64,000 bases of DNA from Pseudomonas sp. GM78 (GTDB taxonomy: Bacteria; Pseudomonadota; Gammaproteobacteria; Pseudomonadales; Pseudomonadaceae). Every line of letters begins with the position of its first letter. The first letter of the stretch is position 1. The notes under the pieces were generated by a model, which saw nothing but the letters and a program-made list of their open reading frames with translations, did no database searches and was not told the DNA's origin. The position numbers and the translations under genes were made by a program. Positions 1 through 64,000 of this stretch are shown here, piece by piece. Where the stretch lies: NCBI RefSeq assembly GCF_000282475.1, contig NZ_AKJF01000095.1:1-64000 (forward strand), written 5' to 3'.

Positions 1-71
1 CCATACATAAGAGCGAAACCCTGGGTGGCTGTAACCGCATTTACACCCAATCCAAATATGCATCAGCTTCG

Positions 72-1607
72 CTAGGGGACGGACACTTGCACCTGCGGAT
101 CAGCCCAGGAAAACCGATACACCGGCGACGACGCTTGCGCATGACACTGCCCGTTATCCGCATCCACCCCGACAATCGACCAGCGCGCCCGGGAGTTCTC
201 CCCCAGTTCCCGCGCAGCCTCGGGCTTGAAGCAGCGGACCAGCACGTCGTCCGGCACCAGGGCGTAGTCCTGCGGGTGATCGCGCAGCCATTGCGCGGCT
301 CTTTCGACGGTGGAATCGAGCATACCGAAGTGCACGATCGGCTGGCGGGCGAACAGCCAGTGCCCTTCGCTCCAGTTGACCAGGACCAGATCCGCGCCAT
401 GGGTCATGCTGTTGGCCTGTGCCATGAGCGCTTGATTGGGATTGGTCCCGTCCCTCACCGGCTCGACAAAACCCCGGGCGAACCACAGCACCAGCCAGGT
501 CGCGACCAATGCCGGAAACACCCGCCGCAAGCGCGGGCGCTGCCTGAACCAACGCTGCAGCAACCAGGGCACCAGCGGCGCCGCCACCAGCACCAGCCCC
601 GGCAACGCCGGGTAAATGTACAACTTGCGCTTGCCGCTGCTGATACAGAAAAACAGCACCACCAGCGCCACCCAGCCGAGCAGCACCAGCACCCGGCCAT
701 CGCGTTTTTGCAGCTGTCGGCGCCAGGCCGGCACCAGCCACGGCAACACCAACACCAGCGGCAGCCAGTACTGTGGAATGACGTTGGTGAAGAAGTACCA
801 GAAGGGTTCGCGGTGATGCCAGGCGGCGGCATAGCGTCCGGCGGTCTGGCGCAGGAGGATTTCCCGCGCATAGGCGATTTCCTCGGCGCTGCCATTGAGT
901 GCTATGGACAAGGCCAGGGGCAGCAGCCAGATCGCAATCGCCGCCAGCATGAACACAAGCCCGAGCAGCCATCGGCGCGCCTGGCCCGGCATCGCCACCA
1001 CCCCCGGCCAATCCTTGCGCACCGCATAGGCATAGGGGATCAGCAGCAACGCCGGCAGAAAGCCCACGCCCTTGGTGATCACGCCGATGCCCATCGCCGC
1101 GCATCCCACGTAGAACCAACGCCAAGCAGGGCCGACCATTAGATGTCGCGCCAGCCCGTAAAGGCCCAGGGTCGTGAACAGAATCAGGAAACTGTCGATC
1201 TGCCCGGTGCGCAGGATGCTGTAGGTCTGGTAGGTCGCCAGGTACAACAGTGCTGCGATGCGACCGACACGCTGGCTCCAGAGCCGACGGCCCAGGTCGT
1301 AGACCAGCGCCGTGACCGTTGCCGCCGACAGCAGCCCCGGAATGTACAGCGCGACGTTGGGCAGGCCGGTGAGCCAGACGAAGAACGCCACCGTCCACAT
1401 GAAGATCGGCGGTTTATCGCCGTAGATCTCCCCGGCCCGGTGCGGAATCAGCCAGGAGCCGTTGTGCAGCATCTCCAGGGCCACACCCAGGAAGCGCTCT
1501 TCATCGACGTTCTGCGCCTGGCGCAAGCCCAACCCGGCGCCGATCAACAGCAAGGCCAGCAGCATAAGGCCCAGGCATTCGACCCGGGGCGAGAGGGTTC
1601 GGCGCAT
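72..1607 (-). CDS. GT39 (ArnT/RgtA-like) membrane glycosyltransferase
   Basis: A 511-residue polytopic membrane protein of the PMT/ArnT family (GT39). Enzymes of this family take a sugar from a polyprenyl-phosphate donor on the periplasmic face of the inner membrane and attach it to lipid A, core or protein. The first hydrophobic segment is at about residues 12-28. It is followed by the first periplasmic loop with the acidic pair in VDEERF (about 34-39) and GDKPP (about 63-67), as expected for the catalytic region. About ten further membrane spans follow, and then a soluble C-terminal part. The gene starts 3 nt after the stop of the LABN gene and is the last of a four-gene operon with an epimerase and a GT2 enzyme. 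This context suggests uronic acid transfer rather than 4-amino-arabinose transfer, because no other arn genes are present. Substrate assignment is inference. Confidence 0.8.
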   Translation of the reverse strand: MRRTLSPRVECLGLMLLALLLIGAGLGLRQAQNVDEERFLGVALEMLHNGSWLIPHRAGEIYGDKPPIFMWTVAFFVWLTGLPNVALYIPGLLSAATVTALVYDLGRRLWSQRVGRIAALLYLATYQTYSILRTGQIDSFLILFTTLGLYGLARHLMVGPAWRWFYVGCAAMGIGVITKGVGFLPALLLIPYAYAVRKDWPGVVAMPGQARRWLLGLVFMLAAIAIWLLPLALSIALNGSAEEIAYAREILLRQTAGRYAAAWHHREPFWYFFTNVIPQYWLPLVLVLPWLVPAWRRQLQKRDGRVLVLLGWVALVVLFFCISSGKRKLYIYPALPGLVLVAAPLVPWLLQRWFRQRPRLRRVFPALVATWLVLWFARGFVEPVRDGTNPNQALMAQANSMTHGADLVLVNWSEGHWLFARQPIVHFGMLDSTVERAAQWLRDHPQDYALVPDDVLVRCFKPEAARELGENSRARWSIVGVDADNGQCHAQASSPVYRFSWADPQVQVSVP

Positions 1608-1610
1608 GGT

Positions 1611-1889
1611 TCAGTCCTTGAGTTTCCGGCTTTTGTTAATCAGTTGCAGGTTACGCAGGTACACGATCGAGCCAAACGCCTGCCCGGCAATGAACACCGG
1701 GTCCTGGCGGTAAATGGCGTAGGCAAACAGCAAGGTGCTGCCGACGATGCTCAGGTACCAGAAGCTCACCGGGATGACGCTGCGCTTTTTGTATTCGCTG
1801 TACAGCCACTGCAAGACGAACCGTCCGGTAAACGCGATCTGTCCGGCAAAACCGATCACCAGCCACAGGGCTTCGCGGGTCATGATCAT
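1611..1889 (-). CDS. Small LABN-domain (lipid A biosynthesis N-terminal) membrane protein
   Basis: A 92-residue hydrophobic protein with about three membrane segments. It carries the pattern of the lipid A biosynthesis N-terminal domain (GFAGQIAFTGRFVLQW near the N terminus, then SFWYLSI). The ATG at 1889 overlaps the stop of the upstream glycosyltransferase as ATGA, so the two are translationally coupled; a second ATG lies two codons inside. Such proteins are often encoded beside polyprenyl-phosphate sugar transferases and GT39 enzymes, and an accessory or flipping role for the lipid-linked sugar has been proposed for small membrane proteins in such operons. That role is inference here. Confidence 0.75.
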   Translation of the reverse strand: MIMTREALWLVIGFAGQIAFTGRFVLQWLYSEYKKRSVIPVSFWYLSIVGSTLLFAYAIYRQDPVFIAGQAFGSIVYLRNLQLINKSRKLKD

Positions 1890-2626
1890 CCTTCCAGCTC
1901 CTGGGCGTGGCTGTTGAGCCGCGTGCGCTTGATCAGCCACCAGACACCGACCAGGTCAAGAATGCCCACCAGGGCGCGGTCGAGGTTGCCGTACTTGGAC
2001 ACCCCGGCGGTGCGCGCTCGATGGTTGACCGGATAATGGATCGTTCGGCCGTTATGGCGCTGGATCAATGCCGGAATGAATCGATGCATGTGGTCGAAAT
2101 ACGGAAGGCGCAGGAACGCCGCGCGCTCGATCAGCTTCAGGCCGCAACCGGTGTCCGGCGTGGCGTCCTTGAGCAGGCGCCGGCGCAGGCCGTTGGCGAA
2201 ACGCGAGGCCCAGCGCTTGCTCGCGGTATCGCGGCGGTTGGTGCGGTGGCCGGCCACCAGTTGCACGTCGCCCCTGCCCCGCTCACTGCGCACCAGTGCC
2301 AACATGCCGGGGATGTCCGCCGGATCGTTCTGGCCGTCGCCGTCGAGGGTGGCCAGCCATTGCCCGCGCGCTTCCCGTGCCGCGTGGTAGAGCGAGGTGC
2401 TTTGTCCCAGCGAGCGGTCATGATGCAGGATGCGCAAGGCAGCCAGGCCGCTGTTCCTGATCTGCCGCAGCTCGTGCAAGGTGGCATCGGTGCTGCCATC
2501 GTCGACCACGATGATTTCATACACTTCGTTTGCCAGCGCCTCGCGCACCTCTTCAAGCAACGGCTTGAGGTTGTTCGCTTCGTTCTTGGCCGGAATCAGT
2601 ACCGATACAAATATGTCTTGGCTCAT
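1886..2626 (-). CDS. GT2 polyprenyl-phosphate glycosyltransferase (DPM1/RgtE-like)
   Basis: A 246-residue GT-A fold glycosyltransferase. The N terminus (VSVLIPAKNEANNL), the VVDDGSTD nucleotide-sugar site at about 40-47 and the DGDGQNDP metal-binding motif at about 94-101 are typical of dolichol/undecaprenyl-phosphate sugar transferases. A single hydrophobic stretch lies near the C terminus (about 215-232). It should load a sugar from a nucleotide donor onto a polyprenyl phosphate at the inner membrane for use by the GT39 enzyme downstream. The start at 2626 was chosen over longer in-frame options because of a GAGGGG ribosome binding site just upstream and because longer forms would run into the epimerase gene. 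Confidence 0.85.
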   Translation of the reverse strand: MSQDIFVSVLIPAKNEANNLKPLLEEVREALANEVYEIIVVDDGSTDATLHELRQIRNSGLAALRILHHDRSLGQSTSLYHAAREARGQWLATLDGDGQNDPADIPGMLALVRSERGRGDVQLVAGHRTNRRDTASKRWASRFANGLRRRLLKDATPDTGCGLKLIERAAFLRLPYFDHMHRFIPALIQRHNGRTIHYPVNHRARTAGVSKYGNLDRALVGILDLVGVWWLIKRTRLNSHAQELEG

Positions 2627-2672
2627 GGAGTCCCCTCGCCCTATAGGTTTACCGTTATCCGCGGCGAACGAT

Positions 2673-3635
2673 TCAAATCTGATAAAACTGCCGATACCAC
2701 TGCACAAAGGCCCCGACCCCGGTTTCCACCGACACCCTCGGGCGAAAGTCGACCCACGCCTGCAGCGCCGAGACATCGGCCCAGGTCTTGACCACATCAC
2801 CGTCCTGCATCGGCATGAAGTTACGCCGGGCCACGGTGCCCAATGCCGATTCCAGGCACTCGATGAAATCCAGCAGTGCCATGGGTTCACCGCGACCGAT
2901 GTTGAACAATTGATGCGTACCCTCGCCCGGCGGCCGTGTGCGCAGGCGGGCGATGCTTTCAACGATGTCGTCGATGTAGGTGAAGTCCCGCGCCATTTCG
3001 CCCTGGTTGAAGACGTCGATGGGCAGGCCGTTGAGGATGGCCTGGGTGAATTTGAACGGTGCCATGTCGGGCCGGCCCCAGGGCCCGTAGACGGTGAAGA
3101 AGCGCAGGCCGCTGGCCTTGAGGCCGTACAGGTGGCAGTAACTGTGGGCCAGCAGTTCATTGGCACGCTTGGTGGCCGCGTACAACGAAACCGGGTGATC
3201 AACCGCATCTTCGACGCGAAACGGCAGGTTGCGGTTGCTGCCGTAGACCGAACTGCTCGAGGCATAGATCAGGTGCCCGGGCCGATGGTACCGACAGGCT
3301 TCCAGCACATTGAGGAAACCCACCAGGTTCGATTGGGCGTAGGCATCCGGATGGTCCAGCGAATAACGCACGCCCGCCTGGGCGGCCAGATGCACCACGT
3401 CGCTGAACCGGTATTCGCGGAACACGTCCAGCAATGCCGGCTTGTCGACGATGTCCATTTTCAGGAAGCGAAAACCCGGCAACGACTCAAGCGCCTTCAG
3501 CCGCGCCTGCTTGAGCGCTACGTCGTAATAGTCGTTGAGGTTGTCGATCCCGACCACTTCATGGCCGTCCAGGCACAAGCGCCTGGCCGAATGAAAACCG
3601 ATGAAACCGGCGGCGCCGGTGACAAGAACGGTCAC
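2673..3635 (-). CDS. UDP-glucuronate 4-epimerase-like NAD-dependent epimerase
   Basis: A 320-residue short-chain dehydrogenase/epimerase. The NAD-binding GAAGFIG lies close to the N terminus. The segments IDNLNDYYD, HLAAQAGVRYS, SSSSVYG, the catalytic YAATK and VYGPWGRPDMA match the UDP-glucuronate 4-epimerase subgroup, which makes UDP-galacturonate. The GTG at 3635 is preferred because it places the Rossmann motif directly at the N terminus. A further GTG at 3692 would add 19 residues with no match to the family. It is the first gene of the glycosylation operon; 46 nt separate it from the GT2 gene. The subgroup call rests on motifs, so a related hexose epimerase cannot be excluded. Confidence 0.85.
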   Translation of the reverse strand: MTVLVTGAAGFIGFHSARRLCLDGHEVVGIDNLNDYYDVALKQARLKALESLPGFRFLKMDIVDKPALLDVFREYRFSDVVHLAAQAGVRYSLDHPDAYAQSNLVGFLNVLEACRYHRPGHLIYASSSSVYGSNRNLPFRVEDAVDHPVSLYAATKRANELLAHSYCHLYGLKASGLRFFTVYGPWGRPDMAPFKFTQAILNGLPIDVFNQGEMARDFTYIDDIVESIARLRTRPPGEGTHQLFNIGRGEPMALLDFIECLESALGTVARRNFMPMQDGDVVKTWADVSALQAWVDFRPRVSVETGVGAFVQWYRQFYQI

Positions 3636-3820
3636 GAGGCGTTCACCCGAAAGGACGCAGCTGGCGGTGCCGAATGACTGCTGAAAAACCACGCTTGCTT
3701 CATGTTCTGTTTCCGCTCATGACATTTCTAACGCGTTGCTCCGTCATGAAGCTTGTAAAACAGAAATATTGCAGTTTCGCTGGCCTGGAAGAATTTCAAG
3801 GGTTTTCCAGCTAAAAGTAA
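3636..3820. other. Intergenic region between sleB-like gene and glycosylation operon
   Basis: 185 bp that hold the promoter region of the minus-strand epimerase operon and the 3' end region of the hydrolase gene. A short inverted repeat (CTGGAA at about 3785 and TTCCAG at about 3805) followed by an A/T-rich stretch could be a weak terminator for the hydrolase gene. I see no clear -35/-10 pair that I would defend. Confidence 0.3.
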
Positions 3821-4441
3821 CTACTTCGCATCCCCGCCCAGGGGTTTGTAAAACCTGAACAAGCCGATGTCGGCCGTATGGGTGTACTCCTTGGCCCATC
3901 CCGGCTTCACCGTGCGGTCATGGAAATACAGCGCGCCTTTGGTGCGATCCGGCAATTGCTTGTTCAGCGCCTTGCGCGCGATTTCCTTGGCCATCGCGTA
4001 GGGCACCTCCTCCTGCACGGAGTCGGAACGGCCGTCGCACCACCACGAGAACTGGCAGCTTTTGGTCTCCGAGCCCTCCTTGACCACGCCGCATACGGTA
4101 TCGGGAAAACCCTCATGGCCAAGGCGGTTCATGACCACGTTGGCCACCGCTTCCATGTCGGCCGCGTCCTTGCCTTTGGCCTCCCAGTAGATCGAACGGG
4201 CGAGACAGGTGATGGCGTCATCCAGCGGTGCCTTGCCCGCCGGGTCCACGGCCTGGACCTCAGGCTGGGTAATGGCTTGAGACTTGCGCGCCGCCGCGGG
4301 GCCGCTGTTTTGCGCAGCCTTCTGCTCCAGCACCTCGGCCTTGTCTTCGGCGACTTTCTGTTTTTGTTCCTGGTCGGTTGCGAATGCCGGAACAGCGAGC
4401 AGGGTCAGGGCGAGGCAGGTGGCTATCCAGTCGTGGCGCAT
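3821..4441 (-). CDS. SleB-family cell wall hydrolase, secreted
   Basis: A 206-residue protein with a Sec signal peptide (about residues 1-21, ending in AFA), then a Lys/Glu/Ala-rich coiled region (about 22-60), then a Hydrolase_2/SleB catalytic domain. The domain shows CLARSIYWEAKG, ANVVMNRLGHEGFPDTVCGVV and CQFSWWCDG, which carry the catalytic Glu and conserved Cys residues of this peptidoglycan-hydrolase family. In Gram-negative bacteria such proteins act in the periplasm. It is divergent from the CAP-domain gene, with 144 bp between the starts. Confidence 0.85.
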   Translation of the reverse strand: MRHDWIATCLALTLLAVPAFATDQEQKQKVAEDKAEVLEQKAAQNSGPAAARKSQAITQPEVQAVDPAGKAPLDDAITCLARSIYWEAKGKDAADMEAVANVVMNRLGHEGFPDTVCGVVKEGSETKSCQFSWWCDGRSDSVQEEVPYAMAKEIARKALNKQLPDRTKGALYFHDRTVKPGWAKEYTHTADIGLFRFYKPLGGDAK

Positions 4442-4585
4442 GATCGGGCACTACTCTGTAGGCAGTATCGCTTGAGTGTAGTAGTGAAATAATGGCGCGG
4501 AGGACGCGAGATCCCGGAAAAAGGCATTGCGCTCAAGGGGGGCATTTCGCGCATCATGGGCACAGTCCGCTCAAGGAGGATTTCC

Positions 4586-5437
4586 ATGCATTTCCTGTCA
4601 TCCACCCTGCGTCTTGCCGGGTTCTCACTGGGACTTCTGTTTGCCGCCACCGCGTTGGCGAGCGATGAGTCGCAACTGATCGAGTCGATCAACGTCTACC
4701 GCGCCCAGTTGCAGCGTTGCGCCGGCCAGGTGTCATCGGAACTGCCACCGCTGTCGGCCGACCCGCGGCTGGTGCTGTCCGCCGCCAGCGTCGGCAACCT
4801 GCAGCAGGCCATGGCCACGGCCGGGTACCCGATGAAGAACGTGCAGGCGATCAGCCTGACCGGGCCGCGTGATGCGCCCTCGGCCATGAAGGCGATCCAG
4901 GAAAGCTTTTGCCAGATCGTGCTCGACCCGCAGTTCGTCGACGTTGGCGTCAGCCGCCAGGACCACGAGTGGCGCATCGTACTGGCCCGGCCATTGTTGA
5001 GCGCACGCCTGGGCGACTGGCAGGCCGAAGGGCAAAAACTGCTGGCCGAACTCAATGTCGCGCGCAGCCGCCCCCGCCAATGCGGCGCGCAAGCCTTCAA
5101 CGCCACCGCGCCGCTGACCTGGAACGCCACTTTGGCGAGCGCCGCCGAAGCCCAGTCGCGCAGCATGGCCAACAACAACTACTTCGATCACAAGGACCGG
5201 GACGGCCGCACCCCGGGCGACCGCGCGGAACTGGCGGGCTACGACTTCCAGCAGATCGGCGAAAATATCGCCGCCGGGCAGGACAGCGTGCGCAAGGTGG
5301 TCGACGGCTGGCTGGCCAGCCCCGGCCATTGCGCCAACCTGATGAACCCGCAGTTCCGCGATCTGGGCGCGGCGTATGCGGTTGATCCCAAGAGCGATGC
5401 GGGGATTTACTGGACGGTGATGTTTGGGGCGCAGTAA
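4586..5437 (+). CDS. CAP (SCP/PR1)-domain secreted protein
   Basis: A 283-residue exported protein. The signal peptide spans about residues 1-26 (ending TALASD). A middle segment of about 130 residues is not recognised. The C-terminal CAP domain (about 165-283) carries SRSMANNNYFDHKDRDGRTPGDRA, GENIAAGQ and SPGHCANLMNP, with the His and Glu residues typical of bacterial CAP proteins. The start at 4586 is supported by AAGGAGGA nine bases upstream; an in-frame ATG at 4556 has no such site. The molecular function of bacterial CAP proteins is mostly unknown. Confidence 0.85.
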   Translation: MHFLSSTLRLAGFSLGLLFAATALASDESQLIESINVYRAQLQRCAGQVSSELPPLSADPRLVLSAASVGNLQQAMATAGYPMKNVQAISLTGPRDAPSAMKAIQESFCQIVLDPQFVDVGVSRQDHEWRIVLARPLLSARLGDWQAEGQKLLAELNVARSRPRQCGAQAFNATAPLTWNATLASAAEAQSRSMANNNYFDHKDRDGRTPGDRAELAGYDFQQIGENIAAGQDSVRKVVDGWLASPGHCANLMNPQFRDLGAAYAVDPKSDAGIYWTVMFGAQ

Positions 5438-5445
5438 ACAAATAC

Positions 5446-5545
5446 TGTAGGAGCGAGCCTGCTCGCGATGGACGTCAACGATAACGCGTGTTGCCTGAAT
5501 GATCGCGTTGTCCAGAAGTTCATCGCGAGCAGGCTCGCTCCTACA
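5446..5545. repeat. REP pair (GTAGGAGCGAGCCTGCTCGCG type)
   Basis: Two 25-bp arms in perfect inverted orientation (5446-5470 and 5521-5545) separated by 50 bp. This is the usual arrangement of Pseudomonas REP doublets. It lies between the convergent CAP gene and the cio operon and may act as a transcript end for both. The stop codon of the DUF2474 gene (5541-5543) lies inside the right arm. Confidence 0.9.
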
Positions 5546-5681
5546 GGGTCAGCGCATGCATCAAGATTCGCAATGCCCCCGCCACCACGCCCAACGCCAC
5601 CACACTGCCCAGCCAGATCAACACCAGCCAACCAACGCGCTTGTACCAAGGCGCTGGTTGATGCTTATCAATGGTAGCCAT
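5541..5681 (-). CDS. DUF2474 small membrane protein (CIO-associated)
   Basis: A 46-residue protein with one membrane span (about residues 17-40: GWLVLIWLGSVVALGVVAGA). It begins with MATIDKHQPAPWYKRVGW. The ATG at 5681 overlaps the cioB 3' end by 14 bp, so it is the last gene of that operon. Proteins of this size and shape follow cydB/cioB genes in many Pseudomonas genomes (DUF2474; functionally compared with CydX/YbgT). An accessory role in oxidase assembly or stability is inference. Confidence 0.85.
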   Translation of the reverse strand: MATIDKHQPAPWYKRVGWLVLIWLGSVVALGVVAGALRILMHALTL

Positions 5682-6684
5682 CGCCAATCCTCACTTTGCC
5701 GCGGAAAACGTAATAGCTCCAGACCGTGTACATCAAGATGATCGGCAGGATGAACAGCGCCCCGATCAGGATGAACAACTGGCTGGTCGCCGGTGAAGCC
5801 GCTGCCCACAGGCTGATGGACGGCGGCACGATGTTCGGCCAGATGCTGAAGGCCAGGCCGATGTAGCCGAGGAACACCAGCATCAGGGTGAACGCGAATG
5901 GCCAGTGGGTGTGACGTTGACGCAGGGTCTTGAGCAGCCCGAACAGCACCAGCAAGGCCAGCACCGCCAAGCTGCCGAACACCGCCAGGTGCGCATGGCC
6001 GAACCAGCGCGTGGCGATTTCCGGGTGCAGGATCGGCGTCCATACACAGATCACTCCGATCACCGCCAGCAACAGCCAGGCCAGGGGCCGGGTGAACAGG
6101 CGCATCCGCGACTCCAGCATGCCTTCGGTCTTGACCAGCAACCAGGTGCTGCCAAGCAACGCGTAAGCGACGATCAGACCGACACCGCAGAACAGTGGAA
6201 ACGGCGCCAGCCATTCCCAGCTACCACCGGCGAACTGCCGGCCGACCACCGGGATGCCGGCAATGTAAGTGCCTATCACCACGCCCTGGGAGAACGTCGC
6301 CAACAGCGAACCACCGATGAACGCCATGTCCCAGATGTGGCGTTTCTCAGGGCTGGCCTTGAAGCGAAACTCGAAGGCCACTCCGCGGAAGATCAAGCCG
6401 CATAACATCAGGATCAACGGCAGGTACAACGCTTCCAAAATCACCGAATAGGCCAGCGGGAACGCGCCATACAGCGCCGCGCCACCCAGTACCAGCCAGG
6501 TCTCGTTGCCGTCCCACACCGGTGCGACGGTGTTCATCATCACATCGCGTTCCCTGGCATCCGGGATCAGTGGAAACAGAATGCCCAGTCCCAGGTCGAA
6601 GCCGTCCATGATCACGTACATCATCACGCCGAAAGCGATGATCACGCCCCAGATCAGCGATAAGTCGATACCTTGAATACCCAT
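5668..6684 (-). CDS. cioB: Cyanide-insensitive (bd-type) quinol oxidase subunit II
   Basis: A 338-residue polytopic membrane protein of the CydB family. It forms the terminal quinol oxidase with subunit I and reduces O2 to water at the inner membrane. YVIMDGFDLGLGIL near the N terminus and VWDGNETWLVLGGAALYGAFP at about 57-77 are family signatures. The ATG at 6684 is preceded by GGGGAG eight bases upstream; the longer reading would need a TTG. It lies 16 nt downstream of cioA. Confidence 0.93.
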   Translation of the reverse strand: MGIQGIDLSLIWGVIIAFGVMMYVIMDGFDLGLGILFPLIPDARERDVMMNTVAPVWDGNETWLVLGGAALYGAFPLAYSVILEALYLPLILMLCGLIFRGVAFEFRFKASPEKRHIWDMAFIGGSLLATFSQGVVIGTYIAGIPVVGRQFAGGSWEWLAPFPLFCGVGLIVAYALLGSTWLLVKTEGMLESRMRLFTRPLAWLLLAVIGVICVWTPILHPEIATRWFGHAHLAVFGSLAVLALLVLFGLLKTLRQRHTHWPFAFTLMLVFLGYIGLAFSIWPNIVPPSISLWAAASPATSQLFILIGALFILPIILMYTVWSYYVFRGKVRIGDGYH

Positions 6685-6700
6685 GTTCAACTCCCCTATT

Positions 6701-8122
6701 TCAATGGACGCGAGCGTCGGTTTCGAGGACTTCGGCGTCGGCCGATAGCGGACGGCGCGGCGTAATCACCTGATCGGAATGACCCGCCGGCAAATGCTCG
6801 TGATGGGATTTTGGCCCTTTGGCCACCAGCTTCATCATGTAGCCCATGCCCACCGTGAACACCGAGAAATAGATCACCACGAACAGCGCCAAGGAGATGC
6901 TCAACTGCGTGACGCTGTGATTGGACGCAGCATTCGCGGTTCTTTGCAGGCCATATACCACCCACGGTTGGCGCCCCACTTCGGTGTTGACCCAACCCGC
7001 CAGCATCGCGATCAGGCCGCTCGGCCCCATCCACAACATCAGGCGCAGGAACCAGCGATTGCGATAAATCGCACCGCTGCGACGCAGCGCCAGGCCCAGC
7101 ACACCGGCCAGCACCATCAACATGCCCAGTCCGGCCATGACGCGAAAGCTCCAGAAGATGATCGTTGCATTGGGCCGATCCTCTTTCGGGAAGCTCTTGA
7201 GCGCCGGGATCTGCTTGTCGAGGCTGTGGGTCAGGATCAGGCTGCCCAGGTAGGGAATCTCGATGGCGTACCGGGTTTTCTCGGCCTGCATGTCGGGGAT
7301 GCCGAACAGCACCAATGGCGTTGCTACGCTACCGTTGTTTTCCCAGTGTCCTTCGATGGCAGCGATTTTCGCCGGTTGATGTTCCAGGGTGTTCAAGCCG
7401 TGGGCATCACCCACCACCGTCTGGATCGGACAGACAATCAGCGCCATCCACAACGCCATCGACAGCATCTTGCGCACTTGCTTCGTGTCGTTGCCGCGCA
7501 GCAGATGCCACGCCGCCGAGGCGCCGACAAAGAACGCGGTGGCGACGAACGCCGCAATCGCCATGTGCGCCAGGCGGTACGGGAACGACGGGTTGAACAC
7601 GATCGCCAGCCAATCCAGCGGCATGACCCGACCATCAACGATCTCGAAACCTTGTGGTGTCTGCATCCAGCTGTTGGACGCGAGAATCCAGAAGGTCGAA
7701 ATCAAGGTGCCGATGGCAACCATGATCGTCGAGAAGAAGTGCAAACCGCGCCCTACCCGGTTCCAGCCAAACAACATGACCCCCAGGAATCCGGCTTCAA
7801 GGAAGAACGCGGTGAGCACTTCATAGGTCAGCAACGGCCCGGTGATACTGCCGGCGAAGTCGGAGAAACGGCTCCAGTTGGTGCCGAACTCGTAGGCCAT
7901 GACCAGCCCCGAAACCACACCCATGCCGAAGTTGACCGCGAAGATCTTCGACCAGAAATGGTAGAGATCACGGTAGGTGTCGTTGTGGGTCTTCAGCCAA
8001 AGCCCTTCGAGCACCGCCAGGAAACTGGCCAGCCCGATGGTGATGGCGGGAAAGATGATGTGGAACGAAACCGTGAACGCGAATTGCATCCGCGCCAGGT
8101 CCAGTGCCTCAAGATTAAACAT
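6701..8122 (-). CDS. cioA: Cyanide-insensitive (bd-type) quinol oxidase subunit I
   Basis: A 473-residue CydA-family subunit. His21 in SFHIIFP corresponds to a conserved heme ligand position, a further conserved His lies in RLAHMAI, and the GRQPW quinol-site motif is present near residue 390. The loop before GRQPW is short, as in cyanide-insensitive CioA proteins rather than the long-Q-loop E. coli CydA. The start at 8122 is supported by GAGGA eight bases upstream. It begins only 44 nt after the molybdopterin oxidoreductase gene, with no obvious terminator between, so both may share a transcript. Confidence 0.93.
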   Translation of the reverse strand: MFNLEALDLARMQFAFTVSFHIIFPAITIGLASFLAVLEGLWLKTHNDTYRDLYHFWSKIFAVNFGMGVVSGLVMAYEFGTNWSRFSDFAGSITGPLLTYEVLTAFFLEAGFLGVMLFGWNRVGRGLHFFSTIMVAIGTLISTFWILASNSWMQTPQGFEIVDGRVMPLDWLAIVFNPSFPYRLAHMAIAAFVATAFFVGASAAWHLLRGNDTKQVRKMLSMALWMALIVCPIQTVVGDAHGLNTLEHQPAKIAAIEGHWENNGSVATPLVLFGIPDMQAEKTRYAIEIPYLGSLILTHSLDKQIPALKSFPKEDRPNATIIFWSFRVMAGLGMLMVLAGVLGLALRRSGAIYRNRWFLRLMLWMGPSGLIAMLAGWVNTEVGRQPWVVYGLQRTANAASNHSVTQLSISLALFVVIYFSVFTVGMGYMMKLVAKGPKSHHEHLPAGHSDQVITPRRPLSADAEVLETDARVH

Positions 8123-8166
8123 GTCGATATCCTCGTCGCGGATATAAGAGAAACAAAAACGATGAT

Positions 8167-10491
<2,325 letters not shown>

Positions 10492-10559
10492 GGTTCTTCT
10501 CCGTGACAATGCACACAGGCTACGACCTGATTCAGGCCATTGATCGTTTGACGGAGAAA

Positions 10560-10626
10560 AGCATAGGAATACGGGTTTAATATTGTCTAATCGCTATTAA
10601 TGACCACATTATCGAAGATATCTATC
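10560..10626 (-). promoter_or_regulatory. Predicted LysR-box promoter of the YdeP-like/cio operon
   Basis: On the minus strand: GATAGATATCTTCGATAA (10626-10609) fits a T-N11-A LysR box with arms ATAGA and TCGAT. GATTAGACA (10592-10584) starts 34 nt after the start of the box and contains a -35-like TTAGAC. TATGCT (10565-10560) follows with a 19-bp spacer as a possible -10. The same arrangement recurs at four other genes in this window. Confidence 0.7.
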
Positions 10627-10697
10627 AAGGTGTTTTATCCTTAAAATACAGTGACTTATTAATCTTAGTAGCATGATCTGCGGGAAAATTAATTCAT

Positions 10698-10763
10698 CAT
10701 AGAGCCGCTCGATCAACCGGTCATAAATAGTGATTGGACGGTCTCGCAAGTTGCACTTAGCCT
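10698..10763 (+). promoter_or_regulatory. Predicted LysR-box promoter of moaA
   Basis: CATAGAGCCGCTCGATCA (10698-10715) keeps the ATAGA-N5-TCGAT core. GATTGGACG (10732-10740) starts exactly 34 nt after the box start and contains TTGGAC as -35. TAGCCT (10758-10763) lies 18 bp further on as a possible -10. The stretch from GATTGGACG to TAGCCTG has the same spacing and shares AAGTT with the fdhD promoter. Confidence 0.7.
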
Positions 10764-10798
10764 GCGCTCAACAACTGTAGGCGCCAAGCGAGGATGTC

Positions 10799-11797
10799 AT
10801 GTCGGAACGAGTCTTGATCGATGGGTTCTCCCGGCGCGTGGATTATCTGCGGATGTCGGTCACCGACCGCTGCGATTTCCGTTGCGTGTATTGCATGGCC
10901 GAGGACATGCAGTTCCTGCCGCGTCAACGGGTGTTGACCCTGGAAGAGATCTATCAGGTGGCTGAGCGCTTCGTCGCACTGGGTACGCGCAAGATTCGCC
11001 TGACCGGGGGCGAGCCGCTGATCCGCCCAGGCGTGGTGCAGCTGTGCCAGAAGATCGCCGCCCTGCCCGGCCTGCGCGAGCTGTGCATGACCACCAATGG
11101 CTCGCAGTTGGCCAGGCTTGCCGAGCCGTTGTTCGAGGCCGGGGTCAAGCGCCTCAACATCAGTCTCGACTGCCTGGACCCGCAACGCTTTCGCGAGCTG
11201 ACCCGCACCGGCGATCTGGCACAGGTGATCAAGGGCATCGACGCCGCCAACCAGGCCGGGTTTCGCAACACCAAGCTCAACTGCGTGGTGATGAAGGGCC
11301 GCAACGATCACGAGATAAACGATCTGGTGAGCTTCGCCATCGACCGCAACCTCGACATTTCCTTCATCGAAGAAATGCCCTTGGGCACCATCGATGAACA
11401 CAGCCGTGCCGAGTCGTTTTATTCCAGCGCCCAGGTTCGTGAGCGGATCGCCGAGCGCTACACTTTGATTGATTCCGCCGAGTCGACCCAAGGCCCTTCG
11501 CGGTACTGGCGTCTGGCTGAAGCGCCGCACATTCGCCTGGGGTTCATTTCGCCCCACAGCCACAATTTCTGCGGCACTTGCAATCGGGTGCGGCTGACGG
11601 TGGAAGGTCGCCTGCTGCTGTGCCTGGGAAACGAGCATTGCGTTGATCTCAAGGCCGTGTTGCGCAGCCACCCCGGACAGCCAGAGCGTCTGGAGAAAGC
11701 CATCATCGAGGCGATGAAACTCAAGCCCTATCGGCACAATTTCCAAGTGAACGACGATGTCCAGGTCGTTCGTTTCATGAACATGACGGGCGGCTGA
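10799..11797 (+). CDS. moaA: GTP 3',8-cyclase MoaA (molybdenum cofactor step 1)
   Basis: A 332-residue radical SAM enzyme. With MoaC it turns GTP into cyclic pyranopterin monophosphate. The N-terminal cluster motif is C25-X3-C29-X2-C32 ([12 protein letters not shown]). The C-terminal cluster is C258-X2-C261-X13-C275 ([11 protein letters not shown] to LLC). The protein ends in the conserved Gly-Gly that reaches into the active site. The ATG follows GAGGATG. The bestrophin-like gene starts 6 nt downstream, so the two form an operon. Confidence 0.97.
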
Positions 11798-11803
11798 AAA
11801 ACC

Positions 11804-12703
11804 ATGATCGTCAGACCCAAACCCAATCTGATCGGCGTGCTGACTTCGCTCAAGGGCTCGATCGCTAAACGCATTGCCCTGCGCAGCCTGTTAGTGACGC
11901 TGCTCGCTTCTGCCATCGTACTGATCGAAACATTGCACCCGAGCTACTTCTCAAAGGTCAGCGCAACGCCGTTCACCCTGCTCGGTCTGTCGCTGTCGAT
12001 CTTCATGAGTTTTCGCAACAACGCCTGCTATGACCGCTGGTATGAGGCGCGCAAGGCATGGGGCGATGTGATCGTGGAAATCCGCTCGATGATTCGCGAA
12101 ACCCAGATCATCAAGGACGCGCCTGAGCGGCACACAATCCTGAGCAACCTCTGTGGCTTCGCCCATGCGCTCAATGCACGCCTGCGCAAGGAAAACGAAC
12201 TGGCCGACAGTGGCGACTGGCTGCAACCGATGCCCAAGGGAAATACGACCGATGTGAGCGGGCAGATTCTGCTGCAGGTCGGTCAACAGTGCTCGGCGCT
12301 CAATGAGTCAGGTGTGATCAGCGAATGGCGCTACACGATCATGGCCAACCATCTGTCCAGCCTGACCCGTTCTCAAGCGGTCTGTGAACGGATCAAGAAC
12401 ACCCCGCTGCCGTTCCCCTACACCTTGTTACTGCACCGGACCATCTACCTGTTCTGCATCCTGTTGCCGTTCGCCATGGCCGAACCCCTGGGCTGGCTGA
12501 CACCGATCTTCACCGCAATTGTCAGCTACACCTTTTTCGGCCTGGATGCGATTGCCGACGAACTGGAAGACCCCTTCGGCCGCGACGAAAACGACCTGCC
12601 CACCGACGCCATCGTGCGCAACATCGAGCGCGATGTCCTGGCGGCGCTGGGCGTGACGGAACTGCCACCACAGCTGGAGCCGGTGGATTTCGTGCTGAAT
12701 TGA
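11804..12703 (+). CDS. Bestrophin-family (UPF0187/YneE-like) membrane protein
   Basis: A 299-residue protein of the bacterial bestrophin-like family. The pattern SLKGSIAKRIA, then a hydrophobic segment (about 27-45), then SIFMSFRNNACYDRWYEARKAWG (about 66-88) is characteristic. A second hydrophobic pair lies at about 205-245, followed by FGLDAIADELEDPFGRDENDLP. Characterised members form pentameric anion or cation channels in the inner membrane. It follows moaA by 6 nt. A link to molybdate or another anion is possible but unproven. Confidence 0.85.
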   Translation: MIVRPKPNLIGVLTSLKGSIAKRIALRSLLVTLLASAIVLIETLHPSYFSKVSATPFTLLGLSLSIFMSFRNNACYDRWYEARKAWGDVIVEIRSMIRETQIIKDAPERHTILSNLCGFAHALNARLRKENELADSGDWLQPMPKGNTTDVSGQILLQVGQQCSALNESGVISEWRYTIMANHLSSLTRSQAVCERIKNTPLPFPYTLLLHRTIYLFCILLPFAMAEPLGWLTPIFTAIVSYTFFGLDAIADELEDPFGRDENDLPTDAIVRNIERDVLAALGVTELPPQLEPVDFVLN

Positions 12704-12770
12704 TTGATTCCGGGCGGCGTTCCGACGATGGCGGCAGGTCAGTCAATAACCATGCCGCATGTGCCGGCCT

Positions 12771-12796
12771 CTTCGCGAGCAAGCTCGCTCCCACAG
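12771..12796. repeat. Single REP element
   Basis: One 26-bp copy reading CTTCGCGAGCAAGCTCGCTC then CCACAG, between the convergent bestrophin-like gene and moeA. No inverted partner lies within about 100 bp. It contains a short internal palindrome (GCGAGCAAGCTCGC) that could fold. Confidence 0.8.
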
Positions 12797-12811
12797 GGGG
12801 TTACCGTTGGT

Positions 12812-14017
12812 TCAGAACAATTCGTTGAACGGGATGAATCGTGCCGTATCGCCCTCTTCCAATGTGCGACCCTGCGCAACCTCCACTAACCCATCCGCCC
12901 AGCAAGCGCCCAGCAGCACACCTGAACTCTGGTTTGGATAAAGCACAGCGCGACCCGCCTCCAGCTTGGCCCGCAGGTATTCCCGGCGGCTTCCCGGTTT
13001 CGGCCAGGCAAAACCGACAGTGACCGCAAAGCTCAAGGGCTCGACATCTTCGACACCTTGAATCCGCAACAGATAAGGCCTGGCCAACAAGCCAAACGTC
13101 ACCAGTGCCGAAGCTGGATTACCCGGCAAGCCAATCACGGGCACGCTACCAAAATGGCCCACGGTCAGCGGTTTGCCGGGTTTGATCGAGAGTTTCCAGA
13201 GCAGTGGTTTACCGCATTCACGCAACACCTGGCCAAGGCAATCGGCCTCACCTGCGGATACGCCGCCAGTGGAGAGAATCAGGTCTGCAGCTTGCTGCAA
13301 TTGTTCGAGCTTGAGCCGCGTCTGCCGAAGCTCGTCGGGAAGAATGCCGATATCAATGACATCGCAACCCAATGCGCTCAACCAGTGACTCAACAAGGTG
13401 CGGTTACTGTTGTAGATGCTGCCGGGTTTGAGCGGCGCGCCTGGTTCGACCAGCTCATCCCCGGTGGACAGCAACGCCACCCGTGGTCGTCGCACCACCT
13501 GCACATGGGTGCAGCCCTGCGCCGCCGCGACCGCCAGTTCGAACGGCCCGAGACGCTTGCCGGCCTGCAACAACACATCCCCGGCGTGGTTCTCCTGGCC
13601 TTGCGGGCGGATATTGCAGCCCAGGCTCAGCGGCTGATTGAAGCTCACGCGGCCGTCATCCAGTACTTGCGTGTTTTCCTGCATCTCTACGCAGTTCGCG
13701 CCTGGCGGTACGGGGGAGCCGGTGAAGATTCGTGCGCAGGTACCCGCTGCTAATGCTTCGGGGGCGTGCCCGGCAAATACCTGCTGCGACACGGGCAACG
13801 GCTGGCCGTCCCAACCGTCTAGATTCAAGGCATAACCGTCCATGGCGCTGTTCGGCCAGGGCGGCAGGTCCAGGATCGCCAGCAAATCGTTGGCCAACAC
13901 CCGTTGCCGTGCCGCGCTCAACGGCACTGCTTCGCTTTCCTGCAGCCGTTGCGTCTCTGCCATCGCCAGTAAACGGCGGATGGCCTCTTCCATCGGCATC
14001 AACGCAGAGCTGCTCAT
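12812..14017 (-). CDS. moeA: Molybdopterin molybdenumtransferase MoeA
   Basis: A 401-residue cytoplasmic enzyme that inserts molybdate into adenylylated molybdopterin. Family signatures are [13 protein letters not shown] at about 51-63, [13 protein letters not shown] at about 94-106, the nucleotide-fold segment [12 protein letters not shown] with KPGSIYNSN, and [23 protein letters not shown] and [11 protein letters not shown] in the C-terminal half. The start at 14017 is set by the ATGA overlap with moaB; longer in-frame readings run through moaB in a different frame. Confidence 0.95.
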
Positions 14018-14553
14018 CCCCGCGTCCCACAGGCTTGCACCGGTTTGAGGTGCGGGACGAAATTGCACGGCCGATGCCGCGCATCCAGTTGCTCGGCGAG
14101 GATACCTTCCCACGCGGTACGACAGGCGCCCGTGGACCCCGGCAGGCAGCAGACCAGCGTGCCATTGGCCAACCCGGCCAAGGCCCGGCTCTGCACCGTG
14201 GAGGTGCCAATGTCGAGGATAGAGATCGCACGAAACAGTTCGCCAAAGCCATCGATCTGCTTGTCCAGCAAACAAGCCACTGCCTCGGGTGTGCTGTCAC
14301 GCCCGGTAAAGCCGGTGCCGCCGGTAATCAGCACCACCTGAATGTTGTCATCGGCAATCCAGGTCGCCACCTGCGCACGGATCTTGTACAGATCGTCCTT
14401 GAGCAGGTTGCGCTCGCTCAGGGTATGCCCGGCTTCCAGCAGGCGGCTGACCAGCAGTTGCCCGGAGGTGTCATTGGCATATTCACGGGTATCGCTGACG
14501 GTAAGCACAGCAATATTCAGGGGTATAAACAATGCATCTTGCTTAACGCTCAT
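14014..14553 (-). CDS. moaB: Molybdenum cofactor biosynthesis protein MoaB (molybdopterin adenylyltransferase family)
   Basis: A 179-residue MoaB/Mog-fold protein. [15 protein letters not shown] (about 17-31), [20 protein letters not shown] (about 73-92) and [18 protein letters not shown] match the family. In organisms with several MPT adenylyltransferase-like proteins it may adenylylate molybdopterin or be redundant with MogA. It is the first gene of a moaB-moeA operon and is divergent from the LysR regulator. Confidence 0.93.
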
Positions 14554-14590
14554 GTCATTCTCCGACAGATATAAATTAAATAACTTTCAG

Positions 14591-14657
14591 AGACTAAAGC
14601 GCTGGAACAAGCACTGTCTAATCACTCTAACCAACCAAGTTATCGAGCGTATCTATC
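14591..14657 (-). promoter_or_regulatory. Predicted LysR-box promoter of moaB-moeA
   Basis: On the minus strand: GATAGATACGCTCGATAA (14657-14640), then GATTAGACA (14623-14615) starting 34 nt after the box start, with TTAGAC as -35, and TAGTCT (14596-14591) as a possible -10 after a 19-bp spacer. The box differs from that of the YdeP-like gene at only three of 18 positions. Confidence 0.72.
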
Positions 14658-14695
14658 GGCATTTAGTTTGAATAATCGAAAATAAGCTGACTACC

Positions 14696-14738
14696 GATAG
14701 ATCGGGTTGATGATGTCTTAAAAACAGCTGATTGGACG
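14696..14738 (+). promoter_or_regulatory. Predicted LysR-box element upstream of the LysR gene (autoregulation)
   Basis: GATAGATCGGGTTGATGA (14696-14713) followed at the fixed 34-nt distance by GATTGGACG (14730-14738). The right arm is weaker (TTGAT for TCGAT), and I see no convincing -10 hexamer 17-19 bp after TTGGAC. The element sits back-to-back with the moaB box, as expected for a self-regulating LysR gene with a divergent target. Confidence 0.6.
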
Positions 14739-14848
14739 CCCGCCCGGGACAATGAGATCGTCCACGGCCAACGTTATCGCGCATACCTTGTGTCTTGCGC
14801 GCTTGAGTCAATACTTACCCTTCATTTCCTCCGTCAGCAGGTGCCGTC

Positions 14849-15739
14849 ATGGACATCAAACAACTCAAGTTCCTGATCGCCCTGGAGCAGACCCGTCACT
14901 TCGGCCAGGCCGCCGCGCGTTGCCACATCACCCAGCCGACCCTGTCGATGCGCCTGCGCAACCTTGAGGATGAACTGGACCTGGTGCTGGTCACCCGTGG
15001 GCAGCGCTTCGAAGGCTTTACCCAGGCGGGTGAACGCGTACTGGCGTGGGCCCGGACCCTGTTGGCCGCCCATGACGGCCTGTTCGCCGAAGCCGCTGCC
15101 TGCCGTGGCCAATTGGTCGGTAACTTGCGACTGGGCCTGGTGCCGCTCAGCAGCTTCAACCCGGTCAGCTACATTCAGGGGCTTTCACGCAGCTTTCCCG
15201 AGCTCAAGTACAGCCTGTCCTCGTTGAGCTCCGACCAAATCATCGAGGGGCTTGGCAATAACCAGCTGGACCTGGGCGTGTGTTACCTCGATCACGTCAA
15301 CCCGAGCTATTTCGAGTTTTTCGAGATCGGCGAAACCCGGGTCGGCCTGCTGTACGACACCCGTCACTTCCATTTCGAAGGCATGCATATGAGCTGGGAA
15401 GACGCCGCCGAGTTGCCGCTGGGCATGCTCAGCAACGGCATGCACTATCGAAAATCCATCGACCTGAGTTTCCGCAGCCGCGGGCTCGACCCGCAGCCGA
15501 TCCTGGAAAGCGATTCGACTTACCAGCTGCTGCAGGCGATCCACGAAGGTTTTTGCTGCGCGATCATGCCCCTCGATAGCGGCCTGGAAGCGCCAATCGA
15601 ATACCTGTCCTTCATCAATTTGCCCGATGCCAGCGTGCTTGCACCGTTGGGTTTGGTCATGCGCAAGACCGAACCGCGCTCTGCAATTGCCGAGAAGTGT
15701 TTCGCTGAAGCGCGGCAGTTATTTACCGCAAAAATCTGA
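14849..15739 (+). CDS. LysR-type transcriptional regulator of the Mo-cofactor cluster
   Basis: A 296-residue LysR-family regulator. The N-terminal winged helix-turn-helix (about 1-60: MDIKQLKFLIALEQ, HITQPTLSMRLRNLEDEL) is followed by a periplasmic-binding-like sensor domain (about 90-290). It lies among molybdenum cofactor genes, divergent from moaB and upstream of fdhD. Five copies of a LysR-type T-N11-A box lie in this neighbourhood, including in front of this gene, so it is the prime candidate for binding them. The ligand is not evident from the sequence. Confidence 0.9.
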   Translation: MDIKQLKFLIALEQTRHFGQAAARCHITQPTLSMRLRNLEDELDLVLVTRGQRFEGFTQAGERVLAWARTLLAAHDGLFAEAAACRGQLVGNLRLGLVPLSSFNPVSYIQGLSRSFPELKYSLSSLSSDQIIEGLGNNQLDLGVCYLDHVNPSYFEFFEIGETRVGLLYDTRHFHFEGMHMSWEDAAELPLGMLSNGMHYRKSIDLSFRSRGLDPQPILESDSTYQLLQAIHEGFCCAIMPLDSGLEAPIEYLSFINLPDASVLAPLGLVMRKTEPRSAIAEKCFAEARQLFTAKI

Positions 15740-15786
15740 GTCTTTAATTTGATATAAAATCCGAATTAAACAACTTCGACCTTAAC

Positions 15787-15852
15787 GATAGACATCACCA
15801 ATCACTGCATCGGAACTAGCGATTGGACGCACTGAAAAGTTACCCGTAGCCT
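15787..15852 (+). promoter_or_regulatory. Predicted LysR-box promoter of fdhD-moaCDE
   Basis: GATAGACATCACCAATCA (15787-15804) with GATTGGACG (15821-15829) starting 34 nt after the box start. TTGGAC (15823-15828) and TAGCCT (15847-15852) are spaced by 18 bp, exactly as at moaA. The right arm of the box (CCAAT for TCGAT) is the most diverged of the five. Confidence 0.65.
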
Positions 15853-15883
15853 GAACTCAATTCAGCGCTTCGAGGTTCTTCCC

Positions 15884-16711
15884 ATGTTGTGCAAAGTTCA
15901 GAAAATCATTGATCGAAGCGATACCAATGCTCCTGCGCCAACGCCGTTGAGTGTGAACTTTCGTGAGTACGACGGCGGCGCAGCCATCGCTCAAGCGGCG
16001 CTGGCGTCCGAGATTGCCCTGGCGATCACCTACAACGGCTTGAGCCAGGCAGTGATGATGGTCTCGCCCGGCAACCTCGAAGATTTCATCCGTGGTTTCA
16101 GCGTCAGCAACGACATCGTGCAAGACCAGAGTGAAATCTACGACATCCACCTCACCCACTTTGACCAGGCCGTCCAAGCGGATGTGCAGATTTGCAGTCG
16201 CGCGTTCTGGGCGCTGAAAGATCATCGCCGGCAAATGACCGGTACCAGTGGCTGCGGACTTTGCGGGGTTGAGGCGCTGGAACAGGCATTGCCGCAACTG
16301 CAGATTCTCGACCCGGTGAGACTGCCTGCGGCCGAACATCTCATCGGTATCCGCGATCGTATCGAACAGGCGCAGCAGATGGCCCGTAGTAGCGGCGCAT
16401 TGCATGCGGCGTTGTATTTCGACACACAAGGCGAGGCGCTGATCTGCCGTGAAGACATCGGCCGGCACAACGCGCTGGATAAATTGATCGGTGCCCTGCA
16501 GCACGTCGGCATCAACAGCCGTCGCGGCTTCACCGTGGTCACCAGTCGTTGCAGCCTGGAACTGATCCACAAAGCCGTCAGGGCCAGACTCGGCACGCTG
16601 GTCAGCCTGTCCGCGCCTACGGCCCTGACCGTGCAATGGGCGATCAAACATCGCCTCAACCTGATTCACGTGCCGCACCGTAACGCTCCACGAATTTACA
16701 GCCCGGCATGA
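15884..16711 (+). CDS. fdhD: FdhD sulfur carrier for formate dehydrogenase-type enzymes
   Basis: A 275-residue FdhD protein. It passes sulfur from the cysteine desulfurase IscS to the molybdenum cofactor of formate dehydrogenases, which is needed for activity. The catalytic pair C124 and C127 lies in TGTSGCGLCGVE, and REDIGRHNALDKLIG and SRCSLELIHKA are further signatures. First gene of fdhD-moaC-moaD-moaE. Its presence supports a bis-MGD enzyme of formate dehydrogenase type as a client, possibly the YdeP-like protein in this window. Confidence 0.95.
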   Translation: MLCKVQKIIDRSDTNAPAPTPLSVNFREYDGGAAIAQAALASEIALAITYNGLSQAVMMVSPGNLEDFIRGFSVSNDIVQDQSEIYDIHLTHFDQAVQADVQICSRAFWALKDHRRQMTGTSGCGLCGVEALEQALPQLQILDPVRLPAAEHLIGIRDRIEQAQQMARSSGALHAALYFDTQGEALICREDIGRHNALDKLIGALQHVGINSRRGFTVVTSRCSLELIHKAVRARLGTLVSLSAPTALTVQWAIKHRLNLIHVPHRNAPRIYSPA

Positions 16712-16754
16712 TGCCTTCACCTGATCACCGCGCTGGTAAGCGCAGGAACTTTCC

Positions 16755-17261
16755 ATGACAGTCTGTTCAGATTCATCCCCCAACGGCTTGACCCACCTCG
16801 ATAGCCAGGGCCGCGCCAACATGGTCGATGTCAGCGACAAAAGCTCGACCCAGCGCGAGGCTCAGGCACAAGCCTGGGTGCGCATGCGCCCGCAAACCCT
16901 GAAGTTGATCCAGAGCGACGGCCACCCCAAGGGCGATGTGTTCGCCGTGGCACGGATCGCCGGAATCATGGCCGCAAAGAAAACCCACGAACTGATCCCG
17001 CTGTGCCACACCTTGTTGCTCAGTTCGATCCACGTCGAACTGAAGGCCTGCGCACCGGACAGCGTAAAAATCGTCGGCACCTGTCGCGTCGAGGGCCAGA
17101 CCGGTGTGGAGCTGGAAGCGCTGACCGCTGTCAGTGTCGCCGCGCTGACCCTCTACGACATGTGCAAGGCGGTGGACCGCGGCATGGTCATCGACGACGT
17201 CCGCCTGCTCAGCAAACAAGGTGGTCGCTCGGGCCACTTTACATTCGAGGATGCACAATGA
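16755..17261 (+). CDS. moaC: Cyclic pyranopterin monophosphate synthase MoaC
   Basis: A 168-residue MoaC. It acts after MoaA to form cyclic pyranopterin monophosphate. Conserved features are ANMVDVSDK near the N terminus, the [20 protein letters not shown] region with catalytic lysines, [16 protein letters not shown]-type [21 protein letters not shown], and a C terminus with KQGGRSG. The gene lies 43 nt after fdhD and overlaps moaD by ATGA. Confidence 0.96.
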
Positions 17262-17509
17262 TCCTGATCAATTACTTCGCCCGCTATCGCGAGCAGCTCA
17301 ACCTGGGTGGGGAAAAATTGCCCCTTACCACCAGCCTCAAGACCATCGAAGACGTCCGTCAGATGCTGATGGCCCGCGGTGAAATCTGGAACAGCGTACT
17401 GGGCGAAAGCAACCTGATGTGCGCGCTTAACCAGGAGCTCTGCCACCTGAACCTGGCGATCGAGGACTTTGATGAAATCGCCTTTTTCCCGCCGGTCACC
17501 GGAGGCTGA
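17258..17509 (+). CDS. moaD: Molybdopterin synthase sulfur carrier subunit MoaD
   Basis: An 83-residue ubiquitin-fold protein ending in the required Gly-Gly (PPVTGG). When thiocarboxylated it donates sulfur to precursor Z in the MoaD2-MoaE2 complex. The start at 17258 is set by the ATGA overlap with moaC; the longer in-frame reading lies inside moaC. The gene is followed 3 nt later by moaE. Confidence 0.95.
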
Positions 17510-17512
17510 AGC

Positions 17513-17974
17513 ATGACGGTTCGAGTCCAGTACAAAACGTTCGACACCGGCCAACTGATCGACAGGCTGCGGGCAAACGATCCCGGCGTCGGCGCCGTGG
17601 TCAACTTCGTTGGCTATGTGCGTGATATCAATCAGGGCGAGGAAGTGACCAGTCTGTTTCTTGAACACTACCCTGGCATGACCGAGCGCTCGCTGCAAAA
17701 GATCATCGACAACGCCAAGACGCGATGGCCGCTCAAGGCCGTGGAGATCGTGCACCGGATCGGCCAACTGTCGGTCAGTGACCCGATCGTGTTTGTCGGT
17801 GTGAGCAGCCAGCATCGTCAAGCCGCCTTCGATGCCTGCGCGTTCATCATGGACTACCTGAAAACCGACGCAGCATTCTGGAAACGCGAAGATGTGGCCT
17901 CTCGCGCACGTTGGGTCGATGCCCGTGACAGCGACCGATCCGCGGCAGGACGCTGGGAAACCGTGTCACAATAA
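17513..17974 (+). CDS. moaE: Molybdopterin synthase catalytic subunit MoaE
   Basis: A 153-residue catalytic subunit of molybdopterin synthase. GAVVNFVGYVRD, LEHYPGMTE, HRIG, VGVSSQHRQAAFDACAFIMDYLKTDAAFWKRE contain the conserved active-site Arg, His and Lys residues. Last certain gene of the fdhD-moaCDE unit. Confidence 0.96.
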   Translation: MTVRVQYKTFDTGQLIDRLRANDPGVGAVVNFVGYVRDINQGEEVTSLFLEHYPGMTERSLQKIIDNAKTRWPLKAVEIVHRIGQLSVSDPIVFVGVSSQHRQAAFDACAFIMDYLKTDAAFWKREDVASRARWVDARDSDRSAAGRWETVSQ

Positions 17975-18043
17975 GCAACTATCCAAAGCGCGGCATCATG
18001 GCTAAAGTCACGGGCTCAAAGCGCCTTCGCAAGGAACATCCGC

Positions 18044-19402
18044 TTGAGCCCCACGCCTGCCCCGAACAGCCAACCAGAGTCACCAAGGCCTGCTGCAATC
18101 AGCCTGCGAGAAGCGTTCCGCTTCTGGCTCAAGCTCGGTTTCATCAGCTTCGGCGGGCCGGCCGGGCAGATTTCGATGATGCATCAGGAACTGGTGGAGC
18201 GCCGGCGCTGGATCTCCGAGCGACGCTTTCTGCATGCGCTCAACTATTGCATGTTGCTGCCCGGCCCCGAAGCCCAGCAACTGGCGACCTACATCGGCTG
18301 GCTGATGCACCGGACCTGGGGCGGCGTGATGGCCGGCGCGCTGTTCGTGCTGCCGTCGCTGTTCATTCTGATTGCCTTGTCCTGGGTGTACATCGCCTTT
18401 GGCGAGGTGCCGGTGGTGGCCGGGCTGTTTTACGGGATCAAGCCGGCGGTGACCGCCATCGTACTGCAGGCGGCGCATCGGATCGGCTCCCGGGCATTGA
18501 AAAACGGCTGGATGTGGGGCATCGCCGCCGCGGCATTCGTGGCCATTTTCGCCCTCAACGTTCCCTTTCCCCTGATCGTTCTGGGGGCGGCAATCATCGG
18601 CTACTTTGGCGGGCGCCTGGCCCCCGAAAAATTCCGCACCGGTGGCCACGGCGCCGCGCAGAAATCCTACGGCGCCGCCGTGATCGACGACGACACACCG
18701 ACACCCGAGCACGCCCGCTTCAACAGCGGGAAACTGCTGCGCCTGGCCCTGATTGGCGCGGTGTTGTGGACGCTGCCGATGGCCACCCTCACCGCCCTGT
18801 TCGGATGGGAAGGCACGCTGACGCAGATGAGCTGGTTCTTTACCAAAGCGGCACTGCTGACCTTCGGCGGTGCCTACGCGGTGCTGCCGTATGTGTACCA
18901 GGGCGCGGTCGGCCACTATGGATGGCTGACGCCGACGCAGATGATCGATGGCCTGGCGCTCGGCGAAACCACACCCGGGCCACTGATCATGGTGGTCGCC
19001 TTCGTCGGTTTCATCGGTGGCTACGTGCATCAGGTGTTCGGTCCCGACCAGGCCTTCGTCGCCGGGGCCGTCGCCGCCATGCTGGTGACCTGGTTCACCT
19101 TCCTGCCTTCGTTCCTGTTCATTCTCGCCGGTGGTCCGCTGGTGGAATCGACGCACAACGAACTCAAGTTCACTGCGCCGCTCACAGCGATTACCGCCGC
19201 AGTCGTCGGTGTGATTGTCAATCTGGCGTGTTTTTTTGGCTATCACGTGCTGTGGCCTAAAGGCTTCGGCAGTCAGCTGGATTGGCCTTCGCTGCTGATC
19301 GCGGTGGCAGCGGCGATTGCGTTGTTTCGCTTCAAGCGCGGGGTGGTCGAAGTGTTGATCGGCTGCGGGCTGATCGGGCTGGGGGTGTACCTGCTTCGCT
19401 AA
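18044..19402 (+). CDS. chrA: CHR-family chromate transporter ChrA
   Basis: A 452-residue two-domain CHR transporter with about ten to twelve membrane spans. The signature FGGPAGQISMMH occurs in the first half (about 35-46), and a related FGGAYAVLPYVYQGAV in the second half (about 287-302), reflecting the internal duplication of the family. LPGPEAQQLATYIGW and GETTPGPLIMVVAFVGF are matched positions of the two halves. Characterised members export chromate. The chosen start is a TTG at 18044 with AAGGAA seven bases upstream. It lies 69 nt after moaE and could be read through from that operon. The other long frame over this region is a shadow. Confidence 0.88.
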   Translation: MSPTPAPNSQPESPRPAAISLREAFRFWLKLGFISFGGPAGQISMMHQELVERRRWISERRFLHALNYCMLLPGPEAQQLATYIGWLMHRTWGGVMAGALFVLPSLFILIALSWVYIAFGEVPVVAGLFYGIKPAVTAIVLQAAHRIGSRALKNGWMWGIAAAAFVAIFALNVPFPLIVLGAAIIGYFGGRLAPEKFRTGGHGAAQKSYGAAVIDDDTPTPEHARFNSGKLLRLALIGAVLWTLPMATLTALFGWEGTLTQMSWFFTKAALLTFGGAYAVLPYVYQGAVGHYGWLTPTQMIDGLALGETTPGPLIMVVAFVGFIGGYVHQVFGPDQAFVAGAVAAMLVTWFTFLPSFLFILAGGPLVESTHNELKFTAPLTAITAAVVGVIVNLACFFGYHVLWPKGFGSQLDWPSLLIAVAAAIALFRFKRGVVEVLIGCGLIGLGVYLLR

Positions 19403-19714
19403 AACAGACATTTACAGACGGAACATTCACCCCTAGTATCCAGACACCCCCGGATGGCTTGCCATCTGCCACTGACGTTTTCCTGGCATTGCCTCATGAA
19501 ACGCATCGTCAACCTGCCCATGGCCCTGCGCCGCTCCAAACTGCGTCACTCCGCACGCCCGCCGGATAGCACCCCGCTCGCCTGATCGCGTCCACGACGC
19601 GTAGAGCCCCCCTCCTTTTTCGCTATCGCTGCCAGAGCGCCGCGGGTCTTTATCCGTCGTCGCGCCCTGGCCTGAATCCGTGCGTCCGCGGGACGCCAAC
19701 GTGAGTGATGAACA
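19403..19714. other. 312-bp intergenic region between chrA and the glutamine synthetase-like gene
   Basis: It contains one possible 29-codon reading frame (19496-19585), starting MKRIVNLPMALRRSKLRHSA and ending before a TGA, with no strong ribosome binding site (TGGCATTGCCTC upstream). A short leader peptide is conceivable but not supported. I see no riboswitch or terminator that I can name. Confidence 0.25.
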
Positions 19715-21079
19715 ATGAAATTCGCAGCCCTTGAAGACGCCCAACGCTTTTTGGCGAACAACCCCGATATCGACATGATCGAGCTGTTCATTCTCGATGC
19801 CAACGGCGTGCCGCGCGGCAAGCTGTTGCACCGCGAGGAACTGCTGGCGGTGTATGAAAGCGGTCGCCCGCTGCCTAGCACCATCCTCGGCCTGACCCTG
19901 CAAGGCGATGACGTCGAGAACTCCGGGCTGGTCTGGGAGGTGGGCGACATCGACTGCCGCGCCTATCCGCTCGAAGGCAGCCTGGTGCGTTTGCCGTGGC
20001 GGCAGATTCCGACAGCGGCGGTGCAAGTCAGCATGCACCCGCAAGAAGGCCTGCCGGCGAGCATCGCTGACCCACGGCACCTGCTGATCAATGTTATCGA
20101 GCGTTTGCAGGCCGAGGGTTACCACCCGGTGATGGCGTGCGAGCTGGAGTTCTATTTGCTGGACGCCAGGCGCGACCACAACGGTCGCCCGCAACCGGCG
20201 CTGGACGCTGACGGCGGTCGACCGCGACACACCCAGGTCTACGGCCTGCGTGAGCTGGAGCAGATCGAACCCTTCCTCGCCGACCTCTATGCCGCGTGCA
20301 AACTCCATGGCATTCCGGCGCGCACGGCGATTTCCGAATACGCCCCGGGGCAAGTGGAAATCACCCTGGAACACGGCGATGCCTTGCAGGCGATGGATCA
20401 GGCCGTGCGTTACAAGCGCCTGGTCAAGGCCGTGGCCCACAAGCACGGCATGCAGGCGACGTTCATGGCCAAACCCTTCGATCATCTGGCCGGCACCGGC
20501 ATGCACATGCACGTCAGCATCGCCGACGCCGAAGGCCGCAACCTGTTCGCGTCCGAGGACCCGGCCGGCACCCCGCTGCTGCGCACCGCCATCGGCGGCA
20601 TGCTGGCGTCGCTGCTCGATTCGCTGTTGCTGTTCTGCCCCAATGCCAACTCCTACCGGCGTTTCCAGGCCAACAGCTATGCGCCGCTGGCCCCGACTTG
20701 GGGCGTCGACAACCGCACCGTCAGCCTGCGGGTTCCCGGTGGCCCGGCCAACAGCCGCCACATCGAACATCGCATCTGCGGCGCCGACGCCAACCCGTAC
20801 CTGGCCGCGGCGGCGATCCTGGCCGGCATCCATCGCGGCATCAGCGAGAACCTCGACCCGGGCGAACCGGTGCAGGGCAACGGCTACGCGCAGGCCACGC
20901 AGTTGCTGCCGACCGACTGGCTGACGTCACTGACGGCGCTAGAAAATTCGGCGTGGGCGCGGGATGCATTGGGGCAGGAATTTCTGGGGGTGTACCTGGC
21001 GGTCAAGCGTGCGGAGTATCGGCAGTTCATGGCTGAGGTGGGTGAGCAGGATTGGCGTTGGTATTTGACTGAGGCGTGA
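19715..21079 (+). CDS. Glutamine synthetase-family protein (gamma-glutamyl-polyamine/amine synthetase-like)
   Basis: A 454-residue GS-family enzyme of the PuuA/SpuI type rather than GlnA. The N-terminal beta-grasp domain (about 1-105) includes IELFILDANGVPRGK. The catalytic domain shows ACELEFYLLD, ISEYAPGQVEITLEHG, KPFDHLAGTGMHMHVS and NRTVSLRVPGGPANSRHIEHRICGADANPY. The FAD oxidoreductase gene downstream matches the PuuA-PuuB order of the gamma-glutamylated polyamine pathway: the amine is gamma-glutamylated and then oxidised. The exact amine is not readable from the sequence. Confidence 0.85.
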   Translation: MKFAALEDAQRFLANNPDIDMIELFILDANGVPRGKLLHREELLAVYESGRPLPSTILGLTLQGDDVENSGLVWEVGDIDCRAYPLEGSLVRLPWRQIPTAAVQVSMHPQEGLPASIADPRHLLINVIERLQAEGYHPVMACELEFYLLDARRDHNGRPQPALDADGGRPRHTQVYGLRELEQIEPFLADLYAACKLHGIPARTAISEYAPGQVEITLEHGDALQAMDQAVRYKRLVKAVAHKHGMQATFMAKPFDHLAGTGMHMHVSIADAEGRNLFASEDPAGTPLLRTAIGGMLASLLDSLLLFCPNANSYRRFQANSYAPLAPTWGVDNRTVSLRVPGGPANSRHIEHRICGADANPYLAAAAILAGIHRGISENLDPGEPVQGNGYAQATQLLPTDWLTSLTALENSAWARDALGQEFLGVYLAVKRAEYRQFMAEVGEQDWRWYLTEA

Positions 21080-21104
21080 GCCGCCCATTCATGCACCGCA
21101 AAAA

Positions 21105-21198
21105 CCTGTGGGAGCGGGCTTGCCCGCGAAGAGGCCGTGTCAGTCAGCATCTCTGCTAAATGACACACCGCTTTCGCGGGCAAGCCCGCTCCCACAGG
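21105..21198. repeat. REP pair (GTGGGAGCGGGCTTGCCCGCG type)
   Basis: Two 26-bp arms in perfect inverted orientation (21105-21130 and 21173-21198) separated by 42 bp, between the GS-like gene and the FAD oxidoreductase gene that follows in the same direction. It could attenuate or stabilise the upstream transcript. Confidence 0.9.
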
Positions 21199-21231
21199 GA
21201 TCTTCTCTGCCTTCCCTGCCAGGACTTACCC

Positions 21232-22515
21232 ATGACCCAACGCACCAACTCCTACTACACCGCCACCCTCAACCACGAAACCGACTATCCAACCCTGCAA
21301 GGCCAGCACCGCGTCGACGTGGTGATCATCGGTGGCGGTTTCACCGGCGTCGCCACCGCGGTCGAACTGGCGGAGAAAGGCCTGAAGGTCGCCATCGTCG
21401 AAAGCCACAAGATCGGCTGGGGCGCCACCGGGCGCAACGGCGGCCAGGTCACCGGCAGCCTTTCCGGCGACGAAGCCATGCGTAAACAGATGCGCCGCAC
21501 CCTCGGTGATGAAGTCGACGATTTCATCTGGCACCTGCGCTGGCGCGGGCACCAGATCATCGAGCAACGGGTGGCGAAATACGGCATCGCCTGCGACCTC
21601 AAGCACGGTCACCTGCACGCGGCGTACAAACCGAGCCACATGGACGGTTTGCGCAAGGACTACGACGAAGCGCTGCGCCGTGGCATGGGTGATGAAGTCA
21701 GCCTGCTCGACCGTAGCCAGGTACGCGACCTGCTGCAGAGCGACCTCTACCACGGCGCGATCAAGAACACGCGCAACATGCACCTGCACCCGCTCAACCT
21801 GTGCATCGGCGAAGCCCGGGCAGCGGAAAGTCTCGGTGCGTTGATCTTCGAAAACAGCGAAGTGCTGGAAATTATTCATGGCGACAAGCCAGGCGTACGC
21901 ACCGCCCACGGCCGCATCGACGCCAATCAGGTCCTGCTGGCCGGTGACGTCTACCACAAGCTGGAACCGGACAAACTCAAGGGTAAGATCTTCCCGGCCA
22001 TGGGCGGCATCGTCACCACGGCGCCCCTGGGAGACCTGGCCCGGCAGATCAACCCTGAAGACCTCGCCGTCTACGACTGCCGCTTCGTACTCGACTACTA
22101 CCGCCTGACCGCCGACGGCCGCCTGTTGTTCGGCGGCGGCGCCAACTACAGCGGCAAGGATTCACGCGACATCGCCGCCGAGTTGCGCCCGTGCATCGAA
22201 CAGACGTTCCCGGCACTCAAAGGCGTGGCCATCGATTACCAGTGGAGCTGCGCGATGGGCATCGTGATCAACCGCATCCCGCAACTGGGCAAACTCTCGG
22301 ACAACGTCTGGTACTGCCAGGGCTACTCCGGGCACGGCATCGCCACCACCCACATCATGGGCGAAATCATGGGCCGCGCGATCACCGGGCAACTTGCGCA
22401 GTACGACACCTTCGCCGCCTGCCAGCACATCCGCGTGCCCATGGGCGACCTGCTCGGCAACCCGATGCTGGCGGCGGGCATGTGGTACTACCAGATGCTG
22501 GAGCGACTACGCTAA
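21232..22515 (+). CDS. FAD-dependent amine oxidoreductase (PuuB/PauB-like, DAO family)
   Basis: A 427-residue FAD-binding protein of the DAO superfamily. The Rossmann motif GGGFTGVATAVELAEKG lies at about 36-52, followed by GWGATGRNGGQVTGSLSG typical of the PuuB group, and a C-terminal GYSGHGIATTHIMGE that closes the FAD site. Gamma-glutamylputrescine oxidase-type activity is likely given the GS-like gene just upstream. The ATG at 21232 is preferred; an in-frame upstream start would lie inside the REP repeat. Confidence 0.87.
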   Translation: MTQRTNSYYTATLNHETDYPTLQGQHRVDVVIIGGGFTGVATAVELAEKGLKVAIVESHKIGWGATGRNGGQVTGSLSGDEAMRKQMRRTLGDEVDDFIWHLRWRGHQIIEQRVAKYGIACDLKHGHLHAAYKPSHMDGLRKDYDEALRRGMGDEVSLLDRSQVRDLLQSDLYHGAIKNTRNMHLHPLNLCIGEARAAESLGALIFENSEVLEIIHGDKPGVRTAHGRIDANQVLLAGDVYHKLEPDKLKGKIFPAMGGIVTTAPLGDLARQINPEDLAVYDCRFVLDYYRLTADGRLLFGGGANYSGKDSRDIAAELRPCIEQTFPALKGVAIDYQWSCAMGIVINRIPQLGKLSDNVWYCQGYSGHGIATTHIMGEIMGRAITGQLAQYDTFAACQHIRVPMGDLLGNPMLAAGMWYYQMLERLR

Positions 22516-22533
22516 TAGTGCGACGGCCAAATT

Positions 22534-22567
22534 CCAACTGTGGGAACCTGCTCGCCCCCACAGTTGG
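22534..22567 (+). terminator. Stem-loop after the FAD oxidoreductase gene
   Basis: Perfect 11-bp inverted repeat CCAACTGTGGG (22534-22544) and CCCACAGTTGG (22557-22567) with a 12-nt loop, 18 nt after the stop codon. It looks like a degenerate REP half that can act as a transcript end. It has no U-tract, so a true Rho-independent terminator is uncertain. Confidence 0.45.
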
Positions 22568-22703
22568 ATTTCAGTGACTCATTACACAACTCACGAGCCA
22601 GCTATCAATTCCTTCGATCTTTCACATCACCAAGCCGAATTTTTTATTTGCGCCGGACCTGTTCAAGATGAGCGCCATCACCCCTGTCACGGATGGAAAC
22701 GAC

Positions 22704-22772
22704 ATGAATCTAAATTTCGCCTTTGCCTGCATGATCGTGGTTTCATTCACCATCGCGTTGGTGCACACCTGA
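22704..22772 (+). CDS. Possible 22-residue hydrophobic peptide
   Basis: ATG-initiated frame MNLNFAFACMIVVSFTIALV + HT with a GGATGGAAA stretch upstream. The peptide is almost entirely a single membrane-like helix. It lies 39 nt before the serine hydrolase gene. I have no family match and list it only as a candidate. Confidence 0.25.
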   Translation: MNLNFAFACMIVVSFTIALVHT

Positions 22773-22811
22773 TTCGCGTCAGCGCGCTCCCTTTCCATCC
22801 AGAGTCGACCC

Positions 22812-23702
22812 ATGCTTTTTGCCCTTGTATCGAACGGCGCCCTCCTCACGCCTGAACAGCCGGATACAACGGTGCCCTGGTGGAGCTTCAGCAAAACCGT
22901 GCTCGCAGCGGCGGCCCTGACACTGGTGCGCGACCGGCTGGTCAACCTGGATGACAGGGTCGCTGAAGGCCCGTTCACCCTGCGCCAGTTGCTACGGCAT
23001 GAGGCCGGCCTGGCGGACTATTCGGAACTCGCTGATTACCACGCTGCGGTCGCTAATAATGAGGCTCCCTGGTCGGCGGATGACATGTTGCAACGTCTCG
23101 ATGCCTCCCGCTTGCGCTACACGCCGGGTGACGGTTGGCGTTACTCCAACGTTGGCTACCTGTTCATCGCAAGACTGATTGAGCGCACCACCGGCCTCCC
23201 CCTCGAAGAAGCGCTGAAACAACGGGTGTTTTCCCCCCTCGGCTTATCCAGAGTGCGCCTCGCCAGAACACCTTCCGATCTGGCAGGCGTGAACATGGGC
23301 GCCGCGTCCGCCTACGATCCCGGTTGGGTCTATCACGGTTTGCTGGTGGGTCCACTCGCCGAGGCAGCCCTTTTCCTGAACCGACTGTTGGGCGGCGACT
23401 TGCTGCCGCAATCCCTGCTCCTGCAAATGCAGACCGTGCGCACCCTTGGTGGGCCGATTCCCGGCCGTCCATGGACGTCTCCAGGATATGGCCTGGGACT
23501 GATGCAGGGTGGTGTTGAAGGTCATCGAATCCTGAGCGGCCACACCGGCGTCGGGCCGGGTAGTGTCGTGGCGGTCTATCAATGGGTGGGTAACGACCAC
23601 AACTCGAGTTGCTGCGCGGTGTTTGATGAGGGTGCCAACGAAGGGGCGGTCGAAGCCGAAGTGGTAAAAAGTTTATCGGCCATTGACGGTATGAACGAAT
23701 AA
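22812..23702 (+). CDS. Beta-lactamase-family (class C-like) serine hydrolase
   Basis: A 296-residue protein of the serine beta-lactamase/DD-peptidase fold. The catalytic SXXK is SFSK at about 28-31, the YXN motif is YSN in WRYSNVGYLFIARLIE (about 110-125), and HTG in SGHTGVGPG takes the place of the KTG/HXG triad. There is no signal peptide and the N terminus before SXXK is short, so it may be cytoplasmic or N-terminally reduced relative to secreted relatives. The substrate is unknown. Confidence 0.8.
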   Translation: MLFALVSNGALLTPEQPDTTVPWWSFSKTVLAAAALTLVRDRLVNLDDRVAEGPFTLRQLLRHEAGLADYSELADYHAAVANNEAPWSADDMLQRLDASRLRYTPGDGWRYSNVGYLFIARLIERTTGLPLEEALKQRVFSPLGLSRVRLARTPSDLAGVNMGAASAYDPGWVYHGLLVGPLAEAALFLNRLLGGDLLPQSLLLQMQTVRTLGGPIPGRPWTSPGYGLGLMQGGVEGHRILSGHTGVGPGSVVAVYQWVGNDHNSSCCAVFDEGANEGAVEAEVVKSLSAIDGMNE

Positions 23703-23897
23703 TCAGGTTGAACAATTATCAAATAAGAAAGTATATCAACTCGCTGCAAACTCAACGCTGTAACGACGGCAAGCGTTATAACCGGTGACTTCATAACCCT
23801 GCATATTGGCCACCGCCGGTCGATAAATGCCGCAGTAACTTAACCCTTCAAAACTCCGTGATCTAGTCTGAGTGCACGTTCGGCTGGAGCGCACTCC

Positions 23898-24065
23898 ATG
23901 TCATTGACTCAAGAGCAAAAACCGCAGCGGCGCAAGGAAATGCGGCTGTTCCTGTTTCTTGTTGTCTGCCTTTTTCCGCTACTTTCGGTCGCTATCGTCG
24001 GCGGTTACGGTTTCATTATCTGGTTTTTCCAAATGCTCTACGGCCCGCCCGGGCCGCCCAACTAA
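23898..24065 (+). CDS. napE: Periplasmic nitrate reductase NapE
   Basis: A 55-residue protein with one membrane helix (about 17-43), ending in GPPGPPN. It is encoded immediately before napD. The size, RRKEMRLFLFLVVCLFPLLS pattern and location fit NapE. A GGAG lies eight bases before the ATG. The role of NapE is not well defined. Confidence 0.85.
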   Translation: MSLTQEQKPQRRKEMRLFLFLVVCLFPLLSVAIVGGYGFIIWFFQMLYGPPGPPN

Positions 24066-24097
24066 AAGAACTCGATCAGAGCCTGTTGGAGTCGCCC

Positions 24098-24358
24098 ATG
24101 GACGAAGCCCTGCATATAGCCAGCCTTGTGGTACATGCCCGCCCCGAACTTTTCGACGCCGTCAAAGCCAACCTGCGTCTATTGGAAGGCGTGGAACTGC
24201 ATCAGGAAAGTGCTGCCGGGAAACTGGTGGTAGTCCTTGAGACCGTACACGAAAACCAGATCCTGCAACGCATCGATCAAATCAGCAATCTTCCGGGCGT
24301 GCTCAACGCTGCGCTGATCTATCACGAAATTCTCGATTCCGCGGGAGACATCCAATGA
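24098..24358 (+). CDS. napD: NapD, chaperone of the nitrate reductase precursor
   Basis: An 86-residue ferredoxin-fold protein. NapD binds the twin-arginine signal peptide of NapA until the cofactor is inserted. [21 protein letters not shown] and the C-terminal [13 protein letters not shown] fit the family. The ATG at 24098 follows TGGAG; the stop overlaps the napA start as ATGA. Confidence 0.9.
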
Positions 24359-26859
24359 GTATGTCACGCCGAGCATTCGTCAAGGCCCAGGCCGCCGCCA
24401 TTGCAGCCTCCGCGGCCGGCCTGCCGATATTCACCACTGCCAGCAACCTGGTCACCGAAGCGGACATGGTCACCCTGGACTGGAACAAGGCGCCCTGCCG
24501 CTTTTGCGGCACCGGCTGCAGCGTGATGGTCGCGACCCGGGACAACCGGGTGGTCGCCACCCATGGTGACGTCAAGGCCGAGGTGAATCGCGGGTTGAAC
24601 TGTGTGAAGGGCTACTTTCTGTCCAAGATCATGTACGGCGTCGACCGCCTGACCCAGCCACTGCTGCGCATGAAAAACGGCCAGTACGACAAGCAAGGCG
24701 AGTTCCAGCCGATCAGTTGGGACAAGGCCTTCGACATCATGGAAGAAAAATTCAAGCAGGCCCTGAAAAACAAGGGGCCGGAATCGGTCGGCATGTTCGG
24801 CTCGGGACAATGGACGGTGTGGGAAGGCTACGCCGCCAACAAGCTGATGAAGGCCGGTTTTCGCAGCAATAACATCGACCCCAATGCCCGTCATTGCATG
24901 GCCTCGGCGGTGATGGGTTTCATGCGCACCTTTGGCGCGGATGAGCCGATGGGGTGCTACGACGACATCGAAGCCACCGACGCCTTTGTGTTGTGGGGCT
25001 CGAACATGGCGGAGATGCACCCTATCCTGTGGAGCCGGGTCACCGACCGGCGCCTGAGCTATCCGCACGTGAAAGTCGCTGTGTTGTCGACCTTCGAACA
25101 CCGCAGCTTCGAACTGGCCGACATCCCCATGGTGTTCAAGCCGCAAACCGACCTGTTGATCCTCAACTACATCGCCAACCACATCATTGAAAGCGGCGCG
25201 GTCAATCAGGATTTCATCAGCAAGCACACGCGCTTCGCCAAGGGCGCCGACGATATCGGCTACGGCTTGCGCGCGGATGACCCGCTGGAAAAACAGGCGA
25301 AGAATGCCGACAAGGCCAATACCTGGACAGACATGTCCTTCGAGCAGTTCGCCGCGTTCGTCAAACCCTACACCCTGGAACGCACCGCCAAGGAGACCGG
25401 GGTGGCGCCTGAACGCATCAAGGCCCTGGCCGAACTCTATGCCGATCCCAATCGCAAGGTCGTGTCGTTCTGGACCATGGGCTTCAACCAGCACACCCGC
25501 GGAGTCTGGGCCAACAACCTGATCTACAACATCCATTTGCTCACGGGCAAGATCAGCGAGCCGGGCAACAGCCCTTTCTCGTTGACCGGCCAACCGTCGG
25601 CCTGTGGCACCGCGCGCGAGGTCGGGACGTTCTCCCACCGCCTGCCCGCCGACCTGGTGGTGACCAACCCCAAGCACCGCGCCACCGCGGAAAAAATCTG
25701 GAAGCTGCCTGCCGGCACCATTCAGGAGAAAGTCGGCTTTCATGCGGTACAACAAAGCCGCATGCTCAAGGATGGCGTGCTCAACGTCTACTGGACCCAG
25801 GCCAGCAACAACATGCAGGCCGGGCCCAACATCATGCAGGAAGTCTTGCCGGGCTGGCGCAACCCGGACAACTTCGTGATCGTCTCGGACGTCTACCCCA
25901 CCGTTTCCGCCCAGGCCGCCGACCTGATCCTGCCCAGCGCCATGTGGGTGGAAAAGGAAGGCGCCTTTGGCAACGCCGAGCGCCGCACGCAGTTCTGGCA
26001 TCAGTTGGTCAGCGCACCGGGGGATGCCAAGTCCGACTTGTGGCAATTGGTGGAGTTTTCCAAGCGCTTCAAGACCGATGAAACCTGGCCCGCGGAGTTA
26101 CTGGCCAAGGCCCCTGAGTACAAGGGCAAAACCCTGTTCGAGGTGTTGTTCAAGAACGGCCAGGTCGACGAGTTTCCCGTCGAACAAATCGAGACCGGTT
26201 TTAAGAACGATGAAGCCAAGGCCTTTGGTTTCTACCTGCAAAAAGGCCTGTTCGAAGAGTACGCGCAGTTTGGTCGCGGTCATGGCCATGACCTCGCGGC
26301 CTTCGATCGTTACCACAGCGAACGCGGCCTGCGCTGGCCAGTGGTCGACGGCAAGGAAACCCGCTGGCGCTACCGCGAGGGGCTCGACCCCTACGTGGAA
26401 ACCGGCAGCGAAGTGCAGTTCTACGGCTACCCGGACAAGAAGGCGATCATCTTCGCCCTGCCCTACGAGCCACCGGCCGAAGCCCCGGATGCCGACTACC
26501 CGTTCTGGCTGAGCACCGGCCGGGTCCTTGAGCACTGGCATACGGGCACCATGACCCAACGGGTGGAAGAACTGTACAAAGCCGTGCCGGACGCACTGGT
26601 CTACATGCACCCCGAGGACGCCAAGGCCATGAAGGCACGCCGTGGCAGTGAAGTGAAACTGATCAGCCGCCGCGGCGAGATCCGCGCCCGCATCGAAACC
26701 CGCGGGCGCAACAAACCGCCTCGCGGCCTGGTGTTCGTGCCGTTTTTCGATGCCAACAAGCTGATCAACAAGGTCACGCTCGACGCCACCGACCCGATCT
26801 CCAAGCAGACCGACTACAAGAAATGCGCGATCCGCATCGAGTTGATCAGCGTGGCTTGA
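24355..26859 (+). CDS. napA: Periplasmic nitrate reductase catalytic subunit NapA
   Basis: An 834-residue bis-MGD enzyme that reduces nitrate to nitrite in the periplasm. A Tat signal with SRRAFVK at about 4-10 precedes the [4Fe-4S] cysteines C48, C51, C55 and C83. C181 in ARHCMASAV is at the molybdenum ligand position. C-terminal motifs include [17 protein letters not shown]. It depends on the molybdenum cofactor made by the moa/moe genes about 10 kb upstream. napB begins 11 nt downstream. Confidence 0.97.
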
Positions 26860-26870
26860 GGAGAACCGCC

Positions 26871-27356
26871 ATGAGTTTTCGCATCCTGCCGTTGTTCCTG
26901 CTCGCTGTGATCGGCGCGGTCATTGCCGCCGAGGTTGATTACCCCCTCGATGCACCTGGCCCGGACGGACGCCGGCCCGGCGGCACCCTGACGCAAAACG
27001 CCCCTGCGCCGCCCCTGGCCGACGATGAAAACAAGGACCTCAAGCGCGAGCGCAACTACCCTGACCAGCCGCCGACCATTCCCCACAGCATTCGCGGTTA
27101 CCAGATCGACAAGAACGGCAACAAGTGCCTGTCCTGCCACAGCCGGGCCAACAGTGCACGCAGCCAGGCGACGATGATCAGCATCACCCACTACATGGAC
27201 CGCGACGGCCAGGCGCTGGCGGCGGTATCACCGCGTCGCTACTTCTGCAACCAGTGCCACGTGCCACAAAAAGATGTGCTGCCGCTGGTGGGCAACAGCT
27301 TCGAGACCATCGACAAAATCCTGCAAGACGACGCCAACGCCGCGCAGAAACGTTGA
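26871..27356 (+). CDS. napB: NapB, diheme cytochrome c subunit of nitrate reductase
   Basis: A 161-residue periplasmic protein with a signal peptide (about 1-20) and two CXXCH heme sites: CLSCH (86-90) and CNQCH (126-130). It passes electrons from NapC to NapA. The start at 26871 is preceded by GAGGAG; the longer in-frame reading lies within napA. Confidence 0.95.
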   Translation: MSFRILPLFLLAVIGAVIAAEVDYPLDAPGPDGRRPGGTLTQNAPAPPLADDENKDLKRERNYPDQPPTIPHSIRGYQIDKNGNKCLSCHSRANSARSQATMISITHYMDRDGQALAAVSPRRYFCNQCHVPQKDVLPLVGNSFETIDKILQDDANAAQKR

Positions 27357-27365
27357 GGAGGCGCC

Positions 27366-27962
27366 ATGAAAGCACTGTTCGCCCTGCTTAAGGACTACTG
27401 GGGCATCCTCTGTCGGCCGAGCGTTTATTTCAGCCTGGGGTTCCTGACGTTGGGCGGTTTTATCGCCGGGATCATTTTCTGGGGGGGATTCAACACGGCA
27501 CTGGAGCTTACGAACACGGAGAAGTTCTGCATTTCCTGCCACGAGATGCGCGACAACGTGTTTGTTGAATTGCAGGACACCATCCACTACACCAACCGCT
27601 CGGGCGTGCGCGCCAGTTGCCCGGATTGCCACGTACCCCATGAATGGACCCACAAGATCGCGCGCAAGATGCAGGCGTCTAAGGAAGTCTGGGGCAAGCT
27701 GTTCGGCACCATCGACACCCGCGACAAATTCCTCAACCTGCGCCGTGAACTGGCAGAACACGAATGGGCCAGGCTCAAGGCCAACGACTCACGCGAATGC
27801 CGCAACTGCCACAACTTCGAATTCATGGACTTTACCCGCCAGGGCAAACGGGCGGCGGCCATGCATTCGACGTCGTTGGCCAAGGGCGAGGCCACCTGCA
27901 TCGACTGCCACAAGGGCATTGCGCACAAGCTACCGGATATGAGCGGCGTCAAGGGCTGGTAG
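27366..27962 (+). CDS. napC: NapC, tetraheme quinol dehydrogenase
   Basis: A 198-residue membrane-anchored cytochrome of the NapC/NirT family. The N-terminal helix (about 22-41) is followed by four CXXCH heme sites at 55-59, 85-89, 145-149 and 178-182. It oxidises quinol and reduces NapB. Last gene of napEDABC. The converging gene on the other strand begins its 3' end only 4 nt away, with no obvious terminator. Confidence 0.96.
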
Positions 27963-27966
27963 CGGT

Positions 27967-28635
27967 TCAGTTGCTTGCCACATGATCCACATGGCCTGCC
28001 GTCACCAGTGTCTTCAACGACGCATCGAACTGTTTCAACGCGTTCACTTGCAACGCGGTCTGCTGATTGATCTGCGCGGCAATCTGCGGCGCGGCCTTGC
28101 CATGCACCCACACCGAAGGCATCTGCTCAACACGTGAACCTTGCGCCTCGCCAATGTATTGCAGGTTCGCATCGTAGAACCGGGCCATGAAGCGCGCCTC
28201 AACCTGATCGTTGCGTTTGGACACCAGGCGACTGTAGGTGTCGAGCATCACCACCACGTCCGGATGAGCCTGCAACGCCGCATCGAGGTTGTCGTAAACG
28301 GTCACCGCTGCGAACTCTTTCTGCAACGACGCCATCAACCAGCCAATCGCCCGCTGCGGATCAGAGCTGTCGACAAACGCCTGACTGATCCGTGAATCCA
28401 GCTCGGGGTTCTGCGCCCCCTTCACCGCCACGGCGTGGTAGCTCTCGAGGTATTGCTGGGTGTTGAGGGTGTTCTCGCTGTAGAGCACCGCCACCTTCTG
28501 CGTGTGTTGCAAACGCACAGCGCTGTCGGCAATCGGCAGGAAACGGTAGGCCGCTTCGGCAGCAATCGCCGGTGCGGTGGACGCCACGCCAGCGCTGAAC
28601 ACGGCGACAAAAGCCAGCAGGGTCGAGATTCTCAT
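27967..28635 (-). CDS. Uncharacterised secreted protein
   Basis: A 222-residue protein with a Sec signal peptide (about 1-26, ending IAAEA). The mature part is soluble, without Cys or recognisable catalytic motifs. It includes VAVLYSENTLNTQQYLESYHAVAV, VTVYDNLDAALQAHPDVVVMLDTYSRLVS and FYDANLQYIGEAQGSRVEQMPSVWVHGK, which read like an alternating alpha/beta fold. I do not recognise the family. It sits between nap and the T6SS locus on the T6SS strand, 108 nt beyond the last T6SS gene, so it may or may not belong to that unit. Confidence 0.7.
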   Translation of the reverse strand: MRISTLLAFVAVFSAGVASTAPAIAAEAAYRFLPIADSAVRLQHTQKVAVLYSENTLNTQQYLESYHAVAVKGAQNPELDSRISQAFVDSSDPQRAIGWLMASLQKEFAAVTVYDNLDAALQAHPDVVVMLDTYSRLVSKRNDQVEARFMARFYDANLQYIGEAQGSRVEQMPSVWVHGKAAPQIAAQINQQTALQVNALKQFDASLKTLVTAGHVDHVASN

Positions 28636-28743
28636 CGCGCTTATTCCTTCAATGGCGAGATCGGTATGGCGCTATCTTCCTCCCTTGGCGGAAAAACAGA
28701 ACTTGCATTCTTTAATGATGAGTATCGAGGGAATGAATGATTG

Positions 28744-29922
28744 CTATGACGCCGCCCGCTCACTCGGTTTCCCACAGGCGCCTGTTTGAGGCACCAACTG
28801 GATATCGACACGCCGGTTAGCCGCACGCCCGGCCTCGCTGTCGTTGCTGGCGATCGGCTGACTGTCGGCAAAGCCCTGGACCGCGAAGCAACTGTCGGGG
28901 ATATCCCCCATCCGTTGCATCCAGCCGCGTACGGCCGAGGCGCGAGCGTGGGACAGCTGCAAGTTTTGCTCGGCACTGCCCTTTGCATCGCTGTGCCCGG
29001 CGATGACGATCAACCAGTCCGGTTGGGCCTTGATGTCGACCAGGGCGCTGATCAGGACCTTGGTCGAGCCGGGCTTGAGTTCGGCGCTGCCGGGGGTGAA
29101 GAGGGAGAGGCTGTCGAGGCGTACGGGCTGGGGCAGCGCGGGTGGCGCCTGGAACACACTGGCGAGGCGATTCGCGCCATCCTTTTCCGGGCTCGCCAGC
29201 CAGGCCGTCCAGAAGGCACCCGTGGCCAAGGTGATCGTCGCGACGGCGGCGAACAGCCAAGGGCTGAGCCGATGCGCCTTTTTCTGAGCCAGCACTTCGG
29301 GCAGCGGCGGTGTCGGCAGGATCACCACCGGCATCACTTGGGGCGGTGGCGGCAGTCTTGTCGACAACGCCACCGCATCGAACAACGCGTGGGTCTGCGC
29401 ATGGGGCTGTGCCAGTCTATGCAGCAGGCTGTCGACTTGCTGACGCAGGGTTTGCAACGCGCCTGGCGGATGCTGAACCTGCCGATCCAGTCGTGTGTGC
29501 AGGCGCTCCAGCCCAGCACTCAGTTGGGCGATCGCAGGCAGACGCCAGAATTGCAACTCCAGGCTGCGCAACAGGGACTGCAGGCGCGCGAACAGCCAGG
29601 CCAGGATCTCCAGGCGCGCCGGCTCCATCGCCGGCCACAGGGTTGCCCATTCGCAGACCAGTGCTTCGATCAGCGCGATCCCCTGAGCCATGCCTTCCAG
29701 GCCGTGCAGTTGACTGCGGGCCAGTGCGAACGCAGCGGCCGTTTGCAGCTCCGCCCCGTTGCGCTGGAACAACGCCAGGCACAACTGCTCCACCGTGGCC
29801 CAATCCACATCCGGGCAGGCCGGATGACTGAGTCTGGCCAACTCCTCACGCAGCACCTTGAACTCACTGAAGGCAGTTGGATCGCTGCCGAGCCTGATTC
29901 GCATTTCAAACAACGCTGTCAT
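28744..29922 (-). CDS. T6SS-associated ImpA-N-like/OmpA fusion, membrane-anchored
   Basis: A 392-residue protein with three parts. The N-terminal 190 residues are helical and resemble the ImpA-N region of TssA-like proteins (LEGMAQGIALIEALVCEWATLWPAMEP). One membrane span lies at about 221-243. The C-terminal OmpA-type peptidoglycan-binding domain covers about 265-385, with LFTPGSAELKPGS, GHSDAKGSAEQNLQLSHARASAVR and GFADSQPIASNDSEAGRAANRRVDI. Downstream of tssE by 15 nt and last gene of the T6SS strand. It may anchor the sheath base or membrane complex to the cell wall in place of a TagL-type domain. That is inference. Confidence 0.75.
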   Translation of the reverse strand: MTALFEMRIRLGSDPTAFSEFKVLREELARLSHPACPDVDWATVEQLCLALFQRNGAELQTAAAFALARSQLHGLEGMAQGIALIEALVCEWATLWPAMEPARLEILAWLFARLQSLLRSLELQFWRLPAIAQLSAGLERLHTRLDRQVQHPPGALQTLRQQVDSLLHRLAQPHAQTHALFDAVALSTRLPPPPQVMPVVILPTPPLPEVLAQKKAHRLSPWLFAAVATITLATGAFWTAWLASPEKDGANRLASVFQAPPALPQPVRLDSLSLFTPGSAELKPGSTKVLISALVDIKAQPDWLIVIAGHSDAKGSAEQNLQLSHARASAVRGWMQRMGDIPDSCFAVQGFADSQPIASNDSEAGRAANRRVDIQLVPQTGACGKPSERAAS

Positions 29923-29937
29923 TACGCATCCCTTTGT

Positions 29938-30387
29938 TTAAACAATTCCTGACTTCGATAGATAGTGCTGGCGCTTCAAGTGCCGCACCAGGACCTGGCC
30001 CCCTGGCGTGAGTGTGGTGCCGAAGGTCACTCGACGGCCCCCTCTGAGTTGCACTTCGAGGCTGTACTCCAGGTGACCCGGTCGGGTCTGGGGCAACAGC
30101 TCGATGCCAATCGTGGCCACGCGCGGCTCGTACCTGGCCAGGGTGTCGGCCATGGTGCGCATCAGTCCATGGGCCGACCCAGGCAGGCCCTGGAGGATCT
30201 GGCCCATGTCCGGCAGGCCATAATCGGGCAGATGATCGAGCGCGCCGGCCCGGCTGTTGAGGATGCGCCGCAGGTTGTCCAGCACCGACAGCGTGCACTG
30301 ATCCTCTTCGGCGACCTGGTGCAGATCCAGTTCGCCGTCGAAATTCTGCAGGAGTGTCTCGTACAACGAGGGATTGAGATCGCTCAT
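29938..30387 (-). CDS. tssE: T6SS baseplate protein TssE (gp25-like)
   Basis: A 149-residue gp25-like baseplate wedge protein. LRRILNSRAGALDHLPDYGLPDM (about 39-61) and YEPRVATIGIEL are the conserved parts. It starts 3 nt after the tssJ stop. It assembles with TssF and TssG in the cytoplasmic baseplate. Confidence 0.92.
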   Translation of the reverse strand: MSDLNPSLYETLLQNFDGELDLHQVAEEDQCTLSVLDNLRRILNSRAGALDHLPDYGLPDMGQILQGLPGSAHGLMRTMADTLARYEPRVATIGIELLPQTRPGHLEYSLEVQLRGGRRVTFGTTLTPGGQVLVRHLKRQHYLSKSGIV

Positions 30388-30390
30388 TCG

Positions 30391-30927
30391 TCACTCCTTG
30401 GCCAGCGGGCGCAGGGTCAGGCGGTTTTCCCCCAGTTCGATCACCCGCACCCGGTCCGGGTCAAGGTCCTCCCGTGCCAGGGTCAGGCGCCAGGTATCGG
30501 CTCGGCTATCGAACTCACGGAACAATGCGACCACCGCAACGTAGCGCGCCTGCTTGTCCAGGGGGATGTTCAGTTGCATGCCCTCATCTGGCTTGACCAC
30601 CAGGGTTCGCTTGTCCAACAAGTCGGCACTCAGTACCTGCTCGTCATGGCTGAGCAAGCTATCGTAGTTCGCCCTGTCCAGCGCCTTGCGCTCACGCAGT
30701 TGATACACCCGCACCAGGGTCGGTACGGATAGCGCATTCATGTCGAGCGCGGCGGTGTTCAACGCCGCGCGCCCGCTGAGGTCCAGGTGCAGGGTTTTCA
30801 CCTGCTTGTAGAAGATCGCCTCGGTGGTCGAGGTGGTCGCGTCTGTCACGCTCTGGGTTACCCCGCAAGCGGTGAGCAATACACAGAACGCGGCGACCCC
30901 CAATGATTTAGAAACGGTATGTGACAT
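30391..30927 (-). CDS. tssJ: T6SS outer membrane lipoprotein TssJ
   Basis: A 178-residue lipoprotein. The start at 30927 gives a clean lipoprotein signal (MSHTVSKSLGVAAFCVLLTACG) with the lipobox LTAC at about 18-21. The mature domain includes LDLSGRAALN, LSVPTLVRVYQL and YVAVVALFRE, typical of TssJ, which contacts the periplasmic domain of TssM. The gene overlaps the end of tssG by 20 bp. Confidence 0.9.
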   Translation of the reverse strand: MSHTVSKSLGVAAFCVLLTACGVTQSVTDATTSTTEAIFYKQVKTLHLDLSGRAALNTAALDMNALSVPTLVRVYQLRERKALDRANYDSLLSHDEQVLSADLLDKRTLVVKPDEGMQLNIPLDKQARYVAVVALFREFDSRADTWRLTLAREDLDPDRVRVIELGENRLTLRPLAKE

Positions 30928-32005
30928 GCTGTCTCTCCCTGTCCCGGGGGTTGTCTTGCAGGCCTTCATAGCGGCCCAGATTGATGGTGATGGTGGTGTT
31001 TTCACGGGCCTGCCAGGCGTCACTGCCCAGGCCCAGCACCGCGGTCATGCCGAGCAACACCTGCGCGCGCCCCAACAGCGGTCGCGGCAGGCTGTGCAGG
31101 GGCAACGACAACTGCAGCTTTGCCGTGCAACGCCAGCCCAGGTACACGCGCAGCAGTACCAACAGATCGTTGTACAACTGGCCACCCGGCAGCCAGCCAC
31201 GGGCCTCGTTCCGGTCTTCGGTGAACAGCGCCAGGTGCAGCTGACTGTTGGCGTCGTAGCCGACACGGCCCAAGGGTGTGCCCTGGGACAAGCGCACCGG
31301 ATGCCCGGCGGACAGGCTCGCCGGTTGCGCCAGCAGCACTTTCTGCGGCCAGTGTGGCGTCACTTGCGTTCGGGTTTCGGGGGCCAGCAGCTTCACCAGC
31401 GCAGCGATGCCTTCGGCGTTGCGGGTGGGCAGGCGCATCACGCTGAGCAAGGCGAGGAAGCGTGATATCGGCGTGGCGACCTGCCTGGCCGTTCCAGGGA
31501 TGCCCAGGCCGATCAGGCCCAACAGGCATTGCGAGGTTGCGTCCGTTCCACCGGCTTCGAAGGTGGCCGGATAGGAGTACTTGCGCCATATCCGGTAGAA
31601 CTGGGTGAAGATCCGATGGTTGAAAATATCGAGGAAAGCTTCCAGTGCCTCGTGCCCCTCGCGTCGCTGGGCGATATCGTCGAGAAAAGCCGTCGGCAAC
31701 GGCGAGTCCACGCCGTACAGGCCCAACAGGCGCGTGCGCACCGTAGCTGGACGCCAAGGGTGTTCATCGTCGGTTTCAATGGCCTTCAATTCACCGGCGG
31801 GAAAACCCATGCCGGGGTCTGGTCGAAAGCGCACCGGGTCATCCGCCGGCGACGTGGTGCTGCCAAGTGGCGGGTGATCGGGCAGCGCCTGTTCGAGCAA
31901 CTGGCAGAAGCGATACAGATGCGCCTCGGCCACCTGCTCCTGCAGTGCATCGAGTAAACCGCTGGCTTTCAGCCGGGAATACGCTGACTGTGGTTCTCGT
32001 TCCAT
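30908..32005 (-). CDS. tssG: T6SS baseplate protein TssG
   Basis: A 365-residue TssG. LYRFCQLLEQALPD, VRFRPDPGMGFPAGEL, LLGLYGVDSPLPTAFLDDI and FLDIFNHRIFTQFYRIWRKY are family-typical. The ATG at 32005 overlaps the tssF end by 37 bp and has GGAAAG eight bases upstream; a GTG three codons earlier is an alternative. With TssF, TssE and TssK it builds the baseplate. Confidence 0.92.
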   Translation of the reverse strand: MEREPQSAYSRLKASGLLDALQEQVAEAHLYRFCQLLEQALPDHPPLGSTTSPADDPVRFRPDPGMGFPAGELKAIETDDEHPWRPATVRTRLLGLYGVDSPLPTAFLDDIAQRREGHEALEAFLDIFNHRIFTQFYRIWRKYSYPATFEAGGTDATSQCLLGLIGLGIPGTARQVATPISRFLALLSVMRLPTRNAEGIAALVKLLAPETRTQVTPHWPQKVLLAQPASLSAGHPVRLSQGTPLGRVGYDANSQLHLALFTEDRNEARGWLPGGQLYNDLLVLLRVYLGWRCTAKLQLSLPLHSLPRPLLGRAQVLLGMTAVLGLGSDAWQARENTTITINLGRYEGLQDNPRDRERQHVTYRF

Positions 32006-33738
32006 CGCAGGCACTTTCCAGTAGGTTGCAGGATCAGCGTGAGCTGGTTGTAGAGGTGGATGTCGGCGTACAGGCCGAAGAAGCGGTTGAGCATTTCGCC
32101 GAACAGACTGATGTCGCCCTCACCGCTGAAGCCGTTGGCGTCCAGGGTGACTTCGATATCCACCCCGCGCAGCAGAAAGCCTTTTTCGAAGCGCTGCACC
32201 AGGTGGTGGCCAACCTCGACAATCGCCGCCAGGCGACGTCGGTTCAGCTCGCTGCCCGTCCAGTCGTACAACGCCAGCGTGCCGCGCAGCACTTCGGCAT
32301 TGTCGAGCATCGGCAGGAAGTTCGACCCCAGGTGGCTCAGCACCCGCCAGTGGAAGCGGTCGCGGTTGGGCGGATAGCACGGCAAGGTCGGCGCGCACAG
32401 GTTGCGCACCCGCAAGTCGACCTGAATCGATTGCACCGGCGTATCGAGCAAGGTGCCTTGCAGTGCCTTGCGCGGCAGCTGGCCGTGGGTGCCGGTCAAG
32501 CGCAGAGACAGGCTTTCGCTGGCATTCAGCCGATCCTGATCGAACCCTTCGCCGCCCAGGATCAACCAGGTGTCATGCAAGCCATTCGGGCCACGCTTGA
32601 GTCGGGTATGGAAATAACGCTCGGGCGCTTCGTCACGCAACATCCCGCCCTTGTGACGAAAGCTGGTGAATGGCACGTATTCGTGGCGCACGGCACTTTT
32701 TGACGCGCTGACCCTATCCACCGAGTAGATCTCCGTATGACCGTCCTGCAAGCGCATGGGGCGAAGCAAGTAGTCGGTTTGCAGGGGTGCCAGGGTCATC
32801 GGGTCGGAATCCAACGTGAATAGATTGATCACCGGCACGCAATGCAGGCGAATGTGCTCGGCACTCGGCGTGAATGCCGGTGGCAATGGCTCGCGCAGCA
32901 CCACCTCGAGTTCGAACCAGGGGGTATTCGGTGCCAGCGCCAGGTGCTCGAGCCCGCAGAGGGTCACGAACATGAATTTCTCACGAAAGGTGAAATACTC
33001 CAGCAACAGCTGATAGCCGCTGAAGGCACTGTCGCCCTTGGGCCACAATCGATCGTCATCGGCAAACCCCTTGGGCGAAAAATAACCCTCCAGCAGAGAG
33101 CGGCCCGCCTGGTCAGGCAGGCGTACATACAAGGCTTGAGCGTTGAGGGTCAGCGCCTGGTGCAGTGCACTGGCCAGCGGTGCGTCGGCGTTGAGGTACA
33201 ACGGCAGGCGGCTCAGGTCGATCTCGCTGGTATCGGCCATTGCCCCGCAGGTAAACCGCAGTCGCAGCAGCGAGCGACCATCCGGTTCATGGGCCATCTG
33301 CACGCGTTCGAGGGCCAGCGGCTGTAACGTCAGGCCCTGGGTGGTGGTATAGCGGCAACGGGTGCGCAGCGGTCCGATGGGTTGCGACAGCACTTCGAAT
33401 CCGCTATCGATGCGCTCGCTGCGTTTCATCTGTGGAAGCTCGGGCGTCAGCTCGACAATCGAAAGCGATGGAATGGTGCGCAGATAGTGTGGCCAGAGCA
33501 GGCTGACCAGGCCTTCGGTCAGCTCCGGCAGGTCATCGTCGAGTTTTTCGCGCAACCGCCCCATCAGGAAGGCAAACCCTTCAAACAGGCGCTCCACATA
33601 CGGGTCGCGCGCGCCCGACTTGTCCAGGTTCAGCTGGGCCGCCCGGTCCGGAAACGCTTCCGCAAACTCCTTGCCAGCCTCGCGCAGGTAGCGCATTTCG
33701 GCGTCGAAATACTGCAATGTCAGATTATCGATGCTCAA
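31969..33738 (-). CDS. tssF: T6SS baseplate protein TssF
   Basis: A 589-residue TssF. The N terminus (YFDAEMRYLREAGKEFAEAFPDRAAQL) and DPYVERLFEGFAFLMGRLREKLDDDLPELTEGLVSLLWPHYLRTIPS are hallmarks. The predicted start is a TTG at 33738 with AGGA eight bases upstream, 24 nt after the tssA stop. Confidence 0.94.
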   Translation of the reverse strand: MSIDNLTLQYFDAEMRYLREAGKEFAEAFPDRAAQLNLDKSGARDPYVERLFEGFAFLMGRLREKLDDDLPELTEGLVSLLWPHYLRTIPSLSIVELTPELPQMKRSERIDSGFEVLSQPIGPLRTRCRYTTTQGLTLQPLALERVQMAHEPDGRSLLRLRFTCGAMADTSEIDLSRLPLYLNADAPLASALHQALTLNAQALYVRLPDQAGRSLLEGYFSPKGFADDDRLWPKGDSAFSGYQLLLEYFTFREKFMFVTLCGLEHLALAPNTPWFELEVVLREPLPPAFTPSAEHIRLHCVPVINLFTLDSDPMTLAPLQTDYLLRPMRLQDGHTEIYSVDRVSASKSAVRHEYVPFTSFRHKGGMLRDEAPERYFHTRLKRGPNGLHDTWLILGGEGFDQDRLNASESLSLRLTGTHGQLPRKALQGTLLDTPVQSIQVDLRVRNLCAPTLPCYPPNRDRFHWRVLSHLGSNFLPMLDNAEVLRGTLALYDWTGSELNRRRLAAIVEVGHHLVQRFEKGFLLRGVDIEVTLDANGFSGEGDISLFGEMLNRFFGLYADIHLYNQLTLILQPTGKCLRWNENHSQRIPG

Positions 33739-33762
33739 AGTAAGAATCCTGATAAATGAGTT

Positions 33763-35349
33763 TTAGCCACAGAGCACTGCGGCGCGTACCGGGTCTACAG
33801 CCACCAGCGCTGCCAGCAGCGCCTCCATCCGCCGGGCCAGCGCCGGCTTGTCCGCGTCATTGCGTTGAGCCTTCAAGCGCAACAGCTTGAGCAAACGCGC
33901 CTTGACCTCGAAACTCAGCTCGGATTCCCATTCGGCCAGCCCATGACGTTGTCCGCCGGCATCCAGTTCACCCAGCAAGTGAATGGCCAGTTCGCTCTTG
34001 CCGTATTGCTCGGCCACACGTGCCATCAGCAGGCGCAACAACCAGCGTTGGCGACCGGTATGGATACCCGGGCGCGCGGCCAGCCAGGCCAGTGCGTGCT
34101 CGACGCCATCGCTGTCGGCCTGGGCCAGGGCCTCGCCTTCCAGCGACAGGATCTCGGGGTCTGTGCCCGTCGCGGCAACGGGTGGCGCCGCCAGCCATTG
34201 CTGGGGGCGATTGCCACAGACGTGCTGGCTGATCCACTCACGGGTGGTCTCGTCCGCCAAGGGCGACCCATCGTTCCAGGATAATGCGTCCAGCCCAGGC
34301 ATTCGCTCGAGGAACATTCCCAGGTCGCGCTTGGCAATGTCGGCAAAACTGTCCTGTGGCGCAGGCTGTTTGCTCAGCGCCTGGTACAGGTACCACTGCA
34401 GATCCAGCCAGAAATGGTTGACGCCCTCGGCGTAGATCCGCTCCACCAGATCCAACAGTTCACCGAAGCTCTGTTGCAGGTGCAGGCGCTTGAGTTGTGC
34501 CCGGTATTCGCCACGGGGAGGTGCCAGGCGCGTCTTGCCGCTGGCATCCTGGAGCGGTGCTTCATGCACGGTGTCCCAACGCAGGCTTTTCATCAGCCGA
34601 TGGGCCGCCAGCCACCCCTGGGGCTGCTCGCGCAGATAACTGGCCAGCGCGCGACCGCTGTCCAGCAGGTCGCGCCCGGATTTGATGGCCGTTGCCTCGG
34701 GGGCAGCCGTGCGCGTGCTCGTCTCGTGGCTGGCGCTGTTCTGGGGTACCAGCGCGTCGACCCCGCCGGATTGCGCCAACCGCGCAAACAGTGCGGCATA
34801 CATCGGCCCGAGGGCCGGACGCTGGTCCTCGGGCCAGGCAGCCAGCCCATGCTCTATCCAGACCAGCGCCGCCACCGTGCGCTCGGCCTCGTTCTTGACC
34901 ACCTCCGGATACCGCGACAGGGTGTCGAGCACCTTGCTGCTCGCCAGCCACTCCAGCGCCATCTTTCGACTGTTGGGACGCGCGGGCAGCACCTGGACGG
35001 CAAAACGTTCCAGCAACGCGGCCAACAGGTTCAGACCGTCGGCCAAGCCCGCTTCGCCTTCCCTGTGCAAGCGTGCCCAGATGTAATAAGTGACCACCCG
35101 CAGATCCTTGCACGATCCGGCAAGCAACGTCTGCGCCAGGTGAACAACCTGTTCGATATCGGCCCCGGACAGTTTGTTGACCTCCTCCCGCATACGCTGG
35201 AAGTCATCGTCGCAGGCCGGGTCTTCCCCTGCGGGCAGGTCCGCGCTGATCGGCTGCAACCAGGCTTGCCACTGCGCTGCCTGCGCCCGGGCAAGGCCCA
35301 GGGCATCGCGTTCCCCCAGGCAACGTTCGATCAATCGGTCCAGGCTCAT
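33763..35349 (-). CDS. tssA: T6SS protein TssA (ImpA-N plus VasJ-type C terminus)
   Basis: A 528-residue TssA-family protein. The ImpA-N region lies at about 25-110, with QPISADLPAGEDPACDDDFQRMREEV. A linker and the middle VasJ-like domain follow, and a C-terminal helical domain rich in Leu and Arg. TssA proteins organise sheath priming or the distal end. The start overlaps the tssM stop by ATGA. Confidence 0.9.
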   Translation of the reverse strand: MSLDRLIERCLGERDALGLARAQAAQWQAWLQPISADLPAGEDPACDDDFQRMREEVNKLSGADIEQVVHLAQTLLAGSCKDLRVVTYYIWARLHREGEAGLADGLNLLAALLERFAVQVLPARPNSRKMALEWLASSKVLDTLSRYPEVVKNEAERTVAALVWIEHGLAAWPEDQRPALGPMYAALFARLAQSGGVDALVPQNSASHETSTRTAAPEATAIKSGRDLLDSGRALASYLREQPQGWLAAHRLMKSLRWDTVHEAPLQDASGKTRLAPPRGEYRAQLKRLHLQQSFGELLDLVERIYAEGVNHFWLDLQWYLYQALSKQPAPQDSFADIAKRDLGMFLERMPGLDALSWNDGSPLADETTREWISQHVCGNRPQQWLAAPPVAATGTDPEILSLEGEALAQADSDGVEHALAWLAARPGIHTGRQRWLLRLLMARVAEQYGKSELAIHLLGELDAGGQRHGLAEWESELSFEVKARLLKLLRLKAQRNDADKPALARRMEALLAALVAVDPVRAAVLCG

Positions 35350-38300
35350 TCAAACCTCCCGTTCACCGCGTAGGGCATGGCTTTTTCGTCCTTGCCGAGA
35401 AAGATCTGCGCCGGCAACTTGAAATCCCGCAACTTGAGCAACGCCATCGGCCCCGCCCCCAGTTCGGTGCGCAAGTACCAGGTCAGGCCGATGCCGTCGG
35501 GCGCCTTGAGCACCACACGAAAACGGCTGTCGCCGTCGTCCAGTGGCGTGACTTGGGCCTGCTCCAGGAGGCGGATCAGGCCCCAGGTGCCCGGGTAGTC
35601 GCCAAACAGCCGTTCGTTGGCCCGCACGCTGGTCCAGGTCAGGCTCGCGCCGGGGTACTGGCGGCGACCCGGCCAGTTGAAGCGCTGCCAGCTTTCCTTC
35701 TGGTTGAAGTACTCGTGTTTTTCGCCGTTGAGGGTGAAGGTGGTTTGCACCACATCGCGCACCGGTTTGCCTTGCAGCTCGAAGCTCAGACCCATGCCGC
35801 CGTCGGTGAACAGCACGTCGGCCAGGTGACTGAGCTGGTTGATTGCCGTGAGGAACTGCGGGTTGAAGCGCAAGCCCTGGCTGTGTGGCGTGTCGACCAC
35901 CCAGCGGCTGCCTTCTTTGCGCAGCAAGCCGCCCAGTTCGCGCTGCAGGAATTGTTCGAGGCGCCCGGAATCGGCGCGGATCATCTGCCCGAGCATCGGT
36001 AGTGAGGCGTCACTGGCGGTGGCCGCGAAGGGATAACGGCCGGTGAACGCCTGCTGCCATTCGCTGACGATCGCCCGTTGCCACTGGCGGTTGAGGCTGC
36101 TGGCCGAGGGTTGCAGGACGCGCTGCCAGGCCTGCTCCAGCGGCTGCACGAACAGGGTCTGGCCGATGCCGCCCCACTCCGCGCCGAGGCTGGCGGCGAG
36201 CTGGCTGCCGTAGGCGCGGGTGTCGGTGAGGTCGATGCTTTTGCCCTGGAACACCGTCTGCGCCAGGGTCTGGGTCATGTCCTGCGGGTCGGCGGCGTGG
36301 TTCACCTGTTGCAGGGTCAGGCGCGTGCGCGTGACCTGATTGAGAAAGGCCTGCAGGCTCAGGCGCTCGCGCTCGTCCTGGCCTTCAGGGGTTTTGCCGA
36401 GCAGGGCCAGCAGCGGGCCGAAGGTGGCGTCCAGGGGGCCTTTGGGTCCCTGCTGCTCGATCAACGGCGCGGGGGCCTGGGCGATCAGCTTTTGCGCGGA
36501 GCTGATCAGCGAGTCGGCCAAGGCCTGGCTGCGTGTGCCGGCCTGCCCTTGGTAGGCCAGGGTGTTCATCAGGGCGATCAGCGGCGACTGGCGCACATCG
36601 CTCATCAGGGTCAACTGGTCGATCACCTCGCCCAGGCTGTTGGCCGGCTGCCAGCGCAGGCGGTTGAGAAACTTCAACCAGGCGCTGGCGTAGTCCTGGA
36701 AGTAGCGCCGGGTCAGGCGTTCACGCAGCATGTCCGGCGTCAGCTCGGCGGCGATATCGCCTGGCCGGTCGCTCAGCACCCAGTCGATTTCCTCGCGCCG
36801 CGCCTCGGCGATGGCCTCGATCGCCGGGCGCACCTGGCCCTCCCAGGCCTGGCGGGTAAACACCCCCGGCACACTGGTCTGGCTGACGAACAGCGCCCGC
36901 GCCTCGGTGTCACCAACCATCTGCGCCAGGCTCAACGCCGGGTAATGATTGGCCGAAGCGTCGAGCACCTGGCGGTACAGGCTGGCTTCGGCATTGCGCT
37001 GGCCCAACTGGCCGAGCAACAGCTGACGAACCTGCGCTACCAGCGCCGGGTCGGCCACGCTGCGCCAGTCCGGATGCGCCGCCAGTTGCTCGCCATAAAA
37101 CTGCCAGAGCATCGGCGACAGGCCGTGCCACAACCCCGGCGAAACCCCGCCGGCGCTCGGCTCGAGCGTGCCCAAGGTCTTGACCAGAAAGCTCGCATCG
37201 GCTTTTTCCGGGCGCGCCAGCATCAGGTAGGCCTTGAGTTGTTCGTAGGCCTGCGGCGCGCGTTTGAGCCGTTCGGGACTGTCGGCGGACAAGCGGATCA
37301 GGGCGCCGAGCTGCTGTTGCAGGCTGGCCAGCACCGGGTCGCGCAGCAGGCGCTGGTTGGCTTCGACGTAGGTGGGCCAGAGCATTTGCAGCAGTTCTGG
37401 ATTCTTGTTCAGGCCGAAGCGCTGGTACCAGGGGGTGCCGTGGGTGGCGCGGTAGTCCAGGCGGCCCAGTTCACGGGTCAGCTCGTTCAGGGCGAGGAAT
37501 TGTTCGTCGCTGGTGGAGGATTGTTGCAAGGTTGCCAGCGAGGTCTGCACCTGGGTGATGTGCGTGCGGTTACTGACGAAGGACAGCAGCATGCCGGTGC
37601 CCCAGAGCAGTGCCAGGCCCAGTGCCAGTGAATAAGCCACTCGCGTGATGCCCCAGCCGAGGCGCCGAGGGTGAACCTGTTTATCACCGAGCACGCCGTC
37701 CCAGGGTGGTGTGGCGTGCCAAAGGTGGTCTGTATTTTCTTTGGATTCTTTACCGCCCTGCACCGGCAGGCTGAACCACAACCCGCGCAACGGCACGCCA
37801 CGGTCGAACACCCGGAACAACGGCGCGAGGGCCTGCCGCCATCGGGCAATGCCTTCGGTCTGCAAATCGCGGGACAGACGCAGCAGGAAATCATGGCTCA
37901 TGGTGCCATGTACCTGCGCCCAACCGCTGTCGCGCAGGGGTTGCAGCAGGCTCTCCAGCCCGCCATCCACGGCCAGCGGGGTCACCTGTGACGGCAGCAA
38001 ACAACCGACCGCCTGGGTCTGGCGTTTGTCCTGATCCCATCCACTGTCGCAGACCTGCCACAGGTGCAGCGGCAACTGCCAATGCAGCTGGTGGGCCAGT
38101 TCTTTCAAGTGACGTACGCCAGCGTCCATCGCCTGGGCATCAGTGCTTTGTTGCGCGGTCAGGGCCCAGATCACACCGTCGAGAGCGCGCCAGCGGCTCA
38201 GGTTTTGCCACGGAGTGAAGCGTTCATCATCGAATTTAGTTTGGATGCTGCCGCCCCAGAGCAGAATGGTGTCGTGACCTGCGAGCCATTTTTTATCTTT

Positions 38301-38738
38301 CAGGTTGGGGGCGATGGCGGAAATCTGATCAGGTTCGCCGACCACCAGCAGCAGGCGGAGTTTGCGGCGCCAAAGAAAACTGTGATTTTCGTGCAGGTAT
38401 TCCTTTAACTCAGCGACCCAGGAATTATCCGGCGGAGCGCTCTCTTTGCTTAATGGCGAAATCGGTGCATCAACACCCACTCCTGTCACGCGCGTCGCCC
38501 AAGCCACCGCCAAACGATCCCAGGCCAGCAGTATCACCGGACAGAACCCGCACAAGACAAACCAAGTACCCGCCCCCCACAGCACCAACGATTTGAGTGG
38601 CAGTCGAGGCCAGCCGAAGTACTCGCGGCTCAAGTCGTACAGCAGACAACCGAACACCACCAGTACCGTCACGACCAGCAGATAACCCAATCCCACCTTC
38701 ATCAACGAGCCTTGGCTCGCTTGCTTAATCATTGCCAT
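35346..38738 (-). CDS. tssM: T6SS inner membrane protein TssM (IcmF family)
   Basis: A 1130-residue TssM. Two N-terminal membrane helices (about 15-32 and 45-64), a cytoplasmic domain (about 75-340), a third helix (about 365-385) and a large periplasmic domain with FALWPTY-like LQMLWPTYVEANQRLL and PTFTLNGEKHEYFNQKESWQRFNWPG. In the position where many TssM proteins have a Walker A loop this one reads LLLVVGEPDQISAIAP, without GKT/S. With TssJ and TssL it forms the membrane complex. TssL is not encoded in this window. Confidence 0.93.
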   Translation of the reverse strand: MAMIKQASQGSLMKVGLGYLLVVTVLVVFGCLLYDLSREYFGWPRLPLKSLVLWGAGTWFVLCGFCPVILLAWDRLAVAWATRVTGVGVDAPISPLSKESAPPDNSWVAELKEYLHENHSFLWRRKLRLLLVVGEPDQISAIAPNLKDKKWLAGHDTILLWGGSIQTKFDDERFTPWQNLSRWRALDGVIWALTAQQSTDAQAMDAGVRHLKELAHQLHWQLPLHLWQVCDSGWDQDKRQTQAVGCLLPSQVTPLAVDGGLESLLQPLRDSGWAQVHGTMSHDFLLRLSRDLQTEGIARWRQALAPLFRVFDRGVPLRGLWFSLPVQGGKESKENTDHLWHATPPWDGVLGDKQVHPRRLGWGITRVAYSLALGLALLWGTGMLLSFVSNRTHITQVQTSLATLQQSSTSDEQFLALNELTRELGRLDYRATHGTPWYQRFGLNKNPELLQMLWPTYVEANQRLLRDPVLASLQQQLGALIRLSADSPERLKRAPQAYEQLKAYLMLARPEKADASFLVKTLGTLEPSAGGVSPGLWHGLSPMLWQFYGEQLAAHPDWRSVADPALVAQVRQLLLGQLGQRNAEASLYRQVLDASANHYPALSLAQMVGDTEARALFVSQTSVPGVFTRQAWEGQVRPAIEAIAEARREEIDWVLSDRPGDIAAELTPDMLRERLTRRYFQDYASAWLKFLNRLRWQPANSLGEVIDQLTLMSDVRQSPLIALMNTLAYQGQAGTRSQALADSLISSAQKLIAQAPAPLIEQQGPKGPLDATFGPLLALLGKTPEGQDERERLSLQAFLNQVTRTRLTLQQVNHAADPQDMTQTLAQTVFQGKSIDLTDTRAYGSQLAASLGAEWGGIGQTLFVQPLEQAWQRVLQPSASSLNRQWQRAIVSEWQQAFTGRYPFAATASDASLPMLGQMIRADSGRLEQFLQRELGGLLRKEGSRWVVDTPHSQGLRFNPQFLTAINQLSHLADVLFTDGGMGLSFELQGKPVRDVVQTTFTLNGEKHEYFNQKESWQRFNWPGRRQYPGASLTWTSVRANERLFGDYPGTWGLIRLLEQAQVTPLDDGDSRFRVVLKAPDGIGLTWYLRTELGAGPMALLKLRDFKLPAQIFLGKDEKAMPYAVNGRFE

Positions 38739-39861
38739 GAGGCACCGCCATTCCAATAGCCAATCGATTGTTTCCGTCCTGACTCAGCCAGCCACAAGGC
38801 TGTCCGGCCTCCCTCGCCTGCAACAACGCCAGGGACATGCCGATGAAGGGCGCCAGTTGCGCCAATACGCCCCAGTGCCCGGACAATTGATGTTCACCAG
38901 ACTGCCAACCACCTTTCAGGAAAGTGCCCTGGCTGGTTTTATCCAGCGCCAGGCAATCCGGCGGTGCTACGTCCAACCCGGCGTAGCGCTGGATCTGTAC
39001 ACAGAGTTCAGCGGGTGATTCGTCGAGCTCGCTCAACAGGTACTCGCCCCTGTGCAACAACTGCCGCCCCTGGCGGCTCACCAGCCAGAGAAATCCTGCT
39101 TCACCGGGCAGCCCAGGCGCTTCGGTCTCCGGCACCGACACCACTCCGGCGCACAACAGCCAATCAGCCTCTTCACAACAATCCTGGTGAAAGGCATCGA
39201 TCATTCGATCCAGATCGGATAGGTCCTGCAGAGGCAAACGCGTCTCGGGCAACATCACGCCGGTTTTGGCCAATACCTCGACAAAAGCAGCCTGGTCGCG
39301 CTCGTCCCCCACCCAAGCGATACCTCGCAGCTGCGGCCAGCGGTCATTCAATTGCGTAAGCGCCAGGGTTAACCGAGCCAGGCGTCGAGCCAAGGCCGGC
39401 GCACGCTCAGGGGTCGTACCCAGCGACACCGCGCAGCGCAACATGGGCTGCGCAGCACCCTCCGGTTTCGATGGCTTGGGTGCGGGCACGTTGGCCATCA
39501 AACCATGGTAATGGGTTTGCTCATCGCCCACCGGCCCTAGCAGCAGCACCTGTTCCACCGGCAAACCCAAGCGGCGACGCCCCCACCAGAGCTGCACCGC
39601 GACCTCCACCGTGCGTCGATACACATCACGGTTAAACAGGCAGATTTGCCACCCCAGCATGCGCAACGCTATCGCCAACGCCCAGCAACAAGGCATGACG
39701 GCACTCCAGATCCACAGTTCGACCCTTGGCTGCTCTTCTGGCCATAACGACAACAAAACCGCCGACTGCAACCCCCACAGCAATAGCAAAGCCAGCCACC
39801 AGCGGCGCCAATGCGGTTCACGCGGTTCGACAAGGTCCGGGTATTGCGGCGCGTGGTTCAT
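38725..39861 (-). CDS. T6SS-linked membrane protein of unknown function
   Basis: A 378-residue protein with two membrane segments at about 24-40 and 52-70 and a soluble cytoplasmic or periplasmic part of about 300 residues. Segments such as QVLLLGPVGDEQTHYHGLMAN, LRCAVSLGTTPERAPALARRLA and SLALLQAREAGQPCGWLSQDG are readable, but I do not recognise a named domain. It overlaps PAAR at its start (ATGA) and tssM at its end (14 bp), so it is translationally embedded in the T6SS operon. Genes of this kind precede tssM in enterobacterial-type T6SS loci. A role in membrane complex function is inference. Confidence 0.7.
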   Translation of the reverse strand: MNHAPQYPDLVEPREPHWRRWWLALLLLWGLQSAVLLSLWPEEQPRVELWIWSAVMPCCWALAIALRMLGWQICLFNRDVYRRTVEVAVQLWWGRRRLGLPVEQVLLLGPVGDEQTHYHGLMANVPAPKPSKPEGAAQPMLRCAVSLGTTPERAPALARRLARLTLALTQLNDRWPQLRGIAWVGDERDQAAFVEVLAKTGVMLPETRLPLQDLSDLDRMIDAFHQDCCEEADWLLCAGVVSVPETEAPGLPGEAGFLWLVSRQGRQLLHRGEYLLSELDESPAELCVQIQRYAGLDVAPPDCLALDKTSQGTFLKGGWQSGEHQLSGHWGVLAQLAPFIGMSLALLQAREAGQPCGWLSQDGNNRLAIGMAVPHGND

Positions 39862-40121
39862 GGCGCCACTACCATGAACGAGGCCGCAAGCGAGCTGACC
39901 AGAGTGCAACCACAATCACACTCATGCCCGTGCAGGGCCACAAGCTTGCCGTCCATGATCGCCACCGAGGTGCCCTCTGCAATGTGCGTCAGGCCGTGCA
40001 ATTCGCAACGGGCCTGATCCCCCACGCAGGCAACCGGCTGGCCGAATGCCTCGTAGTGACCTTCAAGCACTTCACCACCAAACGGGCTCATCGAGTCCCC
40101 CACACGTACCAGAGGCAACAT
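39858..40121 (-). CDS. PAAR-domain T6SS spike-tip protein
   Basis: An 87-residue PAAR protein. The repeat pattern of Pro/Gly and short beta-strands (VRVGDSMSPFGGEV, VACVGDQARCELHG, IMDGKLVALHGHECDCGCTLVSS) with conserved Cys and His residues fits metal-binding PAAR cones that sharpen the VgrG spike. It starts in overlap with the stop of the lipase gene (TGATG). Confidence 0.88.
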   Translation of the reverse strand: MLPLVRVGDSMSPFGGEVLEGHYEAFGQPVACVGDQARCELHGLTHIAEGTSVAIMDGKLVALHGHECDCGCTLVSSLAASFMVVAP

Positions 40122-42475
40122 CAGGCGCCCTCCCCGGTGAGTTCGAACAAACTGCCCGCCTCGCGCAGAAAGGCGGTGGTGCGGTCGATGCGTTGGGCAT
40201 AGTCTTCCTCGGCAATCTGCTGCTTCAGCTCAGCCGCCACCTTGCCGATATGCGCCGTCGGTTTCAGCAACTGCGCGGCCTCCGGCAGGAACGGCAGCAC
40301 CACTCCACGCGCCTTGTCGATCACTTGATAGCCGATGCTGGCGCCCCCTATACCCGCGACCAGCCCGCCAACCCCGCCCAACGCCCCACCGCGTTTGATG
40401 CCGTACACCGTTGCGCCGGCCAGCATCGCAACGCCCAGTATTCGTCCAGCCACCACCACCGGTGACAGGTCCCGGCTGTTGTCATTGCCGAAATACGTCA
40501 TGCGATAGAAGAAATAGCCCGCCCATATCTCACGCGATCCCAACGCGTCATGCATGAACCAGGCGCGTGAGTCGTGTACCTGGTCATCGAACAGCGCGAC
40601 CACCAGCGCCATGTGCGGGTCCTTGCTGGGCGTACCTCGGGCGTCGCTGAACAATTGTTTTGTGCGCAGCTCACCTGCCGCCTTGATCGCAGCGTGGTCC
40701 TGCAACTCATCGTTTTCGTTGAGCAGATAGATCGCGTCGCGCAACAGCACATCGGTGATCGTGCCGACCGCACTGGTTTGCTTGCGGTCGAAGCCTTTGT
40801 AGTCGCGTTTGAATTCCGCAGCTGCCTGGCTGAGTTGAGTCTTGTCGATCTGCGGTTCGTAGATGGGCGGGCCGGGATGGTTCGTTGCCGCCGCGGGCGT
40901 TTTCAGCCGATCGGCCAAAATGATTTTTTTCTGTTTTTCATAGGCCTCACGTTGATCACTGGTGTCGTAGACAGTGACTTCATTGGCCTGGGTGAAGAAC
41001 GGCTGATGTTTGTAGCTGTCGTTATTCTGCAACGGGTCATCGGCATAACGACCGATACGCCAGCCGGTGATCCAGCCCAGTTGATCGGCCAGGGTTTCTT
41101 CTACGGTGATGCCGAGTTGCTGTGGTTTGTACTCCCAGGGTTTTGTGTGGGTGGGGGTGTCGGTGGTGATGCCTGGGAGGGTGTGGCGCCAGGCGTTGAA
41201 GCGCTCGATTGCTTGGGGGCTGATATCAAACTCAGTGTTAGTTACTTCTGAGATAACTCGCCATGCCTTCTGATCCTCTAAAGTTTTTGGCAGCACTGTT
41301 TCCGGCACTTGCAAAGGCGCGCCCGCAGCGAAGGCTTCGGCATACATGTCGTGGAGGACGATTTGTGACACCAGTTCATTGGTGCCACCTCTGGCTTTGC
41401 CTTGGTCATTCTGCGGATAACCACCACCGACATCGGAATGCACACCGGGGTACACCACTTCATAGGTGTGGAGCGGGTACTGGCCGTCCTCGTTGCGGAT
41501 CGAGTCCAGCGGAAAACACGAGCGCTGCTCGAAGGCCGCGACGAAGTGTCGGCAGCATTTGACGAAGTTCGGAAACTTCGTGGCGTCAGGCAGCAACTGA
41601 CTGTCATCGGCCCAATCCATGTGCCCGGCAAAAAAAGGCGCCGCATGGGCGATGCCGACCGAGGCGACGGTGTCCAACACACCGAGAAACTCGACGCTGA
41701 CCGGCAGGCCGATCAGACGTTGCTCAGGCAACGTGGCACCGGCCGGCGTATCAAACAACTGGCTCAGCCAGGTTACGAAAGTGCGAGCCTCTGCTGCCCC
41801 GCGCGAGAAGCCGTACACGTACAGTTTGACTGCCAATACTTCAGGCTGCCGGGACTTGTCTTTACAGGCCTCCAAGGAATCAAACAGTCCTTTCATGACT
41901 CGTCGTCGTTTGCCTTCCCCCAGTACGCTCATCAGCGGTGCCTGCCACGTGCTCATGGCATCGACTGCTTTTTTTCTGTCGGCTTTGGATAACTCTTTCT
42001 TAGTCAATGCAACCCTCAGCGCATGAGCTAATGACACCAATGCCCAATTGATGCGATCTTCACCACCCGTCGCATACCTCAGTCCCTCCGCGCTGTAATC
42101 CAGTTCGCCAATTTCAGGAAAGGGAGTTCCTACACCGGGCATATAAAAAGAAAAAAAACCCTCTTTTTCTGCCTGTTCACCCCTGAGCGACGCATGAAAA
42201 AGCTTGGCAATATTACTGGGGTGATTTTTCTTGGTATCGTTATCTTAATTATTGTTAGTACCATCGAAAAACAAACTGACGTGTAAACTTTGAACGCATT
42301 CAAATCGCTGAGACTTATTTTTTGCATTGACCTGTCGATGGTGACAATCCTCCTCGGCAGTTTGCTTGTCACAGTTAGCAGTCACCGACGAAACATGACC
42401 CGGCAAACGCCCCACCATCGGAAAAACTGGCGGAGCCCAGACTTTGGCGCTTGAATTTCTCATTACTTCGGGCAT
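40121..42475 (-). pseudogene. DUF2235 (Tle1-like) phospholipase effector gene interrupted by an in-frame TAA
   Basis: A 784-codon reading frame with a start at 42475 (AAGGAG eight bases upstream) and a single TAA at 42247-42245 (codon 77). Before the stop it encodes the DUF2235 N terminus LHVSLFFDGTNNN. Directly after the stop, in the same frame, it continues DNDTKKNHPSNIAKLFHASL, as expected for the family. The catalytic motifs downstream are intact: GFSRG near codon 222-226, LGVLDTVAS near 268 and PGVHSDVGGGY near 346. A lone 673-residue frame from ATG 42142 would lack the first strand with FFDGT. Tle1 enzymes are T6SS phospholipases. A recent nonsense mutation or a sequencing error explains this best. 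Confidence 0.85.
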
Positions 42476-42972
42476 ACGGATGGCTCCTTCATTCCCATAG
42501 ATACTTTGATCGGATAATTAGGTGAGCTGGGTGCCCAGCAAGAAGTCGTAACCTTTACCTGGTTACATGTGAAAAAATGCACCTTAAGATCGCATGACTC
42601 CGTTCCCGGCCACTCTGGAATTTCCACGACAGTGCTGTAGCGCTGATAGTTGGCCTTATGTTTAGCCTGAGCAACTCTATAGCCATCAGTCCCTAGCGGC
42701 GGCCATTTAGAATAAGCATAAGGATCAGTATCAACCTCCCATTCAATATGCGCCTTCAAGCCAGGGCGCCATTTAGTCGGCATGATAATGCAGCAAGAAC
42801 GCCCCCCACCCCCGTCGGCCCGGTAACCATTCACCGAGAGCCAATTAATATTGCTCAGCGTATGATTAACCGCTTGTATATTTCCTCCCGCCATTTCGTT
42901 GTCCGCTGTGGAACATCCAACCAACATCAACACAAACACACCCAACAACCATCGAGCCCAGGTTATTTTCAT
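42463..42972 (-). CDS. Lipoprotein immunity protein (DUF3304/Tli-like), copy 1
   Basis: A 169-residue lipoprotein with signal and lipobox LVGC (Cys20). The mature part has Cys residues in GGGGRSCCIIMP, ESCDLKVHFFTCNQ and TTSCWAPSSPNYPI. It ends 12 bp inside the start of the lipase gene, the usual order for T6SS lipase immunity proteins (Tli), which protect the periplasm. Very similar to the next copy upstream: residues 20-75 and the last 35 are nearly identical, while a central block of about 25 residues differs. Confidence 0.85.
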   Translation of the reverse strand: MKITWARWLLGVFVLMLVGCSTADNEMAGGNIQAVNHTLSNINWLSVNGYRADGGGGRSCCIIMPTKWRPGLKAHIEWEVDTDPYAYSKWPPLGTDGYRVAQAKHKANYQRYSTVVEIPEWPGTESCDLKVHFFTCNQVKVTTSCWAPSSPNYPIKVSMGMKEPSVCPK

Positions 42973-43046
42973 TGCCGATTCCCCGAAAATGGAAAGACGG
43001 GCGATGTCCAGACCTTAGCGCTCGAGTTAATTTTTACTACGGGCAT
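42969..43046 (-). pseudogene. Remnant of the 5' end of a lipase effector gene
   Basis: A 25-codon frame MPVVKINSSAKVWTSPVFPF + SGNRQ and stop. It aligns with the first 20 residues of the lipase (MPEVMRNSSAKVWAPPVFPM). It has the same position relative to immunity copy 2 as the real lipase start has to copy 1, including the GGGCATACGGATGG stretch. It shows that the duplication unit included the effector start and that the rest of that effector was lost. Confidence 0.75.
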
Positions 43047-43543
43047 ACGGATGGTTCCTTCATTTCCATAGATACTTTGATCGGATAATTAGGTGAGCTG
43101 GGTGCCCAGCAAGAAGTCGTAACCTTTACCTGGTTACAGGTGAAAAAATGCACCTTAAGATCACACGACTCCGTTCCCGACCACTCTGGAATATCCACTT
43201 TGGTGCTGTAACGTTGAAAATTCGCTTCATGCGCAGCCCACGCACCTTCATCGAACCCATACCCAGTAGTTTTTCTTTTTATTTTTGCAAAAGGTTCCGG
43301 ATCAACCTCCCATTCAATATGCGCCTTCAAGCCAGGGCGCCATTTAGTCGGCATGATAATGCAGCAAGAACGTCCCCCACCCCCGTCGGCCCGGTAGCCA
43401 TTCACCGAGAGCCAATTGATATTGCTCAGCGTATGATTAACCGCTTGTATATTTCCTCCCGCCATTTCGTTGTCCGCTGTGGAACATCCCACCAACGCCA
43501 ATCCAAACAAACCCAACAACCATCTCGCCCATATTACTTGCAT
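43037..43543 (-). CDS. Lipoprotein immunity protein (DUF3304/Tli-like), copy 2
   Basis: A 168-residue paralogue of the adjacent lipoprotein. The start at 43543 is chosen because its N terminus (MQVIWARWLLGLFGLALVGC) aligns residue by residue with copy 1 and has GGAG upstream; three in-frame ATGs lie a few codons earlier. The central block (PEPFAKIKRKTTGYGFDEG) differs from copy 1, which suggests divergent effector specificity. Its own effector is reduced to a remnant, so it is an orphan immunity gene in this window. Confidence 0.83.
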   Translation of the reverse strand: MQVIWARWLLGLFGLALVGCSTADNEMAGGNIQAVNHTLSNINWLSVNGYRADGGGGRSCCIIMPTKWRPGLKAHIEWEVDPEPFAKIKRKTTGYGFDEGAWAAHEANFQRYSTKVDIPEWSGTESCDLKVHFFTCNQVKVTTSCWAPSSPNYPIKVSMEMKEPSVCP

Positions 43544-43645
43544 GGCCATCTCCATCACCGACAACTCCATAATTTCAATTCAGGCCGCATGAAAAAAATC
43601 CCGCACGGGCCTCTTTCACATGCAACATGACGATAGAATTTATAC

Positions 43646-43729
43646 TTAGCCCATATCCTGGTCGTTCCGCGAATATCCACCGCCAACATCGGAATGCATA
43701 CCGGGACCACTATTTCCAGCCAACTCATA
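43646..43729 (-). pseudogene. Internal fragment of a DUF2235 lipase gene
   Basis: A 27-codon open stretch directly after the DUF4123 gene, reading NSGPGMHSDVGGGYSRNDQD and ending in TAA. It matches the catalytic-His region of the lipase (PGVHSDVGGGYPQNDQ) at the protein level. It is not a simple copy of it, since the flanking residues differ. The rest of this gene, on both sides, is missing. It implies an earlier, different lipase gene between the chaperone and the immunity genes. Confidence 0.7.
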
Positions 43730-44474
43730 GTCGTTGGCGTGCGTACTCGACTATATTGCCAAAGTAATTCTCACGACTTGCTTGCATGACAATCGTGTAC
43801 AACATCTCAAAACGCCTTTCCTTGCTTTCGTCCAGATGATCAAACTCACTGCGAACCAGGAGTTTCTGGGCATCGCTAATACATCCGATCATTTCGCATT
43901 GCTGATCACTAAGTTCCACGCAGGGAATGACTTCGATGCTGCTCTGCTTCGTCAAGCAATGGCTTTGCAGCCATTGCGACTGGTCGTCCCGATCAAGCCA
44001 GCCCCAAAAGCAGGCAACTCGCAGGAACTCGGCGCGCTGTTCGCTGGTGAGAATGGAATTCATCAGCACGGGAAAGATTCTCGGATCGTAAAAACGCAAC
44101 AAGCCAGCTTGTCCACCCCACTGCATTTGAGACAGGGCTTGCAAGGCATGACTCAATTCTTGAAACGGCAGGTTCGAGATCAGGACCATCAGGCGAGCAT
44201 CTGCTGCGCAGTGTTCGATCAGTTCTTCCAGCCAAGCCTTGTGCTGCCAAATGGTCAGGTCCAGGCGCATCAACAGCGGTGCCTGGTCCAGCAGGTTTTC
44301 CTCTGGTGTACCGGTGAACAATGAGAACCAAGGCACCTTGGGGCTCAGTTGCTGCAGCCCGGGAACAGCGCATTTGCTCCACGTGGCTTGATCAAGCAAA
44401 AGATCAACTTCCTGTACTTCCGTTCTGGCACACACCTGCTCGATCTGCTCCAGCCATTGGATAGGCGTATTCAT
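43725..44474 (-). CDS. DUF4123 T6SS effector chaperone (Tap/TEC-like)
   Basis: A 249-residue cytoplasmic protein with the layout of DUF4123 proteins: LLLDQATWSKCAVPGL near the N terminus, LLMRLD, LISNLPFQELSHALQALSQMQWGGQAGLLRFYDPRIFPVLM in the middle (about 97-139). Such proteins load effectors onto VgrG and are encoded between vgrG and the effector. It is 16 nt downstream of vgrG. Confidence 0.85.
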   Translation of the reverse strand: MNTPIQWLEQIEQVCARTEVQEVDLLLDQATWSKCAVPGLQQLSPKVPWFSLFTGTPEENLLDQAPLLMRLDLTIWQHKAWLEELIEHCAADARLMVLISNLPFQELSHALQALSQMQWGGQAGLLRFYDPRIFPVLMNSILTSEQRAEFLRVACFWGWLDRDDQSQWLQSHCLTKQSSIEVIPCVELSDQQCEMIGCISDAQKLLVRSEFDHLDESKERRFEMLYTIVMQASRENYFGNIVEYARQRL

Positions 44475-44490
44475 CTGTATGTCTCCTCAA

Positions 44491-46890
44491 TCAGCCTTGG
44501 CGCATCAGCAAGCCAATGGCGTTTTTCCGAGCCTTTTGCAGGCACTCCTCACACACCGACTTGGGCAACACCGCCAACGGGAAACGCTGGCCACCAGGCC
44601 CCTCCCAAATGTGTTGCCCCCTGGAGCGAACCTTGGTGTGACTGTCGAAAAAAAGTCCTTCCTCCGGGTCGAGGTGGATCGCCACATCTCCGGTGCCGAG
44701 CGTGATGCCTTTTTCGGACAAAAACTCCAGACGCCCCTGTACCGACTGCACGGTGATGTCCCGCTGGGCGATCAGGTTCATCAGGTCGCCGTGGGATTCG
44801 ATTTCCAGTGGGCCCTCGCCGGAGACCAGGCGCATGCCTTCGCGCTGGGCGAGCAGCGAGATGCCTTTTTTGGCGTGTGCCGACAGGCGCTGGTCGGCGG
44901 CAAGGTTGATGTCGTCCCGGCTTTGCAGGTACATCCCATCGCCACTGTTGAGCAGCAAACTGGCCGGCGTGACCGCGCCGATGCCGTCGGGGGCGCTCAG
45001 GAGGATGGCCGGGGCGGACAGGTCTTTGGCGTCCGCTTGTAGTTGCTGCAGACCGTCGATGGCGGGTGGTCGACTGTTATGGGCCTGGGCAATTTCCTGC
45101 CACTGGGCCATTTGCTGGCGGGCGCCTTCGATCTGGCTGGTGGCCGGCGCCATGGCGAGTACATCGTCTGAAGCCTTTATTTGTTCATCGGCGCTGATCA
45201 ACAAGCCTTTGCCCGCGCGCAATGCACCCCAATCGTCCGTGCGCAGTTCAAACCCTTCCCCGCGCTTCTCCTTCCGGGCATCCACTAGATGCCCTAAATT
45301 CAACTGACTCTTGCCACCATATTCCGTGCTGAGCTTGACGTGCTCCTGCCCCCGCAGGTCTTCCATGCGCAGCTTGTTGTTCGCCGGCGTGCGCAGCACG
45401 TTGCGGGTGTAGTCGCGATTGCGCAGGGTCACGTGGTCGGGGTGTTCGCTGTCGTGCAGGGCGTGGGCGATGTAGGGGCGGTCGGGGTCGCCCTGTTCGA
45501 AGGCGATGGCCACTTCGGTGCCGCAGATCAGCGGCAGGTGCAGGCCGTGGGTGTCGCCGGCGTAGGCGCGCGCCTGGCGTAGCCACATGCTTTCCTCGCC
45601 CAGTTTCCAGGGGTCGCGGTCGAACAGGAAGTTGACCTTGTAGCGGCCTTGGAGATCGATCTCGGCGTATTTGTCGTGGGCTTCGCCGCTGGTGACCCGG
45701 GCCGGGACGGTGCCGGCGATTTGTGGTTTGGCCTGCAGTGGCGGGCGAAAGCACAGGGTTTCCGAATAGGGCATGGCTTCAAAGCGGCACTCGAAGCTGG
45801 CATCGCGGGCGGCACGGGTGCGCATGGCGACGATCGCGCAACGCGGGGTGAAGGCCTGCGGTGCTCCGCCGCCGGTGATGGTCAGCACCTGGCCCGGTGC
45901 CAGGGTGGCGCTGCTACTGATACCGCTCAGGTGGGTCTGGTCGTTGAGGTAGCGCTCGTGGCGCAAGCGTGCGTAGAAGTAGCCGCTTTCGGTGGTCAGG
46001 CGTTCGTGCTGATCGTAGGCGCCACCGAGCACGCGGTAGGGCTCGGCGTAGTGGTAGGCCTCACCGTAGGTGATTTTCGCACCGCGGGTCTGGTCGACAT
46101 CGGCGTCGAGGTGCGCGCTGGCGTCAAGGGGTTGATAGGTGCGGATGTTGACGTTTTTTTCCACCACCTGGTGCCTGGTTTGCAGGCCCCACACGCCGTC
46201 TGCATCGCTGCTGCTGAGCCCGGCGGGCGAGAAGTTTGGCAACTCGACGTCGAACTGGTAGCCGCGCTGGCCGTCGCAGAATTCCACGACGTCGATGTGC
46301 AGGCGTTGGTCGCTGGTGAGGCGGTACCAGATGCCCACTTCAGCCAGCAGGCGGCTGATGAAGGCCAGGTCGCTTTCGCCGTACTGCATCACCTGTTCGC
46401 GCCGGGGGTACTCACGGACCAGGCGGAACAGGAAGTCCTGGCCTCGGAAGTCGTGGCGGCTGCGCAGGATGCTCTCGACGATTTCCGGTACCGACTGTTG
46501 CTGGTAGATACGGTACTGCCGGCCGCGCTCGAGCAAGGCCAAACGCGGTTGCAGGGTCAGTTCGTAGCGGGCTTCGTCGACGGAGGCAGACAGGCGTTTT
46601 AACCCGGTGATCACGCCGTTCAGGGTGCGCAGCGGATTGATTTCAGGGGTAGGCAGGCCTTTGATGACCGGTGGTTGTTTGGCGGCGTACAGGCTGAAAC
46701 TGGCGTCCTTGCCCAGCAGGTGTTCGGCCGCGAGATCCTGCTCGGTGCTGGTGAATTCCACGTGGTAGGTGAAGGGTTGGCTGAGACGTTCTTCGCCGTG
46801 GAAAGCGAGGACGTCGAGGTGGGTCGCAAGATCGCGGACCCAGAGTTTATGATGGCTGTGGTTGAAGAAGATGCGCGATTGTGTGCTCAT
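44491..46890 (-). CDS. vgrG: VgrG/TssI spike protein
   Basis: A 799-residue VgrG. The gp27-like N-terminal part (about 1-380) has FHGEERLSQPFTYHVEFTS, VPEIVESILRSRHDF and QYGESDLAFISRLLAEVGIWYRL. The gp5-like OB domain has FDRDPWKLGEESMWLRQARAYAG and GTEVAIAFEQGDPDRPYI. Then DUF2345 with the spike beta-helix to about 740, and a short C-terminal tail with two Cys (SVCEECLQKARKNAIG). It is the 5'-most T6SS gene on this strand, with no hcp next to it. Confidence 0.95.
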   Translation of the reverse strand: MSTQSRIFFNHSHHKLWVRDLATHLDVLAFHGEERLSQPFTYHVEFTSTEQDLAAEHLLGKDASFSLYAAKQPPVIKGLPTPEINPLRTLNGVITGLKRLSASVDEARYELTLQPRLALLERGRQYRIYQQQSVPEIVESILRSRHDFRGQDFLFRLVREYPRREQVMQYGESDLAFISRLLAEVGIWYRLTSDQRLHIDVVEFCDGQRGYQFDVELPNFSPAGLSSSDADGVWGLQTRHQVVEKNVNIRTYQPLDASAHLDADVDQTRGAKITYGEAYHYAEPYRVLGGAYDQHERLTTESGYFYARLRHERYLNDQTHLSGISSSATLAPGQVLTITGGGAPQAFTPRCAIVAMRTRAARDASFECRFEAMPYSETLCFRPPLQAKPQIAGTVPARVTSGEAHDKYAEIDLQGRYKVNFLFDRDPWKLGEESMWLRQARAYAGDTHGLHLPLICGTEVAIAFEQGDPDRPYIAHALHDSEHPDHVTLRNRDYTRNVLRTPANNKLRMEDLRGQEHVKLSTEYGGKSQLNLGHLVDARKEKRGEGFELRTDDWGALRAGKGLLISADEQIKASDDVLAMAPATSQIEGARQQMAQWQEIAQAHNSRPPAIDGLQQLQADAKDLSAPAILLSAPDGIGAVTPASLLLNSGDGMYLQSRDDINLAADQRLSAHAKKGISLLAQREGMRLVSGEGPLEIESHGDLMNLIAQRDITVQSVQGRLEFLSEKGITLGTGDVAIHLDPEEGLFFDSHTKVRSRGQHIWEGPGGQRFPLAVLPKSVCEECLQKARKNAIGLLMRQG

Positions 46891-47064
46891 TTCAGGCCTT
46901 CCTGGTCTGCGGGGGGGAAACGTGCAGGAAGGGTTTGGCGTTCACCCGGGTCCTGAGGGGTGAAAGCATTGGGGAATTTAGTGGAAGTGAGGAATGAGAC
47001 GTTTCCGAGAATCGTGTAGGGCTTTTCCTTATTGGAATCTCGGCTTAACCGTGTCGGATAACGC

Positions 47065-47164
47065 TGTAGGAGCGAGCATGCTCGCGAAAAACCTGAGAGC
47101 ACCGCGGGGTGTCAGGCTTCCCGCGTAATCGTTAACGACCATCGCGAGCATGCTCGCTCCTACA
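47065..47164. repeat. REP pair (GTAGGAGCGAGCATGCTCGCGA type)
   Basis: Two 23-bp arms in perfect inverted orientation (47065-47087 and 47142-47164) separated by 54 bp. Each arm contains the palindrome GCGAGCATGCTCGC. Confidence 0.9.
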
Positions 47165-47223
47165 AGGGGGGCTAGCGCTATTGCGGTGGGTCGATGTAAA
47201 CCTCCCGGGGACTGTCAAGCCCT

Positions 47224-47249
47224 CATCGCGGGCAAGCCCGCTCCCACAG
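47224..47249. repeat. Single REP element (CGCGGGCAAGCCCGCTCCCACA type)
   Basis: One copy of the GGGCAAGCCCGC-type REP, distinct in sequence from the neighbouring GAGCATGCTC pair, about 30 nt downstream of the GntR stop codon. Confidence 0.85.
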
Positions 47250-47277
47250 ATTGCATCTTCAGATTCAGACCGGGTGT

Positions 47278-47967
47278 TTACACCTCAATCAAATGCTTGA
47301 GCGGGTTGTAGCTACTTTTCAAGGTCGCCGCCACATCCAGAATCGCCTTCTCGATTCCATTCAAATGGATACACGTCAGCTCGATGGCCGCGCTCTGGTT
47401 GCCCGCCTCGATGTACTCGATCAAACGCAGGTGTTCGTCGTCGCGGCAGGCTTCGTGGCTGTCGTCATCCAGCGCGGCGGCGTACAGCGAGGCCCGGGAG
47501 ATCAGTTTCTGGAACCAGTCGAGCAACACCGGGTTGTTCAGGCTGCGGGCCAACTTGATGTGGAACTCGCCGAGCAGGTGGATCAAGCGTTCGTGGTCAC
47601 CGTTGCGATGCGCCTCATCCTCGAGCAGCAAGTGATCGCGCAAATCCCGGGTCACCGCCGTATCGCGCCGGCGACACAGTTCGCTGACGATGCCGATCTC
47701 CACCAGGCGCCGGGTTTCGAACAACGAACGGATCTCTTCGTCGCTGGGCAGCGACACCGACGCACCTTTATTGGGCTCGGTGGTGACCAGTCCATCGGCT
47801 TCCAATTGCTTGAGCGCGGCACGAACCGACGTGCGGCTGACATTGAAAAGTTCGGCCAACGAAACCTCGCCCAGCTTCATGCCGGGACGCAGCGAGCGTT
47901 TGCTGATCGCCTCGTAAACCCCTTGGTAGACGCGGTCTACCGTGGTTTCCAGTTTCTTTTCCGCCAT
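47278..47967 (-). CDS. GntR/FadR-family (FCD) transcriptional regulator
   Basis: A 229-residue regulator with a GntR winged helix (about 8-75: VYEAISKRSLRPGMKLGEVSLAELFNVSRTSVRAALKQLEADGLV) and a helical FCD ligand domain (about 80-215) with conserved Asp/His metal-ligand positions (EFHIKLARSLNN, DDEHLRLIEYIEAG). AAGGAG precedes the ATG. It is divergent from the ABC importer and probably represses that operon; the ligand is likely the importer's substrate. Confidence 0.9.
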   Translation of the reverse strand: MAEKKLETTVDRVYQGVYEAISKRSLRPGMKLGEVSLAELFNVSRTSVRAALKQLEADGLVTTEPNKGASVSLPSDEEIRSLFETRRLVEIGIVSELCRRRDTAVTRDLRDHLLLEDEAHRNGDHERLIHLLGEFHIKLARSLNNPVLLDWFQKLISRASLYAAALDDDSHEACRDDEHLRLIEYIEAGNQSAAIELTCIHLNGIEKAILDVAATLKSSYNPLKHLIEV

Positions 47968-48076
47968 TCAAAGACTCCTTCAGTGCTGTGCAACCGGCCC
48001 CAGGCGAATGAACAGCCTTGAAAAAGGGGGTTGCATGAGCAGGTTAATCCGGGTATTTCTAAATTGCATCCAGATT

Positions 48077-48086
48077 TTGCATACAA
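48077..48086. promoter_or_regulatory. Candidate GntR operator
   Basis: TTGCATACAA is nearly palindromic (reverse complement TTGTATGCAA) and close to TTGTATACAA-type sites known for FCD-family GntR regulators. It lies 21 nt before the ATG of the importer gene, in the 140-bp divergent region. A related half (ATTGCATCCA) lies 14 nt upstream of it. Confidence 0.4.
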
Positions 48087-48107
48087 TAATTAGAGGAATG
48101 CACCATT

Positions 48108-49190
48108 ATGGGTCATCCAGTTGCAATTGAAGTGCGTAACGTCTCCAAGCGCTATTCCGACGATCCAGGACTGGCACCCGCCCTGGACAACGTCTCGGTC
48201 GACATCGCCGACAACGAGTTCTTCACCCTGCTCGGCCCCTCCGGCTGTGGCAAAACCACCCTGCTGCGCACCATCGCCGGCTTCGAGCATGTCAGCGAGG
48301 GTGAAATCCGCCTGGCCGGCGAACCGGTCAACGACCTGCCGCCGTTCAAGCGTCGGGTCAACACGGTGTTCCAGAGTTACGCGCTGTTTCCGCACATGAG
48401 TGTTGCGCAGAATATCGCCTTCGGGCTCGAGATGCAGGGTCTTGATCGCAAGCAGATCGCACAACGGGTCGATGAGATGCTGGCGCTGGTGCAAATGCAG
48501 CACCTGGCCAAGCGCAAACCCGCCGAACTGTCCGGCGGTCAGCAGCAACGGGTGGCTCTGGCCCGGGCCCTGGCGCCGAAACCGAAAGTATTGTTGCTGG
48601 ATGAACCGCTGTCTGCGCTGGACCTCAAGCTGCGCAAGGGAATGCAGGTCGAACTCAAGCGTGTGCAGAAAGAAGCCGGGATTACCTTCATTTTCGTCAC
48701 CCACGATCAGGAAGAAGCCCTGACCCTGTCCGATCGCATCGCCGTGATGTCCGCCGGCAAGATCTTGCAGATCGGCACACCCAACGACATTTACGAACGG
48801 CCCCAGCATCAGTTCGTCGCCCAGTTCATCGGCGACATCAACTTCCTCCCCGGCCACCTCAAGCGCGGCCAGCACAACGAACACCTGTTCGTGCCCAATG
48901 GCATGCCGGTGGAGATCCCCTGCCTGCCTCAGGGCATCGACGGCAAGGTGCAACTGGCGTTTCGCCCGGAGCGTTCGCAACTGGTCGACCCGGCACAACC
49001 GCACCACCTGCGCGGGGTGATCGAGGCCGTGCTGTATGTCGGCACCGCGACCCTCTACCAGTGCCGCTTGAATAACGACATCAAAGTCATGCTGCGTGAA
49101 AACAACGAAGGCCTTAACCGCAATCGCGGGGTCGGTGACCGTGTCGCGGTCAACCTGCCACCCCACGCCTGCCTGTTGATGGAGGCCTGA
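48108..49190 (+). CDS. ABC importer ATPase (PotA-like)
   Basis: A 360-residue ATPase. Walker A GPSGCGKTT (about 43-51), the ABC signature LSGGQQQRVALARAL (about 140-154), Walker B VLLLDEPLSALD (about 161-172) and the H-loop THD are present. The C-terminal TOBE-type domain (about 270-355) has FRPERSQL. It belongs to the spermidine/putrescine importer subfamily, together with the two permeases and the binding protein that follow at 1 nt, -4 nt and 17 nt. Confidence 0.93.
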   Translation: MGHPVAIEVRNVSKRYSDDPGLAPALDNVSVDIADNEFFTLLGPSGCGKTTLLRTIAGFEHVSEGEIRLAGEPVNDLPPFKRRVNTVFQSYALFPHMSVAQNIAFGLEMQGLDRKQIAQRVDEMLALVQMQHLAKRKPAELSGGQQQRVALARALAPKPKVLLLDEPLSALDLKLRKGMQVELKRVQKEAGITFIFVTHDQEEALTLSDRIAVMSAGKILQIGTPNDIYERPQHQFVAQFIGDINFLPGHLKRGQHNEHLFVPNGMPVEIPCLPQGIDGKVQLAFRPERSQLVDPAQPHHLRGVIEAVLYVGTATLYQCRLNNDIKVMLRENNEGLNRNRGVGDRVAVNLPPHACLLMEA

Positions 49191-49191
49191 G

Positions 49192-50109
49192 ATGAGCGTC
49201 AGCAGCACTTCCCCAGCCCTCAACCGCGCGCTGTTGCTCAGCCCGGTGGTCCTGACCCTGCTGGCCCTGATCGCCATTCCGCTGGGCATCATGGGCTACA
49301 TCAGCCTGTTGCCGCGCAACGTCTATGGCGGCGTCGACTGGCAGGCCGACTGGCAATTGCAAAGCTACGTGCAGCTGTTTTTCCAGGAAGGTTTCGATGG
49401 CGAACTGGAGCTCAACTGGGTCTACGCCCAGGCGCTGTTGCGCTCGGTGTTCCAGGCCGGTGGCACCACGGTGTTGTGTTTCCTGTTCGGCTTTCCGGTG
49501 GCGCTGTGGATGTCGAGCCTGACACCGCGCCGGCGCAACCTGATGGTGTTGCTGATCACCATCCCGTTCTGGACCAACCTGCTGATCCGCAACTACGCCT
49601 GGCTGATCATCCTGCGCGAACAGGGCTGGGTCGCCCAGAGCCTCAACGCACTGTTCCCCAGTGCCGGCGGCATCACCCTGCTCTACAACGACTTCGCGGT
49701 CAGCGTCGGGCTGGTCTACAGCTTCCTGCCGTTCATGATCCTGCCGATCTACTCGACCCTGGAAAAACTCGACTGGCGTTTGGTGGAAGCCGCCTATGAC
49801 CTGGGCGCCAATCGCTGGCACGCGCTCAAGCGGATCATCCTGCCGCTGTCGATGCCGGGGGTGATCGCCGGTTCCCTGCTGGTGTTCGTGCCGAGCCTGG
49901 GTGCCTTCATCACCCCGGCGATTCTTGGCGGCGGCAAGACCCTGATGATCGGCAACCTGATCCAGCAACAGTTCGGCACCGCGCGCAACTGGCCCCTGGG
50001 CAGTTCGCTGTCGTTCCTGTTGCTGGGGATTCTGCTGCTGTCCCTGGTGCTTTACGCCCTGTATAGCCGCAGCGCCGCCAAAACTCTTCGTCGGGGAGCC
50101 ACCGCATGA
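49192..50109 (+). CDS. ABC importer permease (PotB-like)
   Basis: A 305-residue permease with about six membrane spans. The EAA-type loop reads EAAYDLGANRWHALKRIILPLSMPG (about 196-220). The large first periplasmic loop (about 40-80) is typical of PotB-type proteins. The stop overlaps the next permease start by 4 bp. Confidence 0.92.
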   Translation: MSVSSTSPALNRALLLSPVVLTLLALIAIPLGIMGYISLLPRNVYGGVDWQADWQLQSYVQLFFQEGFDGELELNWVYAQALLRSVFQAGGTTVLCFLFGFPVALWMSSLTPRRRNLMVLLITIPFWTNLLIRNYAWLIILREQGWVAQSLNALFPSAGGITLLYNDFAVSVGLVYSFLPFMILPIYSTLEKLDWRLVEAAYDLGANRWHALKRIILPLSMPGVIAGSLLVFVPSLGAFITPAILGGGKTLMIGNLIQQQFGTARNWPLGSSLSFLLLGILLLSLVLYALYSRSAAKTLRRGATA

Positions 50110-50894
50110 TCGCCCTGCACCTGAAAAAACTGCCGATGACCCGGGAAATCAGCCTGCTGATCCTGGCCTACCTCTACTTGCCGATCTTCGTGTTGATCGC
50201 CTACAGCTTCAACGCCAACCGCTCGGCGACGGTGTGGACCGAGTTCTCGTTCGCCTGGTACGGGCGGATCCTGGCCAACCCGTCGATCCAGACCGCGGCG
50301 CTGAATTCGATCATCGTCGCCGGGATCGCCACGGTCTGTGCCACGGCGATTGCGCTGCTCGCGGCACTGGCGACCTACCGGCCGTTCTATGGCCAGAAGA
50401 TGGTCGAAGGCGGAATCAACCTGCCGCTGATCCTGCCGGAGATCGTCACCGCCGTGGCCACCCTGCTGTTGTTCATGGCGCTGGGGATCAAGCTGGGTTT
50501 GCTGACGGTGATCGTCGCGCACATCGGCTTCTGCATTCCTTTCGCCTACCTGCCGATCCGCGCGCGACTCAATGACCTGGACAAAAGCCTGCTGGAAGCG
50601 GCGAACGACCTGTACGCCAATCCATGGCAGGTGTTCCGCCGGGTGACGCTGCCGCTGTTGTGGCCGGCGGTGCTGTCCGGTTCGGTGCTGGCGTTCGTGG
50701 TCAGCCTCGACGATTTCATCATGACCTTCTTCGTCGCCGGTCCCGGTTCCACGACCCTGCCGGTGTACATCTTCTCGGCGATCAAGGCCGGCGTGACGCC
50801 GGAGATCAATGCGATCTCGACCCTGATGCTGGTGATTTCCATCGTGCTGGTGGTGCTGGCCTTCTGGCTGGGACAGCGCGGCAAACAACAATGA
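50106..50894 (+). CDS. ABC importer permease (PotC-like)
   Basis: A 262-residue permease with about six spans. The EAA loop is EAANDLYANPWQVFRRVTLPLLWP (about 162-185), and SLDDFIMTFFVAGPGSTTLPVYIFS is the PotC-type signature further on. Second permease of the importer. Confidence 0.93.
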   Translation: MIALHLKKLPMTREISLLILAYLYLPIFVLIAYSFNANRSATVWTEFSFAWYGRILANPSIQTAALNSIIVAGIATVCATAIALLAALATYRPFYGQKMVEGGINLPLILPEIVTAVATLLLFMALGIKLGLLTVIVAHIGFCIPFAYLPIRARLNDLDKSLLEAANDLYANPWQVFRRVTLPLLWPAVLSGSVLAFVVSLDDFIMTFFVAGPGSTTLPVYIFSAIKAGVTPEINAISTLMLVISIVLVVLAFWLGQRGKQQ

Positions 50895-50911
50895 GCCTGG
50901 AGTGTTCGTCC

Positions 50912-51964
50912 ATGAAAGTGAAAAGCATGCGTTTCGCCTTTGCCGGTCTGGCCTTGAGTTGCTTCACCGCGCTAAGCGCCCAGGCCGCCGAGCCCAAGGA
51001 ACTGTTCTTCTACAACTGGACCGATTACTACCCGGTCGACCTGCTGGCCAAGTTCGAAAAGGAGACCGGGATCAAGGTCACCATGGACGGCTACGACAGC
51101 AACGAAACCCTGCTGGCCAAATTGCAGGCCGGGGGCGCGGCGTACGACGTGATCGTGCCGTCGCAATCGATCATGCGCACCTTGATCAACCAGAACCTGC
51201 TGCTGCAAATCGATGCCTCGACCCTGCCCAACTTCCAGTACGTCAAGCCGGCGTTCCGCGATCCGAGCTTCGACCCTGGGCGCAAATTCTCGGCGCCGTA
51301 CCTGTGGGGCAGCACCGGGTTCTCCTATGACAGCGCGCGGGTGCCCGGCGGCAAACTGGATGACTCGTGGAAAGAGTTCTTCGAACCGCGCAAGGAACTG
51401 CAAGGTCAACTCGCCGCCCTCGACACCTCCAGCAGCGTGATCAACGCCGCCAGCCATTACCTGAACGTCGATGAGTGCACGGAAAACCCGCAGGACGCCA
51501 AGCGCATCCTCGAACTGCTGCAAAAACAGAAACCCTTCCTGAAGATGTACAGCTCGGACAACACCGTCGACCGCATGGCCTCGGGCGAAGTGATCATGAT
51601 GCAGAACTGGAACGGCTCCACTGCCCGGGCCACCTTGCAGAAGAGCACCATCAAGTACGTGTATCCGAAAGAAGGCCTGGCGATGTTCCAGGACAACTTC
51701 GCCGTGCCCAAAAGCGCGCCGCACCCAGGCAACGCCAAAATCTTCATCGACTGGATGATGAAACCGGAAAACGCCGCCGCCGTGTCCAACGCCATCGCCT
51801 ACGCCAACGGCATCCAGAGCGACAAGCTGATCGATGCCAAGTGGCGGGTCATGGACGCCATCAACATGCCCGACGAATTCGCCTCGCGCCTGCGCCCCGA
51901 AAAGGAATGCAGCAACAAGGCGCGTGAGCTGCAGGACCGGATCTGGGCGAAGCTCAAGGGCTGA
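50912..51964 (+). CDS. Periplasmic substrate-binding protein (PotD/PotF-like)
   Basis: A 350-residue binding protein. The signal peptide spans about 1-26 (LSCFTALSAQAAE). The mature start ELFFYNWTDYYPVDLLAKFEKETGIKV and YDVIVPSQSIM are typical of the spermidine/putrescine-binding family. The ATG at 50912 with GGAG nine bases upstream gives the clean signal peptide; an ATG at 50891 overlapping the permease stop is an alternative. The substrate need not be a polyamine. Confidence 0.9.
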   Translation: MKVKSMRFAFAGLALSCFTALSAQAAEPKELFFYNWTDYYPVDLLAKFEKETGIKVTMDGYDSNETLLAKLQAGGAAYDVIVPSQSIMRTLINQNLLLQIDASTLPNFQYVKPAFRDPSFDPGRKFSAPYLWGSTGFSYDSARVPGGKLDDSWKEFFEPRKELQGQLAALDTSSSVINAASHYLNVDECTENPQDAKRILELLQKQKPFLKMYSSDNTVDRMASGEVIMMQNWNGSTARATLQKSTIKYVYPKEGLAMFQDNFAVPKSAPHPGNAKIFIDWMMKPENAAAVSNAIAYANGIQSDKLIDAKWRVMDAINMPDEFASRLRPEKECSNKARELQDRIWAKLKG

Positions 51965-51983
51965 TCCCAAACCGAGTCGCGGC

Positions 51984-52075
51984 CATCGCTGGCAAGCCAG
52001 CTCCCACAGTGATTTGTGCTGATCACACATTTTGTGAACACCCCCAAACCTGTGGGAGCTGGCTTGCCAGCGATG
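51984..52075. repeat. REP pair (GTGGGAGCTGGCTTGCCAGCGATG type)
   Basis: Two 25-bp arms in perfect inverted orientation (51984-52008 and 52051-52075), separated by 42 bp. A third sequence variant of REP in this window. It lies within the operon, between the binding protein gene and the amidohydrolase gene, and could lower expression of the downstream genes relative to the importer. Confidence 0.9.
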
Positions 52076-52111
52076 AGGCCCTCCCAAACAACACAGAATT
52101 TGAGGTAAGCA

Positions 52112-53308
52112 ATGACCCAACCCCGCTGGCTACGCAACGTGCGCCCCTACGGCGCCCCCGCCGAAGACCTGCTGATCGAAAACGGCCGGTTCAGCCAACG
52201 CCGCCCCGCTTCGAACGAAGCCCTGTCGGCCACCGACATCGACGGCCGAAACCAACTGCTGACCCCTGCCCTGGTGGAAAGCCATGTGCACCTGGACAAA
52301 ACCCTCTGGGGCCAGCCCTGGCGCCCCAACAGCGCAGGTCCGACCCTCAAGGACTATATCGCCAACGAGCGGCGCATCCTGCGCGAAGTCACCGCACCGA
52401 TTGCGCAACGCGCCGGTGCCCTGCTGGAAAACTGCATCGCCCGCGGCTCGCTGACCCTGCGCTGCCACGTCGATATCGACCCGGAGTTCGGCCTGCGTCA
52501 TGTCGAAGCCATGCAGCAGCTGCAGGAAAAATACCGTGACCTGATCGACCTGCAACTGGTGGTGTTCCCGCAAACCGGCCTGATCAGTCGCCCCGGCACC
52601 GCCGAGCTGATGCGCGAAGCCATGGCCCTGGGCGTGGAGAACGTCGGTGGTCTTGACCCGTGCGGCATCGACAACGACCCGATCGCCCAACTCGATTTCG
52701 TGTTCAAACTGGCCAGCGAGTTCGACCGTGGCGTCGACATTCACCTGCACGACAAGGGCGAACTGGGCCTGTGGCAGATCGCCCTGATCGCCGACTACAC
52801 CGAACGCTTCGGGCTTCAAGGCCGGGTGATGATCAGCCATGCCTATTGCCTGGGCATGTTGCCGTGGAACCAGGTCAAGCCGGTGGCCGAACGCCTGGCG
52901 ACCCTGGGCATTTCGCTGATGAGCTCGGCCCCGGCCGATTGCGCGGTGCCGCCGTTCCTGGCATTGCGCGAGGTTGGCGTGAATGTATGCCTGGGCTCGG
53001 ACGGTATCCGCGACGCCTGGTCGCCCATGGGCAACGGCGACATGCTGGAGCGGGCGATGCTGCTGGCGTTTCGTTTCGATCTGAACAAGGACGAAGAACT
53101 GGCGGCGGCGTTTGAGGCGGCAACGGTCAATGGCGTCCGGGCGCTGGGTCATGAAGGTCTGGGCCTGGAGATTGGCCAACGGGCGAACTTCCTGTTGATG
53201 CCGGTGCAGACCTTGGGCGAAGCCGTGGTTTCGCGGCCGCTGCGCGAGGTCTATCGCGGTGGGCAGTTGATTGCCTGCGGTGGGCGCCTGCTGGAAAGTC
53301 GCCTGTGA
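52112..53308 (+). CDS. Amidohydrolase, cytosine deaminase (CodA)-like
   Basis: A 398-residue metal-dependent hydrolase. The first metal motif is ESHVHLDKTLWG (about 56-67), which is characteristic of the cytosine deaminase group. Further sites are RCHVDIDPEFG (about 117-127), VDIHLHDKGELG (about 209-220), VMISHAYCLG (about 236-245) and GSDGIRDAWSPMGNGDM. The C terminus has GQRANFLLM. The location behind an importer suggests deamination or ring opening of the imported compound, but the substrate is not readable. Confidence 0.87.
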   Translation: MTQPRWLRNVRPYGAPAEDLLIENGRFSQRRPASNEALSATDIDGRNQLLTPALVESHVHLDKTLWGQPWRPNSAGPTLKDYIANERRILREVTAPIAQRAGALLENCIARGSLTLRCHVDIDPEFGLRHVEAMQQLQEKYRDLIDLQLVVFPQTGLISRPGTAELMREAMALGVENVGGLDPCGIDNDPIAQLDFVFKLASEFDRGVDIHLHDKGELGLWQIALIADYTERFGLQGRVMISHAYCLGMLPWNQVKPVAERLATLGISLMSSAPADCAVPPFLALREVGVNVCLGSDGIRDAWSPMGNGDMLERAMLLAFRFDLNKDEELAAAFEAATVNGVRALGHEGLGLEIGQRANFLLMPVQTLGEAVVSRPLREVYRGGQLIACGGRLLESRL

Positions 53309-54792
53309 AACGCATCGGCCTCAAGGCCACCTGCGTGGTCGGCTTCGACGGTGCGCAGCATGTGCTGTGGCGCAACGGCGAAGTGGTGTTCGAAGGCTCG
53401 CGCATCCTGTTTGTCGGGCGTGATTATGCAGGGCCGGTGGATCAGTGGATCGATTACGGCAACGCGCTGATCGGTCCCGGCTTCATCGATCTGGATGCCC
53501 TGGGCGATCTCGACTCGACGGTGCTGACCCTGGACAACGGCAACGAGCGCGACATGGGCCGGATGTGGTCGGCGCAGTATCTGGCGCGCGGCCCACGGGA
53601 GAGCTACAGCCCCGAAGAAGAAGTCTTCAAGTACCGCTACGCCTTCAGCCAATTGATCCGCAACGGCATCACCACGGCCATGCCGATCACCTCGATGTAC
53701 TACCGCGAGTGGGCCGAGACCTACGACGAGTTTGCCGCGGTGGCCGGCGTGGCGGCCGAGTTGGGGCTGCGCACCTACCTCGGCCCTTGCTACATGAGCG
53801 GCATGAGTTACTGGCAGGCTGACGGTACCCTGGCCCATCACTGGGACGAAGCCCGGGGTCTGGCCGGACTTGATACGGCGCAACGTTTTTTCAGTGAATT
53901 CGACGGTGCAAACGCAGGCCTGATCCGCGGCGCGCTACTGCCGGATCGCATCCAGACATGCACGCCGGCCTTGCTGCAACGCACCGCTGCGCTGAGCCGG
54001 GAGCTCAATGCACCGATGCGCTTGCATTGCTGCCAGGGCCTCGGCGAAGTGGCGATGGTGGAGCAACTTCGCGGTTTTTCACCACTGGGCTGGCTGGAGG
54101 ATCTGGGCCTGCTGACCCCACGCAGCCTGTTGCCCCACGGCATCTACACCCACGGCGATGCCGACCTGCAACGGGTAGTGGATGGTGGCGCCAGCCTGGT
54201 GCATTGCCCGGTGGTGTTTGCCCGGGATGGCGAGGCGCTGAATTCGTTTGGTCGCTATCGCGCCAAGGGCATCAACTTCGCCCTGGGTACCGACACCTGG
54301 CCTGCGGATTTGCTGGACAACATGCGCCAGGGTTTGAACATCGCGCGCCTGATGGAAGGCGGTAATTCGCTCACCAGCGCGCTGGATCTGTACAACGCTG
54401 CCACCCTCGGTGGCGCCAAGGCCCTGGGCCGCGACGATATTGGTCGCCTGGCGCCGGGGGCCAAGGCCGACATCACCGTGTTCAGCCTGCGCGGCCTGCA
54501 CCTGGGACCGTTGTTCGACCCGTTGAAAAACCTGGTCCTGGCCGGGCGCGGCGACGATTGCATCGCCAGCTACATCGATGGCCGCTGCGTGATGCAGGAC
54601 GGTCAGGTTCAGGGTGTCGACTACCCCGCCCTGCAACGCCAGGCCCAACAGCAATTCGAAAAACTGATGCGCAGCCACAGCGACCGGGCCTTTGGCCAAC
54701 CGGACTGGAAGACCCTGTTCCAACCGGCCATCCCGTTCGCCGACGACTACAGCGCACAGGCGCCGCTGTGCGCCATTGATCCACTCCTTTAG
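53305..54792 (+). CDS. Amidohydrolase-family protein with altered first metal motif
   Basis: A 495-residue protein of the amidohydrolase/chlorohydrolase superfamily. The usual HXH after PGFID is replaced: residues 58-66 read PGFIDLDAL. Later elements are kept in part: MRLHCCQGLGE, LLPHGIYTHGDADL and the Asp in LGTDTWPAD, plus the C-terminal LAPGAKADITVF. A cofactor-binding change or a different metal ligand set is likely. The start overlaps the previous gene by ATG/TGA sharing (GTGAAACG), so they are coupled. Confidence 0.8.
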   Translation: MKRIGLKATCVVGFDGAQHVLWRNGEVVFEGSRILFVGRDYAGPVDQWIDYGNALIGPGFIDLDALGDLDSTVLTLDNGNERDMGRMWSAQYLARGPRESYSPEEEVFKYRYAFSQLIRNGITTAMPITSMYYREWAETYDEFAAVAGVAAELGLRTYLGPCYMSGMSYWQADGTLAHHWDEARGLAGLDTAQRFFSEFDGANAGLIRGALLPDRIQTCTPALLQRTAALSRELNAPMRLHCCQGLGEVAMVEQLRGFSPLGWLEDLGLLTPRSLLPHGIYTHGDADLQRVVDGGASLVHCPVVFARDGEALNSFGRYRAKGINFALGTDTWPADLLDNMRQGLNIARLMEGGNSLTSALDLYNAATLGGAKALGRDDIGRLAPGAKADITVFSLRGLHLGPLFDPLKNLVLAGRGDDCIASYIDGRCVMQDGQVQGVDYPALQRQAQQQFEKLMRSHSDRAFGQPDWKTLFQPAIPFADDYSAQAPLCAIDPLL

Positions 54793-54804
54793 AGAATCCT
54801 GCCC

Positions 54805-55467
54805 ATGCAAAGCTTCGACTTCAGCCAACTGAGCCCACGGGACAAATACAAGATTCTGATCGGCAGCGTGGTGCCACGGCCGATTGCCCTGGTCACCACC
54901 GTCGACGCTGAAGGCCGCGTCAACGCCGCGCCGTTCAGCTTTTTCAACGCGCTGTCGGCCGACCCGCCGATCCTGGCGCTGGGCGTGGAGAACTACGGCG
55001 ACCAGAGCCCCAAGGACACCACGCGCAACATCCAGCTCAATCAGGAATTCACCGTGAACATCGTCAGCGATGCCTTGGTGGAAGCCATGAACGTCTGCGC
55101 CGTCCCCTTCGCCCCGGGCTTCGACGAACTGACCGCCGCCGGCCTCACCGCCATCCCCGGCACCACGGTCAAATGCCCGCGCATCGGCGAGGCTCCGGTG
55201 GCACTGGAGTGCCGGCGGATGATGGCGCTGAACATTGGTCAGTCGCGGGAGATCATCTTTGGTGAAGTGTTGATGGCCCATGTGCGCGATGAGCTGATCG
55301 ACCCGAAGACGTTGTACATCGATCAGCTCGGGCTTGATGCGATCGGGCGGATGGGCGGCCATGGCTATGCGCGTACCCGGGATTATTTCGATTTGCCGAC
55401 ACGCTCTTTGCAGGCGTGGACGGATGCACCGGGGGGTGGCGAACGGTTTTGGCCAGTTACCAAATAA
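54805..55467 (+). CDS. Flavin reductase-like FMN-binding protein
   Basis: A 220-residue protein of the flavin reductase-like split-barrel family. SVVPRPIALVTTVDAEGRVNAAPFSFFNALSADPPILALGV (about 21-61) is the FMN-binding signature, followed by KDTTRNIQLNQEFTVNIVS. It may reduce FMN for a monooxygenase or bind FMN as an oxidoreductase itself. It ends the importer-amidohydrolase operon, 12 nt after the second amidohydrolase gene. Confidence 0.87.
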   Translation: MQSFDFSQLSPRDKYKILIGSVVPRPIALVTTVDAEGRVNAAPFSFFNALSADPPILALGVENYGDQSPKDTTRNIQLNQEFTVNIVSDALVEAMNVCAVPFAPGFDELTAAGLTAIPGTTVKCPRIGEAPVALECRRMMALNIGQSREIIFGEVLMAHVRDELIDPKTLYIDQLGLDAIGRMGGHGYARTRDYFDLPTRSLQAWTDAPGGGERFWPVTK

Positions 55468-55484
55468 TGCGTGTTCACACATAA

Positions 55485-55578
55485 CCTGTGGGAGCGGGCT
55501 TGCCCGCGAAGGGGCCAGCACAGCCAGCATCTGCGTTGACTGACACTCCGCCTTCGCGGGCAAGTCCGCTCCCACAGG
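55485..55578. repeat. REP pair (GTGGGAGCGGGCTTGCCCGCG type)
   Basis: Arms 55485-55510 and 55553-55578 in inverted orientation, one mismatch (AAGTCC for AAGCCC), separated by 42 bp. It lies between the convergent flavin reductase and dnaE2 genes and ends 10 nt before the dnaE2 stop. Same type and spacing as the pair at 21105. Confidence 0.9.
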
Positions 55579-55588
55579 TTTTGCGGGG

Positions 55589-58500
55589 TCAATGGAAATC
55601 GCGGCTGCGCACAGTGATGCCGTCGAGCAGTGGGCTCAAGTCACTCAAGCGCCCGGCAATCAGATGCCGCACCTCCCCCTCCTTCTCCCAGCGCCCATCG
55701 ACCTTGAGCAATTGCGAGCCCACCAGCACCTGGCGCTGGCGCTCGGCCAGGTCGCGCCAGACCACCACGTTGACGTTGCCGAACTCGTCTTCCAGGGTGA
55801 CGAAGGTCACGCCGCTGGCGGTGCTCGGGCGTTGTCGCCCGGTCACCAGCCCGGCGACGCTGACCGGTCGCCCGTGCTCCACCGCCAGCAACTCCTTCGA
55901 ACTGCGGCAGCGCCGGGCTTTCAACTCAGCGCGCAACAAGGCCAGCGGGTGCGGCCCTAGGGTGGTGCCGAGGCTGTTGTAATCGGCCAGCAGGTCCTCG
56001 CCGACCGTGGGTTTGGGCAGCGCCACTGTGTCCTCCTCCTGACGGGGTAGGCCGGCAAACAGGCCGAGCTGCTTTTGCACCCCCGCCACTTCCCAGCGTG
56101 CCCGGTGCCGGTCGCCGGCCAGCCCCCGCAAGGCACCGGCATCGGCCAGTTGCTCCTGGGCGCGAGCATCCAGGCCTGCCCGTTCGCCAAGGTCGGTGAT
56201 GTCAGCAAAGGCGCCTTTGGCCCGCGCCGCCTCGATGCGCCGGGCATCGTCCTGGCGAAAGCCCTTGATCATGCGCAACCCCAGGCGAATCGCCGGTTGC
56301 GCACCGGCAATCGGTTCGAGGCTGCAATCCCAGTCGCTGGCCCGCACGTCCACCGGGCGAATCTGCAAATGGTGACGGCGCGCGTCCTGCAGAATCTGGT
56401 CCGGGCTGTAGAAACCCATGGGCCAGCTGTTGATCAGGGCACAGGCGAAGGCCGCCGGTTCGTGGCATTTCAACCAGCAACTGGCGTAGGTCAGCAAGGC
56501 AAAGCTGGCGGCATGGGATTCGGGAAAACCGTAGCTGCCAAAGCCTTTGATCTGTTCGAAGATCTGCGCGGCGAAATCGGCGCTGTAGCCTTTTTTCTTC
56601 ATCCCGGCAGCCAGGCGATCCTTATGCGGCTCTAGTCCACCGTGGCGTTTCCAGGCCGCCATGGAGCGGCGCAACTGATCGGCTTCGCCGGGGCTGTAGT
56701 CGGCGGCGACGATGGCGATCTGCATGACCTGCTCCTGGAACAGCGGCACGCCGAGGGTGCGTTTCAACACCTCGCGCAGCTCTTCGGAGGGATAGCTTTC
56801 GAGCTCCTCCTTGTTTCGCCGACGCAGGTACGGGTGCACCATGCCGCCCTGGATTGGACCTGGGCGAACGATGGCCACCTCGATCACCAGGTCATAGAAC
56901 TCGCGGGGCTTGAGCCTGGGCAGCATCGACATCTGTGCCCGGGACTCGATCTGGAACACGCCGATGGTGTCGGCACGGCCAATCATGTCGTAGGTCAGCG
57001 GGTCTTCGGAGGGGATCGTCGCCAGGCTCAAGTCCAGGTTGCGATGACGGCGCAACAAATCGAGACAACGACGAATCGCGCTGAGCATGCCTAATGCCAG
57101 GATATCCACCTTGAGCAGGCCGACCGCGTCCAGATCGTCCTTGTCCCACTGGATGATGGTGCGCTCGGCCATGGCCGCGTTTTCCACCGGCACCAGCGTA
57201 TCCAGGGGATGCTCGGAAATCACGAAGCCGCCGGGGTGCTGGGACAAGTGCCGGGGGAAACCGATCAGTTGTTGCGTCAAACTCAACACCCGGCGCAGCA
57301 CCGGGCTCTCGGGATCGAAACCGCCTTCACGCAGGCGCTCCACGGGTGGTGTTTCATCACTCCAGTGGCCACAGCAATCAGCCAGGGCATTGATCTGGTC
57401 CGGCGGTAAACCCAACGCCTTGGCCACATCACGCACGGCGCCGGCCGCGTGGTAGGTACTGACCACCGCAGTCAGTGCCGCGCGGGTCCGTCCATAGCGC
57501 TGGAACACGTACTGCAAGACTTCTTCGCGGCGTTCGTGCTCGAAGTCCACATCGATGTCCGGCGGTTCGTCGCGCTCCTTTGAGAGAAAGCGCTCGAACA
57601 GCATGTTCATCCGGTCGGGGTCGATTTCGGTAATGCCCAAGGCGAAACACACCGCCGAGTTGGCCGCCGAACCTCGGCCCTGACAGAGAATTTTCTCGCG
57701 CCGGGCGAAGGCGACGATGTCCTGTACGGTGAGGAAATAACTCTCATAGCCCAGCTCGGCGATCAGCCCCAGTTCCTTGTCGATCAGCCCGCGAACCTTC
57801 TCGCTCGCACCCTGGGGCCATCGCTGGCGAATGCCACGCTCGGTCAATTCCCTGAGCCAGGACGCTGCGCTGTGGCCATCGGGCACCAGCTCCCGCGGAT
57901 ACTGATAACGCAACTGAGCAAGATCAAAGGTGCAGCGCCGGGCGATGTTCAGCGTTTCTTCGAGCAAGGCTGGCGGATAGAGCTCGCGCAACACATCGAG
58001 GCTGCGCAGGTGCCGTTCGCCGTTGGGGTGCAGGCGCAACCCGGCATCGGCCACCGGCAAGTGATGACGGATCGCGGTCATGGTGTCCTGCAGGGCCCGG
58101 CGCCCGCGTGCATGCATGTGCACATCGCCACTGGCCACCGCGGGAATCCGCAGCTCCCTGGCCAGCGCCAGGAGATCGTTCAGTCGCCGGGTATCGTCCT
58201 GGCCGCGATGCAGCTCGACCGCCAGCCACAGGCGTTCGGCGAAAGCCTGCTTCAACCAATGGCCCTGTTCGAGGTCATCGACCGCAACCGGTACCCACAG
58301 CGCCAACAGTCCTGGCAACGCTTCGCCGAAGTCTTCGCGCAGCACTTGATACTGACCTTTTTGCGTGCGGCGTCGGGCTCGGGTGATCAGTCGGCACAGG
58401 GTCTGGTAACCCTCGAGGTTTTCCACCAGCAACACCAATTTTGGGCCATTCTCGATGCGCACCTCACTGCCGATGATCAATGGCAGCTCCACGAACTTCG

Positions 58501-58666
58501 CCGCTTGCCAGGCACGGACGATACCAGCCAGGGTGCATTCGTCGGTGATCGCCAGGGCCTGGTAGCCCTGTTTTTTCGCCCGTTGAAACAACTCCAGGGC
58601 GCTGGAAGCACCGCGCTGGAAACTGAAGTTCGACAGGCAGTGCAGCTCGGCATAGTCGGTGCTCAT
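55589..58666 (-). CDS. dnaE2: Error-prone DNA polymerase DnaE2 (ImuC)
   Basis: A 1025-residue C-family polymerase of the DnaE2/ImuC group. The N-terminal PHP domain starts [22 protein letters not shown]. The polymerase core has [23 protein letters not shown] and the catalytic [16 protein letters not shown]. The C-terminal OB fold ends the protein. With ImuA and ImuB it carries out mutagenic translesion synthesis after DNA damage. The start at 58666 overlaps the imuB stop by ATGA. Confidence 0.95.
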
Positions 58667-60078
58667 GCGAACCAGCCCTGCAGCCACAACGGACCACCCT
58701 CGCCCACCGCGCGATAGGCCCAACCCTGCTGGCCGGCACGGGTTTCGATCAGGTAGTAATCACGGCGCACGTCATCGCCGTCCCACCAACCGGACTCGAT
58801 GCGTTCCGGTCCCATGAGGATGCGCGTCGAGCCCTCGTGCACCGCCAGCGGCTCGGTCAGCAACCAGCCCGGTCGCTGCACGGTAGGCAATCGCGCACAA
58901 GGCTGGCTGTCGGCATTGGCCTGCCACGCGCACTCGGGCCGGTGATCGGCCTGAAAGCGCAGGCCATGCACGGCGTCATCCCCCAGCCGTGCGCGCAGGC
59001 GTTCGCGCAGTTGTTCCCAGGGCAAAGTCTGCTGCGGCCGATCGTCGAACAGCTCCTGAAACTGCGGAACGAAGCTCGGCAGGTCTTCGGCGCGCAGGCG
59101 AAAACCGCGCACCGGGGCCTCGACCTGGACTTGCTCCAGACGCCCCCGGGCCAGCTCGAACAGCATCGCCGGATCGCGTTCGGCGCTGAGCAGGCCAACC
59201 TTGATCAGCGTGTCCGGCAACCCGGCGTGCTCCAGGTGCAGGTCGAAACGCTGCACACCGCTGTCCCGACCGCACAGGAACGCCGACAGATCCCCCGTCA
59301 GGCGGCGTAACGGAAACAGCAAGGCCTGATGGGATTGCACATCGAAATTGAGCTCGATGCGTACGTCGAAACGGTCCGGCGGCAGGTAAAACGCCAGCGC
59401 CAGACGTCGTGTCCCCAGCAAGGCATCCAGGTGCATGAGCACCTGGGCCTCGAAACGCCGGGCCAGGCTATGCCGGGGCAACGCCTGCATCTGGCTCAAG
59501 GTGCGCAGGCCCATGCGCGACAACGCCGTGGCGACGCTGGCCTGCAGCCCGATGCGGTCGATGGGCATTTGCCCCAGGTAATGCTGCAAGGCTTGCTCGT
59601 CGGGCACCACCAGGCCGTCATAGGCGTTGGCCAGCATCCGCGCCGCCACCGGATTGGGCGCGGCGACGATGCGGTGACGAAAGCCCAGTTCGCCGAGTTC
59701 GCTGCGCAGGCGCGCCTCCAATTGCGGCCAGGGGCCGAACAGCCCCAGGCTCGACTCGATTTCGAACACCAGCGCCCGCGGGTAATGCACGCTGACCTGG
59801 GAACTGAAGCGATAAGCCCAGGCGGCCAGGAATTGCTGCCAGTGTTCGATGTCGGCGACGTCGTACTCGGCGGTGGCAAAGCCCTTGCTCAAGGCCTGGG
59901 CGGCGCTCATCGACTGGCCGGGGCGCAGGCCCAGCGCCCGCGCCGGGCCGTTGACCGCCTGCAGCACCCGACGCTGGGCCGGGCCGGTCAACAGCGCCAG
60001 TGGCTCCTGGGGGTCGGCGCGCTGACGCAGTACCGCGTCCAGCGCCAATTGCGGAAACAGAATGCACACCCAGCGCAT
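58663..60078 (-). CDS. imuB: ImuB, inactive Y-family polymerase-like protein
   Basis: A 471-residue Y-family polymerase homologue ([19 protein letters not shown] at the N terminus). The acidic residues of active Y-family polymerases are not kept at the first motif: FPQLALD replaces the catalytic DxDxFF. It serves as a hub that binds the beta clamp and DnaE2. The C terminus carries a DNA-repair-associated domain with [11 protein letters not shown] and [16 protein letters not shown]. The start at 60078 is 7 nt after the imuA stop; the longer frame runs into imuA. Confidence 0.93.
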
Positions 60079-60085
60079 GGCAACC

Positions 60086-60703
60086 TCAATGCCCCACGGC
60101 GAAGGCAATCGGCGTCGAGCGGGCCAACCCGCCGCGGCACTTGAGCACCCGCAATTGCGCAGGCTGGGCATCAATGGCGATGCGCAGGGCCGCGGGCGAA
60201 GGGTTGATCGCTTCGCTGAGCGAGCGATAGGCGAACGCCAGGGTCGAGCCGGTTTCCGCCGCCACCTGCAAGCGGCGCAAGGCGCGGTCATCGGCCTTGT
60301 GCGGCCAGCACAGCACCGCGCCACAACTGCCCGAACGCAGGCATTGTTCCGCCGCCCACAACGCATCGCGCTCGCTGGCCTGGATGATCGACAACTGGCG
60401 CAGATCGACCCCGGCGTTCTGCCAGGCCTGGGGATAGGGCACGCAGGGCGGCGCCACCAGCACGATGCGCTCGCCCGCCGCCGACAGCCGCGCCAGCGCC
60501 GGCCACACCAGTTGCAACTCGCCCACGCCCTGCCCGGCCAGGAGGATTTCCGTCAGCGCCGCCTCCGGCCAGCCGCCCGTGGGCAGCGCCGCATCCAGTG
60601 CGGCATGCCCGGTGGGTTGCGGGCTGACGGCCGGTGGCGCAGGCCGGCCCCTCCAGACCTGGCCGCCATTGAACAGCGTATCCAGCGCGACGACGGCACC
60701 CAT
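60086..60703 (-). CDS. imuA: ImuA, RecA-like partner of ImuB (SulA-like annotation)
   Basis: A 205-residue protein of the ImuA/RecA-like family: TGHAALDAALPTGGWPEAALTEIL (about 31-54) at the place of the RecA N-terminal fold, ERIVLVAPPCVPYPQAW, and RSLSEAINPSPAALRIAI. A Walker A motif is not obvious. The start shares a base with the lexA2 stop (TGATG). Confidence 0.92.
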   Translation of the reverse strand: MGAVVALDTLFNGGQVWRGRPAPPAVSPQPTGHAALDAALPTGGWPEAALTEILLAGQGVGELQLVWPALARLSAAGERIVLVAPPCVPYPQAWQNAGVDLRQLSIIQASERDALWAAEQCLRSGSCGAVLCWPHKADDRALRRLQVAAETGSTLAFAYRSLSEAINPSPAALRIAIDAQPAQLRVLKCRGGLARSTPIAFAVGH

Positions 60704-61311
60704 CAGCCTTGCCTCACCAGGCCGCAGAACACCCCTTCGATGGCCAGGTCGCGGTCGGCTTCTACGATGATCGGTTGATAGGCCGGGTTGCGCGGCAACA
60801 GGCGAACCCGCTCGCCGACCCGCTCGAAGCGCTTGATGGTGACTTCGCCGTCGAGCCGCGCCACGACGATCTGGCCATTGACGGCCTCGGGGCTGCGGTG
60901 CACGCCCACCAGGTCGCCGTCGAGAATGCCGTCCTCGATCATCGAGTCGCCGCGCACCCGCAGCATGTAGTCCGGCACCCGCGAGAACATCGACGGATCG
61001 AATAGCAAGCGGCTATGGACCTCGGCATCGGCACCGATCGGCGCACCAGCCGCCACCCGGCCGAGCACCGGAATGTCCAGCAGCTCGGGGCGCGGCGGCT
61101 GCCCGAGCAAGCGAATGCCCCGGGCCTGATGCGGGTTGACCTCGATAAACCCGGCTTCGGTCAGTGCCAGCACATGCTTGCGCGCCACGCTACGGGAGGC
61201 GAAACCGAACGCCTCGCTGATTTCAGCGAGGCTCGGGGACTGACCGTGTTCGGCGATGCGTTCGCGGATGAAGGTCAGGATGGCGGTACGGCGGGGAGTT
61301 AATGTGGTCAT
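60703..61311 (-). CDS. lexA: LexA2-type SOS repressor
   Basis: A 202-residue LexA. N-terminal winged helix (about 1-65: RRTAILTFIRERIAEHGQSPSLAEISEAFGFASRSVARKHVLAL). The self-cleavage site is A88-G89, with catalytic S123 (RGDSMIEDG) and K160 (VTIKRFER). It represses its own operon with imuA, imuB and dnaE2, as known for LexA2 in Pseudomonas. ATG 61311 is the conventional start, but an ATG at 61320 (adding MYS) lies within the operator, and AAAGAG precedes it. Confidence 0.93.
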   Translation of the reverse strand: MTTLTPRRTAILTFIRERIAEHGQSPSLAEISEAFGFASRSVARKHVLALTEAGFIEVNPHQARGIRLLGQPPRPELLDIPVLGRVAAGAPIGADAEVHSRLLFDPSMFSRVPDYMLRVRGDSMIEDGILDGDLVGVHRSPEAVNGQIVVARLDGEVTIKRFERVGERVRLLPRNPAYQPIIVEADRDLAIEGVFCGLVRQG

Positions 61312-61313
61312 GG

Positions 61314-61327
61314 AGTACATTTGTACT
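61314..61327. promoter_or_regulatory. LexA2 operator
   Basis: A perfect palindrome AGTACATTTGTACT, i.e. GTAC-N4-GTAC. It is close to the GTAC-N4-GTGC site reported for Pseudomonas LexA2-type repressors and unlike the CTGT-N8-ACAG site of LexA1. It begins 3 nt before the lexA2 ATG and covers the alternative start. Confidence 0.75.
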
Positions 61328-61358
61328 CTTTGCGCAATCTCCTGGCAAGCACCGTCAA

Positions 61359-62276
61359 TCAATTCAAACCGCGGGACGCCAGAAACGCCGCGATGTAATC
61401 AATGAACGCCAACACCTTGGCCGTGGCCCGCCGATGGCTCGGGTACACCGCCAGGATGTGCGGGCCGAAGCTGTCCGGGTCGATGTCATAGTCGGCCATC
61501 ACCCGCACCAGTCGCCCATCGGCGATATACGGCGCCGCACTCCACAACGGCGTATGCAGCAACCCCCGCCCGGCCAGGGCATTGGCCAGCAACAAGTCGT
61601 AGTTATCGCTGCGCAAGCGTGGCGCCTGGGGCTGCGCCAGGCTCAACCGCTGGCCGTCGCGCTCGGCCCACCAGAATTCGCGGCTGAGCAACGGATGGCG
61701 ATACAACAACCATTCGTGCTCATCGAGAGTCTGCGGGGTGACCGGCAGCCCCTTGCGCGCCAGATATTGCGGGCTGGCACACAGCGCCAGGCGATTGCTG
61801 CCGACGACACGGGCGATCAGCCCCGGCAAGTCGTCATGGCCTTCGCGCAAGGCCAGGTCGTAGCCACTCTCCAGAAGATTGACGAAGTCATCGCACAAGT
61901 CCACTTGCAGGTTGATCTGCGGGTATTGCTCCAGAAAGCCGCCACATACCTGATCGAGAAAAGCCTGCCCATAGGCCAGCGGCGCAGTGATTTTCAGGCT
62001 GCCGCGCAAACCATGCTGCAACTGCTCGATTTCCTCTCCAGCCTCGTCCAGTCGCTGCAACACCTGGCGCGCGGTTTCCAGGTAGAGCCGCCCGGATTCC
62101 GTGAGCGAAATCCGCCGGGTACTGCGCTCGAACAAACGCGCGCCAAGTTCCGCCTCCAGGTGATTGACCGCTTTGGTCAGGGCCGACGGGGTCTTGCCCA
62201 ATTGCTCGGCGGCGCGACTGAAACTGCCCAGTTGTGCCGTGACCACGAACATTTTCAGTGCACCCAGCTTGTCCAT
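61359..62276 (-). CDS. LysR-type transcriptional regulator
   Basis: A 305-residue LysR regulator (DNA-binding domain about 1-60: MDKLGALKMFVVTAQLGSFSRAAEQLGKTPSALTKAVNHLEAEL; effector domain about 90-300). It is divergent from an exported amidohydrolase gene with 103 bp between starts and probably regulates it. The CrgA/DhcR-like subgroup is suggested by RLFERSTRRISLTESG and LKITAPLAYGQAFL. Confidence 0.9.
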   Translation of the reverse strand: MDKLGALKMFVVTAQLGSFSRAAEQLGKTPSALTKAVNHLEAELGARLFERSTRRISLTESGRLYLETARQVLQRLDEAGEEIEQLQHGLRGSLKITAPLAYGQAFLDQVCGGFLEQYPQINLQVDLCDDFVNLLESGYDLALREGHDDLPGLIARVVGSNRLALCASPQYLARKGLPVTPQTLDEHEWLLYRHPLLSREFWWAERDGQRLSLAQPQAPRLRSDNYDLLLANALAGRGLLHTPLWSAAPYIADGRLVRVMADYDIDPDSFGPHILAVYPSHRRATAKVLAFIDYIAAFLASRGLN

Positions 62277-62293
62277 TCTTTTTCCATTCAGGC

Positions 62294-62305
62294 AAAAACG
62301 TTTTT
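62294..62305. promoter_or_regulatory. Candidate operator palindrome in LysR/amidohydrolase divergent region
   Basis: AAAAACGTTTTT is a perfect 12-bp palindrome (16 bp, GCAAAAACGTTTTTCG, with imperfect ends), 18 nt upstream of the LysR start and 75 nt upstream of the amidohydrolase start. It does not fit a T-N11-A LysR box well, so its role is open. Confidence 0.3.
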
Positions 62306-62379
62306 CGTGAGTGAGGCGTTCTGCCGAGCGCGGCAAGCCACTAATCTGGCCATCAGACGCAATAACAAGGAAACATTCA

Positions 62380-64000
62380 ATGAAAAGATTCATCCCGAAT
62401 CTATTAATGCTGGCCGTCAGTTTTGCCTCGTTGGAAGCCATGGCGGCGACTGACCTGGTGCTGTTCAACGGCAAGATCTTCACCGCCGACCGCGACCAGC
62501 CCAAGGTCCAGGCACTGGCGGTACAGGACGGCAAAGTGCTGCAAGTGGGCAGCGATGCGCAGATCAAGGCCCTGATCGACTCGGGAACCCAGGTCATCGA
62601 CCTGGGTGGCAAGACGCTGATGCCAGGCCTGATCGACAGCCACTCCCACGCGATTTTCGGCGGATTGGAGATGGGTTCGGCCAACATGGAAGATGAGGTG
62701 GTCGACCTGGACGAGCTGGAAAAACGCCTGCTGGCTTGGCGTGAAGACGGCAAGGCCAGGCACGGCGACGTCCTGAGCGTGGCCGGCATGAGTTCGACCT
62801 ATTGGGCGCAGGCCCAAGACCTGGGCAAAAAATTCAACAGCGGCGAATGGGCCGCGGTGCCCGTGGTATTCATCGGCAGCGACCATCACACGGCCTGGGC
62901 CAACAACGTGATGCTCAAACGCGCAGGCATCGATGCCGCGCTGCTGAAAAACCTGCCAGACGCCGAGAAAGACACCATTGGCAAACTCGCCGACGGCAGC
63001 CCCAACGGCTTCCTCGTGGACGCCGGCTGGGACCGGGTCGCCTCGAAAATGCCCTCGCCGAGTGCCGCCGACCTGCTCAAGGCGGCGCAAACCGCCGTGA
63101 GCTACAACAACAGCCTCGGCATCACCGCCTGGATGGACCCCGCTGCCAACGCCGCGCCTGGCGAGCCGGTGTTTGCCATGAAGCCCACGGAGAACACCGT
63201 CGGCGTGCTGCCGACGTACAAGGCGTTGGCCGAAAGCGGTGGCATGACCGCCCACGTCGCCGCGCTATTGGTGGCCAATTCGAAAAGCGTGCCCGCCGAT
63301 CTCGACACCCTGGACAAGGTCCGCCAACAGTTCCAGGGCATCCCCAACCTGACGCTGCCCGGCATCAAGATCTTCGCCGACGGCGTGATCGAATACCCGG
63401 CCCAGAGCGCCGCGATGATCGACCCTTACACCAACTCGCACAAACCGGGCGAACTGTTGATCGATCCGAAACACTTCGGCGAACTGATCAGTGCCATCGA
63501 TCAGCGCGGCTGGCTGGTGCACGTCCATGCCATCGGCGACCGCGCGGTACGCGAATCGCTGAACGGCATCGCCCAGGCACGCAAGGACCGGCAGAGCGGC
63601 GTGACCCACTCCATCACGCACTTGCAGATCGTCAATCCGAAAGAGTTCGCCCGCTTCAAACCGCTCGACGTCATCGCCTCGATGCAACTGCTCTGGGCCA
63701 GCGCCGACGACTACACCACCGGCATGATCAAGCCATACGTCAGTGCCCTGGCGTTCCGTTACCAGTACCCGGCGCACTCGTTGCTCAAACAGGGCGCGAC
63801 CATCGCCGGGGCCAGCGACTGGGCCGTGTCTTCGCCCAACCCGTGGAACGCCATGGCCCAGGCCATCACCCGGGAGGGTCCGCTCGGTGTGCTCAACGCC
63901 GATGAACGCATCGACCGCGAAACCATGTTCTACGCCTACACCCTCAATGCCGCACGCACCATTGGCCTGGACAAACAGATCGGCTCGCTGAGCGCCGGCA
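62380..64000 (+). CDS. Exported amidohydrolase family 3 (YtcJ-like) protein, partial
   Basis: The first 540 codons of a gene cut by the window end. The signal peptide spans about 1-22 (LLMLAVSFASLEAMAA). Metal-site motifs are LIDSHSHAIFGG (about 84-95), a conserved lysine region GIKIFADGVIEYP, VHVHAIGDRAVRES, THSITHLQIVN and the Asp in AGASDWAVSSPNPW. AAGGAAA precedes the ATG. Periplasmic location is expected. The substrate is unknown; the divergent LysR gene suggests induction by it. Confidence 0.87.
   Translation, partial: MKRFIPNLLMLAVSFASLEAMAATDLVLFNGKIFTADRDQPKVQALAVQDGKVLQVGSDAQIKALIDSGTQVIDLGGKTLMPGLIDSHSHAIFGGLEMGSANMEDEVVDLDELEKRLLAWREDGKARHGDVLSVAGMSSTYWAQAQDLGKKFNSGEWAAVPVVFIGSDHHTAWANNVMLKRAGIDAALLKNLPDAEKDTIGKLADGSPNGFLVDAGWDRVASKMPSPSAADLLKAAQTAVSYNNSLGITAWMDPAANAAPGEPVFAMKPTENTVGVLPTYKALAESGGMTAHVAALLVANSKSVPADLDTLDKVRQQFQGIPNLTLPGIKIFADGVIEYPAQSAAMIDPYTNSHKPGELLIDPKHFGELISAIDQRGWLVHVHAIGDRAVRESLNGIAQARKDRQSGVTHSITHLQIVNPKEFARFKPLDVIASMQLLWASADDYTTGMIKPYVSALAFRYQYPAHSLLKQGATIAGASDWAVSSPNPWNAMAQAITREGPLGVLNADERIDRETMFYAYTLNAARTIGLDKQIGSLSAG

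Follow-up and report, generated by a model that had tools for sequence, protein, structure and literature searches.

Genes and promoter elements at the locus

The window, a stretch of 64,000 nucleotides from Pseudomonas sp. GM78, carries molybdenum cofactor genes, an FdhF/YdeP-family molybdoenzyme gene (ydeP) and the gene of a LysR-type transcriptional regulator (LTTR), whose DNA-binding and substrate-binding domains both score over their cut-offs (PF00126, 54.9 bits; PF03466, 92.6 bits) (Table 1). Behind fdhD, moaC and moaE are identified by models, and the gene that we take to be moaD is named from its sequence and position. A cioA-like quinol oxidase gene starts 44 nt downstream of ydeP, and the two are possibly co-transcribed. 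In all 35 Pseudomonas loci holding both genes, cioA lies behind ydeP with the same orientation, at most 150 nt away in 33 of them, and a site of the kind described below stands directly before cioA in 0/36 loci.

Searching for GATAGA-N5-TCGATNA-N16-GATTRGACR (at most three mismatches) returned five 43-bp elements in the window, all where the initial annotation had placed them, at the promoters of ydeP, moaA, moaB, lysR and fdhD (10626-10584 minus, 10698-10740 plus, 14657-14615 minus, 14696-14738 plus and 15787-15829 plus, with 0, 1, 0, 1 and 2 mismatches, respectively). Chance is an unlikely source, since 100 shuffles of the window gave no match at the same threshold and the reversed pattern gave none in the whole genome. 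The five starts had been described as unlinked, but they all lie within 5.3 kb and four of them form two divergent pairs.

Table 1. Genes and promoter parts of the proposed regulon, in window coordinates
Feature	Position	Strand	Parts or basis of assignment
cioB-like quinol oxidase subunit II	5668..6690	minus	name assigned from sequence and location
cioA-like quinol oxidase subunit I	6701..8122	minus	75% identical to annotated cytochrome ubiquinol oxidase subunit I
ydeP, FdhF/YdeP-family molybdoenzyme	8167..10491	minus	TIGR01701, 945.3 bits (cut-off 582.15)
ydeP promoter	10560..10626	minus	dyad 10626-10610; second T-N11-A box 10603-10591; -35 TAGACA 10589-10584; -10 TATGCT 10565-10560
moaA promoter	10698..10763	plus	dyad 10698-10714; second box 10721-10733; -35 TGGACG 10735-10740; -10 TAGCCT 10758-10763
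moaA	10799..11797	plus	TIGR02666, over cut-off
Bestrophin-family channel	11804..12703	plus	PF25539; behind moaA
moeA	12812..14017	minus	best model PRK10680, 344.7 bits (below cut-off 440); 4-nt overlap with moaB
moaB	14014..14553	minus	TIGR02667, over cut-off
moaB promoter	14591..14657	minus	dyad 14657-14641; second box 14634-14622; -35 TAGACA 14620-14615; -10 TAGTCT 14596-14591
lysR promoter element	14696..14738	plus	dyad 14696-14712; second box 14719-14731; -35-like TGGACG 14733-14738; no clear -10
LysR-type regulator, proposed site binder	14849..15739	plus	Pfam HTH_1 and LysR_substrate; co-occurrence
fdhD promoter	15787..15852	plus	dyad 15787-15803; second box 15810-15822; -35 TGGACG 15824-15829; -10 TAGCCT 15847-15852
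fdhD, formate dehydrogenase sulfurtransferase	15884..16711	plus	TIGR00129, over cut-off
moaC, moaD, moaE	16755..17974	plus	behind fdhD

Architecture of the element

The upstream part, real but initially written as an 18-bp GATAGA-N5-TCGATNA, is better described as the 17-bp dyad GATMGA-N5-TCKATC, an interrupted repeat of the T-N11-A form of LTTR operators. A second T-N11-A box, absent from the initial annotation, lies 21 bp downstream at about -43, and its last half-site abuts the -35 hexamer. This hexamer reads TRGACR (compare TTGACA) and is followed 17-18 bp on by a -10 of the form TAnnnT, the lysR promoter excepted. The earlier choice of TTRGAC as the -35 was set aside because TAnnnT is 17-18 bp away when TRGACR is taken instead; the T-N11-A form and the centre near -64 are retained, the latter following from the place of TAnnnT at +17/+18 of the box. 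With start points predicted in this way, the two boxes would occupy the places of an LTTR recognition site near -65 and an activation site near -35.

These features recur in 373 distinct sites. The marked positions of the element are conserved, and the spacer positions vary. The dyad T2 and A14 are present in 373/373, partly by selection, and so is the second-box T, which the search left unconstrained. TAnnnT, which was outside every search pattern used, follows the box at +17/+18 in 312 of the 373, and no other offset between 0 and 24 has it more than 6 times. The lysR promoters are the exception: a site lies upstream of lysR in 55/80 loci, but of 49 distinct lysR-promoter sites only 5 have TAnnnT where it is expected and 44 lack it there. 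The fixed 34-nt spacing initially claimed also holds, as over 80 named loci 240 dyad-to-box pairs (at most two mismatches in the dyad, one in the box) were counted at offset 34 against 28 at the next commonest, and the 159 offsets other than 34 gave 125 together.

Distribution of sites and regulator

The genome-wide background, raised as a concern in the initial annotation, is low: only six strong matches of profile R1 were found in the 7.3-Mb genome, namely the window five and one elsewhere, and the pattern search likewise returned the window five and C76:5598-5640 on the minus strand. This sixth site precedes fdhD-ydeP beside a paralogous lysR; lying on another contig, it was invisible from the window. 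The training set of R1 comprised 20 genus-genome sites and 32 sites of named loci; of 60 picked 43-mers, 8, mainly divergent ones from lysR promoters, entered neither A1 nor R1. In orthologous promoters, where conservation had been anticipated, a site (at most four mismatches, within 300 nt) precedes ydeP in 46/47, moaA in 54/56, moaB in 60/60, lysR in 55/80 and fdhD in 23/30 cases. The corresponding counts for control genes are 0/49 (moeA), 0/27 (chrA-like), 0/36 (cioA), 2/52 (bestrophin) and 2/36 (moaC). The second moaA of the genome is without a site.

Of 99 sampled genus genomes, 94 carry the lysR gene in one copy or more, although for G034, G076 and G080 the best match is partial. The initial pattern was found in 92 of these 94 (missing in G037 and G043) and in none of the five genomes without the gene; G045 shows two odd matches to it. 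A variant pattern (at most two mismatches) matched in 36/99 genomes, mostly at ordinary sites, with a few weaker matches in G015, G056, G083 and G094. With R1, sites were present in 94/94 genomes with LysR and 0/5 without (Fisher 1.4e-8, kinship ignored), a presence partly built in since R1 was trained partly on the same genomes. Among 99 genomes drawn from the family, sites accompany LysR in 52/56 and appear in 0/43 without it; the four LysR-bearing genomes below threshold have weaker or unlisted sites, as seen by direct inspection of these four only. Presence and absence both occur within genera g1, g5, g10 and g15, and the co-occurrence extends to sites on contigs other than that of lysR. 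Genome G013, which lacks LysR, retains fdhD-ydeP but has no site there. In the regulator itself, the vicinal cysteines C236 and C237 are invariant in 29/29 aligned homologues, one of which shares 45% identity with the window protein. Phage records gave no relative of the LysR protein at 1e-30.

Target genes in relatives

Beyond the window, 52 distinct sites were collected from 49 loci picked by hand among the matches listed; two of these loci, both from G013, were picked for lacking LysR and have no site. Apart from one site at a contig end, these sites precede genes for bestrophin (20, the commonest), moaA (10), fdhD (10), a FocA-type channel (5; PF01226, formate/nitrite transporter), ydeP (4), moaB (1) and lysR (1). 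Thirty fdnG/fdoG formate dehydrogenase loci were scanned over the 600 nt before the gene, two positions of the box being unconstrained, and then over their whole length with R1. Variant sites precede the Cys-type enzymes in 6/9 loci, the other three having none, and the Sec-type enzymes in 0/21. In G057, which has a P. putida-like gene order, sites are found at ydeP, moaA, moaB and fdhD-ydeP, and none at the Sec-type fdoG.

The targets thus comprise formate enzymes together with genes for cofactor supply and for transport (fdhD, ydeP, moaA, moaB, the FocA-type channel and Cys-type fdnG/fdoG). The initial proposal of a dedicated molybdenum cofactor regulon was right as to a conserved LysR-type site linked to lysR and too narrow as to its scope: the site is also followed by ydeP in the window and, among relatives, by fdhD-ydeP, bestrophin, the FocA-type channel and Cys-type fdnG/fdoG, and the channel and dehydrogenase targets rule out a regulon of cofactor genes alone.

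Discussion

Since a shared switch stands before formate-oxidising enzymes, cofactor genes and a formate-type channel, the LysR protein probably controls formate handling. We therefore consider it likely that this previously undescribed protein is a formate-responsive activator of a formate dehydrogenase and tolerance regulon, with the elements as its operators. The regulator encoded at 14849 and its core paralogue on C76 would bind, presumably as an oligomer, to the dyad as recognition site and to the second box as activation site; formate or a close C1 metabolite would then trigger activation of the sigma-70 promoters. The activated set would comprise formate dehydrogenases (fdhD-ydeP, and ydeP with cioAB), cofactor supply (moaA and the putative operons moaB-moeA and fdhD-moaCDE) and associated channels, probably together with lysR itself. 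The cofactor genes thus seem to form the supply arm of a formate dehydrogenase regulon.

In P. putida, the available text of PMC10308882 reports that formate induces PP_0256, PP_0257, fdhD, PP_4596, moaA (PP_4597) and moaB-II (PP_4600), and that deletion of PP_0256-57 lowers formate tolerance. The same gene families (FdhF/YdeP, fdhD, moaA and moaB) are found in the window. The ped cluster and pntAB, also formate-induced in that study (PMC10308882), are not among the sites found here. The word LysR does not occur in its main text, where, as far as available, neither regulator nor site is given (PMC10308882). The present work extends the gene list and proposes both a regulator and an operator. 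Another LysR protein, PP_4156, has been suggested to act in formate toxicity (PMC12421819, in part), and PMC8082905 was uninformative on the subject. For the genes studied here, the literature consulted describes no regulator or site, although an orthologue motif may exist in the supplements of HT-SELEX atlases (PMC8041468 and PMC7532196, available in part).

Among the nearest named models to the window LysR are CynR (105.7 bits) and OxyR (87.2 bits), well below their equivalog cut-offs of 277 and 329, which rejects membership in either group. OxyR chains are its best PDB matches, and OxyR sites are built of ATAG-type tetramers; the target genes of OxyR and CynR differ from those of the window regulon. 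FdsR of Cupriavidus necator is a LysR-type regulator located with formate dehydrogenase genes. The C. necator system is compared here with the proposed regulon for its formate inducibility: in the available part of PMC7057948, it is formate-inducible (4.5-fold, Km 130 uM in a table), and one test there found no significant formate induction of the promoter.

The same LysR regulon might answer to another direct signal, such as formaldehyde, another electrophile or the redox state sensed through C236-C237, or cofactor demand. The invariance of this cysteine pair, the large share of cofactor genes in the window regulon and the induction of FdhD activity by sublethal formaldehyde, per work cited in PMC10308882 (seen in part), make this a serious if rather unlikely alternative. 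However, formate dehydrogenases and a formate/nitrite-type channel are targets across species, the second moaA has no site, and formate induces the counterparts in P. putida, possibly through its conversion products (PMC10308882, available text).

That the regulator represses these promoters until released by a signal could be read from the contact of the second box with the -35, but is improbable: the boxes lie upstream of the -35 and not across the -10 or +1, a position that fits activation in the LysR family. It is more improbable still that another transcription factor binds the sites and that LysR is only a genetic neighbour. Other activators, too, could use an element next to the -35, but T-N11-A boxes paired at -64 and -43 form a LysR-type pattern, the co-occurrence reaches sites on other contigs, and G013, which has fdhD-ydeP without LysR, has no site. 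Finally, chance similarity or a single promoter copied along with its genes can be practically dismissed, for although the divergent pairs might have arisen by duplication of a single region, shuffling gave no match, the marked positions are conserved and the spacers variable, and gene families that are not related to each other share the site.

A bolder form of the preferred reading, formate-responsive activation by LysR, is offered tentatively, as a possibility that we judge somewhat against the balance. It would make the protein a genus-wide formate sensor, distinct from FdsR, whose sensing involves the invariant vicinal cysteine pair. Under its control would stand an entire formate-defence circuit, made up of several formate dehydrogenase classes (the selenocysteine one excepted), a private cofactor supply, channels of the formate/anion type and, to take up the electrons, a cyanide-insensitive quinol oxidase; an enterobacterial plasmid would carry a form of the module as well.

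To conclude, the conserved element makes the question of the signal directly testable and suggests a formate-responsive promoter for use in C1 engineering. Besides, the proposed regulon offers a reason for the second moaA in the genome. A regulator and an operator are now proposed for the formate dehydrogenases behind the formate tolerance of P. putida, enzymes reported without one, and formate handling in these bacteria is probably governed by this uncharacterised LysR protein.

Results

The five 43-bp elements that the initial annotation had placed before ydeP, moaA, moaB(-moeA), lysR and fdhD(-moaCDE) were confirmed at the positions claimed, with 0, 1, 0, 1 and 2 mismatches. The pattern proposed there, GATAGA-N5-TCGATNA-N16-GATTRGACR, gave no match in 100 shuffles of the sequence and 6 matches in the 7.3-Mb genome to which the contig bearing the window (C95) belongs. 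A sequence profile of the sites (R1), built from 52 43-mers with the -10 region left out, also returned 6 matches at E < 1e-3 in this genome, the next best having an E of 0.45. The sixth site is located on another contig (C76), between a second lysR, 64% identical to that of the window, and a second fdhD-ydeP pair. The near identity of the DNA-binding domains of both paralogues in an alignment suggests that they may share sites. No site was found for the second moaA of this genome. The nearest named relatives of the window LysR (96-97%) are those of Pseudomonas sp. GM49, GM48, P. laurylsulfatiphila and P. jessenii.

Gene arrangement in the window and in records with distant LysR relatives
Feature	Position	Strand	Remark
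cioB-cioA-ydeP		minus	
moaA-bestrophin		plus	
moeA-moaB		minus	
lysR promoter	14739-14848		element present; TAnnnT absent at +17/+18
lysR	14849-15739	plus	
fdhD-moaC-moaD-moaE		plus	
Chromate-transporter family gene (PF02417)	18044-19402		downstream of moaE
Klebsiella record			bestrophin, ydeP, lysR
Salmonella plasmid p58011 (CP049309.1; IncHI2A)			lysR adjoining cioAB and ydeP
Proteus record			lysR, ydeP, cioA

Comparison of orthologous upstream regions, with sites counted at up to four mismatches and at most 300 nt upstream of the gene, revealed that the element is kept before ydeP (46/47), moaA (54/56) and moaB (60/60). It precedes lysR in 55 of 80 cases and fdhD in 23 of 30, leaving 25 and 7 regions, respectively, without a site at that criterion. 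Among control genes, it was found upstream of moeA in 0/49, a chrA-like gene in 0/27, cioA in 0/36, bestrophin in 2/52 and moaC in 2/36; for the chromate-transporter family gene, it is absent within 300 nt upstream in 27/27 orthologues. Across 99 genomes of the genus, the initial pattern matched 227 times versus 2 for its reversed version.

LysR (E <= 1e-60) is encoded by 94 of these 99 genomes. The untrained initial pattern occurs in 92 of the 94 and R1 in all 94, whereas neither is found in the five LysR-less genomes (G013, G028, G060, G069 and G082). Four of those five also lack TIGR01701 (YdeP family), so the whole system is missing from these four; G013 retains fdhD-ydeP but has neither LysR nor site. 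In a draw of 99 genomes from the family (three in common with the genus draw), LysR (E <= 1e-50) was present in 56 and the site (E <= 1e-3) in 52, every one among those 56. Direct inspection, applied to the remaining four LysR-bearing genomes only (the 43 LysR-less ones being scored by threshold alone), located a site adjoining lysR in each, of 17-20 bits in G134, G156 and G188 and with 2 mismatches in G111. Both states, LysR with site and neither, are found within four genera (g1, g5, g10 and g15). Class-wide (369 genomes), the sole extra-family LysR at E <= 1e-60 belongs to G339, which carries a site of 28.2 bits upstream of ydeP. One genome (G059) contains ten site matches, and one locus (L056) displays a second, more distant ydeP-moaA-bestrophin group next to the usual one.

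With positions numbered from 0, the conspicuous features of 208 sites from named loci are a GATMGA-N5-TCKATC dyad, T23 and, beginning at position 34, GATTRGACR. T2-N11-A14 and T23-N11-A35 constitute two LysR-type boxes at a spacing of 21 bp, or two helical turns. In 373 distinct sites of the loci set (plasmid records excluded), T23, which was unconstrained by the search, is present in 373/373, and TAnnnT follows GATTRGACR at 17 nt in 209, at 18 nt in 103 and at neither in 61, and no other offset between 0 and 24 exceeds 6. By gene, TAnnnT stands at 17/18 nt for ydeP in 43/43, moaA in 46/47, moaB in 51/51, fdhD in 18/18 and lysR in 5/49. The dyad centre would thus fall near -64, as initially claimed, provided that these are the promoters. 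A promoter scanner gave 2 matches, including TAGACA-18-TATGCT before ydeP, versus 3.8 in shuffles, so this match alone carries little weight. Many relatives display a ACAATGAGATCGTC-like stretch at the +17/+18 place of the lysR promoter. The dyads are mostly heterotypic in either order: 288 of the 373 pair a GATAGA-type half-site with a GATCGA-type one, 29 have alike half-sites and 56 have other letters, kinship being ignored in this count.

Among 52 distinct sites surveyed in 49 chosen loci, many from genomes with a single LysR of this kind, one lies at a contig end; the other 51 precede bestrophin (20), moaA (10), fdhD (10), a FocA-type channel (5), ydeP (4), moaB (1) and lysR (1). The FocA-type protein matches the formate/nitrite transporter model PF01226 at 271.5 bits, and in L122 its gene is followed by moaA. 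A variant site ending GATTAGTC was found before an FdnG/FdoG-type formate dehydrogenase in 5/5 genomes examined. In 30 loci (L317-L346) taken from 56 listed TIGR01553 places, this variant precedes 6/9 fdnG/fdoG genes without in-frame TGA (Cys-type) versus 0/21 with TGA (Sec-type), and R1 recovers the same six. Judged from these sequences, the two types would represent two regulation classes within one enzyme family. The TIGR01553 copy of our genome, on contig C60, is of the TGA type and R1 found no site on that contig; nor was one found for the distant YdeP of G085 (46-48%).

Discussion

Our analysis indicates that the pattern reflects a real regulon of LysR type. Its proposed dedication to the molybdenum cofactor is not borne out in that form, as sites also precede bestrophin, FocA-type, ydeP and fdnG/fdoG genes; the best-supported function is to oxidise and tolerate formate, the supply of cofactor being part of it. 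Exposure of P. putida EM42 to formate increases expression of PP_4596 and PP_0256 (FdhF/YdeP), PP_0257 (fdhD), moaA PP_4597 (log2 2.4) and moaB-II PP_4600 (log2 4.3), and cells deleted for PP_0256-0257 are severely impaired in tolerating formate, a defect that a plasmid copy corrects (PMC10308882). In the accessible part of that report, cioAB is among the most differentially expressed genes (direction not given), fdoGHI-fdhE shows no significant expression and LysR is not mentioned. In line with this expression pattern, genome G057 (gene order ydeP, moaA, bestrophin, moaB, lysR) bears sites at ydeP, moaA, moaB and a further fdhD-ydeP, and a Sec-type fdoG without site. From gene numbering, we infer that PP_4601 and PP_0258 are the P. 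putida regulators. R201 and the vicinal C236-C237 (GxCCxxMPL) are invariant in 29/29 aligned LysR homologues and are possible sensor residues.

More distant LysR relatives (49-59%) are found in the Klebsiella, Salmonella and Proteus records. The Proteus record contains a perfect dyad between the divergent ydeP and cioA (whole site 15.3 bits), p58011 a weaker match before cioA (11.5 bits) and the Klebsiella record partial matches only. At most, this suggests that cioAB is part of the regulon in some lineages. Plasmid p58011 represents a mobile form of the module; a gene annotated for tellurium resistance lies a few kb away. On a P. veronii plasmid (LT599585.1), a ydeP-like gene region is in pieces amid transposase genes. 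No site was among the matches listed for a Photobacterium locus, and an Azospirillum locus gave weak partial matches only. The A. lipoferum plasmid AZO_p3 encodes a LysR relative with 34% identity next to fdhF and close to genes for hydrogenase-4, a hint of an older connection between this branch of LysR proteins and formate.

To conclude, the regulator and its site appear to have no description in the literature searched, and the regulon adds a new example to a known kind of system.
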